Source of the DNA: an uncultured Eubacteriales bacterium | Lineage (GTDB): Bacteria > Bacillota > Clostridia > Peptostreptococcales > Anaerovoracaceae | Assembly: GCA_902774265.1 (NCBI GenBank) | Contig: CACYHR010000003.1 | Location: 1-62,900, forward strand | Length of the DNA stretch: 62,900 bases | Direction of reading: 5' to 3' | Shown here: piece by piece, positions 1 to 62,900 of the stretch | How the letters are laid out: every line of letters begins with the position of its first letter | Position numbering within the stretch: position 1 is the first letter of the stretch | Position numbers and translations under genes: made by a program | The notes under the pieces: model-generated | Told to the model about the DNA's origin: nothing | The model's database searches: none | The model's input: only the letters and a program-made list of their open reading frames with translations

Positions 1-63
1 TTGAAGGGAATATACGTAACCGCGACCATGTGTTACTTCTTTCGGTTCAGATAATTCGTACAT
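1..63 (-). CDS. tnpA: IS200/IS605-family transposase TnpA, N-terminal fragment (runs off window)
   Basis: Reading leftward from an ATG at 63-61, the first 21 codons are MYELSEPKEVTHGRGYVYSLQ in three pieces: MYELSEPKEV, THGRGY, VYSLQ. The RGxVYSLQ stretch is what precedes the first beta-strand of Y1 (HUH) IS200/IS605 transposases. The gene is cut by the window edge, so the catalytic HUH motif and tyrosine are not visible. A good promoter and a terminal hairpin lie just upstream, as expected for this family. I infer an intact or partial IS element extending out of the window; whether it also has tnpB cannot be seen. Confidence 0.7.
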   Translation of the reverse strand, partial: MYELSEPKEVTHGRGYVYSLQ

Positions 64-78
64 ATTATTCATACATAT

Positions 79-107
79 ATTATACCATACGGCGAACATA
101 AGTTCAA
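79..107 (-). promoter_or_regulatory. tnpA promoter
   Basis: On the minus strand TTGAAC (102-107) and TATAAT (79-84) are separated by 17 nt, a near-consensus sigma-A promoter, ending about 15 nt before the tnpA ATG. Confidence 0.6.
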
Positions 108-211
108 GCATATTAATACCGCCTAACTCACGACTGAAGTCACGAGCGTGCGGCGGTATTTTTCTCAATCCTGCCTGTCTTGCAGCAATGGCTGAATTGT
201 AATGGATTTTG

Positions 212-220
212 TGCTATGAT
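212..220 (+). promoter_or_regulatory. Extended -10 promoter of prmA
   Basis: TGC followed by TATGAT (215-220) is an extended -10 element only 6 nt before the prmA ATG at 227; the -35 region (CTGAAT) is weak. The predicted transcription start would fall at about 227, so the transcript may be leaderless. No Shine-Dalgarno sequence precedes the ATG. Confidence 0.45.
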
Positions 221-226
221 AAGCGT

Positions 227-1270
227 ATGGAATACAGAGAATTAAAAATAAAGACAGGCAGGAGCGATCTTGACACTATGATCGCTGAACTCACTGCCGC
301 GGGATACGAGAGCATGATAATCGATGATCCCGATGATGTCAGGGATATCCTTGTTCATCCCGCTCAGTACAAATACGATTATATCAATGATGAGCTGACA
401 TCCGACCTGGACAGGGATCCGGTCATTACTTACTATCTCAGCGATGATGACAACGGCCGCCGGGATGAAGCTCAGATCAGGGCTCTGATCAGCAGCCTGC
501 TGGATGCCGGCACTCTTTCTGCTGCGCGGATCGCAGTCGGCGATCCTGAGGATGACAGCGGCTGGCTTTACAAATGGCAGGAATTCTTCAAGCCGACTCA
601 TGTGGGAAAACGTATAGTTGTCAAACCGAGTTGGGAGGATTACGACCCCTCCGACGGGGATCTGGTGATCGAAATGGATCCGGGCATGGCTTTCGGCAGC
701 GGTCTTCACGAAACTACTTCGATGTGCATCAAAGCTCTCGAAAAGTATCTTCCGGAGTTCAGACAGTGCCACGGTGAAAGACCTTCTCAGGATAATGATG
801 GTCTCATAACAGGCAACCGCGCGAACTGCGATAATGACTGTTTATCAGCAGACAGACTTCCAGTAAGAGTACTCGATGTCGGGACCGGCACCGGTATTCT
901 TGCTATCGCTGCCGCACTTCTCGGAGCAGATGACTGTCTCGGTATCGAGATAGACGAGGATGCTGTAGCAGTTGCAATAGAAAACATAAAGCATAACGGA
1001 CTCACGGACAGGATCACTGCTCAGTATGGCGATTTGACCGAAGGTGTTGATTATCAGGCCGATATCATTGTCGCCAACCTGATGGCCGATCTTGTAATCA
1101 GACTTACACCGGCTTCGCTTTCACATCTCGTTCCCGGCGGTGTATATATCACGTCAGGGATTCTCGATATCAAAGAAGATATTGTTAATGAAGCAATAGA
1201 GAACGCCGGATATACGATACTCGAAGTTCTCGCGGACGGTGAATGGCGCGCTGTAGTCGCACGCAGATAA
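227..1270 (+). CDS. prmA: Ribosomal protein L11 methyltransferase PrmA
   Basis: Cytoplasmic SAM-dependent methyltransferase that trimethylates ribosomal protein L11. The protein (347 aa from ATG 227) has the PrmA N-terminal L11-binding domain, the family motif AFGSGLHETT near residue 155, the SAM-binding loop DVGTGTGI near 217-224 and the VANLMADL motif. A polar insertion of roughly 30 residues (about 180-212, rich in Asn, Asp and Cys) precedes the SAM motif and makes it longer than most PrmA (about 310 aa). An in-frame TTG at 209 would add six residues but has no better ribosome site; I prefer ATG 227. An IS200/IS605 end lies just upstream, where dnaJ usually sits in related genomes. Confidence 0.93.
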   Translation: MEYRELKIKTGRSDLDTMIAELTAAGYESMIIDDPDDVRDILVHPAQYKYDYINDELTSDLDRDPVITYYLSDDDNGRRDEAQIRALISSLLDAGTLSAARIAVGDPEDDSGWLYKWQEFFKPTHVGKRIVVKPSWEDYDPSDGDLVIEMDPGMAFGSGLHETTSMCIKALEKYLPEFRQCHGERPSQDNDGLITGNRANCDNDCLSADRLPVRVLDVGTGTGILAIAAALLGADDCLGIEIDEDAVAVAIENIKHNGLTDRITAQYGDLTEGVDYQADIIVANLMADLVIRLTPASLSHLVPGGVYITSGILDIKEDIVNEAIENAGYTILEVLADGEWRAVVARR

Positions 1271-1294
1271 TATAAAGTGGAGGAAACAGATATT

Positions 1295-1750
1295 ATGGTA
1301 AAGGAAATCAATCTTGATAAGCTGCTCAGTGATGCAACTGAGAATTTTACGACAGGATTCATGTGCTCTGAATCTGTTCTTGAAGCTCTGAACAGACATT
1401 ATGAGCTCGGGATCGGCGAAGATGCTATTGCGATGTCCACGGGCTTCCCTTATGGATTCGGAGATGGAGGAAATGTCTGCGGCGCTGTAGCCGGAGCAAC
1501 TATGTGCATAGGCAAGGTCTTCGGACGTACAGTCAAGGGTGATCCGGCATTTCAGAAATGCATCGATCTGGTAAGGGAGCTGAACGATGATGTTATAGCC
1601 GAATACGGCAGCGCGATCTGCCCTGTTCTGATCAAGGACTATTCATTCAAGGACCCTGAACGCAAGACGCATTGCACCGGCATAGTTCACGCATGCATCA
1701 GATCTTTCGCAAAGATAATGGAGCGCGAATGCGGGGTCGCAATCAGGTAG
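1295..1750 (+). CDS. C_GCAxxG_C_C family protein (probable redox/metal protein)
   Basis: A 151-residue protein whose central GNVCGAVAGATMCIG segment (Cys62, Cys71) defines the C_GCAxxG_C_C family, together with Cys24 and further Cys residues in the C-terminal half. The family is common in anaerobes and is presumed to bind a metal or iron-sulfur centre; its reaction is not known to me. The start at ATG 1295 is chosen because GGAGG (1279-1283) lies 11 nt upstream; a GTG at 1277 overlaps that site. It follows prmA after 24 nt and is probably co-transcribed with it. Confidence 0.85.
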   Translation: MVKEINLDKLLSDATENFTTGFMCSESVLEALNRHYELGIGEDAIAMSTGFPYGFGDGGNVCGAVAGATMCIGKVFGRTVKGDPAFQKCIDLVRELNDDVIAEYGSAICPVLIKDYSFKDPERKTHCTGIVHACIRSFAKIMERECGVAIR

Positions 1751-1834
1751 GATAGTCTGGCTGTTACATTTTTGTTTTGTCAGGCCGCGTGTTCACTGAA
1801 TTATTACTGAAAGATTAATCATAATGCAGCGAAT

Positions 1835-1881
1835 AAAAGGATGCCGGCTATTGAATGGATCATCAATACCGGCATCCTTTT
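1835..1881. terminator. Bidirectional terminator between converging genes
   Basis: A 13-bp perfect stem (1835-1847 with 1869-1881) around a 21-nt loop, with A-run and T-run flanks, sits between the plus-strand prmA operon and minus-strand tyrS, so it can end transcription from both sides. Confidence 0.85.
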
Positions 1882-1998
1882 TATATGTCCTGAATCTAAT
1901 CGCGAAATGTATATGCGTAATCAGTATTCGGCAGAGTGAAGAATGCATGAGTGCACATCAACTCGGCCGCATAACCATAACTCTATTTTGCTGCTGAC

Positions 1999-3333
1999 TT
2001 ATTTGAGGACGATCTTCTTGAATTTTTTCTTGCCCTTCTGCAGAACGAGTTCGCCGTCCTTGAAGCAGTCGAGGGTTACAGCGAATTTCTTGTCTGTGAT
2101 CTGTTCTCCGTTGATTCTTGCTCCGCCGCCCTGAATCGTTCTGTATGCTTCGGATGTCGATGGCTCAAGTCCTGCCTCTTTGAGAAGCGCTGCGAGTCCC
2201 ATTCCGTCACCTTCGAACTGATCCTTGTCAAATTCTGCTGTCGGCATATCTTCCGAAACTCCGCCGCCTGCAAAGATCTGACGGCTTGTCTCGAGAGCCT
2301 GCTTTGCCTTTTCCTCGCCGTGTACCAGCTTGGTTACTTCATAAGCAAGGATTTCCTTAGCCTCGTTGATTGCCGAGCCTTCGAGTGCGGACAGTCTGTT
2401 TACCTCGCTCATAGGCAGGAATGTCAGCATGCGAAGGCACTTGTTTACATCTGCGTCTCCGACATTTCTCCAGTACTGGAAGAAATCATATACAGAGCAC
2501 TTCGATTCATCGAGCCAGAGAGCTCCCTTTGCAGTCTTGCCCATCTTTTTGCCTTCGCTTGTTGTCAGCAGGGATACGGTAAGTCCGAATACTTCCTTGC
2601 CGCAGGTCTTACGGGTCAGGTCAACGCCTGCAATTATGTTGGACCACTGATCGTTTCCGCCAAACTGAGCTTTGAGGTCAAAGTCTCTTGCCATTACCAT
2701 GAAGTCGTATGCCTGAAGCAGCATATACGAGAATTCGAAGAAGGAAAGGCCCTCATCTCTGTCCATACGTGTCTTGAACGCATCAGCTCTCAGCATGGTA
2801 TTTACATTGAAATGTCTTCCGATCTCTCTCGCGAATTCAGTGAACTTGCAAGGTCTGATCCACTCCGCATTGTTGACGCTTACAGCATAGCCCGGCTTTG
2901 GCTCTCTGTTCTGGTGGCCCGGATGATAGACACCCTCGTTTCCTTCGTATTTCCACTCATCATCAAAATCAATGAATTTGTCAAAGAGCTTTTTGAAAGC
3001 TCTGCAGTTATCGTCGATAGTATTGATGGTCATTACCTGACGCATGTCACTGCGGCCTGACGGGTCTCCGATCTCTCCTGTGCCGCCGCCGAGTAGGAAT
3101 ACAGGAGTGTGTCCGTATTTCTGCATATACATCATAGTGATCATAGGAATGAAGTGTCCTACATGCAGGCAGTCTGCTGTCGGGTCAAACCCGATATAGA
3201 ATTTGATCTTTTCCTTGCCGAGCAGCTCTCTCAGAGCCTCGCCGTTGGTCGTCTGTTCGATCAGTCCTCTCTCCATCAGGACGTCATACACATTGGTGTG
3301 TTCGCTGACATTGTCAGGGATTAAGTTTTTCAT
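1999..3333 (-). CDS. tyrS: Tyrosyl-tRNA synthetase
   Basis: Class I aminoacyl-tRNA synthetase charging tRNA-Tyr. The 444-residue protein shows the Rossmann signature YIGFDPTADCLHVGH (HIGH box at about 57-60), GGGTGEIGDPSG, QFGGNDQW in the tyrosine/ATP pocket, the KMSKS-equivalent KKMGKT at about 262-267, and a C-terminal S4 RNA-binding domain (about 380-444). Residues about 123-150 (acidic, then HPGHQNREPKPG) are an insertion relative to typical bacterial TyrS of about 420 aa. The start at 3333 is supported by GGAAAGGAAG seven bases upstream; an upstream in-frame ATG at 3387 lies in the leader after the attenuator hairpin. It is preceded by a Tyr-codon leader peptide and an attenuator. Confidence 0.96.
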   Translation of the reverse strand: MKNLIPDNVSEHTNVYDVLMERGLIEQTTNGEALRELLGKEKIKFYIGFDPTADCLHVGHFIPMITMMYMQKYGHTPVFLLGGGTGEIGDPSGRSDMRQVMTINTIDDNCRAFKKLFDKFIDFDDEWKYEGNEGVYHPGHQNREPKPGYAVSVNNAEWIRPCKFTEFAREIGRHFNVNTMLRADAFKTRMDRDEGLSFFEFSYMLLQAYDFMVMARDFDLKAQFGGNDQWSNIIAGVDLTRKTCGKEVFGLTVSLLTTSEGKKMGKTAKGALWLDESKCSVYDFFQYWRNVGDADVNKCLRMLTFLPMSEVNRLSALEGSAINEAKEILAYEVTKLVHGEEKAKQALETSRQIFAGGGVSEDMPTAEFDKDQFEGDGMGLAALLKEAGLEPSTSEAYRTIQGGGARINGEQITDKKFAVTLDCFKDGELVLQKGKKKFKKIVLK

Positions 3334-3411
3334 CGATACTCTTCCTTTCCATTTTGCTTTCCGGATCCCGTGACAGCTGAAAAACAAACCATCACGGCTG
3401 ACTCTCCGGCC

Positions 3412-3445
3412 TTAATAAACGGCTCCGCAGTTTTGCTGCGGAGCC
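3412..3445 (-). terminator. Intrinsic terminator of the tyrS attenuator
   Basis: Minus-strand hairpin with perfect 10-bp arms GGCTCCGCAG (3445-3436) and CTGCGGAGCC (3430-3421), loop CAAAA, followed by GTTTATT. It lies between the leader peptide and tyrS, about 80 nt before the tyrS start. Its 5' arm and loop are exactly complementary to a 12-nt segment right after the leader stop codon. Confidence 0.8.
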
Positions 3446-3531
3446 GGAATCAACTTCTATGTTCGATCCTCATGCATTTCGCAGCAAAACTATGCTTCAA
3501 TCGAAGCCCTGTCATAATAATAGATTGCTGC
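3421..3531 (-). promoter_or_regulatory. trp-type transcription attenuator of tyrS (regions 1-4)
   Basis: Four mutually exclusive segments are visible on the minus strand. Region 1: GCAGCAA at 3531-3525, inside codons Ala8-Ala9-Ile10 just before the Tyr codons. Region 2: AGTTTTGCTGCG at 3491-3480, overlapping the leader stop. Region 3: CGCAGCAAAACT at 3440-3429. Region 4: the 3' terminator arm at 3430-3421. Region 1 pairs with 2 over 7 nt, region 2 pairs with 3 over 12 nt, region 3 pairs with 4 to form the terminator. A ribosome stalled at the Tyr codons would cover region 1 and free region 2 to block the terminator; one reaching the stop codon would cover region 2 and allow termination. The mechanism is inferred from this geometry. 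Confidence 0.75.
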
Positions 3532-3552
3532 TACGAGTCTGCGAGCGTTCAT
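3490..3552 (-). CDS. tyrS leader peptide with three tandem Tyr codons
   Basis: A 20-codon ORF: MNARRLVAAI then YYYDRASIEA, stop TAG at 3492-3490. Codons 11-13 are three consecutive TAT. It has a strong ribosome-binding site (AGAGGAGAG at 3557-3565) and starts about 36 nt after the predicted transcription start. Its position between a consensus promoter and an attenuator hairpin in front of tyrosyl-tRNA synthetase, and the match between its Tyr codons and the product's substrate, indicate a sensing peptide for charged tRNA-Tyr. Too short for standard ORF callers. Confidence 0.8.
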   Translation of the reverse strand: MNARRLVAAIYYYDRASIEA

Positions 3553-3594
3553 TTACTCTCCTCTCAAAATGCTTTTCCGATCAATACATTGAAA

Positions 3595-3623
3595 ATATTA
3601 TCACCGAGCGCGTTTAATGTCAA
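3595..3623 (-). promoter_or_regulatory. tyrS promoter
   Basis: TTGACA (3618-3623) and TATAAT-like TAATAT (3595-3600) with a 17-nt spacer on the minus strand; the expected transcription start is near 3588. The -35 box is close to the stop codon of the upstream SNF2 gene, so tyrS has its own transcription unit. Confidence 0.8.
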
Positions 3624-3637
3624 TGAACTATGATCCA

Positions 3638-6600
3638 TTAAGATATCAGCTCCATCAGTTCCTCTTTGCTCATTGAGCCGAGTGATCTTGTCTCACCGCT
3701 AAGCACTGCATCAGCAAGTTCTTTTTTTGTCTCCTGCAGTTTAACGATCTTTTCTTCAATCGTATCCTTTGCTATGAGCTTGAATACTGTGACATCCTTT
3801 GTCTGACCTATCCTGTGAGCTCTGTCAGTAGCCTGATCCTGCGCCGCTGTATTCCACCACGGATCATAGTGTATGACTATATCTGCACCGGTAAGATTTA
3901 GGCCGGTGCCTCCCGCCTTAAGGGAAATCAGGAATACCGGAGTGTCATCAGCATTGAATTCCCTGACAAGGCGCATTCTTTCCTCTTTGCTTGTCGAGCC
4001 TGTAAGCTTGAAATACGGTATTTCTTTCTTTTTCAGATCCTGCTCCAGCAATTCAAGCATTGAAGTGAACTGAGAGAAGAGCAGCATCTTGTGTCCCCCG
4101 TCTGCCGCGCTTTCGACGAGATCCAGACATGCTTCTTTTTTTGCCGATTCTCCTTTGTAATCATCAAATATCAATGACGGATCGCAGCATATCTGACGTA
4201 TCCTTGTGAGTTCCGCAAGGATCTCGATTTTTCCTGTGTTGAAATCTCCCTTCTCCTCAATCAGATTGCTGATCCGTATTGCCTGAGCATCATACAGCTT
4301 TCTCTGGCTGTCATCAAATCTAGCATATCGGATTTCCTCGATCTTATCAGGCAGATCCTTGAGCACGTCTTTTTTCTTTCGTCTCAGAATGAAAGGCGAG
4401 ATCATATTTTTGAGAGCTTCTGTTGCCGCGTCATCCCCGTACTTGCTTATCGGCAGTTCGAAAGTCTTGCGGAAATGTTCGTAATTGTACAGGAATCCCG
4501 GCATCAGATAGTCGAATATGCTCCACAGTTCGCTCAGCCTGTTTTCTATAGGCGTACCTGTCAGCGCATATCGATGCTCTGCGTGCACAAGCTTGACGGA
4601 TTTCGCTGCTGCTGCTTTTGCATTTTTTATGTACTGCGCCTCATCCAGGATCTGATGTGTGAATCTCAGATCCTCGTACAGATCAATATCTCTTTTCAGC
4701 AGATCATATGAGGTAACCAGTATGTCGTATTCTTTATAGTTTTCCAGGATATTCTTTCGGATGCTTTTCGTCCCTGCGACCGCAGATACAATGAGTTCCG
4801 GTGCAAAGCGTCCTATTTCTTCTGTCCAGTTATAGAGCACAGAACTCGGACAGACTATCAGAGCATGAAGACCATCCTGCTCAGCTGAATCCTTATAGGC
4901 AAGCAGCATCGTGATCGCCTGAATGGTCTTGCCGAGGCCCATATCATCTGCAAGTATTCCTCCGAAGCCTGCAGTTTCCAGTGTTCTGAGCCATCTGTAG
5001 CCGTAATCCTGATATGCCCTCAATTCACCGTTCAAACCCTCCGGAATATCATACTCGGCATCATTGATCGTTTTGAAGTCCCTTATCAGATTTCTGAAGC
5101 GGCGGTCCCTGCCTGCGACCAGTTCCTCATGACCCTCCAGCATTTTGTCAAGATACAGAGCTCTGTATGCCGGGATCTGCAGCTTTCCCTTGACAAAGTC
5201 CTTTATATCCGCACCCGATTTTTCCAGAATATCCATCAGGATATCCAGGGACTCATTCTCTTTGAGGTCTATAAATTCACCGCTTCTGAGCCTGTGATAG
5301 CTCTTCTTTTGCCTGTAGTTCTGAAGCAGCAAGGCCAGTTCCTCATAGGACATATCCCGTGTAAGTATATCCAGATTCAGGAGATCGCTTTCGACTGAAA
5401 CTCCGATCTGTACTGACGGAGTCTTCCTTATCCTGATCGAATCGAAATCATCGGTGCAGTGCACTTCGCCGAATGCCATCAGCTGATCAACACCGTTCTT
5501 CAGCAGTTCATATCTGGCATCATCCGAATCCTCGAGGATAAAGGCTTCACGTTCTCTGTCATAGCTTTCAAACATGCTTTCCAGCTTGTTGTAAACAGGT
5601 ATTTCCTGATCTACATCTCTGAAATCATCCAGAGGGAAATCATCTGTTTTGCCTCGAATTATCGCTATAATGTCATCATATTCCGCTCTTGCTTCACAGA
5701 TTATATCTCCTTCATCGACGTCGAGATAGAATTTGAATGCAGCTTCAGCAGGGATATATTTTTCAGCAGATGAGATCTCTGTTATCGTGAATACCGGATC
5801 CTCCCTGAGTTTTGGAAGTACACTGTAATAGAATTCAGCAGCTTTCTTTTTACCGATCTGAAGAAAAAACTTGTTGCTGTCATAACCTGTGTAGCATGCC
5901 TGTTTAAACGGTCTTATATGGCTCCAGGTCTCTTCATCGATTTCGCTCAGACAGCCGCTTTCGATAAAATACTTGCTCTTTACTCCGTCTATCACATGAG
6001 GAACTGATCCGCTTACCCGGACCAGATCAAGAACTCTCTTTCCATTCCTTGTGCTGATCTCCGTATCGACATCTACTGCCACATTCGGAAGAATCTTTGC
6101 AACTTTCAGCTCTTTCGGACTCTTGCTTTCTATCCCCTTGAACGGTATATTTCCGCCCTGCCTGTATTGTACGATAGTATCCACAGCGTCTCCTGTAAAC
6201 GGGATGCCTTTTTTCGTCTCGACGGTTCCGCTGTAATAATAAGATCGCTTTGTTTCAAGCTTTTTCTCTATGGCTCTGGTTCTCTTTACATCACGTTCGA
6301 TCAGATCATACAATTCTTTTGATTCCGGCGCAAAACGCTGCACTGCAAAGTCAATGCTGCCGCTCTTGCCCAGCTCATATTTGCCGCCTGAATTGACCGT
6401 ATCGTGGAGCTCGGTAAGATTTTTGACAATATACATTTTGCCGCCGTTTCCTATGCGGAATTCCAGATCGTATTGTCCCGGATCGACCTCCGTAATCCTC
6501 GGTTCGAGGGTAACAGTTCCTTCTTTTTCCTTTCCCGGATCTGAGGCAGCGCGTATTGATTCCGTACCGAAATTATTCAGAAAACTCAGGCCTCTGTAAT

Positions 6601-7336
6601 CTGTAAAATCGCCGGGATCAAACTTCTTTACATAATCATCCACCTTGATAAGAAATCCCAGTATATGAGGACATATATGTTGAGAGCTTACATAGGAAGT
6701 ATAATAACGTTCGTAATAATTCCTGCAGATGCTGCACCAGTATCTTCTTATATCAGTGTTTGTAAGTATGAGATCGACGTTTCCGCTGAAATGTCCTTCT
6801 TCGTCATCAACGGTCCCCTGGAAATACATCGGTGCTCCGCTTTTTCTCTGATCCTCATATGAATTTTCATATATACGAAATGTGTCGTTCAATCTGATAC
6901 GTCCGGAAGCAAGAAGTTTTTCTGCCTTTTTTGCATCCTCTCCGGACACTTGCTCATTTTCAAGTATCTTAGCTATATGGTAAAAAGGCTCTTTACCTTT
7001 CGGTGCAAACGGAATCAGTTCAGTGATGCTGCATGACCATTTCTCCGCGGCTTTTTTCGAACCCTTTTTTTTGTCTTTTTTGCTCTCTGCTTCCCATTTA
7101 AGCAGGACCGCAGCCATGTGCTTACAATTCCACCCATCAGCGGCGTTGGGACAACTGCAGTACATTCTCATATTTTTCTGCCCGGGATTTGTTATCGTTA
7201 CATCGTATATCGAATTACCCCATACCTCTGCCGAGCAGAAATCTTCGGTCATATGGAAATCATGCACTCTATGCTGGTAATAATATGTATGACCCCTTGC
7301 AATCATCGCTGTTGAAAAATAAGCTTTCCACCCCAT
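3638..7336 (-). CDS. SNF2-family DEAD/DEAH helicase with SWIM zinc finger
   Basis: Large (1232 aa) nucleic-acid-dependent ATPase of the bacterial SNF2 (HepA/RapA-like) group. Order: N-terminal SWIM zinc finger with Cys60-x-Cys62, Cys71-x-His73; a long SNF2-associated region of about 600 residues; a SNF2 ATPase core with Walker A DDMGLGKT at about 795, DEAQ (motif II) at about 898, LTGTPIENRLSELWS at about 920; and helicase C with DRAHRIGQT at about 1170. Likely a DNA/RNA-polymerase remodelling or recombination factor; the exact substrate is unknown. The start has an AGAAAGGAAA ribosome site. It is followed by the independently promoted tyrS. Confidence 0.9.
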   Translation of the reverse strand: MGWKAYFSTAMIARGHTYYYQHRVHDFHMTEDFCSAEVWGNSIYDVTITNPGQKNMRMYCSCPNAADGWNCKHMAAVLLKWEAESKKDKKKGSKKAAEKWSCSITELIPFAPKGKEPFYHIAKILENEQVSGEDAKKAEKLLASGRIRLNDTFRIYENSYEDQRKSGAPMYFQGTVDDEEGHFSGNVDLILTNTDIRRYWCSICRNYYERYYTSYVSSQHICPHILGFLIKVDDYVKKFDPGDFTDYRGLSFLNNFGTESIRAASDPGKEKEGTVTLEPRITEVDPGQYDLEFRIGNGGKMYIVKNLTELHDTVNSGGKYELGKSGSIDFAVQRFAPESKELYDLIERDVKRTRAIEKKLETKRSYYYSGTVETKKGIPFTGDAVDTIVQYRQGGNIPFKGIESKSPKELKVAKILPNVAVDVDTEISTRNGKRVLDLVRVSGSVPHVIDGVKSKYFIESGCLSEIDEETWSHIRPFKQACYTGYDSNKFFLQIGKKKAAEFYYSVLPKLREDPVFTITEISSAEKYIPAEAAFKFYLDVDEGDIICEARAEYDDIIAIIRGKTDDFPLDDFRDVDQEIPVYNKLESMFESYDREREAFILEDSDDARYELLKNGVDQLMAFGEVHCTDDFDSIRIRKTPSVQIGVSVESDLLNLDILTRDMSYEELALLLQNYRQKKSYHRLRSGEFIDLKENESLDILMDILEKSGADIKDFVKGKLQIPAYRALYLDKMLEGHEELVAGRDRRFRNLIRDFKTINDAEYDIPEGLNGELRAYQDYGYRWLRTLETAGFGGILADDMGLGKTIQAITMLLAYKDSAEQDGLHALIVCPSSVLYNWTEEIGRFAPELIVSAVAGTKSIRKNILENYKEYDILVTSYDLLKRDIDLYEDLRFTHQILDEAQYIKNAKAAAAKSVKLVHAEHRYALTGTPIENRLSELWSIFDYLMPGFLYNYEHFRKTFELPISKYGDDAATEALKNMISPFILRRKKKDVLKDLPDKIEEIRYARFDDSQRKLYDAQAIRISNLIEEKGDFNTGKIEILAELTRIRQICCDPSLIFDDYKGESAKKEACLDLVESAADGGHKMLLFSQFTSMLELLEQDLKKKEIPYFKLTGSTSKEERMRLVREFNADDTPVFLISLKAGGTGLNLTGADIVIHYDPWWNTAAQDQATDRAHRIGQTKDVTVFKLIAKDTIEEKIVKLQETKKELADAVLSGETRSLGSMSKEELMELIS

Positions 7337-7412
7337 GTGCGTTTCCTTTCTATGAACCTATACACATTCCGTGCATTTTACAAAACCGGCTTATTTCCGC
7401 ATAATTTAAAGC

Positions 7413-7446
7413 AAAAGCGGGCGATCTGTGCATCTCCCGCCTGTTT
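7413..7446 (-). terminator. upp terminator
   Basis: On the minus strand GCGGGAGAT pairs with ATCGCCCGC (one mismatch) followed by TTTTGCTTT, just downstream of upp. Confidence 0.7.
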
Positions 7447-7469
7447 TATCATGATTTGTATCAACTGAA

Positions 7470-8099
7470 CTATTTTGTTCCGAATATTCTGTCGCCTGCG
7501 TCGCCGAGTCCAGGTACGATGTAAGCGTTTTCGTTGAGTTTCTCGTCTTTTGCAGCGATAAAGATATTAACATCCGGATGAGCTGTCTCCAGAGCCTCGA
7601 TTCCTTCCGGAGCAGCGATCAGGCACATAAAGCTGATGTCCTTCGCGCCATTCTTCTTAACGAAATCCACTGCGGCAACAGCACTTCCGCCTGTAGCCAG
7701 CATAGGATCTACGATGATAACTCTTCTCTTGTCGATATCCTCAGGCAGCTTGCAGTAATACTCCACCGGTTCCTTTGTATCAGGATCTCTGTACAGACCC
7801 ACATGTCCCACCTTAGCGCTTGGAATTATCTCGAGCATGCCGTCAACGAAGCCGAGTCCCGCTCTGAGGATAGGAATGATCGCGAGCTTCTTTCCTGCCA
7901 GCATCTTTACTCTCGCAGGGCAGATTGGTGTCTCCAGATCCACCTCTTCAGTCGGCAGGTCTCTGGTGACCTCGTATGTCATCAGCATAGCGACCTCTCT
8001 TGCGAGATTTCTGAACTCCTTGCTCGGTGTGTTCTTGTCTCTCATCAGTGAGACCTTGTGCTGAATGAGCGGATGATCAAATACCATTACTTTTGCCAT
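7470..8099 (-). CDS. upp: Uracil phosphoribosyltransferase
   Basis: Salvage enzyme making UMP from uracil and PRPP. The 209-residue protein is full length for the family and has the PRPP-binding loop [15 protein letters not shown] at about 130-144, the early LRAGLG motif, and the uracil-binding [11 protein letters not shown] tail. ATG 8099 is preceded by GGAGGTAAGC. It stands alone with its own terminator; a 277-bp leader separates it from tsaC. No PyrR-type binding loop was recognised in that leader. Confidence 0.96.
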
Positions 8100-8376
8100 A
8101 GCTTACCTCCGATTATTCAATCTTACTATATGTTAAATAATTCTGTAGAAATATTAGTCCCCGTGTCCGTTAATTCGCAAAGCCTTTATCGTCAGACGCC
8201 GCATCATAATACGCCGTCCGGTTTCCGCTTTGCTCTGTTGTAACATTATCGCGATTTATATAACAATATTGCGATCAGTGCGGTTCATTTCGCAGAAATA
8301 TCTGTTTCTGCGCCCGGTTTCTGCTTTAAGCCCGGTTGCGCTGAAATTTTATGCGTCAATTAGCATCAGTTATTCG
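8100..8376 (-). other. Intergenic region tsaC-upp with small hairpins
   Basis: No gene is supported here. On either strand there is an 8-bp stem at 8291-8312 (CGCAGAAA/TTTCTGCG) without a T-run and a 7-bp stem with one mismatch at 8195-8218. It probably contains the upp promoter and 5' leader; I could not assign a clear -35/-10 pair or a known riboswitch. Confidence 0.4.
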
Positions 8377-9405
8377 TCAGACAACCTCGTATCCGGCGCT
8401 CTTGAGCATGCGGTTCATAACACCGAAGCCTCTGCCTCTCCTGTCAAGAGCTCTGACCAGGATAAGGTCATAGCCCTGCCTGTCGAGTTCACGAAGATCC
8501 GAAAAGAATTTATGCGCCGCCTTCTTCGGGTCATCTCCGTAATCTATTATAGCAGTCCTCTTCCCCTGTTTCATGGCATCGAGACCCAGTTCTCTGGATC
8601 TTTTTTCGAATCTCTCTGCCGATCCTTCAATAAGTATAACATCGGCTTTCGGGGAATAATGCTTGTACTTCATGCCTGGTGAACGCGGTTTGAAGGATGT
8701 ATCGGCGGCGCCGGCTTCCGGATCTGCCAGCTCGTCCGGAACAGTCATCAATGAGCTGTCATAAACGACTTCTTTTCCCAGCACATCCGAGAGATATTCT
8801 CTGCTGAGTATGCCCGGCCTCAGTATTACCGGAACCTCGCCCGTCATGTCCAGCACAGTCGATTCTATACCGACATCACATTGCTCTCCCATTATGACTG
8901 CATCTATCCTGCCGTCCATGTCCTCGAGCACATCCTCTGCATTCGTCGGACTCGGTCTGCCGGAGATATTCGCGCTCGGTGCGGCGATAGGTCTTTTTGC
9001 TGACTTTATCAGTCTGTAAGCTGTCCCGTTAGAAGGCATCCTGACCGCAACTGTATCCAGTCCTCCGGTCGTGATGTCCGGAACCATAGCGGATTTAGGG
9101 AAGACCATGGTCAGCGGTCCCGGCCAGACTTCATTCATAAGTTTGAAAACATCCTCACCGAGAGATATCATGCCTCCTGCTACGAGCAGTTCGAGCTCGG
9201 TGGCATCGGCGATATGGACTATCATCGGATTATCCGACGGTCTGCCTTTTGCCAGATAGACTGATTTCACGGCCTCTTCATCCAGCGCATTGGCTCCGAG
9301 TCCGTACACCGTTTCGGTCGGGAAGGCTACAAGTCCGCCCCTTCTGATTATCTCTCCGGCCTGCTTTATATCATTGCTATTGGTGCTTAGTTTAAGTGTC
9401 TCCAT
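8377..9405 (-). CDS. tsaC: L-threonylcarbamoyladenylate synthase (Sua5/YwlC type)
   Basis: Makes threonylcarbamoyl-AMP from threonine, bicarbonate and ATP, the first step of t6A37 modification of ANN-decoding tRNAs. The 342-residue length and two-domain architecture (YrdC domain about 1-205 with KGRPSDNPMIVHI near 53-65 and SANISGRPSPT near 145; then a Sua5 C-terminal domain after a linker) make it the Sua5/YwlC form rather than the short TsaC. It lies 33 nt after prfA, as often seen in Firmicutes (prfA-prmC-ywlC neighbourhoods), but here prmC has moved (see the DUF1385 fusion at 27.8 kb). Confidence 0.94.
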   Translation of the reverse strand: METLKLSTNSNDIKQAGEIIRRGGLVAFPTETVYGLGANALDEEAVKSVYLAKGRPSDNPMIVHIADATELELLVAGGMISLGEDVFKLMNEVWPGPLTMVFPKSAMVPDITTGGLDTVAVRMPSNGTAYRLIKSAKRPIAAPSANISGRPSPTNAEDVLEDMDGRIDAVIMGEQCDVGIESTVLDMTGEVPVILRPGILSREYLSDVLGKEVVYDSSLMTVPDELADPEAGAADTSFKPRSPGMKYKHYSPKADVILIEGSAERFEKRSRELGLDAMKQGKRTAIIDYGDDPKKAAHKFFSDLRELDRQGYDLILVRALDRRGRGFGVMNRMLKSAGYEVV

Positions 9406-9438
9406 TATTCCCGATCAGGGTCCGGTTTATGCCCTGAC

Positions 9439-10515
9439 TTATTCCTCCTGGCCGAAATCCTTCATTTTAGCTGCCTGATCAGCAGTTATGAGTCCGTCCA
9501 CAGCCTCATCGATATCGCCGTCAAGGAACTGTTCGAGCTTGTACAGAGTGAGGTTGATCCTGTGATCGGTCACTCTGCCCTGCGGGAAGTTATATGTCCT
9601 GATACGCTCGGATCTGTCGCCGGATCCTACCTGGCTTCTTCTGTCTGCGGAAATCTTGTCATTCTGCTCCTGCACCATCTTGTCATAGAGTCTGGCCTTG
9701 AGTACTCTCATGGCCTTTTCCCTGTTCTGGATCTGGGACTTTTCGTCCTGACAGGTAACCACGATCCCTGTAGGCAGGTGAGTCATTCTTACAGCGGAGT
9801 CGGTCGTATTTACGCACTGTCCGCCGTTTCCGGATGCTCTGTAAACATCGACCTTTACATCGTTAGGGTTGATCTCTACTTCGACGTCGTCGACCTCAGG
9901 CAGAACAGCTACTGTAGCAGCCGAGGTATGGATACGTCCTGATGATTCGGTCTCAGGCACTCTCTGAACTCTGTGAACGCCGGACTCGAATTTGAGTCTT
10001 GAGTATGCTCCCTTACCCTTGATCATGACTACTGCTTCTTTGATACCGCCTATCCCGGTGTCGCTGATCTCAATGATCTCAGCCTTCCAGCGGCGGCGCT
10101 CCGCATATCTCAGATACATCCTCAGCAGGTCGTTTCCGAACAGTGCAGCTTCCTCTCCGCCGGTTCCTGCTCTGATCTCGAGGATTACGTTCTTGTCATC
10201 GTTAGGGTCCTTTGGCAGCAGCAGTATCTTGAGCTCTTCCTGAGCCTTCTCCATCTGCTCTTCGAGTTCTCTCGCCTCTTCCTTGGCCATTTCGCGCATC
10301 TCTTCGTCATCTTCCATATCGATGATCTCGCGGGCGTCAGCCAGATCGCTCTGCATCTTGCGGTAAGCCTCGTACGCCTTTACTATCGGCTCGATCTCTG
10401 CCATCTCCTTCATGTATTTCTGCCAGGTCTTCTGGTCAGCGATTATGGCAGGATCCGCCACTTTTTCTGCCAGTTCCTTATATTTTTCAGTTATAAAATC
10501 GAGTTTGTCGAACAT
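9439..10515 (-). CDS. prfA: Peptide chain release factor 1
   Basis: RF1 recognises UAA and UAG stops and triggers peptidyl-tRNA hydrolysis. The 358-residue protein has the PCRF coiled-coil domain, the codon-recognition P-x-T tripeptide in [13 protein letters not shown], the catalytic GGQ in [17 protein letters not shown] near 230, and the basic C-terminal RF domain. The GGQ glutamine is the substrate of PrmC, whose gene is a fusion partner elsewhere in this window. The leader contains a 5-bp hairpin (GCCGG/CCGGC) and a likely promoter at 10599-10627. Confidence 0.97.
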
Positions 10516-10598
10516 ATTGTCTCCTGTTTTCTATCCTGATTTCCTACATCCGCCGGTCTTTCCGGCCAAATTATCCTATCTGTCTCTCAAACTGATTT

Positions 10599-10627
10599 AT
10601 TATATCAGAAAAGCCTTTGCTTTTCAG
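10599..10627 (-). promoter_or_regulatory. Probable prfA promoter
   Basis: Minus-strand CTGAAA (10622-10627), 17-nt spacer, TATAAT (10599-10604), about 84 nt before the prfA start. The rest of 10516-10791 holds the prfA leader and the rpmE terminator; I see no other gene there. Confidence 0.5.
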
Positions 10628-10748
10628 CATTTTTAGGCCGTCGTTTCTTCTGTTGATCGATAATTCATATATCGTTCACAAAGCGTCCCGGGCAGCATCA
10701 TGCCGTGCTGCGGCACAGCCGGTTCAGCCTGCTGCCGTATTGCACAAA

Positions 10749-10776
10749 AAAACCGGAACGTTCATACGCTCCGGCC
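10749..10776 (-). terminator. rpmE terminator
   Basis: Minus-strand stem CCGGAGCG/CGTTCCGG (one G-U pair) with a 6-nt loop and a run of seven T residues directly after it. Confidence 0.85.
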
Positions 10777-10791
10777 TTTCTTTCTGTATGA

Positions 10792-10989
10792 TTACAGGTT
10801 GTACTTGTTCTTGAACTTCTCAACTCTTCCGCCGCGGTTAGCGAATTTCTGCTGACCTGTGAAGAATGGGTGACATTCAGAGCATATGTCTACTCTCATC
10901 TCTTCCTTATTGGACAGAGTTGTGAATGTATTCCCACATGCGCAAGTAACTTTACATTCCTTATAATCAGGATGGATTCCTTCCTTCAT
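10792..10989 (-). CDS. rpmE: Ribosomal protein L31, zinc-binding type
   Basis: 65-residue large-subunit protein. It starts [11 protein letters not shown] and keeps the zinc-binding cysteines CACG (16, 18) and CSEC (37, 40), so it is the C+ (zinc) paralogue, not the zinc-independent YtiA type. Its own consensus promoter lies at 11114-11142 and it ends in a strong terminator, so it is a single-gene unit. In many Firmicutes rho is adjacent; here rho is 20 kb away. Confidence 0.96.
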
Positions 10990-11113
10990 GCCGGTACCTC
11001 TTTTCTGTAATTATTTCTGAAATAAGAATTGCTGTCAGTACTCTGCCGGCACTGCCTGGTCACAGTCTTTGCGATCGCTACTATTATCCTGCTGCAATCG
11101 CGACAGCTTGCAC

Positions 11114-11142
11114 AGTATATCACCCGGGCAGCTGCTTTGCAA
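11114..11142 (-). promoter_or_regulatory. rpmE promoter
   Basis: Minus-strand TTGCAA (11137-11142), 17-nt spacer, TATACT (11114-11119), about 125 nt before the rpmE ATG. Confidence 0.7.
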
Positions 11143-11190
11143 GTGTTTCAGCGTTTTTTTCTTATTTTTTTGGAAAGCTTTTTTGCGGTT

Positions 11191-13254
11191 TTACTTCACC
11201 TTGATCACGGCGCTTATGGTCTTTTCTGCGCTGCGGTAATCATCGGTGGCTGCGGCGATGACTTTTATCTTTATTTTGTAAGTCCCTTTGCCGGTGCCCT
11301 TCATTATCTTTACCTTGCCTGTCTTCTTATTTATGCTGAGCTTTTTGCTGCCGGATAGTTTCCTGTATGTAACAGTTCCCTTTGCGCCGCTGACCTTTAC
11401 GGCCTTTACATTCTTTGCTGATTTTCTGAGGGCGGATGCTCTGACTGTTCTTGATTTTGCTGATGCCAGGCTCAGCTTCAAAGCTTGGTCGCTCTTGCGT
11501 ACTATTTTTACCCTTCCCTGAGCTTCGGCATATTCTTCGCCTACTTTGCCGCCGAGCTTTTCTATCAGATAATGCGACAGTATATCGGCATCGAAAATTC
11601 CGGTATCGATTATATTGTCTGTGCTTGCAAATGCGTAAAAAGTATCGCCTCCTTCTGCGATAAAATTACTGGCCAGAACTGTGTATGTTTCGTTTTTATT
11701 GAACGGCTTTCCGTTAATGCTTTTGATCGTTACTCTCCTTATACTCTTCGGGCCGTAATTAGTGGAACCGGGATAAGGCTCTTCCTGTGGATCGTATTCC
11801 GCAGCCTCATCCACCACGATCTCCATTCCGCTGAGCTGAGGAAATCCGCCGCATGCTACAGGTGATTCATAAGATGCCGCTTCCATGGCTTCAAGCAATT
11901 TGCTTCCTTTGACATTGATTACACAGATCGTATTGTTGAACGGCATCACATCGAGTATGTCTTTTTTCGTAATATCCCCTTTCGGGATACCGGCTCTGAT
12001 TGCACCCCCATTCTGCATCGCTATGGTCTTTTCCGGATCCAGACCAAGGCTCTCTCCGTATTTGAGGATATACCATCTGAACGCATCGCTTATCAGATCT
12101 CCCAGATTGGTCTCGGAGTTACGGTTTCCTCTGATGATTTCACCGGTTTCCTTATCATACGATCCCTTCTGACCATTCAGGTCTACGGCAGTTTCACCTA
12201 TCTTTTCAGAATATTTTCTGTCGATCTCGGATTCTATTTCATCGCTCAGTTCCTCGACCTTCTTATTGCTGTACAGTCCCTCCAGGAACTTCGCAGATTC
12301 CGAGTCAGTCTCTCTGAGTCTGTACAGGAAGTTCTTCTCGATCTTTTCTGTCTTTTCATCGATGACTACGACTCCGATGTTCATGAATTTGGTTCCTGTC
12401 TGCATTATCGGCTCGCCATTCGAACCATGCTCCATAACTGTATGTGAATGTCCGTCGAGAATAATGTATTTCTTTTTTATACTGTCTTCTGTCAGAGATC
12501 CCGCACCTGTCCCAATCGAAGATTTTGTGTTTTCGTAGAGGTTATATGACACATAGGGTTCCGATACATCATCGATTCCGAGATGTGAAAGACAGATTAT
12601 TATATCTGCACCTTTTTCTTCGAGTGCGTCTATATCTGCTCTTGCAGTCCCATACATCTCCTGCTCATCGGTGATAAACCTGAGGCCCTTCAGATTGCCC
12701 GGTATTGAATATGTGGCAGTCTGCGGTGTACCTTCGCCGTAAAATCCTATTTTAAGATCGCTGTCCATGCTGCTGTACAGGGCCGTCGGTTCAAAGACTC
12801 TGTCATGCGCCTTCTCATCGATAATGTTCGATGAAAGTACAGATGCATTCAGTTTACCTAAATTTCTCAGCAGTCTGATCGTATCATAGTCGAACTCATG
12901 GTTTCCGACAGTGATATATTCATAGCCGCATTCATTCATCATCCTGACTGCATTGAGACCTTTGCTGTCTGCAACATATGTCGAACCCTGCATAAAGTCT
13001 CCGCTGTCGACCATCACAACATCAGCACCACGCCTTTCAAGCTCATCTCTCAGTCCTGCAATGTACTGATATCCTTCCAGAGCGCCGTGCACATCATTGC
13101 TTTGCAGTATGACCGTCTTGCCGCTGTAGCTGTCATCAAGAGCTGCAGCTGCTTCTGCGTTGACCGAAACAGAGCCTACAGTGATCATGAGTATTGCAGC
13201 TGCTAATATTATTGCATTTCGAAAAATTATTCCTGCGTTCACCTTATTCTTCAT
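11191..13254 (-). CDS. Secreted 5'-nucleotidase / metallophosphatase with Ig-like tail
   Basis: Exported UshA-like enzyme (687 aa) expected to dephosphorylate nucleotides outside the cell. A signal peptide (about residues 1-35, ending VNAEAAA) is followed by the calcineurin-type metallophosphatase domain with NDVHG, DSGDFMQGS, GNHEFD, CLSHLG and GHSHT metal-ligand motifs, then the 5'-nucleotidase C-terminal domain (QNGGAIRAGIPKGDIT, DVMPFNN), and a Lys/Ser/Thr-rich Ig-like (Big-type) domain of about 100 residues that may bind the cell wall. It has no LPXTG. Substrate specificity cannot be read from sequence. Confidence 0.88.
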   Translation of the reverse strand: MKNKVNAGIIFRNAIILAAAILMITVGSVSVNAEAAAALDDSYSGKTVILQSNDVHGALEGYQYIAGLRDELERRGADVVMVDSGDFMQGSTYVADSKGLNAVRMMNECGYEYITVGNHEFDYDTIRLLRNLGKLNASVLSSNIIDEKAHDRVFEPTALYSSMDSDLKIGFYGEGTPQTATYSIPGNLKGLRFITDEQEMYGTARADIDALEEKGADIIICLSHLGIDDVSEPYVSYNLYENTKSSIGTGAGSLTEDSIKKKYIILDGHSHTVMEHGSNGEPIMQTGTKFMNIGVVVIDEKTEKIEKNFLYRLRETDSESAKFLEGLYSNKKVEELSDEIESEIDRKYSEKIGETAVDLNGQKGSYDKETGEIIRGNRNSETNLGDLISDAFRWYILKYGESLGLDPEKTIAMQNGGAIRAGIPKGDITKKDILDVMPFNNTICVINVKGSKLLEAMEAASYESPVACGGFPQLSGMEIVVDEAAEYDPQEEPYPGSTNYGPKSIRRVTIKSINGKPFNKNETYTVLASNFIAEGGDTFYAFASTDNIIDTGIFDADILSHYLIEKLGGKVGEEYAEAQGRVKIVRKSDQALKLSLASAKSRTVRASALRKSAKNVKAVKVSGAKGTVTYRKLSGSKKLSINKKTGKVKIMKGTGKGTYKIKIKVIAAATDDYRSAEKTISAVIKVK

Positions 13255-13328
13255 TTTAGCTGCTCCCCCTGATTCATCTCTTTCGGATCAGTACGAACCT
13301 TTTTCACAGATCACTTGACACTGCCGGT

Positions 13329-14060
13329 TCATTTTAGTTTTTTCTGTTTGCCGAAATGCAGTTCCCTCAGTCCCTCCACCTCATCGCAGATTTCTTTGAG
13401 ACCGCAGCTGCGGCAGTCGGTCGCCATCCCCTCGATTATTTTCGAAAGAGTCCTTGTAATGTCGCGTATCATCCTTGCGTCCTTTTTCATTTCCGCATAA
13501 TCAGCATCATCTGCTGTAACAAATATTACTCTGACAGACAGCACATTCGGATCTTTTTTATACTCTTTTATGTATAAATTGCCCACCTGCTCGAAGCTGA
13601 TGCCTTTATGCACAGCCTCCTTCGATACCCTGACCTGTTCGCGGTGACTGTCAGCCGATGCCCTGATCATATATCCCTTCGGATATACATGATATTTGAC
13701 GAAATCTATGTCCTGAATGGCTCTGAATACGGGCTCGGTATCCTCTTCTCCCTCGCCCTCAAGATCCGCGACCCTGACAAGGACTATCCTTGCAAACGGC
13801 GTACTGCTCTTTATCCTGTTCAGATCACGCCCGTACACCCATATTTCATCCCGGTCCACATAATCTCCTGAGGAAACGCAGGCATAATTGACGGCCGGCT
13901 TGTTGTCGCCGCCCAGCTCATAAGCCGATTCTCTCATCATTACAAGCTGGTTGCCTCCTGCATCCTCCCATGCCCTGTCCGGATCATAAGGGTATTTTAC
14001 CGGCGCAGCAGAACCGACCAGATTATTAACTTTTCCGATCAAAGGATCAAATAGTTCCAT
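13329..14060 (-). CDS. Small acetyl-CoA-synthase-like (CdhC/AcsB-related) protein
   Basis: 243 residues of unassigned function. The stretch QVRVSKEAVHKGISFEQVG followed by a beta-strand-rich VRVIFVTADDADY resembles, from memory, the AcsB/CdhC segment just before the Ni-Fe-S A cluster (pattern RVSKEA..KG..LEHIG..KVQV.IYT). After it, DCRSCGLKEIC gives Cys216, Cys219 and Cys225, comparable in spacing to the start of the A-cluster cysteine region, but the protein ends soon after. It is far smaller than AcsB (over 700 aa) and has none of the CODH-binding domain. It is the third gene of a cluster with a CooC-type ATPase and an HgdC-type activase, which supports a metal/iron-sulfur role. Function unknown; assignment is inference. 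Confidence 0.5.
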   Translation of the reverse strand: MELFDPLIGKVNNLVGSAAPVKYPYDPDRAWEDAGGNQLVMMRESAYELGGDNKPAVNYACVSSGDYVDRDEIWVYGRDLNRIKSSTPFARIVLVRVADLEGEGEEDTEPVFRAIQDIDFVKYHVYPKGYMIRASADSHREQVRVSKEAVHKGISFEQVGNLYIKEYKKDPNVLSVRVIFVTADDADYAEMKKDARMIRDITRTLSKIIEGMATDCRSCGLKEICDEVEGLRELHFGKQKKLK

Positions 14061-14143
14061 CTGTTATTTCATCTCTCCTGCTATACTTCTGATATTGTTC
14101 AGCTGCTGTTTTCCATTCCGCCGGCAGAATACCAGCCGTCTGT

Positions 14144-14935
14144 TTATCTGGCTTTTGCCTTCTGACGGGCAAATTCCGCAGCTCCGAGAGCTCCCATCAG
14201 CTGTGGATCAGTCTTTAACTGAATCACCTTCAGTTTCAGAACATGTTCTATTGCGTTCCTGAGTCCGTCATTCTTTGCGCATCCGCCTGTCAGCGTTATT
14301 GAGTCTGTCGCGCCGGCCTTCTTCGCCATTACAAAGCATCTCTTTGCTACAGCCATCTGTATGCCTGCTGCGATCTCATCCATCGGTTTATTCTCACCAA
14401 CGAGAGTGATGACTTCAGACTCGGCAAATACAGTACACTGAGCTGTGATAGGGATCACATTCTTTGCCGTAAGCGACAGTTTTGAAAACTCAGACATGCT
14501 CATTTCGAATGATCTTGCCATTGCTTCGTAGAATCTGCCTGTCCCCGCAGCACATTTGTCGTTCATCGCAAAATTCTTTACTGTTCCGTCAGTATCTACC
14601 GCGATGCCTTTTACATCCTGTCCGCCGATGTCGATGATGGCCTTGACAGTCGGATCCGTGACATGCACGCCCATAGCATGACATGATATCTCGGAAATAT
14701 TCTCATCGGCAAACGGGACCTTGTTTCGCCCGTAACCCGTACCTATGAGGTAAGCAAGTTCCTCCGACGATCTGAGTCCCACCTTATCGAGCACTTCACT
14801 CATAGCCAGCTTTGCCGACTGCTCTGAATTGATCTTACTCTTGATAGTAGTATCTGCTGCGATATTGCCTTCCTCATCGAGGATAACCGCTTTGGTGTAG
14901 GTCGAACCCACATCACAGCCGCCGTAATACTTCAT
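14144..14935 (-). CDS. Acyl-CoA dehydratase/reductase activase (HgdC/BadF type)
   Basis: ATP-dependent reductive activator of the ASKHA fold that injects an electron into 2-hydroxyacyl-CoA dehydratase or benzoyl-CoA-reductase-type partners. 263 aa, typical for HgdC. Visible: phosphate-1 loop CDVGSTYTKAVI (residues 7-18), DIGGQDVKG, the [4Fe-4S] cysteine in NDKCAAGTGRF (Cys128) and the second in AQCTVFAESEV (Cys167), and adenosine motif LTGGCAKN. One cluster is expected to bridge a homodimer. It is 15 nt downstream of the CooC-like gene and 83 nt upstream of the ACS-like gene. The likely dehydratase-like partners lie 6 kb away at 21.1-23.9 kb. Confidence 0.9.
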   Translation of the reverse strand: MKYYGGCDVGSTYTKAVILDEEGNIAADTTIKSKINSEQSAKLAMSEVLDKVGLRSSEELAYLIGTGYGRNKVPFADENISEISCHAMGVHVTDPTVKAIIDIGGQDVKGIAVDTDGTVKNFAMNDKCAAGTGRFYEAMARSFEMSMSEFSKLSLTAKNVIPITAQCTVFAESEVITLVGENKPMDEIAAGIQMAVAKRCFVMAKKAGATDSITLTGGCAKNDGLRNAIEHVLKLKVIQLKTDPQLMGALGAAEFARQKAKAR

Positions 14936-14950
14936 GTTTGTTTCTCCTTC

Positions 14951-15712
14951 TTATATCAGCTCCATTTTGCGAAGGGCCTCGCGTGTTCCCTGCATTACCG
15001 GAGAATCCTCCGGCAGATCGAATACACTTACTCCCATTATATCATTCTCGGCATGCGTCCTGTCTTCGGGGATATATGTCAGTATCTCCGCCGAGTCGAT
15101 CCTGATAAGCGGTATGGACTCTTCTCTGACTCTGTTTACTATCACTCCGCATCTGTCATACATCACGAGCTCATCCGCAACTTCTTTTATCGTATCAGCC
15201 ACTTTGCAGCCCTTGCGGCTCGGATCGGTGATAAGAAAAAGATGTGTCACTTTCTCCATGACTCTGCGGTTTATCTGTTCGATACCTGCCTCGCCGTCGA
15301 TCACGACATAATCAAAATCCGCAGCAAGCAGACTTATGACTTCTTTAAGATAAGCGTTCACCTTGCAGTAGCAGCCCGCGGCTTCGGGTCTCCCTATCGC
15401 AAGGAAGCTGAAGCTCTCTTCTTCGAGCATCGTATCAAAGATACGGAATCTGGCCTCGTTCAGCATTTCGATGGCCTCTTTCGGTCTGCCGTCCTCAACG
15501 CTTTCTACGATCTTTTTGCGTATCCCGTCCAGCGTATCTTCGGGCTCTACCCCGAGAGCTGTCGTCAGCCCTATGGCCGGATCAGCATCGATCGCAAGTA
15601 TCCTCGATCCGGGATATTCTTCTGTCAGTATTCGTATCATAGCGGCAGCTATCGAAGTCTTGCCGACTCCGCCTTTACCTGCCACCGTCAGGATCTTAGT
15701 TCTTTCATCCAT
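14951..15712 (-). CDS. CooC/AcsF-type nickel-insertion ATPase
   Basis: MinD/SIMIBI-class P-loop ATPase, 253 aa. Deviant Walker A GKGGVGKTS at residues 12-20, DADPAIGL switch, VIDGEAGIEQ Walker B region, and the CooC signature Cys-Tyr-Cys (Cys114, Cys116, in GRPEAAGCYCKVNA), which in CooC binds Ni or Zn at the dimer interface. Known CooC/AcsF proteins load nickel into carbon monoxide dehydrogenase or acetyl-CoA synthase. No CODH gene is in the window; the adjacent small ACS-like protein is the obvious candidate client. First gene of a three-gene minus-strand cluster. Confidence 0.85.
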   Translation of the reverse strand: MDERTKILTVAGKGGVGKTSIAAAMIRILTEEYPGSRILAIDADPAIGLTTALGVEPEDTLDGIRKKIVESVEDGRPKEAIEMLNEARFRIFDTMLEEESFSFLAIGRPEAAGCYCKVNAYLKEVISLLAADFDYVVIDGEAGIEQINRRVMEKVTHLFLITDPSRKGCKVADTIKEVADELVMYDRCGVIVNRVREESIPLIRIDSAEILTYIPEDRTHAENDIMGVSVFDLPEDSPVMQGTREALRKMELI

Positions 15713-15800
15713 AATTATTCTCCGGTACTGAATACGCCGCCCGGAATTCCCGCTTCCGTTCCTTTCTGTATTTTACCGCTACTCTGTGATCAGATTCCTG

Positions 15801-17771
15801 TCAGAACAGCGAAGTTACTGTGTCCGTGTAACCTGACGGATCGTCTATAGGAAGTCCGGCGATCAGCAGTGCCTGATTGAACAGGACCTCGCACATCTTC
15901 TTTGCTCTCTCAACATCCTCTGTGCGTGCCTTTTCAAGAGCGAGGAATGCAGGATGGTCTGCGTTGAGCTCCAGTATGCGCTTTGCCTTCATGCCAAGGT
16001 CCGGATTGACGGCTTTGAAATACTTTTCCATTTCGAATGTGAGTCCCTCGCCGCTCGAAAGGCAGACAGGGTGGCTCTTGAGCTTGGCAGTAGCCTTAAC
16101 CTCATCGACCTTGTCGCCCAGTGTCTCCTTAATGAATTCAAAGGTCTCTTTAAAGAGCTCTGTGACTTCCTCATCCTTCTTGCCGTCGACATCAAAATCA
16201 CCATCGATAACGGACATGAATTTCTTCTCTTTGTATTCGCGGAATATATCCGAAATGAAGCTGTCTGCGCTGTCGGTGAAATACAGTATCTCGATGCCCT
16301 TGTCCTTGAGTATCTCGGTCTGCGGCATCTTATCCACTGCATCGAGGCTTTCTCCGGAAGCATAGTATATATATTCCTGATCCTCTTTCATTCTCTCGAC
16401 ATACTCAGCAAGAGTTACGAGCTTCTTCTCTGTCGATGAGTAGAACATCAGGAAGTCCTGCAGCTCTTCTCTGTATCTGCCGTAATTGTCGAGAGCGCAG
16501 TATTTGAGCTGTCTGCCGAAACTGTTATAGAATTTTTCGTATTTCTCGCGGTCATTCTTCATCATATCCTCGAGACGTCCGCGTATCTTCTTTTCGAGAT
16601 TCTTTGAAATCAGCCTGAGCTGTCTGTCGTGCTGCAGCAGCTCTCTCGAAATATTAAGAGAGAGATCAGGCGAATCTACGATTCCCTTTACAAAATTGAA
16701 ATAATCCGGCAATAGTTCCTTGCACTTGTCCATGATAAGGACGCCGGAGCTGTAAAGGCGGAGACCTCCCGTATACTCGTCGGAATAGTACCTTTCAGGC
16801 GCTTTTTCAGGTATGAACATCAGTGCATCATAGCTGACCATACCTTCGACCGATACAGTCATCGTCTCAAGCGGAGCCTTGTCATCAAAGAATGACTGCC
16901 TGTAAAAATTCTCGTATTCCTCGTCAGTAACCTCGGATTTGCGGCGCTGCCACAGAGGCACCATCGAATTGATAACTTCGTATTCGTATACCTCTTCATA
17001 TTCCGGCTTCTCCGGATCCGATCCCTCTTTGACCTTGGAATGAGGCATCAGCATCCTGATCGGGAAACGTATATAATCGGAATATTTTTTGACCAGTCCG
17101 TAAATTGTGTACTCGCGCAGGTACTGGCTGTATTCGTCAGATTCCTCGCCGTCCTCTCTGATGTGCATTATAACATCGGTTCCCTGCTCATCACGTTCCG
17201 CAGGCTCGATATCATATCCGCCGGCTCCTTCGGACACCCATCTCCAGGCCTTGTCTTCGCCGTATCTGCGCGTCACTACCTCGACTCTGTCGGATACCAT
17301 GAATGCGGAATAGAATCCGACTCCGAACTGTCCTATTATATCTATCGGCGATGCTTCATTTTCTGCACTCCCGGCAGCGGATGAGTCCGCAGCATCCGCT
17401 GCTGATGCATCGTCATCTGCTCCCGCAGATTTTTTCACATCAAATCCGCTCTTTTCAAGCTCCGAAGAGAATTCCCTGCTGCCCGAGAATGCGATAGTCC
17501 CCAGATTCCTTTCCAGTTCCTCTTCATTCATTCCTATCCCGTTGTCACTGACTGTCAGAGTGCGGTTCTCCTTATCCAGCGTCAGGGTTATACCGAAATC
17601 ACTACGGCTCATTCCCACGGATTTGTCTGTCAGTGCAAGATAGCACATCTTGTCTATAGCGTCTGATGCATTGGAAATGATCTCGCGCAGAAATATCTCC
17701 TTGTTGGTATAGATCGAATTGATCATAAGATCCAGCAAACGCTGGGATTCAGCTTTGAATTGTTTTTTCAT
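15801..17771 (-). CDS. htpG: Molecular chaperone HtpG (Hsp90)
   Basis: 656-residue cytosolic ATP-dependent chaperone. N-terminal GHKL ATPase domain with the N box EIISNASDA, DNGIGM, GTIAFSGS and GQFGVGFYSAFMV; a middle client-binding domain with NISRELLQ; and a C-terminal dimerisation domain. An Ala/Asp/Ser-rich insertion of about 35 residues sits in the ATP-lid region (about residues 108-145), longer than in E. coli HtpG. No CIRCE operator was found upstream. It is separated by 88 nt from the CooC gene. Confidence 0.97.
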   Translation of the reverse strand: MKKQFKAESQRLLDLMINSIYTNKEIFLREIISNASDAIDKMCYLALTDKSVGMSRSDFGITLTLDKENRTLTVSDNGIGMNEEELERNLGTIAFSGSREFSSELEKSGFDVKKSAGADDDASAADAADSSAAGSAENEASPIDIIGQFGVGFYSAFMVSDRVEVVTRRYGEDKAWRWVSEGAGGYDIEPAERDEQGTDVIMHIREDGEESDEYSQYLREYTIYGLVKKYSDYIRFPIRMLMPHSKVKEGSDPEKPEYEEVYEYEVINSMVPLWQRRKSEVTDEEYENFYRQSFFDDKAPLETMTVSVEGMVSYDALMFIPEKAPERYYSDEYTGGLRLYSSGVLIMDKCKELLPDYFNFVKGIVDSPDLSLNISRELLQHDRQLRLISKNLEKKIRGRLEDMMKNDREKYEKFYNSFGRQLKYCALDNYGRYREELQDFLMFYSSTEKKLVTLAEYVERMKEDQEYIYYASGESLDAVDKMPQTEILKDKGIEILYFTDSADSFISDIFREYKEKKFMSVIDGDFDVDGKKDEEVTELFKETFEFIKETLGDKVDEVKATAKLKSHPVCLSSGEGLTFEMEKYFKAVNPDLGMKAKRILELNADHPAFLALEKARTEDVERAKKMCEVLFNQALLIAGLPIDDPSGYTDTVTSLF

Positions 17772-17936
17772 TTTGCTTTAACTTCCCTTCTCCGATAACT
17801 CTTTTTTTTCGTGCCGCTGTTTCTTAACAGACGGCTCTACTAATAATACAGCAGATTGCAGTAAATGGCATACAAAATTTCAAATCTCTTAAAACGAAAT
17901 ACTCTGGCTGTTTCACTGCCGAATTGAACTGCAAGC

Positions 17937-17965
17937 TTGTGAATCTCAAAAAATTATTCTATACT
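17937..17965 (+). promoter_or_regulatory. Promoter of the small His-rich gene and SDF transporter
   Basis: TTGTGA (17937-17942), 17-nt spacer, TATACT (17960-17965) on the plus strand, about 46 nt before the ATG at 18012. Confidence 0.6.
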
Positions 17966-18011
17966 GAAATAATAGTTTTGCGTATAAGCAATGCATGGAG
18001 GATTATAAGAG

Positions 18012-18233
18012 ATGTCAGATATCCATTCGCATCCGGTCGCTTCTTCTCCGGAGGAGGCGCTTGCGCTTCTGAAATATATGCTGGATCATAACCGGCATCA
18101 CGCCGAAGAGCTGCATGGCCTCGCACACTGTTTCGATGATGTTACTGCAGACCTCATTCACGATGCTTCGGACAGACTCGAGGACAGCAATTCGCTGCTC
18201 GAGCAGGCGCTCTCTCTGCTCGAAAACCAATAG
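18012..18233 (+). CDS. Small His-rich helical protein, unknown function
   Basis: 73 aa, start supported by GGAGG at 17997-18001. Predicted almost wholly helical; contains HNRHHAEELHGLAH (His-rich), plus an N-terminal HSH, suggesting metal binding. I recall short clostridial proteins of similar pattern but cannot assign a role. It lies 44 nt before the SDF transporter, likely in the same transcript. Confidence 0.65.
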   Translation: MSDIHSHPVASSPEEALALLKYMLDHNRHHAEELHGLAHCFDDVTADLIHDASDRLEDSNSLLEQALSLLENQ

Positions 18234-18277
18234 GTTTTTTGTGAAACAATTACACAGTCAGAGTTAAAGGGGACTTT

Positions 18278-19888
18278 ATGAAACACAATGAGCCGGTTAT
18301 ATTAAAGAATCTTTCGGAAGATTATCCTAAAGCGAAGAAGTTCATAGGGAATTATCTCAAGTCGAACAGCGTACCTAAGGTTATGATATCTGAGACGCTG
18401 CTTGTCTTTGAAGCGCTCATTTACAAAATATTCGAGCAGAGAGAAAACCAGGATGCTGTGATCAAGGTGTCGGGATACAGGAAAACAGGAGACTTTGCTA
18501 TAGAGATCTCTTTTGAAGGAGGACTGTTTTATGCCGATCCACAGGATCCTTCTGACCTGACTCCCGAAGACAGGGTATTAAAGGCTTATGCCGATAAGAT
18601 AGATTTCAGCTATCGCTCAGGCAGAAACAGGATCACGATCACAACAAGACGCAACCCTCTGCAGTCCATTAGCCTGTATGCCGCATGTATCATCGCAGGA
18701 ATAGCACTGTATACTCTGCTGCGTTTCACTGCATCTGAAGAGCTGCAGTACATTGTACCTGAAAAGATAGTTTTTCCTACGGAGCAGTTTTTTCTGAATG
18801 CTATCCTCATGGTAGCCGGTCCTGTAACTTTTTTGTCGATGCTGAAGCATCTGACAGATACATATATCATTTCAGAGAGCCGCTCGAGTGCCAGAAGATT
18901 ACACAGGATAACCATTACATCGTCAATAGTATCCATAGTTCTTGCAGTCATAAGCAGCTCGGTATTTACATCGCTGCTGTTTGCAGATGATGAGATGAAA
19001 GGCAAATATGCTCACAGAGTGATCGATCTGGATCCGATAGAACTGATTCCTTCGCTCCTGCCTTCAGATATTTTTTCACCCTTCATGACATACATGCCTT
19101 ACTCGATGATCCTGCTTGCAATCATGATCACATACTCATTATGCTCTGTAGGAAAATATTTTGACCGCATCAAGGATACTATCGATGTTGCCTATGTGCT
19201 TTTTGCCAAGATGCTCGAAGTAGTGATGTTTTTTCTTCCTCTTGCTGCATTTCTCTCGACCCTGGATGAACTGTTCAGTGACGGATACATCATGCTGCTA
19301 TATCTGGCTGAAATGATAGCTGTTGCCTTTGCCAGCCTCAGCATACTGCTCCTGTATTATTGTCTCAGGCTGCTCATTAGAGGTATACATCCGCTGCCGT
19401 ATTTTAAGAAGATGTTACCCCTTCTGAAAGAAAACGCCATGATCGGATCCGCCTTTGATGCCATTCCTTATAATATCCGTTACTGCGCAAAGGCTTACGG
19501 ATATGACAGGAAGCGTCTTGAACAGTCAATGCCGGTTCTGGCCCAGATCAATCTGGACGGTAACTGTTTCCTGATCACAATGATTGCGATGCTGTATATA
19601 GCTATCAACAGTACGCCTCTTTCTGTCGGAGATACCATAGCAGTCGGCATTCTTGTTCTTCTCCTCTCACTGGGAGCTCCTAACCAGCCCGGATCGTGCC
19701 TGATCGGATTGGCGACCGTAATGGTATTTCTTGATGCATTGCCACTGGTAACAGTAGCGATAGTCGGTGAAGTATTTTTCGGAGGAATACTGAATCTGAT
19801 AAACATAACAGGAGATATAGTCACTCTGGCAGAAGAAGAAGTGCGTGAATTCAACAATGCTGACAAACTGAACGATATGCTGCGCTGA
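18278..19888 (+). CDS. SDF-family (Na+/dicarboxylate symporter-like) protein with N-terminal HATPase-like domain
   Basis: 536 aa. Residues about 1-130 are soluble and resemble a degenerate RsbW/HATPase-type module (LLVFEALIYKIFEQ..., then alternating strands); no intact N box is evident. From about 133 on there are eight or more hydrophobic segments and the C-terminal transport core of the dicarboxylate/amino acid:cation symporter family: IPYNIRYC..YGYD.....PVLAQINLDGNCF (compare the usual ATINMDGTA), GAPNQPGSCL, and LINITGDIV (compare NVTGD). The substrate- and Na-binding motifs are recognisable but diverged. Probably an inner-membrane carboxylate or amino-acid transporter with an added sensory/regulatory domain. 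Start supported by AAAGGGGACTTT. Confidence 0.7.
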   Translation: MKHNEPVILKNLSEDYPKAKKFIGNYLKSNSVPKVMISETLLVFEALIYKIFEQRENQDAVIKVSGYRKTGDFAIEISFEGGLFYADPQDPSDLTPEDRVLKAYADKIDFSYRSGRNRITITTRRNPLQSISLYAACIIAGIALYTLLRFTASEELQYIVPEKIVFPTEQFFLNAILMVAGPVTFLSMLKHLTDTYIISESRSSARRLHRITITSSIVSIVLAVISSSVFTSLLFADDEMKGKYAHRVIDLDPIELIPSLLPSDIFSPFMTYMPYSMILLAIMITYSLCSVGKYFDRIKDTIDVAYVLFAKMLEVVMFFLPLAAFLSTLDELFSDGYIMLLYLAEMIAVAFASLSILLLYYCLRLLIRGIHPLPYFKKMLPLLKENAMIGSAFDAIPYNIRYCAKAYGYDRKRLEQSMPVLAQINLDGNCFLITMIAMLYIAINSTPLSVGDTIAVGILVLLLSLGAPNQPGSCLIGLATVMVFLDALPLVTVAIVGEVFFGGILNLINITGDIVTLAEEEVREFNNADKLNDMLR

Positions 19889-19928
19889 GTTTCCGATCCA
19901 TAACAAAGCTCATAAAATAGCTCAAACA

Positions 19929-19963
19929 AAGGGGGCTGTTGCACTAAATGCGACAGCCCCCTT
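19929..19963. terminator. Bidirectional terminator
   Basis: Stem of about 12 bp with GGGGGCTGT and ACAGCCCCC arms and flanking A and T runs lies between the plus-strand SDF gene and the minus-strand lipoprotein gene. Confidence 0.85.
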
Positions 19964-20006
19964 GTTTATTCTCTCATGTTTTTCACTGTTTTGATCTGCG
20001 CCCGCA

Positions 20007-20951
20007 TTACTGTATTGCGTTTATCAGTGAATTGATATCATCCGGGTTCAGTCCGAAATCTTCATCTCCGCCTGCTCCGAATGCAGTGATCGAATAACAG
20101 TAATCCTCTATATTCCAGATTATCTTAGTCGCATCGCCTTCGCGATTACCGTAGCAGGTGACTTCAAGACCCTTTATATTCTGAGTCCATGTGTGTTCAT
20201 AGTCATTATAGTCACCCGAAACATCTCCCGGTTCAACAGCTGCTGATGAAAGTCCCTTGCGTATAGTCATATCGACTGCAGCGATCGGAATCACCGCCTC
20301 AGCAAGGCCTTCCATATAACGGTACTGCTCTACTTCTACTGTGCCCAGGCTTATCTCAACGCCTTCAGGTACCTGGAACAGATCTAATCCCGCACCCTTT
20401 GCTGCTTCCTCTGCAGTGTCGACATCGTGCCACGGATTTCCGATTCCGTCTGTTCCTGTCTCCTGACCGTCAGGAGTTGCTCCGGTATATTTAAAGACCA
20501 TACCGTCGGCAGCATTCTCTTCCTCATCAGTCCACACGAGTTCGTCGCCTTCCTCGCCTGCAGATATCTTCATCGAGCCTTTTCCGTTTTCATAAACTGT
20601 TTCTTCGGATTCAACATCGCCGTCTTCTTTATAGACATAGTTGATTCTGGTACAGTCGCTGTATTCGAAAGACTGACTCTCTGCATTGAATTTGCCGCTC
20701 ATTGTCCAGACGCTGTTTTCGGATGCGCTGCTCCCCCATGTAACAACAGCGCTTGCCTCGTCATCGCCCTCTGCTGACAGGAAAATGCTCGCCCTGTCAC
20801 AGCTGTAGTTGCCTACAAAATTCATTACAGGATTCTGCCCATCATCGTCTGTCTGTTCCGCTTCCTCTTCAGCAGCCTTGCCTCCGCAGGCTGTCAGAGC
20901 GAAGACCAGAGCCAGTACTGTAAACAAACTGATCCATTTCTTCATTTTCAT
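20007..20951 (-). CDS. Lipoprotein of unknown function
   Basis: 314 aa from ATG 20951 (preceded by GAGGTGAG); an alternative ATG at 20945 is two codons in. Type II signal peptide with lipobox LTAC at about residues 19-22, followed by an acidic linker (EEEAEQTDDD). The N-terminal half has repeated beta-strands resembling small secreted beta-sandwich proteins; the C-terminal half contains the HDVDTAEEAAKGAGL segment common in clostridial lipoproteins. No catalytic motif seen. Its own terminator is at 19929-19963. Confidence 0.75.
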   Translation of the reverse strand: MKMKKWISLFTVLALVFALTACGGKAAEEEAEQTDDDGQNPVMNFVGNYSCDRASIFLSAEGDDEASAVVTWGSSASENSVWTMSGKFNAESQSFEYSDCTRINYVYKEDGDVESEETVYENGKGSMKISAGEEGDELVWTDEEENAADGMVFKYTGATPDGQETGTDGIGNPWHDVDTAEEAAKGAGLDLFQVPEGVEISLGTVEVEQYRYMEGLAEAVIPIAAVDMTIRKGLSSAAVEPGDVSGDYNDYEHTWTQNIKGLEVTCYGNREGDATKIIWNIEDYCYSITAFGAGGDEDFGLNPDDINSLINAIQ

Positions 20952-21120
20952 GATCTCACCTCTTTTACACATTAATCCTCAGATAATCCGATAATTACAG
21001 CTTCGGATTTATGGATCATAATATAATCACCATTTTACTGCTTTCATTTTACTTTTTATCTGCATCTTCTGTAAATCCCTGTTAATAATTCTTAAGATGG
21101 TTACAATTCGGTCGTTCAAC

Positions 21121-22722
21121 TTACCACATCGTATCATCAGGGATGTTCTCTATCGTCGGATCGAGAGGCTCCTCCCTCAGCACAGTACGCATGTACTGAT
21201 TGAACTGGTCTCTTATCGACTGGCGGCTTGTTATCCTCGGATCGCAGAGATCATGCGAGACCCATACTACATGTATACCTCGTTCTCTGCCCTGCTCCTC
21301 GAACATTCCGTGCATGCCGACCAGTGCCTTGCATGACATGTGCTCCCACATCATGACCATATCCGCGTTCATCACTTCACAGAACTCCCAGAGCTCATCG
21401 ACCAGCACCTTGTAGCCGCCGTGAGTGCGGTTTCTCATGATCATATTTTCATTGAGCCATCCCATGTCATAATATGCCTGCTCACGGTTTTCGGCTGTAT
21501 CCTCATCGGCTATGATCCTTGTGTTCACCATGGACAGCATGTCTGTGAGAGGCAGCACGCCCCAGCAGTTGATCATCCATGTCAGCATATGTATATTATA
21601 CTGCGGCTGAACGCCCCAGACTATGCATCTGTGCCTGTACTCCGGTGCCATCATTGTCTTTCTCTTATATCCCTGATGGACCAGCTTCATTATCTTTCTG
21701 TCTATAGGCGGGAAATCCGGAGATCTGCCGCAATTGCCAAGATAGTTGGTGTCGTTGTACAGTGAAAATACAGCTCCGACAAACTGCGGATAGTCCGTGC
21801 TGTTGACATCAAGCCACTCGAGGCGGTTCCGCGTTGTATTATTGACTCTGTCCGCGCACTCAAAATAACGCTTCCAGTTCCATTTCTCGCCGGACATCTC
21901 CTCCGTGAATTTTATTGCAGCTTTGATCTCTTTTGCGGCATATTCCTGTACATCATCTTCGCGGTGCCGTATAGGCGCTGCCAGCTGATATGTCGGTATA
22001 CCCTCTTCATCGAGTCTCTTGGCGATCAGTCCGTTGCCCATCATAGATCCGTCACAGGTCGTATTGATCTGAACGGCGCAGCATCCAAGCACCGGCAGAT
22101 CATCATCTATCGACAGTCCCAGCTCTGTCTCAGGCATCGGACATACATCGCCCGGCAGGCCGTATTCCTGTGCGACATCTATATAATGCTCGGCCGAGTG
22201 CTGCGTCAGCAGATTGGCTACGAACATCGTCGGGATCTCTCTGAGTATCGCCTTTGTCTCGTCAAAGCCCATCATAAATGCTGTCATGCCGTTCTCATCG
22301 GTCAGCACACAGTGACGCGAGAATTCCTCGTCGTTGCCGGTATTGCGGTCGCCGCGGAAGGTATCGTCCATCAGTCCGGCGATATCCTTTATGACAAAAT
22401 TCATTGCAATATGCGTGATGCGAAGCGGCTCATCCCTCAGTCCGAGCGTAAATTTGTCCATCATATGCGGAACGGCGAGGTAGTTTGCCATCCAGCGGTA
22501 ACGGAACATCGCCTTGACATTGCGGGGTTTGGCTACGAATTTAGCCAGTATGGACATGATGTACAGCCATCTCGTATAGTCGTAAAAAGTATCCTTTACG
22601 CCCTTCCATTCGCGGCGCTTCAACACCTTTGACTTGCCGTCTGTCGGATAGAGATGTCCGAAAGTCTGCTCACCCTTGCGTCTGCGGGGATTTATGATCT
22701 TTTTAGCCTTTCTGAATGCCAT
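21121..22722 (-). CDS. 2-hydroxyacyl-CoA dehydratase / benzoyl-CoA reductase family subunit (larger)
   Basis: 533 aa. Belongs to the HgdA/HgdB superfamily by the fold pattern and segments DVCPMPETELG, LGCCAVQINTTCDGS, and the second-domain MMWEHMSCKALVG region; several of these cysteines could ligate a [4Fe-4S] cluster. Family members are activated by an HgdC-type ATPase such as the one at 14144-14935. An N-terminal basic extension of about 60 residues is unusual for the family. It starts 2 nt after the stop of the smaller subunit, so the two are probably translated together. Substrate unknown; it could also be a double-cubane-cluster-like reductase. Confidence 0.78.
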   Translation of the reverse strand: MAFRKAKKIINPRRRKGEQTFGHLYPTDGKSKVLKRREWKGVKDTFYDYTRWLYIMSILAKFVAKPRNVKAMFRYRWMANYLAVPHMMDKFTLGLRDEPLRITHIAMNFVIKDIAGLMDDTFRGDRNTGNDEEFSRHCVLTDENGMTAFMMGFDETKAILREIPTMFVANLLTQHSAEHYIDVAQEYGLPGDVCPMPETELGLSIDDDLPVLGCCAVQINTTCDGSMMGNGLIAKRLDEEGIPTYQLAAPIRHREDDVQEYAAKEIKAAIKFTEEMSGEKWNWKRYFECADRVNNTTRNRLEWLDVNSTDYPQFVGAVFSLYNDTNYLGNCGRSPDFPPIDRKIMKLVHQGYKRKTMMAPEYRHRCIVWGVQPQYNIHMLTWMINCWGVLPLTDMLSMVNTRIIADEDTAENREQAYYDMGWLNENMIMRNRTHGGYKVLVDELWEFCEVMNADMVMMWEHMSCKALVGMHGMFEEQGRERGIHVVWVSHDLCDPRITSRQSIRDQFNQYMRTVLREEPLDPTIENIPDDTMW

Positions 22723-22724
22723 CT

Positions 22725-23924
22725 CTATTTACCTCCCTGCAGTTTTTTGATCTCAATACTCTCAACAAAGGCCTGCACGCGGGTTCTCATCTGTCCCGCG
22801 CCGGATTCTATATTGTACGGCCTGTCGACAGACAGCACCGGAAATCCGTAGTTATCACGCAGCATCACCGAACCCATCATGCGCTCGTACGCCCACGGAT
22901 CACAGAATTTGATCTGCTCATAGATTATTCCGTCCGCCTTGTATTCCTTTGCGATGTCGTTTATATACTGCTTGCGGCCGTATACTTTTTCCATGTTCAT
23001 AACACGCGGACACTGGCCCTGCATCGTATAGTGCCTGCAGACCTGAGTAAATATGTCCTCACCGGAATCCTCATCTATAACTATCGGATCCCTGCCGGGC
23101 ATGGATCCAAAGCAGAATCTGTCGGCACAGACATAGGTATCGCAGTCTTCGATCAGCTTTATCATGCCGGTGTCGTCTATCTCAGAACCGACGACAGCAA
23201 CACGCGCACGCCATTTTTTGCCGTCAGGCTTACGCGTCTTCAGCTCTTCGAGAGTCTCTTCGAGCTTGTCGATAAGCAGATATTTCGGTGCGACATAGGT
23301 AGCAAGTGTCAGAATATGGAACTCGTAACCCGTGATCCTCGGATCGTCTTCCCTGCGAAAGTCACCAATCTCTCTGATCAGCCGGCACACATGGTTGTGT
23401 TCTTCTACGGCTTTTCGTATAGCTTCATCCGAAACATCAATACCGTATTTCTCATGAAGAGGTCCGAGAATGTGGTTGCGGCACTGGAGCTTGAGCAGTT
23501 CAAGTCCGTTTTCGTCTGCTTTGAGCGGTATCTCCATGAACTCATAGAAGAACTCCGGTTTACCCTCGTCCATTGTGTGCAGCAGCGCCATATTCTCGGC
23601 TGCCCTGTTCATCATTGTGCAGCCGTCGGCTGCGATGAGGCAGTCGGCATAATTAAAACCGCCTTCTATAGACCTCTCCAGCAGAGCGCGGCTGGTCTCG
23701 CAGAGCAGGCTGGTCATATAATACGAAGCCATATCTGTCGAAGTTGTATGCGGCGCAAAAAGCCGCACGGAAAACATTCCCGGCAGATTCATCAGCGGTT
23801 CAGGCAGATTCTCGCAGGTAAATGCCGCGCATATCCTGCCTTCGTCCTTTGCCTGCCTTATCAGCTCATTGTGAGCACTCTGCAGCAGATCCTCAAAATA
23901 CATGAGGTACTTAAGGTCCTTCAT
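22725..23924 (-). CDS. 2-hydroxyacyl-CoA dehydratase / benzoyl-CoA reductase family subunit (smaller)
   Basis: 399 aa; ATG 23924 is preceded by AAAGGAG at ideal spacing (an upstream in-frame ATG at 23948 overlaps that site). HgdB-like features: N-terminal half with ENLPEPLMNLPGMFSVRL, CETSRALLE and CLIAADGCTMMNRAAE; C-terminal half with VVGSEIDDTGMIKLIED, a central RFCFG, IKFCDPWAYE and the closing GAGQMRTRVQAFVESIE that typifies the family. Cysteines in these segments are candidate cluster ligands. It pairs with the larger subunit to form a probable heterodimer; CooT lies 93 nt upstream. Confidence 0.8.
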   Translation of the reverse strand: MKDLKYLMYFEDLLQSAHNELIRQAKDEGRICAAFTCENLPEPLMNLPGMFSVRLFAPHTTSTDMASYYMTSLLCETSRALLERSIEGGFNYADCLIAADGCTMMNRAAENMALLHTMDEGKPEFFYEFMEIPLKADENGLELLKLQCRNHILGPLHEKYGIDVSDEAIRKAVEEHNHVCRLIREIGDFRREDDPRITGYEFHILTLATYVAPKYLLIDKLEETLEELKTRKPDGKKWRARVAVVGSEIDDTGMIKLIEDCDTYVCADRFCFGSMPGRDPIVIDEDSGEDIFTQVCRHYTMQGQCPRVMNMEKVYGRKQYINDIAKEYKADGIIYEQIKFCDPWAYERMMGSVMLRDNYGFPVLSVDRPYNIESGAGQMRTRVQAFVESIEIKKLQGGK

Positions 23925-24017
23925 GGACAACTCCTTTCTGCAGTACATTACCCGGACAATCGGGAAATACTGTAAGCCTTAATACTGAAAGTGTGTTATA
24001 TTACCTGCCTTTTCATA

Positions 24018-24200
24018 TCATTTAACTAATATATAATTTTCGGTCAGGTCGATCTGCGCGAGTTCGCCGTCAAACACTGTTCGAACGCCCATGATATCCG
24101 TGAAATACACTTTCCCGTTCTCTATCTTTATGTCCGCGATATTACGCGCCAGCAGATTTGCATCGGATACTTCATTTTTATACACATTGGATAAGCACAT
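24018..24200 (-). CDS. CooT-family nickel-binding protein
   Basis: 60 aa, starting MCLSNVY: Cys2 followed by a Sm-like small beta-barrel. In CooT, a nickel chaperone of CO dehydrogenase maturation, Cys2 is the key ligand. The rest (IKIENGKVYFTDIMGVRTVFDGE) fits the family. It sits in an operon-like group between an iron-sulfur flavoprotein and the dehydratase-like subunits, and together with the CooC-type ATPase at 15 kb points to nickel use. Confidence 0.75.
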   Translation of the reverse strand: MCLSNVYKNEVSDANLLARNIADIKIENGKVYFTDIMGVRTVFDGELAQIDLTENYILVK

Positions 24201-24237
24201 ATCGTGATTCTCCCTTCATTGTCGTCTTACTGTCTTA

Positions 24238-24864
24238 CTATTTTCCGTCAGGAAAGCTTGTGAAGTTATCGTGCTCCATCTGCGGATATCCGTATTTCTC
24301 CTTTGCGTCGGCGAATGCCTTGATCATAAAAGCCATATTCTTTGCGAGGTTCCTCATCGTCTGCAGTCCCTCTGCATCTTTTCTGACATCCTCTGCTGTG
24401 AATCCGTGTACCTGATTCCAGTATGTACTGGATGCGACAGGCATCCCGCTTATGGTGAAATATTTATTGAGCACATCGAAGGACGCCGTATTGCCTCCGC
24501 GTCTGCAGCTGACTACCGCTGCGCCGACCTTCATATGTGTGTCAAACTGCGCGCTGTAGAACAGTCTGTCGAGAAACGAAAGAAGCGTGCCGTTCGGCGA
24601 ACCGTAATAAACCGGACTGCCGACTACCAGACCGTCAGCTTCAGCGAATTTCGGTGATATCTCATTTACCAGATCATCAAAAACGCAGCTGCCCTTTGTC
24701 TCGCAGGTCCCGCAGGATATGCAGCCTCTTACGCTTTTATTTCCTATCTGAATGATCTCTGTTTCGATGCCCTCTGCATTGAGTGTACGTGCTACCTCAT
24801 CGAGTGCTGTTGCTGTGCAGCCGTTTGCCTTCGGGCTGCCGTTTAATAGTAATACCTTAGCCAT
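24238..24864 (-). CDS. NAD(P)H-dependent FMN / iron-sulfur flavoprotein
   Basis: 208 aa flavodoxin-fold protein. FMN phosphate loop NGSPKANGCTATAL at residues 8-21; the compact cysteine motif C-x2-C-x2-C-x5-C (Cys48, 51, 54, 60) is the iron-sulfur flavoprotein signature and should bind a 4Fe-4S cluster; GSPVYYGSPNG is the second FMN loop. Start ATG 24864 chosen for its AAAGGAG; an upstream in-frame extension is not needed. It may supply electrons to the neighbouring cluster enzymes, which is inference from context. Confidence 0.85.
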   Translation of the reverse strand: MAKVLLLNGSPKANGCTATALDEVARTLNAEGIETEIIQIGNKSVRGCISCGTCETKGSCVFDDLVNEISPKFAEADGLVVGSPVYYGSPNGTLLSFLDRLFYSAQFDTHMKVGAAVVSCRRGGNTASFDVLNKYFTISGMPVASSTYWNQVHGFTAEDVRKDAEGLQTMRNLAKNMAFMIKAFADAKEKYGYPQMEHDNFTSFPDGK

Positions 24865-24895
24865 TTTATCTCCTTTCCTCTGTTTCCCTGCCGTT

Positions 24896-26224
24896 TTATT
24901 CTCCCAGCTCTTCCTGCAGCTCATATCTTTTGACCTTGCCTGTTGCCGTCCTCGGCAGCCGGTGTTCAAGTATCATCACATCACAGATCTGCTGCGATCT
25001 CTGCAGATCCCGGTTGTATTCATTTACTGCATTCATCAGCACGGCTCTGTTACCGTCCATACCGGCGATCAGCACAGCATGTCCGTCTTTTTTGATTATT
25101 GCCAGATCATCAAATCCAGTCTTTTCCGCAATATCCTCCTCATATTCAGGACAGAATATCTTGCTTCCGTCCTCCATAAGCAGAACATCCTTCTTGCGGC
25201 CGGTCAGATGCAGCCGTCCCTTCTCATCCACAGATCCGATGTCACCTGTAAAGAACCGGTCTCCGTCGAACATCGGTATCGCACCTATATATCCCTCCAT
25301 CATGCATGATGTTGCGACCGTCACCTCTCCGTCCGCTTCGATGCTGATATCCGAATCAGGACACGGATAGAGAGCGAACGGCTCATCCTGATCCTGTGTT
25401 ATCGCGATACCGCTCGCAGTTTCAGTCAATCCGTAGCCGATATATACATCTATCCCCTTTTCTCTCAGAAAACTGATCATATCAGGCGTACACGGAGCTC
25501 CCCCGATCAGTATGGTTTTAAGCTCCGGATTGAAGGATTCAGATCTCATCATAACAGAAATCTGCGACGGTACGGCCGGCAAAATCGTTGGTCTGAAGAG
25601 CCTGACATCATCGGCCAGATGAGCAGTGCCCCTTCCGAGCGCTATACCGGCTCCATATGCAATACCCCACAACATGGAGCAGACGAAACCGAAAACATGA
25701 GAGAGCGGCAGTATCGAGAGTATCACATCTCCTTCACCGCATTGCAGCATACTCTGTCCGTTCCACGCGCTGGCGCACATCGTTTCCGAAGTCAGTCTTA
25801 CTATCTTGGATCTGCTTGTCGTACCGGATGTAAAGAAAAGCATCTCCCCTTCCTTCCTCACAAGTGAGATCCTTCCGCGGCTGTCGCGCTTTATCGATCG
25901 CTCCATTTTGGCTTCCTCAGCCGCGATCGCTGCATTTTCCGCGATCTCATCCGGCATCATCGGATCACCGAGCACGATATCCGCACCCGCGATTATATGT
26001 GCCATAATGCTGACTATCGTTTCAAGGCTTCGTTCAGCTCTGACAACCTCCGCAATGCTGCACACTGCACGTAAATGAGACACCTCTGCATATATCATAT
26101 CTGCAAGTTCGGGGTACGAAACTTCATGCACCGCATCATTTTCGTCAGCGTAAATAACAGCAGTTCCTGTTCTGCTGAGGAAATCATCCGCTATCTCTTT
26201 GAATGAGGTATATTTTGTGTACAT
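24896..26224 (-). CDS. AMP-forming acyl-CoA synthetase / ligase
   Basis: 442 aa ANL-superfamily adenylating enzyme. Core motifs: LFFTSGTTSRSKIVRL (A3), GYGLTET (A5), FFTGDIGSVDEKG (A7), LTGRKKD (A8) and the catalytic Lys of PRTATGKVKR (A10). It is shorter than most acyl-CoA synthetases (500-550 aa), mainly in the N-terminal part. The start at 26224 follows GGGGTGG; 26242 is an alternative. First gene of a run with flavoprotein, CooT and the dehydratase-like subunits, so it may activate their acid substrate to a CoA ester. Confidence 0.85.
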   Translation of the reverse strand: MYTKYTSFKEIADDFLSRTGTAVIYADENDAVHEVSYPELADMIYAEVSHLRAVCSIAEVVRAERSLETIVSIMAHIIAGADIVLGDPMMPDEIAENAAIAAEEAKMERSIKRDSRGRISLVRKEGEMLFFTSGTTSRSKIVRLTSETMCASAWNGQSMLQCGEGDVILSILPLSHVFGFVCSMLWGIAYGAGIALGRGTAHLADDVRLFRPTILPAVPSQISVMMRSESFNPELKTILIGGAPCTPDMISFLREKGIDVYIGYGLTETASGIAITQDQDEPFALYPCPDSDISIEADGEVTVATSCMMEGYIGAIPMFDGDRFFTGDIGSVDEKGRLHLTGRKKDVLLMEDGSKIFCPEYEEDIAEKTGFDDLAIIKKDGHAVLIAGMDGNRAVLMNAVNEYNRDLQRSQQICDVMILEHRLPRTATGKVKRYELQEELGE

Positions 26225-26322
26225 ATGTGCCACCCCGCTCATTTCATATTGCTGTAGAAATTTAACAAGATTATATAATAAATCCGGAGCATTTCTCTAC
26301 AGATCAGTGTTATTTTACAGAA

Positions 26323-26364
26323 AATGCAGGAACTGTAATCCCTGATGATTCATAGTCCTGCATT
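26323..26364 (-). terminator. galM terminator
   Basis: Nine-bp stem AATGCAGGA/TCCTGCATT followed on the minus strand by TTCTGT, just downstream of galM. The T-run is weak. Confidence 0.55.
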
Positions 26365-26396
26365 CTCACTGTATATAGATTCTTATTTGGTTTTTG

Positions 26397-27539
26397 CTAA
26401 ACGGAAAACTTATATTCTGTCTTTGAAGTGAATGTCTCTCCTGCGCGAAGTATGCCGCCCGGGAAATTTTTCTTATTGATCGTATCCGGCCAGAACTGTG
26501 TTTCAAAGCAGACTCCGCTCCGCGGTTCATATATGCTGCCGTCCTTGCCGACCTGTCCATGAAGCCCATTTGCAGTATATAGCTGTACTCCCGGCATATC
26601 GGTCAGTACGTTCATTGTTATTCCTGAGTCATGTGACATCAATGCTGCAATTTCTCTGAATTCCCGTATATCTTTACCGTCCGGATATCCGCAGACGACA
26701 TAATTATGGTCGTATCCGCCGCCTAATCTTATTGCATCATAATCCGAGTTGATATCTGCCCCCAGCATTTTCGGTACGCGAAAATCCATCGGTGTTCCGC
26801 TCACATCCTGAACTGCGCCTGTAGGGAGCAGTCCGCTGTCGGAAGGCGTAAAGTAATCGGCTTTTATCTCTGCAATATGCTGCAGCACTGTGCCGCGGTT
26901 GTGTCCATTCAGGTTGAAATAACTGTGGTTCGTAAATCCGATCGGAGTATCGGCATCTGAAACAGCATTATACTCAATGACCAGTGAATTGCTGTCAGTC
27001 AGTCGATAGCTTACTTCAAGATGCAGATTTCCCGGAAAACCCTGATCACCGTCCGGGCTGTCGAGACAGAATGTAACCATCTTGTCTTCAAGATTGGATT
27101 TTGCCTGAGTGGAAGACCCGTCACTGATGCTCTCTGATGCTACAGCATACATCAGATCACCGGAATCAACCTTTGAGAACGGTATCCTGACATCCCACAG
27201 CCTTTTATGAAAAGGATCTCTGCCTCCGTGAAGGGTATTGTCTCCATTGTTTACGGTCAGCTGATATTCTTTGCCGTTAAGTGTAAAGCTTCCTCCTCCG
27301 ATCCGGTTCGCAACACGTCCTATCGTACCTCCGATACAACCGCTTCCGTTCTCATATCCGGCTGCATCATCATATCCCAGAACTACATCCAGCATCTTCC
27401 CGTACTTATCAGGTACATACAGGCTTACAAGCGATGCTCCGTAGTTACTTACTGCTGCGGTCATACCGCTTTTGTTTCTGAGAATGTAGAGACCTGCAGT
27501 GCCGCCATTTGAAAGATTTCCAAAACTTCTGATGATCAT
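26397..27539 (-). CDS. galM: Galactose mutarotase (aldose 1-epimerase)
   Basis: Interconverts alpha and beta anomers of galactose or other aldoses. 380 aa, with YGASLVSLYVPD, GRVANRIGGGSFTLNG, GGRDPFHKRLWDV, the catalytic His of NHSYFNLNG, the VQLYTANGL strand and the catalytic Glu of GVCFETQFWPD. It has no signal peptide, so it acts in the cytoplasm. A gap of 220 bp with a terminator separates it from the DUF1385-PrmC gene upstream; no gal operon genes are nearby. Confidence 0.94.
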   Translation of the reverse strand: MIIRSFGNLSNGGTAGLYILRNKSGMTAAVSNYGASLVSLYVPDKYGKMLDVVLGYDDAAGYENGSGCIGGTIGRVANRIGGGSFTLNGKEYQLTVNNGDNTLHGGRDPFHKRLWDVRIPFSKVDSGDLMYAVASESISDGSSTQAKSNLEDKMVTFCLDSPDGDQGFPGNLHLEVSYRLTDSNSLVIEYNAVSDADTPIGFTNHSYFNLNGHNRGTVLQHIAEIKADYFTPSDSGLLPTGAVQDVSGTPMDFRVPKMLGADINSDYDAIRLGGGYDHNYVVCGYPDGKDIREFREIAALMSHDSGITMNVLTDMPGVQLYTANGLHGQVGKDGSIYEPRSGVCFETQFWPDTINKKNFPGGILRAGETFTSKTEYKFSV

Positions 27540-27714
27540 TATCCTCTCCCTTGTACTGATCGTTTATATATTTGCTGTCCTTTATTATATACTATGAGCT
27601 GCAGCTTTTGCAGTACCGATATTAACTCAGCACTCAGCCGGAGTATTTCGCGTTTTTTTTGATTCCGGCTTTTCACAGATCTGCAGCTAAATGTTTTCCT
27701 ATGAATCCGGATCT

Positions 27715-27754
27715 GAAAATGCCGATGAAACGCAGTGGTTCCATCGGCATCTTT
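27715..27754 (-). terminator. Terminator of the DUF1385-PrmC gene
   Basis: Nine-bp perfect stem ATGCCGATG/CATCGGCAT (27719-27727 with 27742-27750) followed by TTTT on the minus strand; it would end the long parA-to-prmC transcription unit. Confidence 0.8.
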
Positions 27755-27759
27755 ATTCA

Positions 27760-30633
27760 TCATATTCTCTCCGCGATTATTACTCTGTCAAGGCCTGCAA
27801 GATCCTTGTATTTGCGGATATTGTTAAACGATCCGGATTTCATCAGCAGTCTTTTGACATTTCCTGCCTGATCAGAACCTATTTCCAGTGCAAGTATTCC
27901 GCCTGATCTCAGGTGACTGCCTGCATGATCCGCTATTATCCTGTAATAATCAAGACCGTCATCACCGCCGTCAAGCGCCATTCTCGGCTCATGATCCTTT
28001 ACTTCCGTTGACAGCGTTTCTATCTCGCTGCTCCGGATATAAGGCGGATTGCAGACTATCAGATCAAATACTTTGTATTCAGGCAGCGCATCGAACATGT
28101 CTCCGATAAGGAATATGCATCGCCTGTTGACTCCGTTAAGACCGGCATTGCTCATAGCGGTATGCAATGCATTCTCGGAAGCATCACTCATAGTGACATA
28201 GGCATTCGGCACTTTGGACGCGATGCTTATACCGATAGCTCCGCTTCCGGTGCAGAGATCCAGCACATCCGGATGAGGCACATCACTCTCTTTAAGTATA
28301 TCTATTACCTTTTCCGTAAGAACTTCTGTATCCAGTCTCGGTATCAGTACTGAAGGATTTACCCTGAACGGCAGTCCCATGAATTCCTGCATACCCAGTA
28401 TATACTGTAGCGGAGTTCCCGTAAGTCTTGCCTGAATCCTCTTTTCGTACTCTTTGAAATCCTCATTACGCATCAGCTCTCTGCCTCTGGTGATCAGTTC
28501 GGTACGCGTCAGCCCTGTAGCGTATGACATTATGGTAGTAGCCTCGTTCCTGCCGTTTTCCACCATGCTAAGAGTTGCCTGTCCCCATTTGAGAGCATTC
28601 TCGATAGTCATTATATCGTTGGTATATCTGCGCTTGAGAGTCCTCTGCTTTGCTTCGTTTGCATCGTGTTCCGCGATTCCTGCAGCTAGCGACTGTTCAT
28701 CATCGCCGTCAATCATAGTGACCGTATAACCTCCATGCTCCTTATCAAGCTCGTTGAGGAAATCGATTGCCGCATTTATGCCTTCTTCAGTTCCCGGTTC
28801 ATCAGCTTCCACAGGCATTTTGCGTCTCATGACTTCAGAACCTTCGCCCCACATATCCATATCATTGTCTTCTGCAGGTTCTTCAGATTTTTTGAATAAA
28901 CCTTTGATGGATGTAAGTATTCCTTTTGCCTTTTCCCCTATGGTTTCAAGGTCCAGACCTGCGATTTTGTTATCTTCTTCTATCTCTACCGGTTCGTTGT
29001 CAGATTGATCCGATTCTGTTTTGTCTTCCCATTCCTCTATCTGTCTTGAAAGCTCCTCTGCTGCCTGTTTTGCGGCTTCACTCTGATTCATCATGGTGTT
29101 GATGCCCTTGATATCTATCACATCGGTATAGTCTATATCCGAAGCTGCTTCTTCCAGACCCGGTACTATGTCAGGCTGATCGCTTTTCCCGAATACGCCG
29201 GACGGTTCACCGGATCCGGCGCTCTCTGCGTTTTCACTTGTGTTTTCAATTACATCTTCGCTTTCTTCAGGAAAAAGATCCTTAATATCAATATAGCTGT
29301 CGTCAGAATCATCTCCGAACATCTCTTCGATTTCGGCAGCAGCTGCTTCTGCAGCTTCGTTCACCTCATCCTCTGCACTTACTGCAGAACTGATATCTTC
29401 CGCATTACTCAGGTCTTCGCTCAGATCCGCTGCTTTCGCTTCTGCCTCCTTCAAAGCCCGCTCCGCTTCATCGCGGCTTTCCAGATATTCTTCCGGGATA
29501 AGATTGTCATAAGCAAATGTCGGAACCAGATTCGGATCATCTTTTTTATCGGATTCCGCCGCTTCAGGCTTTTCCTCTGTTACGTCAACTGAATCTTTGC
29601 TGTCTGCTGCGGCTCCTGTCTGTACGTCATCCGGGATATCGATCGGATTTCCGTCCTTATCGACGATTCCGTCTATTTCTTCTGTTTCAGGATCTACCAG
29701 TACAGCTTTGAGAGAGAGTATTCCGACTTCAAGCTGTTCCTTTGTCGGATCCATAGTAGTCAGCCTCTGCAGCATCAGTCCCGGATAACTGAGTATCCTG
29801 ACTATCCTGCCGTCCGATCTGCCTGCCAGTCTGAGCAGCTCATAGCTGATTCCCGCGATTACGGGGATCAGAAGTATCCTGGATGTGATCCTCCAGACCA
29901 GATTAGGCCATCCGAGGAAACTGAAAAGAAGCAGGCTGACTATGAGTACGAAGACCATAAAGCTTGTACCGCATCTCGGATGCAGTGTGTAGAACATATC
30001 CGCATTATCCGGAGTCAGTTCAAGATTGTTCTCATAGCAGTGTATCGTCTTATGTTCCGCGCCGTGGTAACGGAACAGCGTCTTGATATCCTCAAGCCGC
30101 CTGATCGCAACCACATATCCTATGAACATCGCTATTCTCAGAAGTCCCTCTACAAGATTGAGAACAACTACATTGCTGACCCATTTGCCGAGAAAATTCA
30201 CGACCCATGTCGGAAGTATGATAAAGAAGAGGACGGATACAACGAGTGCAAATACCACCGCTGAAATCATCATAAAATTCCATGCGGCTCTGGATCCGAA
30301 TTTGTCATTGACCCATGTTTCTATTTTTCCCGGTTCCTCATCGTATTCTTCCGGTGCGTACTTCTCCAGTATATCTGCAGATTCCATCAGAGTAGACATC
30401 CCATTCACAAAAGACCGTGCAAAAGCTACGATTCCTCTTGCGAACGGCACCTTCATGACAGATGGTGACGGAGCCTTCTTTTTTGTCCTCAGATACAGTC
30501 CTCCCGGAAGTCTCATCGCCAGTGCAAGTCTGTCCGGACCCTGCATCATTATTCCTTCCATAACAGCCTGTCCTCCGATCGAAGTAGGGCAGGCCTCCTT
30601 AATAAAGATCTTGCTGTAATCCAACTTTGCCAT
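27760..30633 (-). CDS. prmC: DUF1385 membrane protein fused to PrmC (N5-glutamine methyltransferase)
   Basis: 957 aa in one uninterrupted frame. Residues about 1-320 are a DUF1385/YqhQ-type membrane protein (SIGGQAVMEGIMMQGP, RYHGAEHKTIHCYEN, HPRCGTSFM; about five membrane segments). Residues about 320-670 are an acidic, Ala/Glu/Asp/Ser-rich, probably disordered linker. Residues about 671-957 are a complete PrmC/HemK with LDLCTGSGAIGIS and the catalytic NPPY at about 859; PrmC methylates the GGQ glutamine of release factors. DUF1385 and prmC are neighbours in many Firmicutes, so fusion of adjacent genes with linker growth is plausible. If real, it would tether release-factor methylation to the membrane. 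Confidence 0.88.
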   Translation of the reverse strand: MAKLDYSKIFIKEACPTSIGGQAVMEGIMMQGPDRLALAMRLPGGLYLRTKKKAPSPSVMKVPFARGIVAFARSFVNGMSTLMESADILEKYAPEEYDEEPGKIETWVNDKFGSRAAWNFMMISAVVFALVVSVLFFIILPTWVVNFLGKWVSNVVVLNLVEGLLRIAMFIGYVVAIRRLEDIKTLFRYHGAEHKTIHCYENNLELTPDNADMFYTLHPRCGTSFMVFVLIVSLLLFSFLGWPNLVWRITSRILLIPVIAGISYELLRLAGRSDGRIVRILSYPGLMLQRLTTMDPTKEQLEVGILSLKAVLVDPETEEIDGIVDKDGNPIDIPDDVQTGAAADSKDSVDVTEEKPEAAESDKKDDPNLVPTFAYDNLIPEEYLESRDEAERALKEAEAKAADLSEDLSNAEDISSAVSAEDEVNEAAEAAAAEIEEMFGDDSDDSYIDIKDLFPEESEDVIENTSENAESAGSGEPSGVFGKSDQPDIVPGLEEAASDIDYTDVIDIKGINTMMNQSEAAKQAAEELSRQIEEWEDKTESDQSDNEPVEIEEDNKIAGLDLETIGEKAKGILTSIKGLFKKSEEPAEDNDMDMWGEGSEVMRRKMPVEADEPGTEEGINAAIDFLNELDKEHGGYTVTMIDGDDEQSLAAGIAEHDANEAKQRTLKRRYTNDIMTIENALKWGQATLSMVENGRNEATTIMSYATGLTRTELITRGRELMRNEDFKEYEKRIQARLTGTPLQYILGMQEFMGLPFRVNPSVLIPRLDTEVLTEKVIDILKESDVPHPDVLDLCTGSGAIGISIASKVPNAYVTMSDASENALHTAMSNAGLNGVNRRCIFLIGDMFDALPEYKVFDLIVCNPPYIRSSEIETLSTEVKDHEPRMALDGGDDGLDYYRIIADHAGSHLRSGGILALEIGSDQAGNVKRLLMKSGSFNNIRKYKDLAGLDRVIIAERI

Positions 30634-30694
30634 TTTTATATAATCCCCGCGGTATTTCTTATTCCGGGCTTTTCAGTCCGTCATTCCCAATTTT

Positions 30695-31933
30695 TCAGTT
30701 CAGCTTCCTGAGCATGAAATTTACAAAATCTGCATTGCTCTTTGTGCTCGACAGATTGTCTATTATCTCTTCGGTAACATCCATTACGCTTCCCGAAGAC
30801 ATTGCTCTTCGGAGCATATACATGACCTGATACTCATCCTGACTGAGGAGAAGATCCTCTCTTCTTGTTCCTGATTTGTACAGATCTATAGCCGGGAATA
30901 TCCTTCTCTCACTGAGCTGTCTGTCCAGATGCAGTTCCATATTGCCCGTGCCTTTGAATTCCTCGTATATCACATCATCCATCCTGCTGCCTGTATCGAC
31001 CAGAGCAGTGGCAAGTATGGTAACACTGCCGCCCTCCTCGAGATTGCGGGCTGTTCCGAAGAATTTCTTAGGCGGATGGAGAGCCCCCGGATCGAGTCCG
31101 CCCGACAGAGTTCTTCCGGATGCCGGAACTTCCATATTATAAGCCCTTGCAAGTCTCGTAATGGAGTCAAGCAGAATAACTACATCGCGCCCTGTTTCTG
31201 CCAGTCTCTTAGCTCTCTCGATAACCATCTGTGCTACCTTGACATGATGCCTTGTCTCTTCATCAAATGTCGAGTATATGACCTCGGAATGTTTAAGACT
31301 CCTCTTCATGTCAGTAACCTCTTCAGGCCTCTCATCTACAAGCAGCACGATGAGCTCAATATCCGGATATTTGTCTTCTATTGAAGCAGCGATTTTTTTA
31401 AGCAGCACCGTCTTGCCGGCCTTTGGCTGGGCGACAATAAGACCTCTCTGCCCCCTGCCTATAGGTGCAACAAGATCCATCACCCTTGTAGAAAGGTCTA
31501 TGCTTGAATTCTCCAGTACGATCTTTTCGTCCGGAAACACAGGCGTCAGATTATCGAAATTCGGTCTTCTCCTGGATTCGACCGGATCTATTCCGTTGAC
31601 GCTCTTGACATACAGCAGCGCGCCAAATCTCTCGCCGGCCCTAGGAGCTCTGGTAATCCCCAGGATCTTGTCTCCGGTCCGCAGACCGAAACGCCTGATC
31701 TGACTGTTGGAAACATATATATCCTTATTTGAGGTCAGAAAATTATCAAATCTCAGAAATCCGAATCCGTCGTCAGCTATCTCGAGTATTCCCTCGACCT
31801 CCGGACGTTCTTCTTTCTCTTCTTTCTCGTCTTTTTCTGCCTTCTCATCCTGCTGCAGGGGAGCTTCTGTCTTAACCGTTTCCTCTGAAACAGTTATTTC
31901 CTCATCTGTATTTTTAATCTTATCTTCTGACAT
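30695..31933 (-). CDS. rho: Transcription termination factor Rho
   Basis: Hexameric RNA-dependent ATPase that ends transcription. 412 aa. An acidic, Lys/Glu-rich N-terminal extension (about 45 residues) replaces the usual Rho_N; then the cold-shock-like RNA-binding domain ([27 protein letters not shown] in parts), Walker [13 protein letters not shown] at about 167-178, Walker [17 protein letters not shown], and the R loop/Q loop. It lies 11 nt after the LTA-synthase-like gene and 61 nt before DUF1385-prmC. Confidence 0.97.
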
Positions 31934-31944
31934 AAGTCCTCCCT

Positions 31945-34044
31945 TTATAATTCTTCATTTGCACCGACAGTTGTCAGTATCTCTTCTTCGGATTTGTCAA
32001 CCTGGCTTACCTCAAGCCTTTCAACATCCTCCGGTTCAACTCTCTCGTTCAGAGCCAGCAGTGTAGGTGACAGATAAACTGTCGACAGCTGCTTGCCGTC
32101 CAGACTGATGATCGACCTCTCGGTAAAGTTTTTACCTCTTATGTAGTATCGGTCTCCGATCTTTACTACATCTTTGATACTGATCAGCTTATGACCCATC
32201 TTCATATCCACGGCTTTGAACGGTCTGCTGCCTCCGAATGCATAGCTTTCTCCATACAGCATATCGTATGCAAGAGCCTCCTGATCCTTGAGATATGATT
32301 TTTTATCTGAAGAATTGCTCTGCTGATAATCGAACATGATTCCTTCATGCGGGAATCCCGCATCCTTCAGCAGCACGGCTCCGCTCTCATATGAGTGGAT
32401 GTCTCTGTCCTTTTTATCCAGACCGATATTGTCCCAGATCACATATCTTGTCTGATACAGATCGTCTGCTTTGTAGTTCTCTTCCTTTACATCGAGCGCA
32501 GGTATATGGTCCCCGTAAATGATCATGACCGTCGGCTCTTCGGATTTTTCTATCTCATTTATGAGGTCGCCTATAAAAGTATCCATCTCATGACATTCAT
32601 TGAGATAGTATTCATATTTCCATTTTGTCTCCTCGTCTTCGGCTGTCACAGTGGTGTATGGATTCTTGAAGACCTTTTCCGTAGGATAGGCGCCATGTCC
32701 CTCTACTGATATCACATGCAGAAAATCTCTCTGTTTCGTTGACTTCATTATTTCCATGATCTCGCTTGTCAGCACTGTATCCTTACACCAGTTTGTAGGA
32801 GTAAAGGAAACATTGTTCATGTATTCGACTGATGTAAATGAGTCGAAACCGAGGTTTGCATAAACCTCGTTACGGTTATAGAACAGTGCCCTGTGGTTGT
32901 GCAGCGCACTGGTCTCGTAGCCGTGGCTGCGGGTCACATATGCCATGCTTTCGAGTGTTTCCTTGCGCAGCTTTCCCTTATACGGGTATTCTCCCGGACC
33001 GAAGAATCTCGCACTTATGCCGGTAAGAACTTCGAATTCCGTATTAGCTGTACCGGCTCCGCAGGCAGGAACTATGAATCGTCCCGATGTGTACTCTTTA
33101 GTCAGTTTGTTGAACACCGGTGTCGGATCCTTATCCACCTTGATATTCGCGTAATCCTGCGCCACAGTGAATGATTCCATCTGAAGCACGATGATATTAG
33201 GATGATCGAGGCTGTCGTTCTTTTCCGGCAGCTCCGTATCAGTTCCTTTTTTTGTCTTCTCTTCAAGTATTTTATCAATGAATTTCTGAGAATAACCTGC
33301 AGGCCTCGAAATACCTGCATTTGCGGATGTCATTATGAAGCAGTACGCGATTCCGTAATCTCTGTAGGCATAGTTCAGATTGCCGAAATATGTTCCTACA
33401 ACTCCTGTCTTTATCGCACCGTATGTAGCTCCGGCAGTGACCAAAACAGCCAGCAGCACAGCAGCTATGCTTTTCGGATATTTTATATTCTTCCACTTTT
33501 CACTGCGGATGAATATCATTATTATAGCCAGCACTCCCAGTATAAGTGCTGCAATGAGAAGCGTTATCTGCCAGCTGGTGTAGTATGTAGTTATTATCGT
33601 AAGTCCGTCGGCAAAATTCTGCAGATCGTACAGAGTAAACGGAGTCATCCTCGAAAGGAGTATTACGCCGTTTACCGTACCCAGTATTATCCAGAACAGA
33701 GATATCATGAACCATACGAATCTGCGCCTTTTGAACAGCAGAGCGAAAGTCATGGTACAGAATATGATCAGCACATTGTAAAGGAATATCACCGGGTGAG
33801 TTATCATCCACATGAGACTTTCCCCAACGCCTCTTGATATCCGTCCGAAAATCTCCATGTACAGATTAATGATAAACGCACCGACAGCCATGAGACATAT
33901 GTATTTCACCTCATGTCTGTCCGCATCAAAATACTTCGCCGCTCTCCGCGGGAATATTTTATAGAATACCCTGCTTATAATACTTCCGAGTTTTTTGAAA
34001 GACGATGCTATGACCGCCAGTACTTTTTTTATCTTTTCTAACAA
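31945..34044 (-). CDS. LTA synthase-family sulfatase (glycerol-phosphate transferase-like)
   Basis: 699 aa polytopic membrane enzyme. Five hydrophobic segments (about residues 48-230) are followed by an extracytoplasmic sulfatase/alkaline-phosphatase domain with VLQMESF (metal Glu), GAGTANTEFEVLTG (catalytic Thr region of LtaS), SVEGHGAYP and IYGDHIPAL (metal Asp/His). A C-terminal extension of about 80 residues (IRGKNFTERSIISLDG) resembles an IPT/TIG-like Ig fold. Probably polymerises or transfers glycerol phosphate on lipoteichoic acid or glycolipids; exact substrate unknown. It overlaps the end of rsmA by 7 nt. Confidence 0.88.
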   Translation of the reverse strand: MLEKIKKVLAVIASSFKKLGSIISRVFYKIFPRRAAKYFDADRHEVKYICLMAVGAFIINLYMEIFGRISRGVGESLMWMITHPVIFLYNVLIIFCTMTFALLFKRRRFVWFMISLFWIILGTVNGVILLSRMTPFTLYDLQNFADGLTIITTYYTSWQITLLIAALILGVLAIIMIFIRSEKWKNIKYPKSIAAVLLAVLVTAGATYGAIKTGVVGTYFGNLNYAYRDYGIAYCFIMTSANAGISRPAGYSQKFIDKILEEKTKKGTDTELPEKNDSLDHPNIIVLQMESFTVAQDYANIKVDKDPTPVFNKLTKEYTSGRFIVPACGAGTANTEFEVLTGISARFFGPGEYPYKGKLRKETLESMAYVTRSHGYETSALHNHRALFYNRNEVYANLGFDSFTSVEYMNNVSFTPTNWCKDTVLTSEIMEIMKSTKQRDFLHVISVEGHGAYPTEKVFKNPYTTVTAEDEETKWKYEYYLNECHEMDTFIGDLINEIEKSEEPTVMIIYGDHIPALDVKEENYKADDLYQTRYVIWDNIGLDKKDRDIHSYESGAVLLKDAGFPHEGIMFDYQQSNSSDKKSYLKDQEALAYDMLYGESYAFGGSRPFKAVDMKMGHKLISIKDVVKIGDRYYIRGKNFTERSIISLDGKQLSTVYLSPTLLALNERVEPEDVERLEVSQVDKSEEEILTTVGANEEL

Positions 34045-34946
34045 ATTCCTGCCTCCCTGAGGCTGTCCGACAGCTTTGCGAACTCCTCCATGCTGAGACT
34101 CTCCGCCCTTCTGGCCGAATCTATCCCTGCTGCCTCAAGAGCCTCCGCTATAGTTTTTCTGTCTGTATTTCCAAGTGACATCAGTGAATTCAGCAGAGTC
34201 TTGCGTCTCTGCGAAAAACCGGCTTTGATACATCTGAAGAAAAATCCCTCATCTGACGGATGTACGGGTTTTTCATCAAGTATATCCATCCTCAGCACGA
34301 CCGAGTCCACTTTCGGTATGGGATAAAAGCACTCGCGTCCGGCCTCTGCTATCTCGCTCACTTCACAGTAATAATGAACTGAATATGTTATCGATCCGGA
34401 AAGCTTGGTGCCCGGTTCTGCTGCGATCCTGTCGCCTACTTCCTTTTGCATCATTGCTGTTATGCTTGCGGCTCCTGTATCGGATTCGAGCAGCTTCATG
34501 ATGATAGGAGTTGTAATGTAATACGGCAGATTTCCCACTATACGAAGTTCCTTAAGTCCGTATTCTGCGAGTTTTTCTGCTGCGATACCGCGGATATCCG
34601 TGTCAAGTATATCTGCATGCATCAGTTCTACATTATCCATGCCAAAAGTCTTGATTCTGAGACCTTCTATCATACGTTCATCCAGATCGACTGCTATGAC
34701 ATAGCCTGCTCTCTCTGCAAGCGGCAGTGTAAGAGCCCCTGTTCCCGGACCTATCTCTATAACAAGACTGTCTTTTGTAACTCCGCTTCCCTCAATGATC
34801 GCATCGATAATATCATTGTCCACGAGAAAATTCTGTCCCAGACTTTTTGACGGCCTCAGACCTCCCAGTTCCTTAGGCGGCCTGCTTCCTGCTTTTTTGG
34901 CCTGCATCCTTTTATTCAGTTTCTTTGACCGCTTTCCTGAGCTCAT
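34038..34946 (-). CDS. rsmA: 16S rRNA dimethyladenosine transferase RsmA/KsgA
   Basis: Dimethylates two adjacent adenines in helix 45 of 16S rRNA. Up to 302 aa, with SLGQNFLVD, the SAM motif EIGPGTGALT, NLPYYITTPI (catalytic motif IV) and FSQRRKTLLNSL. The start at 34946 overlaps rnmV by 35 nt; an internal ATG at 34907 would remove a basic 13-residue N terminus and the overlap, so the start is uncertain. The pairing rnmV-rsmA is conserved in Firmicutes. Confidence 0.95.
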   Translation of the reverse strand: MSSGKRSKKLNKRMQAKKAGSRPPKELGGLRPSKSLGQNFLVDNDIIDAIIEGSGVTKDSLVIEIGPGTGALTLPLAERAGYVIAVDLDERMIEGLRIKTFGMDNVELMHADILDTDIRGIAAEKLAEYGLKELRIVGNLPYYITTPIIMKLLESDTGAASITAMMQKEVGDRIAAEPGTKLSGSITYSVHYYCEVSEIAEAGRECFYPIPKVDSVVLRMDILDEKPVHPSDEGFFFRCIKAGFSQRRKTLLNSLMSLGNTDRKTIAEALEAAGIDSARRAESLSMEEFAKLSDSLREAGIC

Positions 34947-35490
34947 CTATTCCTATTCCGAATCCTTTTAGTTTTTTCAGCATTGCTTTGGCGTTACCGT
35001 AGCCTATTCCCAGCCTTCCGCATACTGCGGTTCTCAGCTCCGAAGATCCTCTGCCGCCTGCCAGTCCGAGTTCTGCCAGATCCTCCATCTGTATTTCATC
35101 AACATGCGAAGGTTTATCGCTGTCCTGTCTTCCCGCAAGCTCCAGAGCCTTAACTACAGCCTCTGCAATTACTTCAGGCGATGAATTCTCAACGCCTATG
35201 TCATCGCCGGCTGTCGCTGCTCCGCGTTCGATGTAGCAGTTGACCGAAGCGGGAAATTTCTGATTAAGCTTTTTCCTTATTTCTTCACCGGCGTGATCGG
35301 GATCTGTAAGTATCAGCAGACCCTTTTCCCTGTATGCTTTTTCGAGCACCTTCCATGTTTCGGCCGTTATCCCGAATCCGTGTGTAGGTATTATCAGAGC
35401 ATCAACTGCTTTGGATACCGCATCCACATCATCTCTGCCCTCTACCACGATTGCCCGTGAAACCCTGATTTTTTCAAAGGGTTTATTCAT
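34912..35490 (-). CDS. rnmV: Ribonuclease M5
   Basis: Processes the 5S rRNA precursor in Firmicutes. 192 aa TOPRIM protein: VVEGRDDVDAV with the catalytic Glu, and LILTDPDHAGEEIRKK with the metal-binding Asp pair; the C-terminal region (LRTAVCGRLGIGYGNAKAMLKKL) is the RNase M5 tail. The start ATG 35490 overlaps the stop of the DivIC-like gene (ATGAATAA arrangement), suggesting coupled translation; an in-frame ATG 9 nt upstream is possible. Confidence 0.94.
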   Translation of the reverse strand: MNKPFEKIRVSRAIVVEGRDDVDAVSKAVDALIIPTHGFGITAETWKVLEKAYREKGLLILTDPDHAGEEIRKKLNQKFPASVNCYIERGAATAGDDIGVENSSPEVIAEAVVKALELAGRQDSDKPSHVDEIQMEDLAELGLAGGRGSSELRTAVCGRLGIGYGNAKAMLKKLKGFGIGIDELRKAVKETE

Positions 35491-35944
35491 CTTTATCATC
35501 TGCTCCTTTGCTGCTTTGATCATCATCATCGAATAGAAAGAGTATCTCTCCCTCGTTCAGGAGTCTCAGCTGTTCGCGTGCTTTTTCCTCTACATATTCC
35601 CTGTCCTCGCTGTTTTTCAGTTCTTTCGACAGCCTGTCTCTCTCCGCTTCAAGTTCCTTCTGGTGTTTTTTTAAGGCAATGTTTTCGGCCTTGAGTCTGA
35701 CTATCTCTTTACCGCACATTGTCATAAGCAGTCCGAGCACCAGTATAAGCAGTATAATAGTCCGGCGCTTCTTTGCGACCCGCCTTTTATCACGCTCTCT
35801 GCGTCTTTTCTCTATCTGCGCAGCAAATGCCTCCGCAGCCGCCTGATCTTCATATGATGCCTTAGCAGCATCACCTCCTGATCCTGATTCTGCGGCCTCG
35901 GTATTTTCATCTGTTTCGCTGTATATCCTGTTTTCTTCTTCCAT
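35483..35944 (-). CDS. Septum formation initiator (FtsB/DivIC family)
   Basis: 153 aa bitopic protein: an acidic cytoplasmic N terminus of about 45 residues, a basic patch KRRRERDKRRVAKKRR, one membrane segment (about 62-78), an extracytoplasmic coiled coil (IVRLKAENIALKKHQKELE) and the family-typical YVEEKAREQLRLLNEGEILF. Expected to join DivIB/FtsL in the division complex. The acidic C-terminal tail (DDDDQSSKGADDKDE) is longer than usual. Confidence 0.85.
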   Translation of the reverse strand: MEEENRIYSETDENTEAAESGSGGDAAKASYEDQAAAEAFAAQIEKRRRERDKRRVAKKRRTIILLILVLGLLMTMCGKEIVRLKAENIALKKHQKELEAERDRLSKELKNSEDREYVEEKAREQLRLLNEGEILFLFDDDDQSSKGADDKDE

Positions 35945-35994
35945 CTGATCCTTTTTTATGATTCTTCTATATGATTTTTCTGTCTGAATTCCTG

Positions 35995-37731
35995 TTAAAT
36001 TCCCAGTATCGGCCTTGGATCAACAGGTGTATCATTCAGCCTTATTTCAAAGTGGAGATGTGAACCGAAGCTGTGACCGGTATTTCCTACCAGACAGATG
36101 TTCTGTCCCTGATATACCTTATCGCCGACATTTACAAGCAGCTTGCTGCAGTGTCCGTATCTTGAAAGTCTTCCGTTTTCATGATCGATATCAACGCAAA
36201 GTCCGTATCCTGCATACCAGCCTGACCTTACGACCGTTCCTCCGTCTGTTGCATATATCGGAGTACCCGTTGATGCACCCATATCTATACCTGAATGTAG
36301 TCTGCCCCACCTGTATCCGAAGTTCGAGGTCAGTGTGTAAGTGTATATCGGCATAGCATATGTTCCCGTCGGTGCCGTCTTCGGTCTTTCCTTTGTACCT
36401 ATCAGTATGATCTTATCCTGTTTTTCCTTTATAACCTCTATGTTTTTTGTATCTCTCTTCGTTATCTCTCCGCCTACCTTGGTCAGAGTTCCTTCGAAGA
36501 TCTGTACGCCGTCAATACCTTCCTGTTTTGTATATGTATCGCCCTTGTAATAATCATCCGAATCCTTCTTAACAGTTTCGAATTCGATTATTTCCTTCAT
36601 TTTACCGGTCTCTACCATTTTGATGCTGACCGGATTTACTTCTGTTCGGATGCTGACTTTATCTCCCTGTTCGACCTCGCTTAGTATTTCATTATTTTCC
36701 TCATCATAAATATTCATGAGGTCAACGCCGAATTTTGCGGCTATGCTTTCAAGGGTTTCATTCTCTTCAACTATGTGATCGATCCTGAGTTCACCGCCAT
36801 CGGTCATCATTCTGCCTGCTTCTGCATTACTTTGAACGCTTGTGAGCAGTACATTTACAGGCTGTATGCTGAGTTCATTCGTAAACTTCGAGGAAACAAG
36901 CTCCATTCCTTCGTCCGGTGTGCTCAGCTTATCCATTGTCTCTTTAAGCAGAGCATCCGCATCTTCGCTGCTTTTGACTATTGCTGCTATCTTATCTCCG
37001 TCATATACTCCGAACGCTTCAGTTTCTATGTCCGTCATATATATCAATTTATTAACAGCTGTATCGGAATCATCGGTACTCTTGCCTCTTTTGTATACCT
37101 GATTAAAGGTTACATTCTGATTTGCCGTAAACTGTATCTCAGCTCCGTTTTCATTATTCTCTGTCAGACGCTCTCCGGCAATACTCAGTACATCGGTTAT
37201 CTCGTCCTGATTCTGTACATAACCAAGCACTTTTCCGTTATATGCATATTCATATACCGTAAATCTGTCAAACAGGATAAGCATTGCTATGGCCATTACA
37301 CCGATTATTACAATAGCAGTCCCTATGATCCTGCGGGAATGCCTGTAAGAGTCAGTCATATTATGTAAGCCTTTTATAATGCTCCTCCAAAGTGATGAAA
37401 CAGTTTTGCTTATTTTTTCCTGGATCTTATCAAAAGCGTCTATCGGTCCGGCTATTACAGCTGCTGTTTTTCCTGTCTTATAAACAGCACTTTTTTTGCT
37501 TTTCCTACTCTTTTTTACCTTTTCCTTCTTTTTTAAATTTTCCTGCTTTGGAGTTTCCTTTATCTCTACTACATGGTCTAACTGTTTTACTGAAGATTTT
37601 TTTGCATCAGAAATTATTTCTGCCATCTGCTGCGGAGAAAGTTCCTTTTCTTTAAGGAATTTCGCATATGCAGAAGCAAGAGCTCTCATATCTTCTTCTG
37701 TTAAATTATCTTTCCTTTTTCCTGGATCCAT
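35995..37731 (-). CDS. M23 peptidoglycan metalloendopeptidase with LysM and G5 domains
   Basis: 578 aa cell-wall hydrolase. A basic cytoplasmic N terminus, one membrane anchor (about 137-158), a mixed beta region, a LysM-like motif (VEENETLESIAAKFGVDLMN), a G5 domain (about 370-430, IEFETVKKDSDDYYKGD), and a C-terminal M23 domain with zinc ligands in HSGIDMG and GHSFGSHLHFEI. Likely cleaves peptide bridges outside the membrane. The start overlaps the end of the DnaD chimera by 31 nt, an arrangement that occupies the place where the AAA+ part of a helicase loader would be. Confidence 0.92.
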   Translation of the reverse strand: MDPGKRKDNLTEEDMRALASAYAKFLKEKELSPQQMAEIISDAKKSSVKQLDHVVEIKETPKQENLKKKEKVKKSRKSKKSAVYKTGKTAAVIAGPIDAFDKIQEKISKTVSSLWRSIIKGLHNMTDSYRHSRRIIGTAIVIIGVMAIAMLILFDRFTVYEYAYNGKVLGYVQNQDEITDVLSIAGERLTENNENGAEIQFTANQNVTFNQVYKRGKSTDDSDTAVNKLIYMTDIETEAFGVYDGDKIAAIVKSSEDADALLKETMDKLSTPDEGMELVSSKFTNELSIQPVNVLLTSVQSNAEAGRMMTDGGELRIDHIVEENETLESIAAKFGVDLMNIYDEENNEILSEVEQGDKVSIRTEVNPVSIKMVETGKMKEIIEFETVKKDSDDYYKGDTYTKQEGIDGVQIFEGTLTKVGGEITKRDTKNIEVIKEKQDKIILIGTKERPKTAPTGTYAMPIYTYTLTSNFGYRWGRLHSGIDMGASTGTPIYATDGGTVVRSGWYAGYGLCVDIDHENGRLSRYGHCSKLLVNVGDKVYQGQNICLVGNTGHSFGSHLHFEIRLNDTPVDPRPILGI

Positions 37732-39113
37732 ATATAAGCCTCATCTGCACGCTCTCTGCAGCATGTGCAGATCATTCCCTCATCTGTATATCCTGTATCC
37801 CTGCATTTATCACATCTGTAATGTCTTTTGAGATAATCCGCAGGGTAACCGTTTCTCAGCAGCAACTCCTTTTTCTGCTCTTCTATATCTTTTCTTCTCT
37901 GTCTCAGACCGTTCCTTCTCAGCATGGCATCTGCTGTAGGTTCCATATTTATCATCTCCATATTGAGATTGTTTTCCTCTTCGAACAGTCTGTTAAGCTC
38001 CGGAATTTCAGCTCTTACCTCTTCTATTCTGGCATTTCTGTCCTCTTCCTCTTTGCTCCTGATATAATCAAAGTATTCTCTGAGTACTCTCCTGCTGACC
38101 TTTGCCTCAGGCTGCCTGTTTTTTTCGCCCCTGTCATTCCATGAACTGTCATGACTTTCGGAATATCCTGATGCAGATTTTCTTTCACCGCTCTGCAGTG
38201 TCCTTGTATTTATTCCCCCTTTTTCCAGCATCCTGTTCTCAAGCACTTTATTAACATATCTGAGATTCGGCTCTCTTATTCCGGCCGACGCCCTGCATGC
38301 TTCTATGACATCTTTTAAGCTAAAGTTCATTTCATCGAACCACCGGTCCATTATCTCCCTGTCTGAAGGATTAGGAAGTCTGTTGAAACCAAGTTCTCTG
38401 AATACCTGTCCATAGGCTGCACTTCTCTTACTGTGTCTGTCGAGCATTTGTTTGACCTGGGCCACATCCCGACATCCCTCTTCTGTCCATCTCAGTGCAA
38501 CCTTGAATATATAGTCTACGCTGTACTTCTCAAGATCAGCGCAGTAATCTATCGCAAAATTCAGTATATCAGGTTCTATATTATAGACCTTGACCGCATC
38601 GCTGAGTTTTGTAGTTTCCTGTCTTGACATGGTGCGGCCGCTGATCATCTGATATTTATCGTATATTTCTTTTAGCTGCCTGTTTATTAACTTTGCTATT
38701 ATCTCTTCTGCTGATTCTGCACTATCCGCAGAAATATTATCGTCTTCTGCTGCAGTTTCACGGATACTCCTGCCTTCGCTGTCTGCACAGTTTCTGCCGT
38801 AAAACATATCTACCTGACTTACGAATTCTATATTATTTATTTCTTCTCCGGTCTCCGTCAGTTTTACCAGCCCGTGATCTGACCAGTATTCCCAGGCTCT
38901 GTTGATCTCTTCTTCGCTCATTCCGAGCGTCATTGACAGAGCTCTGGAATCTATCTGTTCATCATACTGTGCATACATAAGACAAAAAAGGTAAACCTTA
39001 ACATAGTCTCCCGGCGCATCTGGCAGAAACTCATTGATGAAAAGGTTTTCTACTTTTGTCGTATAAAGGAATATATCCTTTTTTATTCCCAGGCTGAATT
39101 TTGTTCTGGCCAT
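37701..39113 (-). CDS. DnaD-domain protein fused to the N-terminal part of a DnaC/DnaI-type helicase loader
   Basis: 470 aa. Residues about 1-310 are a clostridial DnaD-like primosome protein: winged-helix N terminus and two DnaD C-terminal domains (EIIAKLINRQLKEIYDKYQ; ASAYGQVFRELGFNRLPNP-like and YVNKVLENRM). Residues about 339-470 match the N-terminal segment of clostridial DnaC-like ATP-binding proteins: coiled stretch, LLLRNGYPADYLKRHYRC, then a zinc knuckle with Cys434, Cys437, Cys449 and Cys451 (HYRCDKCRDTGYTDEG.. CTC). The protein ends there, without any AAA+ domain; the next gene is an unrelated M23 peptidase. dnaB, the helicase it would contact, is 23 nt upstream. Confidence 0.8.
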   Translation of the reverse strand: MARTKFSLGIKKDIFLYTTKVENLFINEFLPDAPGDYVKVYLFCLMYAQYDEQIDSRALSMTLGMSEEEINRAWEYWSDHGLVKLTETGEEINNIEFVSQVDMFYGRNCADSEGRSIRETAAEDDNISADSAESAEEIIAKLINRQLKEIYDKYQMISGRTMSRQETTKLSDAVKVYNIEPDILNFAIDYCADLEKYSVDYIFKVALRWTEEGCRDVAQVKQMLDRHSKRSAAYGQVFRELGFNRLPNPSDREIMDRWFDEMNFSLKDVIEACRASAGIREPNLRYVNKVLENRMLEKGGINTRTLQSGERKSASGYSESHDSSWNDRGEKNRQPEAKVSRRVLREYFDYIRSKEEEDRNARIEEVRAEIPELNRLFEEENNLNMEMINMEPTADAMLRRNGLRQRRKDIEEQKKELLLRNGYPADYLKRHYRCDKCRDTGYTDEGMICTCCRERADEAYIWIQEKGKII

Positions 39114-39136
39114 TCCTTTTTTGTCCTGTTTCAGAA

Positions 39137-40501
39137 TTATTCACGCGCAATATTGCCGAATTTGACATAACGCGGCACCCAGGCCAGCGTAGCCACACCT
39201 ACCGGTCCGCTTCTGTGCTTAGCTATATTTACCGCACAAGTCAGGCCGGTATCGGCATCGATATTAGCTCTTTCCTCATCTGTACTGTAATAGTCTTCTC
39301 TTTTGAGAAATATAACTATATCAGCATCCTGCTCTATCGCACCGGAGTCTCTCAGGTCAGAAAGTTTCGGCATGTGGTCGCCTCCTCTCTGCTCCGGTCC
39401 TCTCGAAAGCTGTGACAGCAGAATTACAGCACAGTCAAGTTCCTTTGCCATGATCTTTATTGATCTTGTGATCGCACCGATTTCTTTTTCTCTCTGCTCG
39501 ATCCTGTATCCGCCCATGCTCATAAGCTGCAGATAATCTATGATGACAAGATCAAGTCCGCCTCTTTCCTGCTTGAATCTGCGGCACTTGTTTTTCATTT
39601 CTACAGGTGTGATGACTGAAGTTTCATCTATGACCATGTCAACCCCGTAAAAACTGTCCTGTGCTGCGCTGATGCTTTCCCAGTCTTCGGCGGTAAGTTC
39701 GCCTTTTCTTATATTTTCGAGAGGAACGCTCGATGTCATGGAAAGAAGCCTCTGACCAAGCTGCGTGTATGACATCTCCAGACTGAATACCATTACCTTG
39801 TTGCCGAGAGATGCTGCATGTTCTGCTATATTCAGAGCGAATGCTGTTTTCCCGACTCCCGGCCTCGCCGCCAGTATGATAAGGTCTGTCTTCTGGAATC
39901 CTCCGAGAATACGGTCTACTTCCTTATATCCGGTCTCTATTCCCTTGATTTCTCCGCCCTGTCTCTCCAGTTCCTGTATCTCTTTGATATTCTCAAACAG
40001 AACATCATTGATATCAGTATATCTGCTTCTCTGTGCCTTGTGTGAAATCTCGAGTATTCTCTGCTCCGCACTGTCAAGTATATCTTCAGGCGGCAATTCA
40101 TCTGAATAAGCAGCTTCTCTTATCTTTTCAGCCTGCTCAATGAGCTGACGCATTTTGGATTTGCTTGCAACCGTATCCGCATAATATTTTGCATTTGAAA
40201 CAACGATGGTTTCATCTATAAGTCTGCTGAGATATGTAATACCTCCGACCATCTCTGCAGTTTTGCGCAGTTTAAGAGCTGAATAGACTGTAGTAATATC
40301 TACGCCTGTTCCTTTCTGCTCCATTTCAAGTATTGTCCGGTATATCTCCTGATGTTCCTTCAGGTAGAAATCCTCCGGATAGAGTATTCCGTTAACGTCT
40401 GCTCTTGCATCGCTGTTTTTGAGCATTGCTCCGAGAACCGCTTTTTCGGCCTCTATATCCTGCGGCGGTACAAGTATATTGCTGCTTCTTTCCTCGTCCA
40501 T
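39137..40501 (-). CDS. dnaB: Replicative DNA helicase
   Basis: Hexameric 5'-3' helicase of the replisome (named DnaC in Bacillus). 454 aa, full length. N-terminal domain beginning VPPQDIEAEKAVLGAML, then the RecA-like ATPase with ARPGVGKTAFALN (Walker A, about 210), VFSLEMS, DLVIIDYLQLM (Walker B), SQLSRGPEQR and the arginine-finger region. It is in a run with rplI upstream and the DnaD chimera downstream. Confidence 0.97.
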   Translation of the reverse strand: MDEERSSNILVPPQDIEAEKAVLGAMLKNSDARADVNGILYPEDFYLKEHQEIYRTILEMEQKGTGVDITTVYSALKLRKTAEMVGGITYLSRLIDETIVVSNAKYYADTVASKSKMRQLIEQAEKIREAAYSDELPPEDILDSAEQRILEISHKAQRSRYTDINDVLFENIKEIQELERQGGEIKGIETGYKEVDRILGGFQKTDLIILAARPGVGKTAFALNIAEHAASLGNKVMVFSLEMSYTQLGQRLLSMTSSVPLENIRKGELTAEDWESISAAQDSFYGVDMVIDETSVITPVEMKNKCRRFKQERGGLDLVIIDYLQLMSMGGYRIEQREKEIGAITRSIKIMAKELDCAVILLSQLSRGPEQRGGDHMPKLSDLRDSGAIEQDADIVIFLKREDYYSTDEERANIDADTGLTCAVNIAKHRSGPVGVATLAWVPRYVKFGNIARE

Positions 40502-40545
40502 CTGTCAGATCTAAACCTCTGTTACAGTATTGAAGTGATCATTTA

Positions 40546-40995
40546 TCAGTTTTCACTTTCGATACGTACTTTGATTTTTGCATTTACATCCTGGAACAGC
40601 TTGAGTTCTACCTCTGCATCACCGGTTTCCTTTATAGGCTTATCCAGTACTATTTTGCGGCGGTCAATTTCCGCACCGGTCTGTTCCTTGATAGCTTCAG
40701 CTATATCCATAGATGTGATAGATCCAAACAGCTTGCCGTTATCTCCCACTTTTGTTCTTATAACAACAGGCTTGCTTCCGAGTTTTGCAGCAAAGGCTTC
40801 TGCCTCTGCTTTACTCTGAGCATATGCCTCAGCTTTTTTTGCTTTTTCTCTGGCTATAGCTCGCTTGTTTGCTTCTGTAGCTTCAACTGCCTGTCCGCTC
40901 GGGATCAGTTTATTGCGTGCAAAACCGTCGCTGACCTTTACGATATCGCCTTCTTTACCTGTTCCTTTAACATCTTTTTTCAGAATTACTTCCAT
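40546..40995 (-). CDS. rplI: Ribosomal protein L9
   Basis: 149 aa large-subunit protein with the N-terminal RNA-binding domain MEVILKKDVKGTGKEGDIVKVSDGFARNKLIP, a long connecting helix rich in Ala/Lys/Glu, and the C-terminal L9 domain. In Firmicutes it regularly follows gdpP and precedes dnaB, as here. Confidence 0.97.
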   Translation of the reverse strand: MEVILKKDVKGTGKEGDIVKVSDGFARNKLIPSGQAVEATEANKRAIAREKAKKAEAYAQSKAEAEAFAAKLGSKPVVIRTKVGDNGKLFGSITSMDIAEAIKEQTGAEIDRRKIVLDKPIKETGDAEVELKLFQDVNAKIKVRIESEN

Positions 40996-41013
40996 ATCTT
41001 TATCTCTCCTTTT

Positions 41014-42771
41014 TTATTCGCTGTCCTGACTTTCCTTCTGCATGTAGTCGCTGACTTTTATCCTCAGCTGTTCCTCTACATCTTCAAGAGTTTTATCAAT
41101 CTGAGCGGCGGCAGCTGTGAAATGTCCTCCGCCTCCGAATTTTTCCATCAGAGTCTGTACGTTCACATCCCCCAGAGATCTTGCACTTATGATGGTCTGC
41201 CCTTTTTCATTAATGCCAAGTACAAATGATGCTTTTATGCCTTTAACCATAAGCAGTTCATCCGCAACCTGCGCATTAACTATCTGTGTATTTCCCGTCT
41301 GTCCATTCGTCGATGCGTATGCAACGCCGTAATCTGTAAAATCAGCTCCGGCTATAGCACTGGCTTTCATCATGAAATCGTCAGGGTTCATCTGTAAAAA
41401 TCTCTTTACTTCTGTTGTATCGGCACCGGCCCTCTTCAGCCACGAGGCAGCTTCGAATGTTCTGACTCCCGTTCTTCCTGAGAAATTGTTTGAGTCTACC
41501 ATTATACCTGCAAGCATCGCTTCCGCTTCAAATTTATTTATAAATCTTTTTTGTGAGAAATGCTGCAGCAGCTCTGCCATGAGCTCACTCGCTGATGACG
41601 CATATGATTCTATATAAGCTACAGACGCCTTCTGGAATGAATCCTCTGTCATCCTGTGGTGATCTATAATCACTCTGTTGCAGCATGCTTCTACTACTTC
41701 AATGCTTTCTACCAGCACCGGTCTGTTTGTATCCACTATTATAAGCAGAGTATCAGGAGTTATCAGATTCAGAGCTTTTTCGGGCTTTATCAGATTATAA
41801 TCTTCGCTGTCTTCCGCCTGACTGTATATAATATCGAGAGCTTCATTATGTTTATCTATAACGATGTATGCTTCTTTGCCAAGGTATCTGCTGATACAGT
41901 ATGCTCCCAATGCTGAACCGAATGAATCCATATCAGGCCATCTGTGTCCCATAATCAGAACCTTATCAGCGTCTCCTATCAGAGTCTTCATCGCATGTGC
42001 AATTACTCTTGACTTGGCTCTGTTATTTTTTTCAATAGCCTGCATTGTTCCGCCGTAATATTTCGTACCTTCATCAGTCTTTATTACGACCTGATCCCCG
42101 CCTCTTCCGAGAGCCAGCTCCATCGCCGCCTCCGCAAGGTCGAAAGATTCACGAAGTGAAACTGTCGATACTCCTGCTCCTATACTTATCGATGCAGGAA
42201 AATCAATCTGTGCCTCTATTTCTCTAACACTATCAAGCACGCTGAATTCATCTTCTATCATCATGTCAAGTTTGCCCTGGCTGGTATACATGACATATGT
42301 ATCATCACCCGTGTTTATAACAGGTGAATCAAATGAATTTCCCCATTTTCTCAGTATTCCGTCTATCTGAGAAGGAATTGCTCTTCTGCTGTTATCTGAT
42401 GAACTTCCTATCAATTCATCATAATTATCTATATTTATATAAATTATAACTGCTCTTTCGCTTTCGAGTTTTGCTCTGAAAGATTCTCTTGCAGTAGCCT
42501 CTTCAAAAAAGACCGCAATATCATCTTTTTCTTCAGGATTTTCATTAGTCCTTATCTTGAAGAGTCTTTCATTTCTTTCTATTATCATTTCCTCCTGATT
42601 TGCTCTCAGAAGAGCTTCTCTTCTGAGTCCCGTCAGGGTGAAAAATTTTGCTCCTACTATATCTTCATATACGAAAACGTTTTTAATCAGATAATTGGCT
42701 TTTTTTACTATGCCTTCTGTACTTACAACACATGCGGGCATAGGTATCTGATCAATATAGTTTTTCATCAT
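41014..42771 (-). CDS. gdpP: GdpP-type cyclic-di-AMP phosphodiesterase lacking the membrane anchor
   Basis: 585 aa. Order: PAS-like domain (about 1-95, MPACVVSTEGIVKKANYLI), degenerate GGDEF domain (about 100-245, with NTGDDTYVMYT in place of GGDEF), DHH domain with GHRWPDMDSFGSALG at about 275, VDTNRP, IDHHR at about 370, and DHHA1 ending GGGGHFTAAAAQ. GdpP hydrolyses c-di-AMP. Standard GdpP carries two N-terminal transmembrane helices; here the protein begins directly with the PAS domain, and the parB stop is 13 nt upstream, leaving no room for them. Confidence 0.9.
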   Translation of the reverse strand: MMKNYIDQIPMPACVVSTEGIVKKANYLIKNVFVYEDIVGAKFFTLTGLRREALLRANQEEMIIERNERLFKIRTNENPEEKDDIAVFFEEATARESFRAKLESERAVIIYINIDNYDELIGSSSDNSRRAIPSQIDGILRKWGNSFDSPVINTGDDTYVMYTSQGKLDMMIEDEFSVLDSVREIEAQIDFPASISIGAGVSTVSLRESFDLAEAAMELALGRGGDQVVIKTDEGTKYYGGTMQAIEKNNRAKSRVIAHAMKTLIGDADKVLIMGHRWPDMDSFGSALGAYCISRYLGKEAYIVIDKHNEALDIIYSQAEDSEDYNLIKPEKALNLITPDTLLIIVDTNRPVLVESIEVVEACCNRVIIDHHRMTEDSFQKASVAYIESYASSASELMAELLQHFSQKRFINKFEAEAMLAGIMVDSNNFSGRTGVRTFEAASWLKRAGADTTEVKRFLQMNPDDFMMKASAIAGADFTDYGVAYASTNGQTGNTQIVNAQVADELLMVKGIKASFVLGINEKGQTIISARSLGDVNVQTLMEKFGGGGHFTAAAAQIDKTLEDVEEQLRIKVSDYMQKESQDSE

Positions 42772-42784
42772 TTCAAACCTCCCG

Positions 42785-43783
42785 CTATATGAATGCTTTT
42801 CTTATTATTTCTATAAGTCTGTTCAGTTCTTCAGTGCTGTAGTATTCAAGCTCCAGTTTACCTTTTTTTCCATCACCGGAAATACTGACTTTTGTTCCTG
42901 TCAGTGTCATCAATTCGTTTTCTGCAAATTTTATTTCTTCTGTTTTTGTATTAGCTTCTTCAATTTTTTTTGTTTTTCGCCTTTTTCGTTCAGGTTTGAG
43001 CTCATCCTTAATTTTTTCAGCTAATTTTTCAGTGGCTCTTACAGAAAGATCATTTTTTATTATCTTATCTGCTATCTGTTTTTGTTTTTCTTTATCTTCT
43101 ATATTTATTATTGTCCGACCGTGAGCTGCAGACATCTGTCCGCTTGATACATATTTTTGAATTTCTTCAGGTAGCTTGAGCAATCTTATGCTGTTAGCTA
43201 TATATGTTCTGCTTCTTCCGAGCGATGCCGATACCTGCTCCTGGGTAAAACCGTATTTTTCAGTCATAGATCTAAGCCCCATAGCTTCTTCTATAGGATT
43301 CAGATCCTCTCTCTGCATATTTTCTATTATTGCAACTATCGCATTCTGCTTGTCATCAAAATTTCTGATTATGCACGGGACTCTGCGTATATTTGCCAGT
43401 CTGGATGCTCTCCATCTTCTTTCTCCGGCAACCAGCTCATATCCATTTTGAGTTTCTCTTACTATAAGAGGCTGTATAACTCCATTCGTCCTGATTGAAT
43501 TAGCCAGTTCTTCCAGTTTTTTTTCATCAAAATACTTTCGAGGCTGTGCGCTGTTTGGTTTTATATCGTTTATATCGACATATATTACCCTGTCTTCGCT
43601 CTGCTTCTCTCTATCTTCTGATGAACCGCTGTTTTCTTTTTTCTTTACTGATGCTTCTGCCGTTCTATCTTCTTTTTCTTCCGAATCTTTTGCTGATTCT
43701 TCTTTATATTCTTCTTCATTGATAGGAGCTGCATCTGCAAATAAAGCATCCAGTCCCCTTCCAAGTCCTGCTTTTCGTGCCAT
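42785..43783 (-). CDS. parB: Chromosome-partitioning protein ParB (Spo0J)
   Basis: 332 aa CTP-dependent DNA clamp that loads at parS. N-terminal ParB/CTPase domain with LVAGERRWRAS and ENMQREDLN motifs, central helix-turn-helix (EQVSASLGRSRTYIANSIRLL) reading parS, basic linker, and C-terminal dimerisation domain. An acidic/Lys-rich insertion of about 50 residues (about 20-68) separates the GLGRGLDALF start from the CTPase domain. Two perfect parS sites lie at 44.88 and 44.94 kb. The start is 2 nt after the parA stop. Confidence 0.97.
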   Translation of the reverse strand: MARKAGLGRGLDALFADAAPINEEEYKEESAKDSEEKEDRTAEASVKKKENSGSSEDREKQSEDRVIYVDINDIKPNSAQPRKYFDEKKLEELANSIRTNGVIQPLIVRETQNGYELVAGERRWRASRLANIRRVPCIIRNFDDKQNAIVAIIENMQREDLNPIEEAMGLRSMTEKYGFTQEQVSASLGRSRTYIANSIRLLKLPEEIQKYVSSGQMSAAHGRTIINIEDKEKQKQIADKIIKNDLSVRATEKLAEKIKDELKPERKRRKTKKIEEANTKTEEIKFAENELMTLTGTKVSISGDGKKGKLELEYYSTEELNRLIEIIRKAFI

Positions 43784-43785
43784 AA

Positions 43786-44571
43786 TTATTTTGATTCCTG
43801 TCTGCTTTTATCTCTGGCGAGAAATTCTTTTGTAAACGCTTCATATGCCTTTGCACCCTGTGCAGAAGGATCATATTTTATTATCGGTACTCCATAGCTC
43901 GGAGCTTCTGCAAGTCTTACATTTCTCGGAATAATAGTATCGTACATTGCTGATCCGAAGAAATTTCTTACATCTTCAACTACAGCCTGCGACAGATTCG
44001 TTCTTCCGTCAAACATACTCAGAATTACACCATCTATATAGAGATCCGGATTCATTCTTTTCTTTACCATTTCTATGGTACTTATCAGCTGACTTACTCC
44101 CTCAAGTGCATAGAATTCACACTGTATAGGTATCAGTACGCTGTCAACTGCGGTAAGAGAATTGATGGTCAGTATTCCAAGTGAAGGAGGACAATCTACC
44201 AGTATAAAATCATAGTCATTTTTGACTGCATCTATTACCCTCTTCAATCTTCCTTCTCTTCCCTCCAGCTGTGCAAGTTCTACTTCTGCTCCTGCCAGAT
44301 CAACACTTGCCGGTATTATATAGAGGTTCTCCGTATTGGTAGGCAGAACCGCTTTTTTTACATCAAATGAATCTTCAACAAGAGCATCGTAAAGTGTTGT
44401 CTTGAGAGTTCTCTTTCTTATACCTATTCCGCTTGTGGTATTACCCTGCGGATCTATATCCACCATAAGGACTTTTTTTCCTTTATTTGCAAGACAAGCC
44501 CCTAAGTTAATATTGGTGGTTGTTTTGCCAACTCCACCTTTTTGATTAAAAATTGCTATAGCTTTTCCCAT
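43786..44571 (-). CDS. parA: Chromosome-partitioning ATPase ParA (Soj)
   Basis: 261 aa, deviant Walker A KGGVGKTTTNINLG at residues 11-24, DIDPQGN, DCPPSLG (Walker B) and the GVILSMFDGRTNLS region. Works with ParB in origin segregation and, as Soj, modulates DnaA. It is preceded by a 379-bp intergenic region with two -10-like TATAAT hexamers (44617-44622, 44627-44632), a structured element and parS sites. Confidence 0.97.
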   Translation of the reverse strand: MGKAIAIFNQKGGVGKTTTNINLGACLANKGKKVLMVDIDPQGNTTSGIGIRKRTLKTTLYDALVEDSFDVKKAVLPTNTENLYIIPASVDLAGAEVELAQLEGREGRLKRVIDAVKNDYDFILVDCPPSLGILTINSLTAVDSVLIPIQCEFYALEGVSQLISTIEMVKKRMNPDLYIDGVILSMFDGRTNLSQAVVEDVRNFFGSAMYDTIIPRNVRLAEAPSYGVPIIKYDPSAQGAKAYEAFTKEFLARDKSRQESK

Positions 44572-44701
44572 TTAATCCTCCGGAATAATAATACCCATTT
44601 TTTAAACATTCAGGATATTATACTTCATTATAGTATTTCATTTCCAGTAATATATGATTCTTACTGTGTAGATTAGATGTTTTTTGGTCATATTTCAGTA
44701 A

Positions 44702-44812
44702 ACAGCCAGAGCCATATACTGTAAGACAGTGCCGTCCGGAGAAGGCTTCCGTCACCGAGAGTACCTGACTCGTCATCTTTGCCTCTCGGAGAACCTGGTC
44801 TGACTCTTTGCT
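44702..44812 (-). ncRNA. Candidate structured RNA or leader between rsmG and parA (unidentified)
   Basis: A GC-richer block in an AT-rich gap. Pairings on the minus strand: outer AGAGTC/GGCTCT (44807-44802 with 44713-44708, one G-U pair that would be a mismatch on the plus strand), CCGAGAG/CTCTCGG (44789-44783 with 44761-44755), CGGA/TCCG around 44737-44751, and a 5-bp hairpin ACTGT/ACAGT (44718-44730). It matches no RNA family I can recall. Strand choice rests only on the wobble pair. It could instead be a protein-binding or segregation-related DNA element. Confidence 0.35.
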
Positions 44813-44873
44813 TTATAAATATGCAAATATAGTATTACTTTATTATTTTTATCACCACATATTGTACATTTTA

Positions 44874-44895
44874 AAATGTTTCACGTGAAACATTT
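44874..44895. promoter_or_regulatory. parS site 1
   Basis: Contains the exact 16-bp parS consensus TGTTTCACGTGAAACA at 44877-44892 within a 22-bp perfect palindrome. ParB nucleates here; parB is 1.1 kb away. Confidence 0.95.
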
Positions 44896-44925
44896 ACTGG
44901 TAAGATTTATTTATCTATCAATCGC

Positions 44926-44957
44926 ATACTGATTGTTTCACGTGAAACAATCAGTAT
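44926..44957. promoter_or_regulatory. parS site 2, overlapping the rsmG stop codon
   Basis: Second exact copy of TGTTTCACGTGAAACA (44934-44949), centred in a 32-bp perfect palindrome that includes the rsmG TGA (44953-44951) and last codon. The spacing between the two parS centres is 57 bp. Palindrome arms beyond the consensus could also form a hairpin at the rsmG mRNA end. Confidence 0.95.
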
Positions 44958-45613
44958 TTTTCTATCATCAACAATACATGCCCGGATATAGAATCAGAAA
45001 GAGAATGAGGTATTACAACTCTTTTTATACGACCCCTGTATTTCTTCAGACTTTTCTGAGCTGATTCAATCTCATCATTATATGATTCTCCCTTATATGC
45101 TATAAAATATCCGCCCTTCCTTACGAATGGGAGACACCAGGAACAAAGCTTATCAAGACTTGCAACTGCTCTGGAGACGCATACATCAAAATTTTCTTTA
45201 TATCCTTCTTTTCCGGATATTTCTTCCGCCCTGGCATGTACAGTTTTTATATTATCTATATCAAGTAATCCGGAGAATTCATCTATAACTTTTAATCTTT
45301 TAAGAGTAGAATCAAGAAGAACAAAATTCTTATCTTCATCAGCGATTGCAAGAACAGCACCCGGAAAACCGGCACCGGTTCCTACATCTATGATATTTGA
45401 AGCATTAATATATTCTTCAAGATCAACCGGAGAAAGAGAATCTTCAAGATGTTTTTGTAATGCCTCATCTCTGTCCCTGACAGCAGTAAGGTTTATATGC
45501 TTATTTTTTTCAAGAACCATATCAATATATGAAATCATCTTTGAAGCTTTATCTTTGCCATATTTACTTTCAAGTTTTTCAATAAGAGTTTTTGTTTGAG
45601 ATGATTTGTCCAT
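44951..45613 (-). CDS. rsmG: 16S rRNA (guanine-527-N7) methyltransferase RsmG/GidB
   Basis: 220 aa SAM-dependent methyltransferase acting on G527 of 16S rRNA. SAM loop NIIDVGTGAGFPGAVLAI, KRLKVIDEF, VSRAVASLDKL (family motif). ATG 45613 lies directly after the mnmG stop (TGATATG), so translation is probably coupled; a 31-residue upstream extension would overlap mnmG and is less likely. Its 3' end is embedded in parS site 2. Confidence 0.95.
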   Translation of the reverse strand: MDKSSQTKTLIEKLESKYGKDKASKMISYIDMVLEKNKHINLTAVRDRDEALQKHLEDSLSPVDLEEYINASNIIDVGTGAGFPGAVLAIADEDKNFVLLDSTLKRLKVIDEFSGLLDIDNIKTVHARAEEISGKEGYKENFDVCVSRAVASLDKLCSWCLPFVRKGGYFIAYKGESYNDEIESAQKSLKKYRGRIKRVVIPHSLSDSISGHVLLMIEKY

Positions 45614-45614
45614 A

Positions 45615-47597
45615 TCAGTCAGCCGACCTTCTTTCCTTTTCCAGATAAATAAGAAGCACATTAATATCTGCTGGAGATACACCGGATATTCTGCTTGCCT
45701 GTCCAAGCGTTACAGGTCTTATATCAGATAGCTTCTGTCTTGCTTCAAGTCTCAGACCTCCTATTGAATTATAATCAATATACTCATCAAGCTTTTTTGA
45801 TTCAAGCTTTCTCATTTTTTCTACTTCGTTGATTTGTTTATTAATATATCCTTCATATTTGATCATCACTTCAACTTCAGTTTTTTCATTAAAGCTGAGA
45901 GAAGGTCTATCTTCATCATCTATTTCATAAATATCATCATAGTTTATACCGGGTCTTTTCAGAATATCAGCAAATGTCTGATTTTCAGTTTCCATAATAT
46001 TTGCTCTTCTTTTTTCTATCATATCTTCAGAAAGGCCCGAAACATTAAGCTCACATTCATATTTGATCAAAAAACTTCTGATCTTATCAATATCTGTTTT
46101 TTTATTTTTTAATCTCCTGACTTCACTGTCTACATTATTTTTCTTAACAAGATATCTTTCATATCTCTCCTTACTTACCGATCCATATTCATATCCTATT
46201 TCAGTAAGTCTTCTGTCAGCATTATCCTGTCTGAGTATGAGTCTGTATTCAGCGCGCGAAGTCATTATCCTGTATGGTTCATTAGTACCCTTAGTTACAA
46301 GATCATCAATAAGCACACCTATATATGCCTGATCTCTTCTCAATATCAAAGGATCTTTATTCTTAATTTTTCTCACAGCATTTATTCCAGCTATGAGTCC
46401 CTGAGCAGCCGCCTCTTCATAGCCTGAACTACCGTTAAACTGGCCGGCACAAAATAAACCATCAGCTATTTTACTTTCCATACTCGGTCTGAGAGAAAGA
46501 GGATCAACACAGTCATATTCAATAGCATAAGCCGGCTGTACTATTTCAGCATTTTCAAGACCCGGAATAGTAGAATAAAACATATGCTGTACATCAACAG
46601 GCAGACTTGAACTCATTCCCTGAATATACATAAGATCGGTATCAAGACCCTCAGGTTCTACAAAAAGCTGATGTCTCTTTCTGTCACTGAATCGTGATAC
46701 CTTGTCCTCTATTGAAGGACAATACCTTGGACCGACTCCAACAATATTTCCGGAATACATAGCTGATTTTTCAATATTTTCCAGGATTATTTTATGAGTC
46801 TTCTCATTGGTATATGAAAGCCAGCACGAAATCTGATCTTTATCATATACTTTATCCTCATTTAAAAAGCTGAACGGTACTATCTTTTCGTCTCCCTTTT
46901 GCTCCTTCATCACGGAATAATCCAGAGTATCTCTCAGCATGCGTGCCGGCGTACCGGTTTTGAATCTTCTGACAGGAAAACCCAGCTTACGGAGATTATC
47001 TCCAAGAGTATTTGCTCCTTTCAAACCCGCCGGACCCGACACTCTGATATCATCACCGATGAATATTTTACCGCTGAGAAAAGTACCTGTGCATATAATT
47101 ACGACCTCAGAATAATACTTCTCACCGCTAAGTGTAATAACACCTTTTACTTTCATATGTTCATTTTTATCAATAATAAGATCAGTAATTTCATTCTCTA
47201 TCAAATCAAGATTTTTCTGTTTATTGATAGTTCTGAGCATCTCTTCATGATATTTATGCTTATCAGCCTGAGCTCTCAGAGAATGAACCGCAGGTCCCTT
47301 CGAAGTATTCAGCATCTTTGACTGTATAAAAGTCTTATCTATATTAATGCCCATTTCTCCACCAAGAGCATCAACCTCTCTTACAAGATGGCCTTTTCCG
47401 GTTCCTCCTATCGAAGGATTGCATGGCATCATTGCAACAGATTCAATATCAGTGCAAAATATGAGAGTTTTCATCCCCATTCTGGCAGCAATAAGACCGG
47501 CCTCGCATCCAGCGTGACCGGCTCCAATGACTATAACATCAAAATTATATTTATTTTCCGAGACAGAATTTACTGAATACTGTGTCAAGGACTTCAT
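45615..47597 (-). CDS. mnmG: tRNA uridine-34 modification enzyme MnmG (GidA)
   Basis: With MnmE makes (c)mnm5U34 in tRNAs. 660 aa FAD protein: [19 protein letters not shown] dinucleotide fold near residue 21, [19 protein letters not shown] and the MnmG C-terminal domain. It is slightly longer than usual (about 630). The start at 47597 overlaps mnmE by 47 nt; no other Met exists before the FAD motif. Coding sequence is markedly AT-rich compared with the genes beyond 53 kb. Confidence 0.97.
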
Positions 47598-48972
47598 CTT
47601 CTATTTCTTCTCCTATAATCCTGCCGAGTTCTTCATATGCATAATGAGCAGAAAGCTCAGCAACCTCAACAGGTTCTCCATTCTTTATCATTTCTATGCA
47701 TTCATTAATATTGTTTAAAGCATTATAAAGAAGATCCAGATGACGCTGACTGCTGATTATGTTAGACTCTCTGATATTAATGTTCTTGTATTTTAATATC
47801 TCACCGACAGTATCAGATATTCTGACAGCAGCATCAACTGCAGCATTACCGATCAGAGATGTAATTATGACAGTATAATTACTTATATATCTTCTTACTA
47901 TACTCTCAATCTCTCTTTCATAGTGATTTCCAAGATCCTCTTTATTAATAACAAGTATCACATGTTCGGGATCAATATCCTTTACAGTAGAAATCAGCTT
48001 TTCATCTTCTTCATCAGGCTTTTCACTGCCATCTGTAACTAGTATTACTATATCTGCAGAAGCAGCAGCCTCCATCGATCTGTTTATACCGATCTTTTCC
48101 ACCTTGTCATCGGTATCTCTCAGTCCGGCAGTATCAACGAGTACTACAGGCATACCGCCAAGAGAAGCTGTCTCCTCAACTGTATCTCTTGTTGTTCCGG
48201 GAACATCGGTAACTATTACCCTTCCCTCTCCGAGAACGGCATTCATCAGAGAACTTTTTCCCGCATTTGGTTTACCTATGATCGCAGCTCTTATGCCTTC
48301 CTTTGCGATCTTACCTATAGATGCAGTTCCTATCAGTTTTTCTATATCCTTTTCCAAAGATGAAAGTTCATTAACAGTAAGATCGTAGTTTTCCGTCCCG
48401 GTGTTTTCCTCATCTTCGTCAGGAAAATCTATATGAACTGCCATCTGTGCAAGTATATCAAGAAGTTTTTCTCTGATTGATCTTATAAACAAACTGAGAC
48501 GTCCGTCCTTCTGGCTCTGAGCAATCTCAAAAGAAATATCGTTCTTAGCTTTGATAATATCTATCACAGCTTCAGCCTGAGAAAGATCCATCTTGCCGTT
48601 AAGAAAAGCGAGCTTAGTAAATTCTCCGGGCTCAGCCATCCTTACATTTTCACTACCGCAGGCAAGAACAGCATTAAGGATTTTCCTCAATGAAACATTG
48701 CTTCCATGAGCCTGTATCTCAAGCATATCCTCGCCTGTATAAGAATGCGGCCCTTTCATAAATAAAAACAAAGCTTCATCAATAACCTCAGAATTTTCCT
48801 TACTGCTGTCAACAACGACTTTACCGAAGTATGCATGTCTCGGCTCAATAAAATCAGGATGATTCTTCATCATCCTTCTCATTATATTTTCACTTTCATC
48901 TCCACTGATTCTTACAATACCGATACCACCCTCACCCGGAGGAGTAGATATGGCGGTTATAGTCTCAGACAT
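47551..48972 (-). CDS. mnmE: tRNA modification GTPase MnmE (TrmE)
   Basis: 473 aa. N-terminal tetrahydrofolate-binding domain ([21 protein letters not shown]), helical domain, inserted G domain (G1 [10 protein letters not shown] at about 228, G2/G3 DVPGTTRDT and [12 protein letters not shown]), and the C-terminal FCLGK with the catalytic Cys. Partner of MnmG. In most Firmicutes the upstream neighbour is jag; here it is dnaN, one sign of an inversion around oriC. Confidence 0.97.
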
Positions 48973-49080
48973 ATTTTTCTCCGATAATAATATTATTGTT
49001 AATTAAAAAATACAAATTATTAAAATAATATTTAAAGCTTTGATCCTATTTAAATTACAAAAATAATAATAATATTACAA

Positions 49081-50190
49081 TTAGCTCATTCTTATAGGCA
49101 GTATAAGATATGAATACTTATCGCCTTTCAGAGGTCTAATGATGCATGGTGAAATGCTGTCTCTGAAATTGATGCTTATTTCCTCATCATCTATTACACT
49201 TAATGCATCCTTTAGATATTTAGAATTCATTCCTATATTGAGAGGATCACCATCATTAATTATCTCTACCTTTTCCTCTATATTACCCGATTCATTAAGA
49301 GATTTAATAATTATAAGATCCTGGTCTATATTGAATTTTATAAGATTATTGTTCTGAGCCGAAGTAAGAAGAGATGCTCTCTCCGTACTTTTCAGAAGAT
49401 CATTTCTTTTGACTCTTATATTAATATTGCCCTCTTTTGAGAGAATCTTTTCATAATCAATGTATTTACCTGAAAAAGTATTGAGAGTAGCTTTGATATT
49501 ATCGAATTTCATTATTACTTTTCCGGACACGATCTCAAAACTCATCCTGTCTTCTCCCTCATCACTGATTATCTTTGCAACTTCATTGATGAGTTTGGCA
49601 GGAATAACGACACTCACACTATCTGCATTATTAACAGCTATTTTATATACAGCGATCCTGTACGGATCTACTGCAACCATCTTCATTTCTCCATCATTGA
49701 TCTCTAGCAGAACTCCGGTAAGTATTCCATTAAAATCATCTGTGGAAGCACTGAATGCAGTTTTTCTTATAAGATTTTTTACATCGTCCTTGCTGAGAAG
49801 AATTTCATTCTGACCTTCATCAAGTTTTATTTTAGGAAACTCATCTGCAGAAAAACAGATGATTTCCGAATTTGAACCGGCACATTTAATACTTATCTTT
49901 AAAGAAGAAGGATCAAAATCCATCATCATTTCATCTTCGGGAAGTTTACTTATGATAGCAGCAAACAATTTGGAAGGTACTACAAACTCACATTTTTCGC
50001 TGCACTGTACATCTATAACAGAAGAAATAGTTATATTAGTATCGGTAGCAGTCAATTTAAGCTTTCCCTTATCCTTATCTGCTTCTACCAGTATACCCTC
50101 AAGAATATTTGAAGTTGTTCTGGAAGGAACAGAATGGGATACATTACTGATTGATTTATTAAGATCATTTCTGCTGCAATAGATTTTCAT
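49081..50190 (-). CDS. dnaN: DNA polymerase III sliding clamp (beta subunit)
   Basis: 369 aa, three repeats of the clamp fold, starting MKIYCSRNDLNKSISNVSHSVPSR and ending with the conserved YLILPIRMS. Ring-shaped processivity factor binding polymerase, MutS, Hda-like proteins and others. It follows dnaA in the same direction after a 171-bp AT-rich gap with DnaA boxes. The 108 bp on its 3' side before mnmE are very AT-rich, without a clear terminator. Confidence 0.97.
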   Translation of the reverse strand: MKIYCSRNDLNKSISNVSHSVPSRTTSNILEGILVEADKDKGKLKLTATDTNITISSVIDVQCSEKCEFVVPSKLFAAIISKLPEDEMMMDFDPSSLKISIKCAGSNSEIICFSADEFPKIKLDEGQNEILLSKDDVKNLIRKTAFSASTDDFNGILTGVLLEINDGEMKMVAVDPYRIAVYKIAVNNADSVSVVIPAKLINEVAKIISDEGEDRMSFEIVSGKVIMKFDNIKATLNTFSGKYIDYEKILSKEGNINIRVKRNDLLKSTERASLLTSAQNNNLIKFNIDQDLIIIKSLNESGNIEEKVEIINDGDPLNIGMNSKYLKDALSVIDDEEISINFRDSISPCIIRPLKGDKYSYLILPIRMS

Positions 50191-50361
50191 GGATATGCCT
50201 TTCTGTCGAAATCCGCTTTTATATTTATAAATAGATTATAGTAGTTATAGTAGGGGCTGTGGAATATGTGGAAAAGTCACGAAATCCTCAGTTTTCAGTA
50301 TGTTCAAAACTTTTTAAAAGTTGATAAATTTATAGATAAATGAAATAAAAAATGTTGATAA
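50191..50361. other. dnaA-dnaN intergenic part of oriC
   Basis: Two adjacent DnaA-box-like 9-mers on the same strand, TGTGGAATA (50258-50266) and TGTGGAAAA (50267-50275), i.e. TATTCCACA and TTTTCCACA on the minus strand. They are followed by an AT-rich tract (about 50300-50361) including GTTGATAA repeats, a candidate unwinding element. This matches the bipartite origin plan of Firmicutes. Confidence 0.65.
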
Positions 50362-51699
50362 TCATTTGTTGTTAAGTTTCGATCTGATGTGATCTATTAC
50401 TTCTCTCATCTCATCATCTTTCTTTAACCTGGATTCAATCTTTTCAACTGCATGTATTACAGTTGAATAATGCCTGTTTCCGAATAATTTACCAATCTTA
50501 GGAAGTGAAAGATCAGTTTCCTCGCGGCACAGATACATTGCGACCTGACGCGGGAGAGTTATTTCTGCATTTCTTTTAGGAGAATCCATATCTGCAATTT
50601 TGATTTTGTAGAAATTAGCAACTATGGATCTGATACGTTCAGGAGCGACAGCCTGTTCATTATCGGTAATAATATCCTTAAGAATGTTCTTTGCATTATC
50701 AACAGTGATCTTTTCATCGAGAAGCTGCGAAAGTCCGATGACTCTGTTATAAGCTCCTTCGAGTTCTCTGATATTATCCTTAACCTGATCAGCTATCATA
50801 CACAGAACATCATAAAGATCGGAAGTCATCTCTATTTCGGATTTTTCAGCAAGATTTTTCAGTATGGCAACCCTTGTTTCATAATCAGGAGGCTGAATAT
50901 CCGCTATCATATTCCAGCTGAATCTTGTACGCAGTCTTTCGTCAAGACCCTTGAGGCTTACGGGAGGGCAATCACTTGTAATAACTATCTGTTTGTTATT
51001 CTGATACAGAGATTCGAAAGTGTGGAAAAACTCCTCCTGCGTAGCTTCCTTCCCTTCCAGGAACTGGATATCATCTATAAGAAGAACATCGAGTTTACGG
51101 TATTTGTTTCTGAAACTTCTCGTCTTATTATCATTGATGGCGGTAATAAGCTCATTTGTAAACATTTCTGTAGATACATATAATACTTTTGTGTCTGGAT
51201 TATTTCTGATTATATGTACGCCAATAGCCTGCATCAGATGAGTTTTGCCGAGTCCGGAACCTCCGTAAATAAAAAGAGGATTGTAAATATCACCGGGAGC
51301 TTCGGCAACAGCAACAGATACAGCATGTGCATATTTATTGGAATTACCTACTACAAAATTTTCAAAATTGAACCTCGGATTAAACAGCTTTTCCTGTTTG
51401 AAGGGATTCTTGGTACGCGTAGCATCAATCTTAGAAGTCTCGTAATCTTTTTCCTGCTTAATAACAACTCTGAACTTTTTGTCCAGACTGCTGTTAAGTG
51501 AATTCTCTATCTGATTGAGATAATGCTGATTGATATGATCAATCAGTTTGACCTGACCTGGCCAGGCAAGATAAATAATACCTGCTTCTTCCTCTATATG
51601 ATGTATGTAAAGAGGAGCGATCCAGGTACTGTAACTGAGATTTGTAGTGTTAGCTTTGAGGAAATTAAGAGTTGTCCCCCATATCTTGTTCTTATCCAA
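50362..51699 (-). CDS. dnaA: Chromosomal replication initiator DnaA
   Basis: 445 aa starting with TTG at 51699: AAGGAG lies 7 nt upstream of it, whereas an in-frame ATG at 51726 lacks such a site and adds nine non-family residues. Domain I (KIWGTTLNFLKANTTNLSYSTWIAPL), short domain II, AAA+ domain III with GGSGLGKTHLMQAIG, DVLLIDDIQFLEGKE and the RFSWNMIADIQPPDYETR sensor region, and domain IV with NRHYSTVIHAVEKIE, the DnaA-box-binding helix. Its promoter contains a DnaA box, so autoregulation is likely. Confidence 0.97.
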   Translation of the reverse strand: MDKNKIWGTTLNFLKANTTNLSYSTWIAPLYIHHIEEEAGIIYLAWPGQVKLIDHINQHYLNQIENSLNSSLDKKFRVVIKQEKDYETSKIDATRTKNPFKQEKLFNPRFNFENFVVGNSNKYAHAVSVAVAEAPGDIYNPLFIYGGSGLGKTHLMQAIGVHIIRNNPDTKVLYVSTEMFTNELITAINDNKTRSFRNKYRKLDVLLIDDIQFLEGKEATQEEFFHTFESLYQNNKQIVITSDCPPVSLKGLDERLRTRFSWNMIADIQPPDYETRVAILKNLAEKSEIEMTSDLYDVLCMIADQVKDNIRELEGAYNRVIGLSQLLDEKITVDNAKNILKDIITDNEQAVAPERIRSIVANFYKIKIADMDSPKRNAEITLPRQVAMYLCREETDLSLPKIGKLFGNRHYSTVIHAVEKIESRLKKDDEMREVIDHIRSKLNNK

Positions 51700-51726
51700 T
51701 AGTGTTCTCCTTAATGTTATGAACAC

Positions 51727-51755
51727 ATTTTACATAAAGTTTTCCACAGATGCAA
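51727..51755 (-). promoter_or_regulatory. dnaA promoter with DnaA box in the spacer
   Basis: Minus-strand TTGCAT (51750-51755), 17-nt spacer, TAAAAT (51727-51732). The spacer contains TGTGGAAAA (51748-51740), a DnaA-box variant, so DnaA bound there would block RNA polymerase. Confidence 0.7.
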
Positions 51756-51948
51756 AGCCTGAAATCGTATGAAATCAGCCGAAATAAAAGAATCAAAAAA
51801 ATAGTTATCCACATGTTGTTGATAAAATTGTTAATAAAATACAAGCGCCACAAGATATTGTGTATAACTCACTTTTTGAAAAAATTGTATTTTATTTAAA
51901 CATTGTAACGAATCAATGATTGGATGGTTTTTATTATTATGTAAAAAC
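51740..51948. other. oriC region upstream of dnaA (DnaA boxes)
   Basis: DnaA boxes: TTTTCCACA (51740-51748), perfect TTATCCACA (51805-51813) and perfect TTATACACA on the minus strand (51859-51867). AT-rich tracts follow at about 51814-51840 and 51870-51945. With the dnaA-dnaN gap this forms the likely chromosomal origin. The dnaA and rpmH promoters point outward from it. No gene is present in 51727-52063. Confidence 0.8.
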
Positions 51949-51977
51949 TTGACTTGAATATGTGTTTTACTTATAAT
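51949..51977 (+). promoter_or_regulatory. rpmH operon promoter
   Basis: TTGACT (51949-51954), 17-nt spacer, TATAAT (51972-51977), about 87 nt before rpmH. Confidence 0.8.
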
Positions 51978-52063
51978 GTTATGGCTTATGTGCTCATGGA
52001 ATTCAGAGAGCTACATATTAATCACTAATTTTTATAATATTGAAGTGAAAAGGAGAAAGAAAA

Positions 52064-52198
52064 ATGAAAAGAACTTATCAGCCAAAGAAGAGACAGAGAC
52101 TTAAAGAACACGGATTCCGCAAGAGAATGGCTACAGCTAACGGACGCAAGGTACTCAAGAGAAGAAGAGCAAGAGGCAGAAAGTCCCTCACTGCATAG
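52064..52198 (+). CDS. rpmH: Ribosomal protein L34
   Basis: 44 aa, [20 protein letters not shown] at the start, then the basic [20 protein letters not shown] core and SLTA end, matching L34 along its whole length. Preceded by AAAAGGAGAAAG. First gene of the rpmH-rnpA-yidD-yidC-jag operon; rnpA follows after 14 nt. Confidence 0.98.
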
Positions 52199-52212
52199 TT
52201 TTTGATGTCCCT

Positions 52213-52575
52213 ATGAGAGATAACAGCGAATATACTCTGCGCAATCAAAAGGATTTTGTTAAGGTATATAACAAAGGCAAATCAAGAGGAAGCAGATATA
52301 CAGTAATATTGTATAGAAAGAATAATCTCGGATTTAGCAGAACTGCTTTTGTATCCAGCAAAAAAGTCGGAAATTCTGTTAAGAGAAACAGAGCCAGAAG
52401 ACTGATGAGAGAATCATACAGGTCTTTCAGAGAATCTGTTAATACAGGGTATGACATAATTTTTGTAGCCCGTAATACTATCAACGGCGCTAAAGAACAG
52501 GATGTGCAGAAAACTATGTTAAAAGCTGTGAAAGCGTGCGGTCTTGTATCGGATAGTCATGTGAAAAATAAATAA
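52213..52575 (+). CDS. rnpA: Ribonuclease P protein component
   Basis: 120 aa basic protein assisting the RNase P RNA in tRNA 5' maturation. Shows FVKVYNKGKSRGSRYTVILY and the RNR motif in KVGNSVKRNRARRLMRESYR, then GYDIIFVARN. Usual length and position after rpmH. Confidence 0.96.
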   Translation: MRDNSEYTLRNQKDFVKVYNKGKSRGSRYTVILYRKNNLGFSRTAFVSSKKVGNSVKRNRARRLMRESYRSFRESVNTGYDIIFVARNTINGAKEQDVQKTMLKAVKACGLVSDSHVKNK

Positions 52576-52619
52576 ATGATTATAGATAGAAAGATAGCAA
52601 ATTGATCAGGGACACAGTA

Positions 52620-52853
52620 ATGAAAGAAAAAAATAAAAATATAGTTCAGAGATTTTTGATAATTATGGTCAGGGCCTACCAGCTTGGTATATCGCCGTAT
52701 TTAGGAGCACATTGCAGATATACTCCGACATGCAGCGCATATTTTATTGAGGCTGTAGAAAAATACGGAGCTTTGAAAGGCAGCTGGCTCGGTATAAAAA
52801 GAATACTGAGATGTCATCCGGGAAGACCCGGAGGATATGATCCGGTACCATAA
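52620..52853 (+). CDS. yidD: Membrane protein insertion efficiency factor YidD
   Basis: 77 aa from ATG 52620 (an upstream TTG at 52602 would add six residues). Family pattern [48 protein letters not shown] is present in order: RxxYxxGISP, C-RYxPTCSxY, RILRCHP. Peripheral inner-membrane protein aiding YidC. Lies between rnpA and yidC. Confidence 0.95.
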
Positions 52854-52868
52854 GAACGGAGAAATTTA

Positions 52869-53633
52869 ATGGGAATTATAGCAAGACCTATCGGATATCT
52901 GCTGATGTGGATATATAAGTTAGTAGGAAGCTATGGAATCGCACTCATTATACTTACTGTATTAGTAAAACTGGTACTCTACCCTCTCTATGCGAAGCAG
53001 ATAAAGTCATCCGGTGATATGGCTGAAATGTCTGAGAGATCGCAGGAGATTCAGAGAAGATACGCTAATGACAGGGAAAAGATGAATGAGGAAATGCAGA
53101 AGCTTTATGCAGAAGTCGGATTTAATCCGATGAGCGGCTGTCTGCCTATGCTGATTCAGTTTCCTATCATCATGGGATTGTTCGCACTTCTCAGAAATCC
53201 TATGAAATATATGCCACCCGGCAATTTGATGATTTTTGCGAACCACGAATCCTTCCTCTGGATAAAAGACCTTGCTCAGCCTGATATGTGGATACTTCCT
53301 ATCATAGCCGGTGTTGCAACATTCTTTGCCTTCAGCATGAACAGCGCAATGAATAATATGCAGCCCGGAGCTTCCGCAGGACAGGCAAAAGCGATGAATG
53401 CGATAATGAAGTATTTCTTCCCGCTCAGTATTCTGTGGCTTGCAAGATCGTATCCTGCAGGTCTGGCCATCTATTGGGCAGGAGGTCAGATCATACAGAT
53501 TTTCTTTAACATCCGCATCAATAAGATAAGAAAGCAGATGGCAGAGGAAAAGGAACATAAAAAGCTCGTACAGAGGGCGGAAAAAGAAATTGCCAGGAAG
53601 AGAAGAGCAAGAATGAAAGGAAGTTATCAATAA
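52869..53633 (+). CDS. yidC: Membrane protein insertase YidC/Oxa1
   Basis: 254 aa, Gram-positive type without the large periplasmic domain. Starts GIIARPIGYLLMWIYKLVGSYG; five membrane segments; cytoplasmic hairpin loop (DMAEMSERSQEIQRRYANDREKMNEEMQKLY in part); NPMSGCLPMLIQFPIIMGLF; basic C-terminal tail. No lipoprotein signal peptide is evident, unlike Bacillus SpoIIIJ. Its stop is followed directly by the jag ATG. Confidence 0.95.
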   Translation: MGIIARPIGYLLMWIYKLVGSYGIALIILTVLVKLVLYPLYAKQIKSSGDMAEMSERSQEIQRRYANDREKMNEEMQKLYAEVGFNPMSGCLPMLIQFPIIMGLFALLRNPMKYMPPGNLMIFANHESFLWIKDLAQPDMWILPIIAGVATFFAFSMNSAMNNMQPGASAGQAKAMNAIMKYFFPLSILWLARSYPAGLAIYWAGGQIIQIFFNIRINKIRKQMAEEKEHKKLVQRAEKEIARKRRARMKGSYQ

Positions 53634-54515
53634 ATGAGATCGTCAGAGAAATGGGGCGTCGATGTGGATACGGCCGTAAATCTCGCGCTCAAGGATCTAA
53701 AGCTCACAAGAGATGAGGTTGATATAGAGGTGCTGGAGGAATCATCCAGCGGTTTTCTCGGAATAGGATCCAAGCTGGCGCGTGTTAAAGTTACAGCCAA
53801 AGAAGATAAGAATGTAAACGTTAAGGAAAAAGCCACATTCGACGATATAGATGCTATTCTCGCAAGTCTCCCTGAAAATGCGGCTCAGACACTTCCGGAT
53901 GAGGTGAGAGCTGAGTACGACAAGTTCGAGGCTGAAGAGAGAGAGGACGCAAGGGCAAGAGAAAAAGCTAATGCGAAATCCAGAAAAAGAGAAAAGGATA
54001 ATAAAAAGAATCGCAAATACAGTCTGTCTGTAGAAGATACCATGCTTTATGAGGTTAAGAAATTGGATCCAGTAGAAGGACATCCGGTTGAAATGTTCCT
54101 CAGAGACATAGCTGATAAGATGGGAGTTGATCTCGATTTCAGCGTCAAGGCAGGAGATGAGATGGTATTTGTTGAGATAAGCGGTAAGGATACCGGAACC
54201 ATCATAGGTAAAAGAGGTGCAACACTCGATGCAGTACAGTGCCTTGCAAGCTATGTAGTAAATAAGGAAAAAGGCAAATATACAAGAGTCATACTCGATG
54301 CGGAGAATTACAGATCAAAGAGAGAAAAGACACTGGTAAATCTGGCAAACAGACTTGCCGGCAAGGTTGAAAGGACAAAAAGATCTGTTACACTCGAACC
54401 GATGAATCCTTATGAACGTAAGGTGATACACTGCACACTGCAGAATCATCCAAAGATCAGGACAAGAAGCGAAGGAAAAGATCCATATCGCAAAGTCATA
54501 ATAGAATTGAAATAA
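53634..54515 (+). CDS. jag: RNA-binding protein Jag/KhpB (EloR)
   Basis: 293 aa: Jag_N domain (about 1-52, SSGFLGIGSKLARVKV), an acidic-then-basic linker, a KH domain with GKRGATLDAVQ (compare GxxG), and an R3H domain. Partners with KhpA in RNA binding and cell-elongation control. ATG immediately follows the yidC TAA. Last gene of the operon before the terminator; in most relatives mnmE follows, but not here. Confidence 0.95.
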   Translation: MRSSEKWGVDVDTAVNLALKDLKLTRDEVDIEVLEESSSGFLGIGSKLARVKVTAKEDKNVNVKEKATFDDIDAILASLPENAAQTLPDEVRAEYDKFEAEEREDARAREKANAKSRKREKDNKKNRKYSLSVEDTMLYEVKKLDPVEGHPVEMFLRDIADKMGVDLDFSVKAGDEMVFVEISGKDTGTIIGKRGATLDAVQCLASYVVNKEKGKYTRVILDAENYRSKREKTLVNLANRLAGKVERTKRSVTLEPMNPYERKVIHCTLQNHPKIRTRSEGKDPYRKVIIELK

Positions 54516-54560
54516 AAAAATATAAAAGGGCGATATCAAGGTCGCCTTTTTTATATTTTT
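54514..54560 (+). terminator. rpmH-jag operon terminator
   Basis: Stem AAAAGGGCGA/TCGCCTTTTTT with extended A/T pairing and a T-run, starting at the jag stop codon. Confidence 0.85.
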
Positions 54561-54631
54561 TGGAGCGCAATCTTTAAAATAATGATATATTTGTATAAGG
54601 TTAAAAACGAATATGATGGATTGAATAGATT

Positions 54632-55186
54632 ATGGAAACAAGGTTCAAAAAGAAATCACAGTTAATAGATATTGGAATTACAGCAGTGGCGGCAGTACTC
54701 TCCGTCGGAATTATGCTTTACGGAGTAAGTCATTTCGGAATTGCTGAGGCATGGCCTGAACTTGTACTGAATATTTTTTACATAACATGTATTGTACTGA
54801 TGGCAATGTACTTTTTTAAGCGTATAGACAGTATGAGTTTTAACTACTGGAGTTCGGTATGCGTAGGCATTACAGTATTACTGCGCGATATACTCTTTCC
54901 GCCTCCGCTGGAGAGTTACCCTATCCACTTAGTATGTCTTACACTTGCTGTAATGCTGCTGCTGATGCTGACATACTTTTATGCCCGCAAAGACTGGAAG
55001 ACTTATACCAAGCGAAATCTTTGGCTTCTGTTTATAATAGACATGTTTATTGCAGGATTGTACAACTATGTGATTTACAAAAATCCAATCAATGAATATA
55101 CCAACTATATGCTCACTGAAATATGGATACGCCCTACTATCATATACGGACTGGTGGCCAGCTACGTGTCAGAAACAGGAGAATAA
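54632..55186 (+). CDS. Integral membrane protein, unknown function (YwaF-like?)
   Basis: 184 aa with five to six hydrophobic segments (about residues 12-32, 40-62, 70-88, 95-115, 128-147, 160-178). The FNYWSSVCVGITVLLRDILFPPPLESYPIHL segment, in two pieces FNYWSSVCVG and YPIHLVCLTL, hints at YwaF/TMEM164-type proteins but I am not certain. No catalytic motif seen. It has no counterpart in the usual jag-recF interval, and its 3' end abuts the structured element at 55185. Confidence 0.65.
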   Translation: METRFKKKSQLIDIGITAVAAVLSVGIMLYGVSHFGIAEAWPELVLNIFYITCIVLMAMYFFKRIDSMSFNYWSSVCVGITVLLRDILFPPPLESYPIHLVCLTLAVMLLLMLTYFYARKDWKTYTKRNLWLLFIIDMFIAGLYNYVIYKNPINEYTNYMLTEIWIRPTIIYGLVASYVSETGE

Positions 55187-55338
55187 CAGACACCGGATGT
55201 CCCCCGCCTCTTAGGCGGCGGGTTCCATATTCGACCATCAGTGGTGGGTAACAATCCCCCACTGATGCTCTCAGGAGGTGAAGCTCCCGGTGTCTGTTGA
55301 CGGCGTCGCTCGCTCCAATCAAGCGAGCTTGTTGGAGC
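55185..55338. repeat. Highly structured element (three-hairpin junction plus fourth hairpin), possibly an IS200/IS605 end/omega-RNA remnant
   Basis: Outer 12-bp perfect inverted repeat AACAGACACCGG (55185-55196) and CCGGTGTCTGTT (55287-55298) encloses three hairpins: 55201-55222 (CCCGCC/GGCGG), 55236-55267 (CATCAGTGG/CCACTGATG) and 55274-55287 (GGAG/CTCC). A fourth long hairpin with one bulge follows at 55312-55338, just before the recF stop. The minus-strand order CACTGATGG..GGAACCCGCCGCCTAA..GGGGGACATC resembles, from memory, TnpB-associated right ends. No tnpB is present. It lies at a probable rearrangement breakpoint. Confidence 0.5.
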
Positions 55339-55354
55339 TTTGCTCCTGGTTGAA

Positions 55355-56485
55355 TCAGTATTTTGAAACCCTGGTTATGTTGCCCTCCTCCACGCGAAAT
55401 AATGTGCCGCCGCGCAGTTCTTTTATTACTTCAGCATTAGGTTCGGCTGAAGTAATAAAAAGCTGTACATCTTCTATCTCATTAACGAGAAATCTCTGTC
55501 TGTCGAGGTCCAGCTCAGACAGCACATCGTCGAGCAGCAGTACAGGCGATTCATCGAGAAGCTTACGTGCAATACGTATTTCCGCAAGCTTCAGAGACAG
55601 CGCAATAGTGCGCTGCTGCCCTTGTGATCCGTATTTTTTCGCATCTATGTCATTGATATAAAATTCCAGATCATCTCTGTGGGGACCGAGAGTTGAATAA
55701 CCGTTATGAATATCTCGGTCTCGATTATGACGGAACTGGCTGTATAATATTTCCCTACCCTCCGCAGATGATATGAAATCACAGGAAGTCTTATACTCTA
55801 TCCTGAGTTTTTCACGGCCGGCAGAAATATTATTCATAATATCGGATGCTTCATCGGAAAGCATTTCCGTAAATTCTCTGCGGTATTTAATAATTTCATA
55901 TCCGCAGTCTGCAAGCTGACTGTCGAATATATCAATCATCTCGTCATCTGATCCATTGTCTGACACAAACCGATTTTTATTAAAACCTTTTAACAGAGCA
56001 TTCTTCTGACGAAGAGCATCATTATATCTGCGCAAAACTTCGTAATAAGCCGGCCTCATTTGAGATATTTCTCTGTTAATAAAAGCCCTTCTCCTGTCCG
56101 GACTGTCTTTGATGATCCTGAGATCGTCCGGAGAAAACAATACGACCACAACATTATTGAGCAACTCGGTAGTTTTACGGATGATCTTGCCGTCTTTTTT
56201 TATCATCTTCTTTCCGTCAGACCTGATAGTTATACTGATATTTTTCTCAATATCATCGCTTGTAATATCAGTGCTGACGCGTCCGGTATCCTCTCCGAAC
56301 ATAATCAGTTCCGCAGAATTGACCGCTCTGAAAGATCTGGCAAAAGCAGTTAGATATATTGCCTCAACCAGATTAGTCTTGCCCTGAGCATTCTCACCTA
56401 CAATGATATTTCTCTTTTCATCGAATGAAAGCTCAAGACTGCGGTAATTCCTGAAATTTTCCAATACAATGCTGTTGATTTTCAT
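55355..56485 (-). CDS. recF: DNA replication and repair protein RecF
   Basis: 376 aa ABC-type ATPase of recombinational gap repair. N-terminal NFRNYRSLELSF, Walker A GENAQGKTNLVEAIYL at about 33, signature SQGQQRTIALSLKLAEI and Walker B LLLDDVLSELD near the C terminus. It is on the minus strand although the adjacent gyrB and gyrA are on the plus strand, so it is head-on to replication from the nearby oriC. No Shine-Dalgarno sequence; an extended -10 lies 9 nt before the ATG. Confidence 0.96.
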   Translation of the reverse strand: MKINSIVLENFRNYRSLELSFDEKRNIIVGENAQGKTNLVEAIYLTAFARSFRAVNSAELIMFGEDTGRVSTDITSDDIEKNISITIRSDGKKMIKKDGKIIRKTTELLNNVVVVLFSPDDLRIIKDSPDRRRAFINREISQMRPAYYEVLRRYNDALRQKNALLKGFNKNRFVSDNGSDDEMIDIFDSQLADCGYEIIKYRREFTEMLSDEASDIMNNISAGREKLRIEYKTSCDFISSAEGREILYSQFRHNRDRDIHNGYSTLGPHRDDLEFYINDIDAKKYGSQGQQRTIALSLKLAEIRIARKLLDESPVLLLDDVLSELDLDRQRFLVNEIEDVQLFITSAEPNAEVIKELRGGTLFRVEEGNITRVSKY

Positions 56486-56494
56486 AGCAATTAC

Positions 56495-56503
56495 ATTTTA
56501 GCA
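56495..56503 (-). promoter_or_regulatory. Extended -10 promoter of recF
   Basis: Minus-strand TGC (56503-56501) followed by TAAAAT (56500-56495); only 9 nt separate it from the ATG at 56485, so the mRNA would have at most a few leader bases. Confidence 0.45.
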
Positions 56504-56748
56504 TAGATTTGAATTTAGTTACATAAACCAATACATCAATATCGGGGATATAGTATGACGCTTCGCTTGCGACAGTTGATACTTAGCCTTTCGCCTGTAT
56601 ATTTCAGTCAGAACTCTTAGCGTTTCCTGAAGATTTTATGCATGTCTTTTTTACAGTCCGTGAATTCCGGCTAATATGTCGAATGCATAATTGAAAAGAA
56701 TAGTGAATGAATTGTAAGTTTAATATATGTAAATATCAGGTCGGTCTA

Positions 56749-56757
56749 TGCTATAAT
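56749..56757 (+). promoter_or_regulatory. Extended -10 promoter for the coiled-coil protein
   Basis: TGC plus perfect TATAAT (56752-56757), about 60 nt before the ATG at 56818; no good -35. Confidence 0.5.
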
Positions 56758-56817
56758 TGCCCTAAGAATGAAATAAGATAAGTTGAATTCCATAGTAATA
56801 CAAACGGAGATATGGAT

Positions 56818-57336
56818 ATGAAAAATAAAAGAGGCGGTGTAGGCGGCAAACTGCTGCTGGTATTGATTCTTATGATTGCATCGGCTGTCGGCGGCGCATA
56901 TGGATATAGTGTGCTGGACGGTAAAATGGCTGTTTCGGATGCAAAAAAAGTAATAGAACGGGTTAATGTATCTGATTATGATTCCACTGATTCGGTAACA
57001 GTGCAGGGATATATTGATCAGGCAAATAAAGACCTTGAAACTGCAAAATCACGCAAAGAAGTCTACGATATAGTTGATAAATTCAAAGAAGATATATCCA
57101 AAGTAATGACAAAGAACGAAAAGGAACTTGAGGCTGCGCGCAAGGAGCTTGAAGAAGCCCGTAAAAACAGTGCAGCAACAGATACAGCCGCAACAGACAG
57201 TACAACGGATAATGGTACAGCCGGTGATGACGGCAGCGACAGCAAAAACGGTTTATTAAACAATTTATTCGGAAATAAGGATGATGATACATCATCAGAT
57301 GATACGGCAACCGAAGATAATGATTCAGTATTCTGA
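56818..57336 (+). CDS. Membrane-anchored coiled-coil protein, unknown function
   Basis: 172 aa; ATG 56818 is preceded by GGAG at 8 nt (an ATG at 56812 is too close to it). One N-terminal membrane segment or uncleaved signal (about 11-33, KLLLVLILMIASAVGGAYGYS), an extracytoplasmic helical region (DLETAKSRKEVYDIVDKF; KEDISKVMTKNEKELEAARKEL) and a low-complexity Ser/Thr/Asp/Ala-rich tail. No family recognised. Followed after 43 nt by a DUF4854-like lipoprotein, possibly co-transcribed. Confidence 0.6.
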   Translation: MKNKRGGVGGKLLLVLILMIASAVGGAYGYSVLDGKMAVSDAKKVIERVNVSDYDSTDSVTVQGYIDQANKDLETAKSRKEVYDIVDKFKEDISKVMTKNEKELEAARKELEEARKNSAATDTAATDSTTDNGTAGDDGSDSKNGLLNNLFGNKDDDTSSDDTATEDNDSVF

Positions 57337-57379
57337 TAAAAAATAAAGATACTGAAATACAGAAAGGATAAAATAAAAA

Positions 57380-57889
57380 ATGAAAAAGAGAGAAATATTT
57401 ACAGCGGTTCTAATTATAATAGCCATGGTTATGACATTAATGATGTCATCATGTGAGAGCAAACCAAAGACACTTGAGGAATTCGTCAATAATGATGAAG
57501 AAGCAATGGAGGATATTCAGGAAACAGCGGATGAATCCGGCCTCAAGGTTGAAATAAAGGAAAACGATGTAATATATTCATATGATATAAGCGATTATGA
57601 CGGCATGACAGAAGAGATCGCAAAAGGCGATCAGATGAAGGATGCTCTCGAAAATGCTCTTGAGGATGCAAGCGATACATTTACAGGTCTTTGCAGTGAC
57701 CTCGAGGAAGAATCCGAGATAGAGGGCGTAAGGATCAAAGTAATATATACTTATAAAGATGATAAACTGATAACAAAAGTATATGACAAATCCGGAATAG
57801 TAAAAGACAGCGATAAAGATGATAAAAAGGATAAAGAAGACAAAGAGGATAAGGAAGATAAAGAAGATACAGAGCAATCTGATGAATAA
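57380..57889 (+). CDS. DUF4854-like lipoprotein
   Basis: 169 aa. Type II signal peptide with lipobox MSSC (Cys25). The body (TLEEFVNNDEEAMEDIQ, VEIKENDVIYSYDISDYD, VRIKVIYTYKDDKLITKVYDK) fits the DUF4854 pattern of small clostridial lipoproteins. The C-terminal tail is a degenerate Lys-Glu-Asp repeat (KDKEDKEDKEDKEDTE) from tandem 9-12-nt units. Function unknown. AAAGGA precedes the ATG. Confidence 0.75.
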   Translation: MKKREIFTAVLIIIAMVMTLMMSSCESKPKTLEEFVNNDEEAMEDIQETADESGLKVEIKENDVIYSYDISDYDGMTEEIAKGDQMKDALENALEDASDTFTGLCSDLEEESEIEGVRIKVIYTYKDDKLITKVYDKSGIVKDSDKDDKKDKEDKEDKEDKEDTEQSDE

Positions 57890-57941
57890 TATAGTTTGAT
57901 AAATAAAATTCATTAAGATGAAAAATAATCATTTTTATACT

Positions 57942-57967
57942 AAAGCCGGCTTTAAGAGGCCGGCTTT
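57942..57967 (+). terminator. Terminator after the DUF4854-like gene
   Basis: Nine-bp perfect stem AAAGCCGGC/GCCGGCTTT with an 8-nt loop; T-run is short. Confidence 0.7.
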
Positions 57968-58055
57968 AAAATGCTGAATTTGCAAAAAACCGCAATAAGG
58001 GCAAAAATCGGCGATTTGAGGGATTTTTATGAAAATACAATATATAGTGCAAAAC

Positions 58056-58084
58056 TTGCAAAAAAATCGCTTATATGCTAAAAT
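58056..58084 (+). promoter_or_regulatory. gyrBA promoter
   Basis: TTGCAA (58056-58061), 17-nt spacer, TAAAAT (58079-58084). The transcription start would be near 58091, leaving a leader of about 130 nt before gyrB. Confidence 0.65.
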
Positions 58085-58100
58085 ATGGACAAGAATTTAA

Positions 58101-58126
58101 GGGGTGCTATGCCCGATTTTTTATTG
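58101..58126 (+). terminator. Small hairpin with T-run in the gyrB leader (possible attenuator)
   Basis: GGGGTGCTATGCCC followed by GATTTTTT, just after the predicted start of transcription. The stem is short (4 bp plus a bulge), so early termination is possible but weakly supported. The remainder of 57968-58221 shows no gene. Confidence 0.3.
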
Positions 58127-58137
58127 TATATCATTAA

Positions 58138-60147
<2,010 letters not shown>

Positions 60148-60174
60148 GATCCGGATCAGTAAGGAAAGGTTATA

Positions 60175-62766
60175 ATGGCAGATATTTTAGACAACAGCAC
60201 AATAATAGAGCACGAGATATACGATGAAATGAAAAATTCGTATATCGATTATGCGATGAGCGTAATCGTAGGCCGTGCTCTTCCGGATGTCAGGGACGGA
60301 CTCAAGCCTGTACACCGCAGGATACTCTACGGAATGCAGCAGCTCGGCACTACTCCGGAAAAGCCTCACAAAAAATCGGCGCGTATCGTCGGTGAGGTAA
60401 TGGGTAAATACCATCCGCACGGAGACAGCTCCATTTATGATGCGATGGTAAAGCTTGCCCAGGATTTCAGCACAAGATATCCGCTCGTTGACGGTCACGG
60501 AAACTTCGGATCGGTCGACGGAGACGGCGCGGCTGCGATGAGATATACCGAAGCGAGAATGTCACCTTTCTCGCTGCAGATGATCAGAGACATCGAAAAA
60601 GACACAGTCGACTTTATGGACAACTTCGACGGTGAAGAGCAGGAACCTGTAGTACTGCCGTCAAGAGTTCCTAATCTTCTGATCAACGGATCAAACGGTA
60701 TCGCCGTAGGTATGGCTACATCGATCCCGCCGCACAATCTCGGGGAGACCATCGATGCGTGCGTCAAGCTCATCGACGAGCCGGAATGTCCGATAGATGA
60801 TCTTATCAGGATAATCAAAGCCCCTGATTTTCCTACGGGAGCTATGATACTCGGCAGAAATGCCGCGAGACAGGCATATCTGACAGGACAGGGCAAGGTA
60901 AATGTAAGATCTGTCTGCGAGATAGAGGAAACGAGCCGCGGCAGGATGAGGATCGTCGTTAGCGAGATCCCGTTCCAGGTAAACAAGGCCAGACTTATTG
61001 AGTCTATGGCTGACCTTGTCAGGGACAAAAGGCTTGAAGGCGTATCCGCAATAAGGGATGAGTCCAACAGAGAAGGAACGCGCATAGTCATCGAGCTCAA
61101 GAAGGATGTAAATCCTAATGTCATACTGAACAGACTGTATAAGCATACAGCTCTGCAGACATCCTTCAGCATGATCATGCTGGCTCTTGTAGACGGAGAG
61201 CCGAGAATACTCAATCTCAAGCAGATACTCGAGGAATATCTCAAACACCAGAAGATAGTAGTCACACGCAGGACTAAGTTCGACCTCGCAAAGGCAGAGG
61301 CCAGAGCACACATACTGGAAGGACTTATTATCGCGCTCGATAATATAGACGAGGTCATACAGACCATCAGATCTGCATATAATGACGCAAGAGAAAAACT
61401 GATGGTAAGGTTCGGTCTGTCGGAGATACAGGCTCAGGCCATACTCGATATGAGACTGGCCAAGCTGCAGGGTTTGGAAAGAGAAAAAATCCAGGCAGAG
61501 TATGAAGAACTGCAGAAAAAGATCGCTTACTATAAGAGTCTGCTCGCAGATGAGCACCTGCTGATGGGAGTAATCAAGGATGAACTGCTCGAGATAAAGG
61601 GCAAATGGGGAGATCCGCGCAGGACCAGGATAGTTGCATACGACGGAGAACTCGATGAAGAGGCTCTGATAAATGAAGAGGATGTAGCTATTACTCTGAC
61701 ACATCTCGGATATGTCAAGAGAGTTCCGGCCGACACCTATAAGGCTCAGAAGAGAGGCGGCAAGGGAATAGTCGGACTCACCACGCGCGAGAATGATTTC
61801 GTCAGAGACCTGATAATAACAAGCACGCATGATTACCTTATGTTCTTCACAGACATGGGTCGTGTATACAAGATCAAGGCTTACGAGATACCTGAAGCAT
61901 CGAGGACGGCAAAGGGAATGCCGGTCATCAACTTCCTCAATCTCAACAGTACAGAGAGAGTCACGGCAGTCATCCCGATCAGGGAATTCGACAATAACGA
62001 ATGCCTCGTTATGGTCACAAAACAGGGTACGATCAAGAAGACACCGCTGTCCGAATTCGACACGAACCGCAAGACCGGCCTGATAGCAATAAATCTCAAG
62101 GAAGACGACAAGCTTATAGCGGTAGCGCAGGCCGGCGGAGATGAAAATGTTCTCGTAGTCACCAAAGAGGGTAAATCCATAGCATTCTCAGAGAAGGATG
62201 TCAGACCTATGGGAAGAAATGCCGGCGGTGTAAGAGCAATACTGCTTGAGGAAGGCGATGAAGTCGTTTCGATGGAGCTCGACATAGATCAGAGCCGTAA
62301 GATGCTCGTGATCACAGAGAACGGATACGGCAAGAGGACGCCTCTTGAGGAATACAGGCTGCAGTCACGCGGAGGCAAGGGTGTTGCTACATATGACAAG
62401 ACCAAATTCGGCAAGACCGGCAAGCTTGTAGGAGCAACGCTGGTAGGCGAAGATGATGAGGTCATGGTAATAAACTCCAACGGAGTCATCATCAGGATAC
62501 ATGCCAGCGAAGTCAGTACATCCGGAAGGACTACACAGGGCGTCAAAGTCATGAAGGTCGAAAAAGGCAACCGTATCGTCTCATTTGCAAAGGTTGTGGA
62601 TGATGAGAACGGCGAAAAGCCTGATACATCGGACGGAACGGACGAATCGGCAGAACAGGATGACAATAATGCTTCTGACGCGATTGATGAACCGGACCTG
62701 ATGGATAAGCAGGGGACAGCTGCCACAGACGAAAATACAGAAGAAAACACAGACGAAAACGAATAG
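60175..62766 (+). CDS. gyrA: DNA gyrase subunit A
   Basis: 863 aa breakage-reunion subunit. N-terminal winged helix, catalytic Tyr in [10 protein letters not shown], quinolone-resistance region [14 protein letters not shown] with the Ser and Asp positions that are wild type in sensitive strains, and six C-terminal beta-pinwheel repeats including the GyrA box KRGGKGI ([11 protein letters not shown]). An Asp/Glu/Asn/Thr-rich tail of about 50 residues is longer than in most homologues. AAGGAAAGG precedes the ATG. Confidence 0.97.
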
Positions 62767-62806
62767 ATAAAAAAGGGCTAATGCGGTAAAAAAACAATAA
62801 AGGGTG

Positions 62807-62898
62807 TTTGACTAAGTCGGTGGTCAAGCGAAAATGAAGCTTTGCCAATATCGGTGGTAGAAGAGAATCAGGGGTGGACATTTTAAGTGTTCCACCCC
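62807..62898. repeat. Possible insertion-sequence termini after gyrA
   Basis: GGGGTGGACA (62871-62880) and TGTTCCACCCC (62888-62898) form an inverted repeat with one bulge around TTTTAAG. The 62807-62880 stretch starts TGT and ends ACA and looks, from memory, like the internal multi-repeat end of an IS21-type element (GGTGGTCAAGCGAAAATGAAG). It may be the junction of two element ends, or simply a terminator; the window stops here. Confidence 0.3.
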
Positions 62899-62900
62899 AA

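Follow-up and report, generated by a model that had tools for sequence, protein, structure and literature searches.

The tyrosyl-tRNA synthetase gene (tyrS) in this genome of an uncultured clostridial gut bacterium is very probably controlled by a trp-type (ribosome-mediated) transcription attenuator, which would sense the supply of charged tRNA-Tyr. Comparison with related loci shows that a leader open reading frame (ORF) with tandem Tyr codons, a predicted 1:2 hairpin, a predicted 3:4 terminator, and a mutually exclusive 2:3 antiterminator are conserved in relatives, and from these features we infer a dependence on tRNA charging. An earlier note on this DNA had read the leader as a four-region attenuator of this kind, and that reading is supported by the anatomy of the leader, its conservation, its covarying helices, and the absence of a T-box at tyrS.

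The leader upstream of tyrS

Throughout, the window is the whole stretch of DNA that was analysed (62,900 nt); the features of the leader are collected in Table 1. The product of tyrS scores 405 bits against TIGR00234, for which the cut-off is 113.8. The promoter with its spacing, the strong ribosome site, and the 20-codon ORF with three TAT codons were all found as the earlier note had described them.

Table 1. Features of the tyrS leader and its gene (window coordinates)
Feature	Position	Strand	Basis
-35 promoter hexamer TTGACA	3618..3623	-	Sequence; relatives show TTGACA followed by TATATT-like -10 variants
-10 promoter hexamer TAATAT, spacer of 17 nt	3595..3600	-	Sequence
Ribosome binding site of the leader ORF, purine-rich GAGAGGAGAG	3556..3565	-	Sequence
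Leader peptide ORF MNARRLVAAIYYYDRASIEA*, 20 codons plus TAG	3490..3552	-	Sequence; kin leaders at 18/80 named tyrS loci
Tandem Tyr codons TAT TAT TAT	3514..3522	-	Sequence; Tyr retained with TAT/TAC exchange in relatives
Region 1, GCAGCAA, partner of region 2	3525..3531	-	Fold, sequence, helix counts
Inner hairpin GCTTC/GAAGC within the 1:2 hairpin, 3' of the Tyr codons	3494..3507	-	Fold; both-side changes in 3/5 pairs
Region 2, AGTTTTGCTGCG, 5' strand of the antiterminator, overlapping the stop codon	3480..3491	-	Sequence, alignment
Region 3, CGCAGCAAAACT, within the terminator hairpin (5' arm and loop) and forming the 3' strand of the antiterminator	3429..3440	-	Sequence, alignment
Intrinsic terminator, 11-bp stem 3446-3436/3430-3420, then TTTATT	3414..3446	-	Fold, alignment, sequence
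Possible outer helix P0, 5' strand, lying before the ribosome site of the ORF	3567..3589	-	Fold and partner swap, suggestive only
Possible outer helix P0, 3' strand, in the spacer that separates region 2 from the terminator	3459..3479	-	Fold and partner swap, suggestive only
tyrS, tyrosyl-tRNA synthetase, 444 aa	1999..3333	-	Pfam tRNA-synt_1b; TIGR00234

Region 2 is the exact 12-nt complement of region 3, as had been claimed for a segment overlapping the stop codon and matching the terminator loop and 5' arm, and the TAG (3492-3490) runs into the start of region 2 at 3491, a placement that fits masking of region 2 by the ribosome. The 7-mer GCAGCAA occurs twice, once before the Tyr codons (3531-3525), where a segment able to pair with region 2 had been reported, and once within the terminator (3439-3433); region 2 therefore has two rival partners. 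The terminator hairpin is also there, with a stem of 11 bp rather than the 10 bp first given. In the predicted fold, the 1:2 hairpin is longer than first described, with an inner stem (GCUUC/GAAGC) and the Tyr codons in a bulge. The parts of a trp-type attenuator are all present, namely a leader ORF complete with start codon, ribosome site and stop codon, cognate tandem codons, an intrinsic terminator, an exclusive 2:3 antiterminator, a 1:2 hairpin, and a suitably placed stop codon.

In a shortage of Tyr-tRNA, the leading ribosome would halt at the Tyr codons and cover region 1, so that region 2 would pair with region 3 and the polymerase would continue into tyrS. With plenty of Tyr-tRNA, it would get to the stop codon and mask region 2, and the terminator would form. 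If the leader is not translated, the 1:2 hairpin would form and the terminator would win again.

An ORF containing YYY appeared in 30 of 20,000 dinucleotide shuffles of the 212-nt leader, whereas a terminator with a complementary segment of at least 10 nt appeared in none of the 20,000, either alone or together with such an ORF. When the window was cut into tiles of 212 nt (step 50, both strands), 11 tiles held a YYY ORF, and the whole architecture was found in one of those 11, the site itself. The leader folds alone at -59.3 kcal/mol (z -2.94; 2 of 200 shuffles were equal or better), and the minimum-energy fold holds the 1:2 hairpin and the terminator, that is, the off state.

The evidence for an additional outer helix, P0, in which sequence ahead of the ribosome site would pair with the spacer preceding the terminator, is no more than suggestive. 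Partner swapping among 15 leaders gave -12.5 kcal/mol for a leader's own partner vs -10.2 kcal/mol for swapped ones (p 0.0003), and most individual sequences were unremarkable against shuffles. Such a helix could restrict repeated translation of the leader.

Covariation of the helices

In an alignment of 17 tyrS leaders (A2), 90.0% of the cells in the 1:2, inner hairpin and terminator helices are paired and 11 of the 25 pairs show changes on both sides; none of 500 shuffles reaches any of the five measures used. Both-side changes affect 6 of the 10 terminator pairs and 3 of the 5 in the inner hairpin. With the terminator left out, 85.1% of cells are paired and 5 of 15 pairs are doubly changed, a number of double changes that 9 of 500 shuffles also reached.

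The 2:3 antiterminator is paired in 91.9% of cells, vs 39-69% when the strands are slid against each other, and one of its 11 pairs has changed on both sides. Its covariation is not significant in the tyrS leaders (shuffles were as good in 80 of 500 cases on percentage paired, 188 on double changes, and 39 on the covariation score), because the pairing is too conserved to be informative. The compensatory changes across regions 1-4 for which the earlier note advised a search are plain in the 1:2, inner and terminator helices but nearly lacking in the antiterminator.

Across 51 leaders from several target genes (A3), double changes rise to 20 of the 25 pairs (0 of 500 shuffles), in an alignment that was fitted to the structure model and is biased towards it. 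Partner swapping, which like the covariation tests is inflated by relatedness, gave 2:3 energies of -23.7 kcal/mol for own vs -17.8 kcal/mol for swapped partners in 54 non-redundant DAHP synthase leaders, and 1:2 energies of -17.6 vs -14.2 kcal/mol; no swap in 5000 was as good in either case. The corresponding counts were 7 (2:3) and 2 (1:2) of 5000 for 15 leaders of tyrosine phenol-lyase (TPL)-like genes, and 647 (2:3, not significant) and 61 (1:2, moderate) of 5000 for 11 tyrS leaders.

Conservation and apparent loss of the leader at tyrS

The distribution of the tyrS leader is patchy. Leaders of the same architecture, with at least three Tyr codons in tandem, precede tyrS at 18 of 80 named loci (5 of the 80 have less than 500 nt of upstream sequence), so the short tandem-Tyr ORF that the earlier note hoped to see conserved is indeed there; the other 62 loci, some of them in close relatives, are without it. 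An ORF with YY lies upstream at 20 of the loci, two of which (L054, L063) were judged to be non-leaders. A covariance model of the leader, R1, gives the same 18 leaders 66-123 bits, 16 of them having been built into R1 and the other two being near-copies.

Near-kin leader peptides read ..VAAIYYYDGAS..; that of L108 is MNRTLLVNNNNYYYYSS, and that of Mogibacterium kristiansenii strain WCA-MUC-591-APC-4B (L110, NZ_VUNA01000012.1) is MTTFLRNRSHKQAYYYLFS. Within the ORF, the alignment contains a gap of 3 nt. In the longest Tyr runs of 15 tyrS leaders, we counted 28 TAT and 18 TAC codons, Tyr staying constant while the codon varies. In L108, regions 1 and 2 have changed together, to ACAACAA and TTGTTGT. 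In L035, a gene for a transposase of 522 aa (L035:368-1936, with Pfam DDE domains) now separates the leader from tyrS.

Within the genus, R1 matches of more than 100 bits lie at tyrS in 17 of 47 genomes, one of them split from tyrS by the transposase gene (match positions were compared with named tyrS loci in six genomes). Matches of 66-75 bits lie at tyrS in another two genera of the family, and the 17 aligned leaders span three genera. A TyrS tree of 76 rows (the window and 75 of the 80 loci; L051, L082, L105, L107 and L111 were left out) places leader carriers both within the genus and outside it (L057, L110), with a bootstrap that had not yet settled and an L108 row, a misread frame with stops, whose placement is meaningless. 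Because carriers occur inside and outside the genus, the leader seems to predate the genus and to have been lost often.

A wider family of aromatic leaders

The tyrS attenuator appears to belong, as one branch, to a family of attenuators for aromatic amino acids in Clostridia. Among 349 genomes of the taxonomic family, R1 found matches in 62; 50 of the 54 rows away from tyrS were read, and 43 show a leader ORF rich in Tyr or Phe, while 7 are false positives without one (L151, L155, L166, L172, L175, L177, L182). A second model (R2), rebuilt from 51 leaders, found matches in 77 of 393 genomes sampled from the order, 76 of these in the family. Forty further order-level matches were read, leaving seven rows unread, and comprise 38 aromatic leaders and 2 loci before ilvB with Val/Ile-rich frames. 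Among 391 genomes sampled from the class, R2 found matches in 25, 22 of them from other orders. Here, 21 of 27 rows were read, and the 17 newly read loci include 15 DAHP synthase genes and 1 pheA gene with leaders, as well as one non-leader (L258). The 16 class genomes with such leaders span nine other families.

Sorted by gene, the leaders precede DAHP synthase (63), TPL-like genes (22), tyrA (3), pheA (2), and a TrpX-like substrate-binding protein gene (1), labels that rest on sequence signatures, with profile searches confirming representatives only; L164 was counted as TPL-like by its leader alone, as the contig ends there. Profile searches confirmed DAHP synthase at L149 and L245, tyrA at L168, L173 and L183, and pheA at L154 and L252, as well as the TPL-like L144 and the TrpX-like transporter L150. 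Control by this type of attenuator, whether its codons are for Tyr, for Phe or for both, thus seems to extend in relatives to the genes for TPL-like enzymes and DAHP synthase, to tyrA and pheA, and to one gene for a TrpX-like transporter.

The mean numbers of Tyr/Phe codons per leader are 3.7/0.4 for tyrS (15 leaders, the near-copies L036, L051, L082 and L109 being left out), 6.1/0.7 for TPL-like genes, 4.3/4.8 for DAHP synthase, 6.7/1.3 for tyrA, and 0/7 for pheA. Three or more Tyr occur in all 15 tyrS and all 22 TPL-like leaders, none of which has three or more Phe; both pheA leaders have three or more Phe and no Tyr. The DAHP synthase leaders have three or more Tyr in 62 of 63 cases and three or more Phe in 57 of 63, and the tyrA set is small (three leaders, one also with three Phe). 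As sets, the leaders of tyrS, of TPL-like genes and of DAHP synthase each use TAT as well as TAC. This match of codon to gene is the strongest single argument that the codons, and not the peptide, would be what is read.

The DAHP synthase leaders are found across the family and the class (L139, L149, L152, L156, L215, L244-L257 except L252, and others) and have covarying attenuator structures; related loci that were scanned gave no Rfam leader match. No Tyr/Phe leader precedes the DAHP synthase-tyrA operon of the window's own genome. The DAHP synthase homologue in that genome (L240:437-1438) reads GPSSLE where relatives have GPCSVE and scores 268.4 against TIGR01361, barely over the cut-off of 267.75; the enzyme is perhaps altered. 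In six genomes, no Phe leader was seen upstream of pheS. Tyr-rich leaders also occur before an AP_endonuc_2 family gene (L199) and the gene of an HD-domain protein (L134).

Alternative explanations

Many Firmicute tyrS genes are under T-box control, so one might suppose that a T-box riboswitch governs this tyrS and that the short ORF is incidental. The window's genome does have two T-box matches, one ahead of thrS and the other ahead of a trpB-like gene, each scoring below the Rfam cut-off. At tyrS, however, the T-box model search came out negative, as the earlier note expected: the Rfam scan of the window at gathering scores found neither a T-box nor any other family, and with E values up to 10 positions 3200-3800 returned only four weak, unrelated matches. 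The GGNTGGNACCRYG motif is missing from up to 600 nt upstream of the 80 tyrS loci, and the looser TGGNACCR is present at only two (L072, L106). A scan of the genus with Infernal's stricter filters yielded 57 T-box matches within 36 of the 47 genomes, and none of the 44 matches in the 34 genomes where tyrS could be placed shares a contig with it. We give the T-box practically no chance of being the regulator here. Rfam scans of 17 related loci likewise gave no leader family above the gathering cut-off and only one other element, a cobalamin riboswitch in L157.

Two further readings keep part of the structure and change its meaning. The leader could be an arrest peptide, stalling at high tyrosine by sensing the free amino acid in the ribosome and so switching the gene on; free-tryptophan sensing by TnaC is in print (in the accessible text of PMC8429421), and such a response would suit a tyrosine-degrading enzyme after the YYYYY leaders of TPL-like genes. 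Yet the peptides have little in common apart from their Tyr/Phe runs and the residues that region 1 encodes, the use of Tyr for tyrS, Phe for pheA, and both for DAHP synthase follows the codon supply of biosynthetic genes, and an intrinsic terminator with an antiterminator is there, all of which makes an arrest peptide very unlikely. The hairpin could, alternatively, be the terminator of the upstream gene beside a chance ORF, or the leader could be a functionless, decayed one, as the loci L038, L039 and L049, which retain promoter and terminator while the ORF is gone, might lead one to think. A consensus promoter sits between the upstream gene and the terminator, though, and ORF, Tyr codons and covarying helices are kept in 17 leaders from three genera; with the shuffles also failing to reproduce the architecture, we consider this explanation extremely improbable.

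A point that does count against the trp-type attenuator at tyrS is the phylum-level classification of Bacillota as runaway transcribers (in the accessible text of PMC13323073), which implies a weaker coordination of ribosome and polymerase. Within the window, 4 of 44 called genes have a terminator after the stop codon (at 8, 29, 40 and 44 nt), too few to serve as a sign of runaway transcription. An attenuator is workable only if the ribosome tracks the polymerase over about 100 nt, so that the leaders make coupling directly testable in Clostridia, and a coupling-dependent device across a class of this phylum is worth testing for that very reason.

The tyrosine phenol-lyase-like gene and possible ring salvage

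The window's genome has a second Tyr attenuator (contig C63 of genome G000, 9836-9973; L144:3537-3674, minus strand), with the leader MRMISVFTAEYYYYYRRTGVAVLL, before a TPL-like gene. The best structure match of the encoded lyase is tyrosine phenol-lyase (E 1e-120). Against the TPL equivalog, it scores 444 where the cut-off is 720.7, and its substrate is for that reason unproven. A classical Tyr attenuator activates its gene when tyrosine is low rather than high; with classical attenuation, the TPL-like enzyme would be made when tyrosine is short, which would suit synthesis from phenol and not breakdown.

Among the genus genomes, the TPL-like leader is found in 17 of 25 without a chorismate synthase match vs 5 of 22 with one (Fisher p 0.003, uncorrected for kinship and from incomplete genomes). 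It shows no association with TyrA at more than 60 bits, a presence threshold of the analyst's choice (p 0.53). The window's genome has matches for both chorismate synthase and tyrA.

A trpA match was found in none of the 47 genus genomes, with all 14 control genomes positive. The T-box match at the trpB-like gene of the window's genome (L113, contig C91 of G000) precedes a frame that is apparently broken in the contig. A trpB-like gene under a T-box match, in a genus without trpA matches, suggests salvage of the ring from indole, in parallel to the proposed salvage from phenol. We put forward only tentatively, and as somewhat doubtful, the full proposal that undescribed Tyr/Phe attenuators occur across the class and that a Mogibacterium-like genus has extended them to tyrS and to a TPL-like enzyme that would synthesize tyrosine from phenol, pyruvate and ammonia at low Tyr-tRNA. 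One further locus (L202:684-989) has a Tyr/Phe leader followed by what by eye appears to be a C-terminal TPL-like remnant, with no Pfam match.

Relation to known systems

Amino-acid control in Clostridia is usually described in terms of T-boxes, riboswitches and repressors, and among the closest known leader-peptide attenuators are those of E. coli trp, his, pheA and pheST. The tyrS leader shares with these the leader ORF, the tandem codons, the 1:2, 2:3 and 3:4 pairings, and the intrinsic terminator, and with pheST a tRNA synthetase operon as target. It differs from them in its Tyr codons, its tyrS target, its clostridial host, its lack of a match to any Rfam leader family, and the 7-mer shared by regions 1 and 3. 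In both E. coli pheST and the T-box of Firmicute tyrS, a synthetase is switched on by a lack of charged tRNA, a logic that the tyrS leader would share. The T-box has the same target and the same signal (uncharged tRNA-Tyr) as the leader described here, but it is an RNA that binds the tRNA and has no translated leader.

Peptide attenuators are not new to Firmicutes. In the accessible text of PMC9413887, His-leader attenuators are predicted for his operons of Peptostreptococcaceae, the B. cereus group and Erysipelotrichales; they have a short leader, 3-5 tandem codons, and a terminator with an antiterminator, as the tyrS leader does, but they read histidine at his genes, and that text offered no tyrosine or aromatic examples. 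For the Rli60 ilv-leu leader of Listeria monocytogenes, ribosome-mediated attenuation by codons is supported by mutants (PMC5864092, as far as its accessible text goes). It is likewise codon attenuation in a Firmicute, there for branched-chain amino acids and a single operon. Classical attenuation has been predicted for the synthetase genes trpS2 and leuS, with Trp and Leu codons and in Actinobacteria (accessible text of PMC1262725). A 2005 paper took putative tyrA attenuators from a web database, including Bacillus, Enterococcus, Streptococcus and Thermoanaerobacter, and its accessible text does not mention leader peptides (PMC1173090).

In the accessible parts of the open-access literature, subscription papers being mostly outside its scope, there was no attenuator with Tyr codons, nor one described for tyrS, for TPL or for the DAHP synthase of Clostridia. 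The earlier note's description of the leader as unusual or undescribed holds in this literature for the Tyr codons and tyrS, but not for peptide attenuators in Firmicutes as such. The aromatic set in Clostridia is apparently undescribed, and the claim of novelty should be narrowed, because Firmicute peptide attenuators are known, and at the same time widened to a Tyr/Phe regulon that spans the Clostridia. Such a regulon would be legible in clostridial genomes from gut and rumen, and its targets would include unusual ones such as tyrS and a TPL-like lyase.

Leaders at branched-chain genes

In the window's genome, ilvB (L273) is preceded by an Ile/Leu/Val-rich leader ORF, MIHNSVIMSIVLINLIISGLSIHIESRN.., and similar ORFs precede ilvB at L271, L274, L231 and L236. 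Terminator-like repeats can be seen by eye after these leaders, and a strict terminator search listed none. The branched-chain genes may use the same type of control, which suggests a division of labour within one genome between T-boxes (Thr and the trpB-like gene) and peptide attenuation (Tyr and branched-chain amino acids). Upstream of ilvB at L268, L270 and L272, we noticed by eye the reverse complement of a T-box-like motif (CCGCGGTACCACTCTTC), perhaps the divergent T-box of a neighbouring gene.
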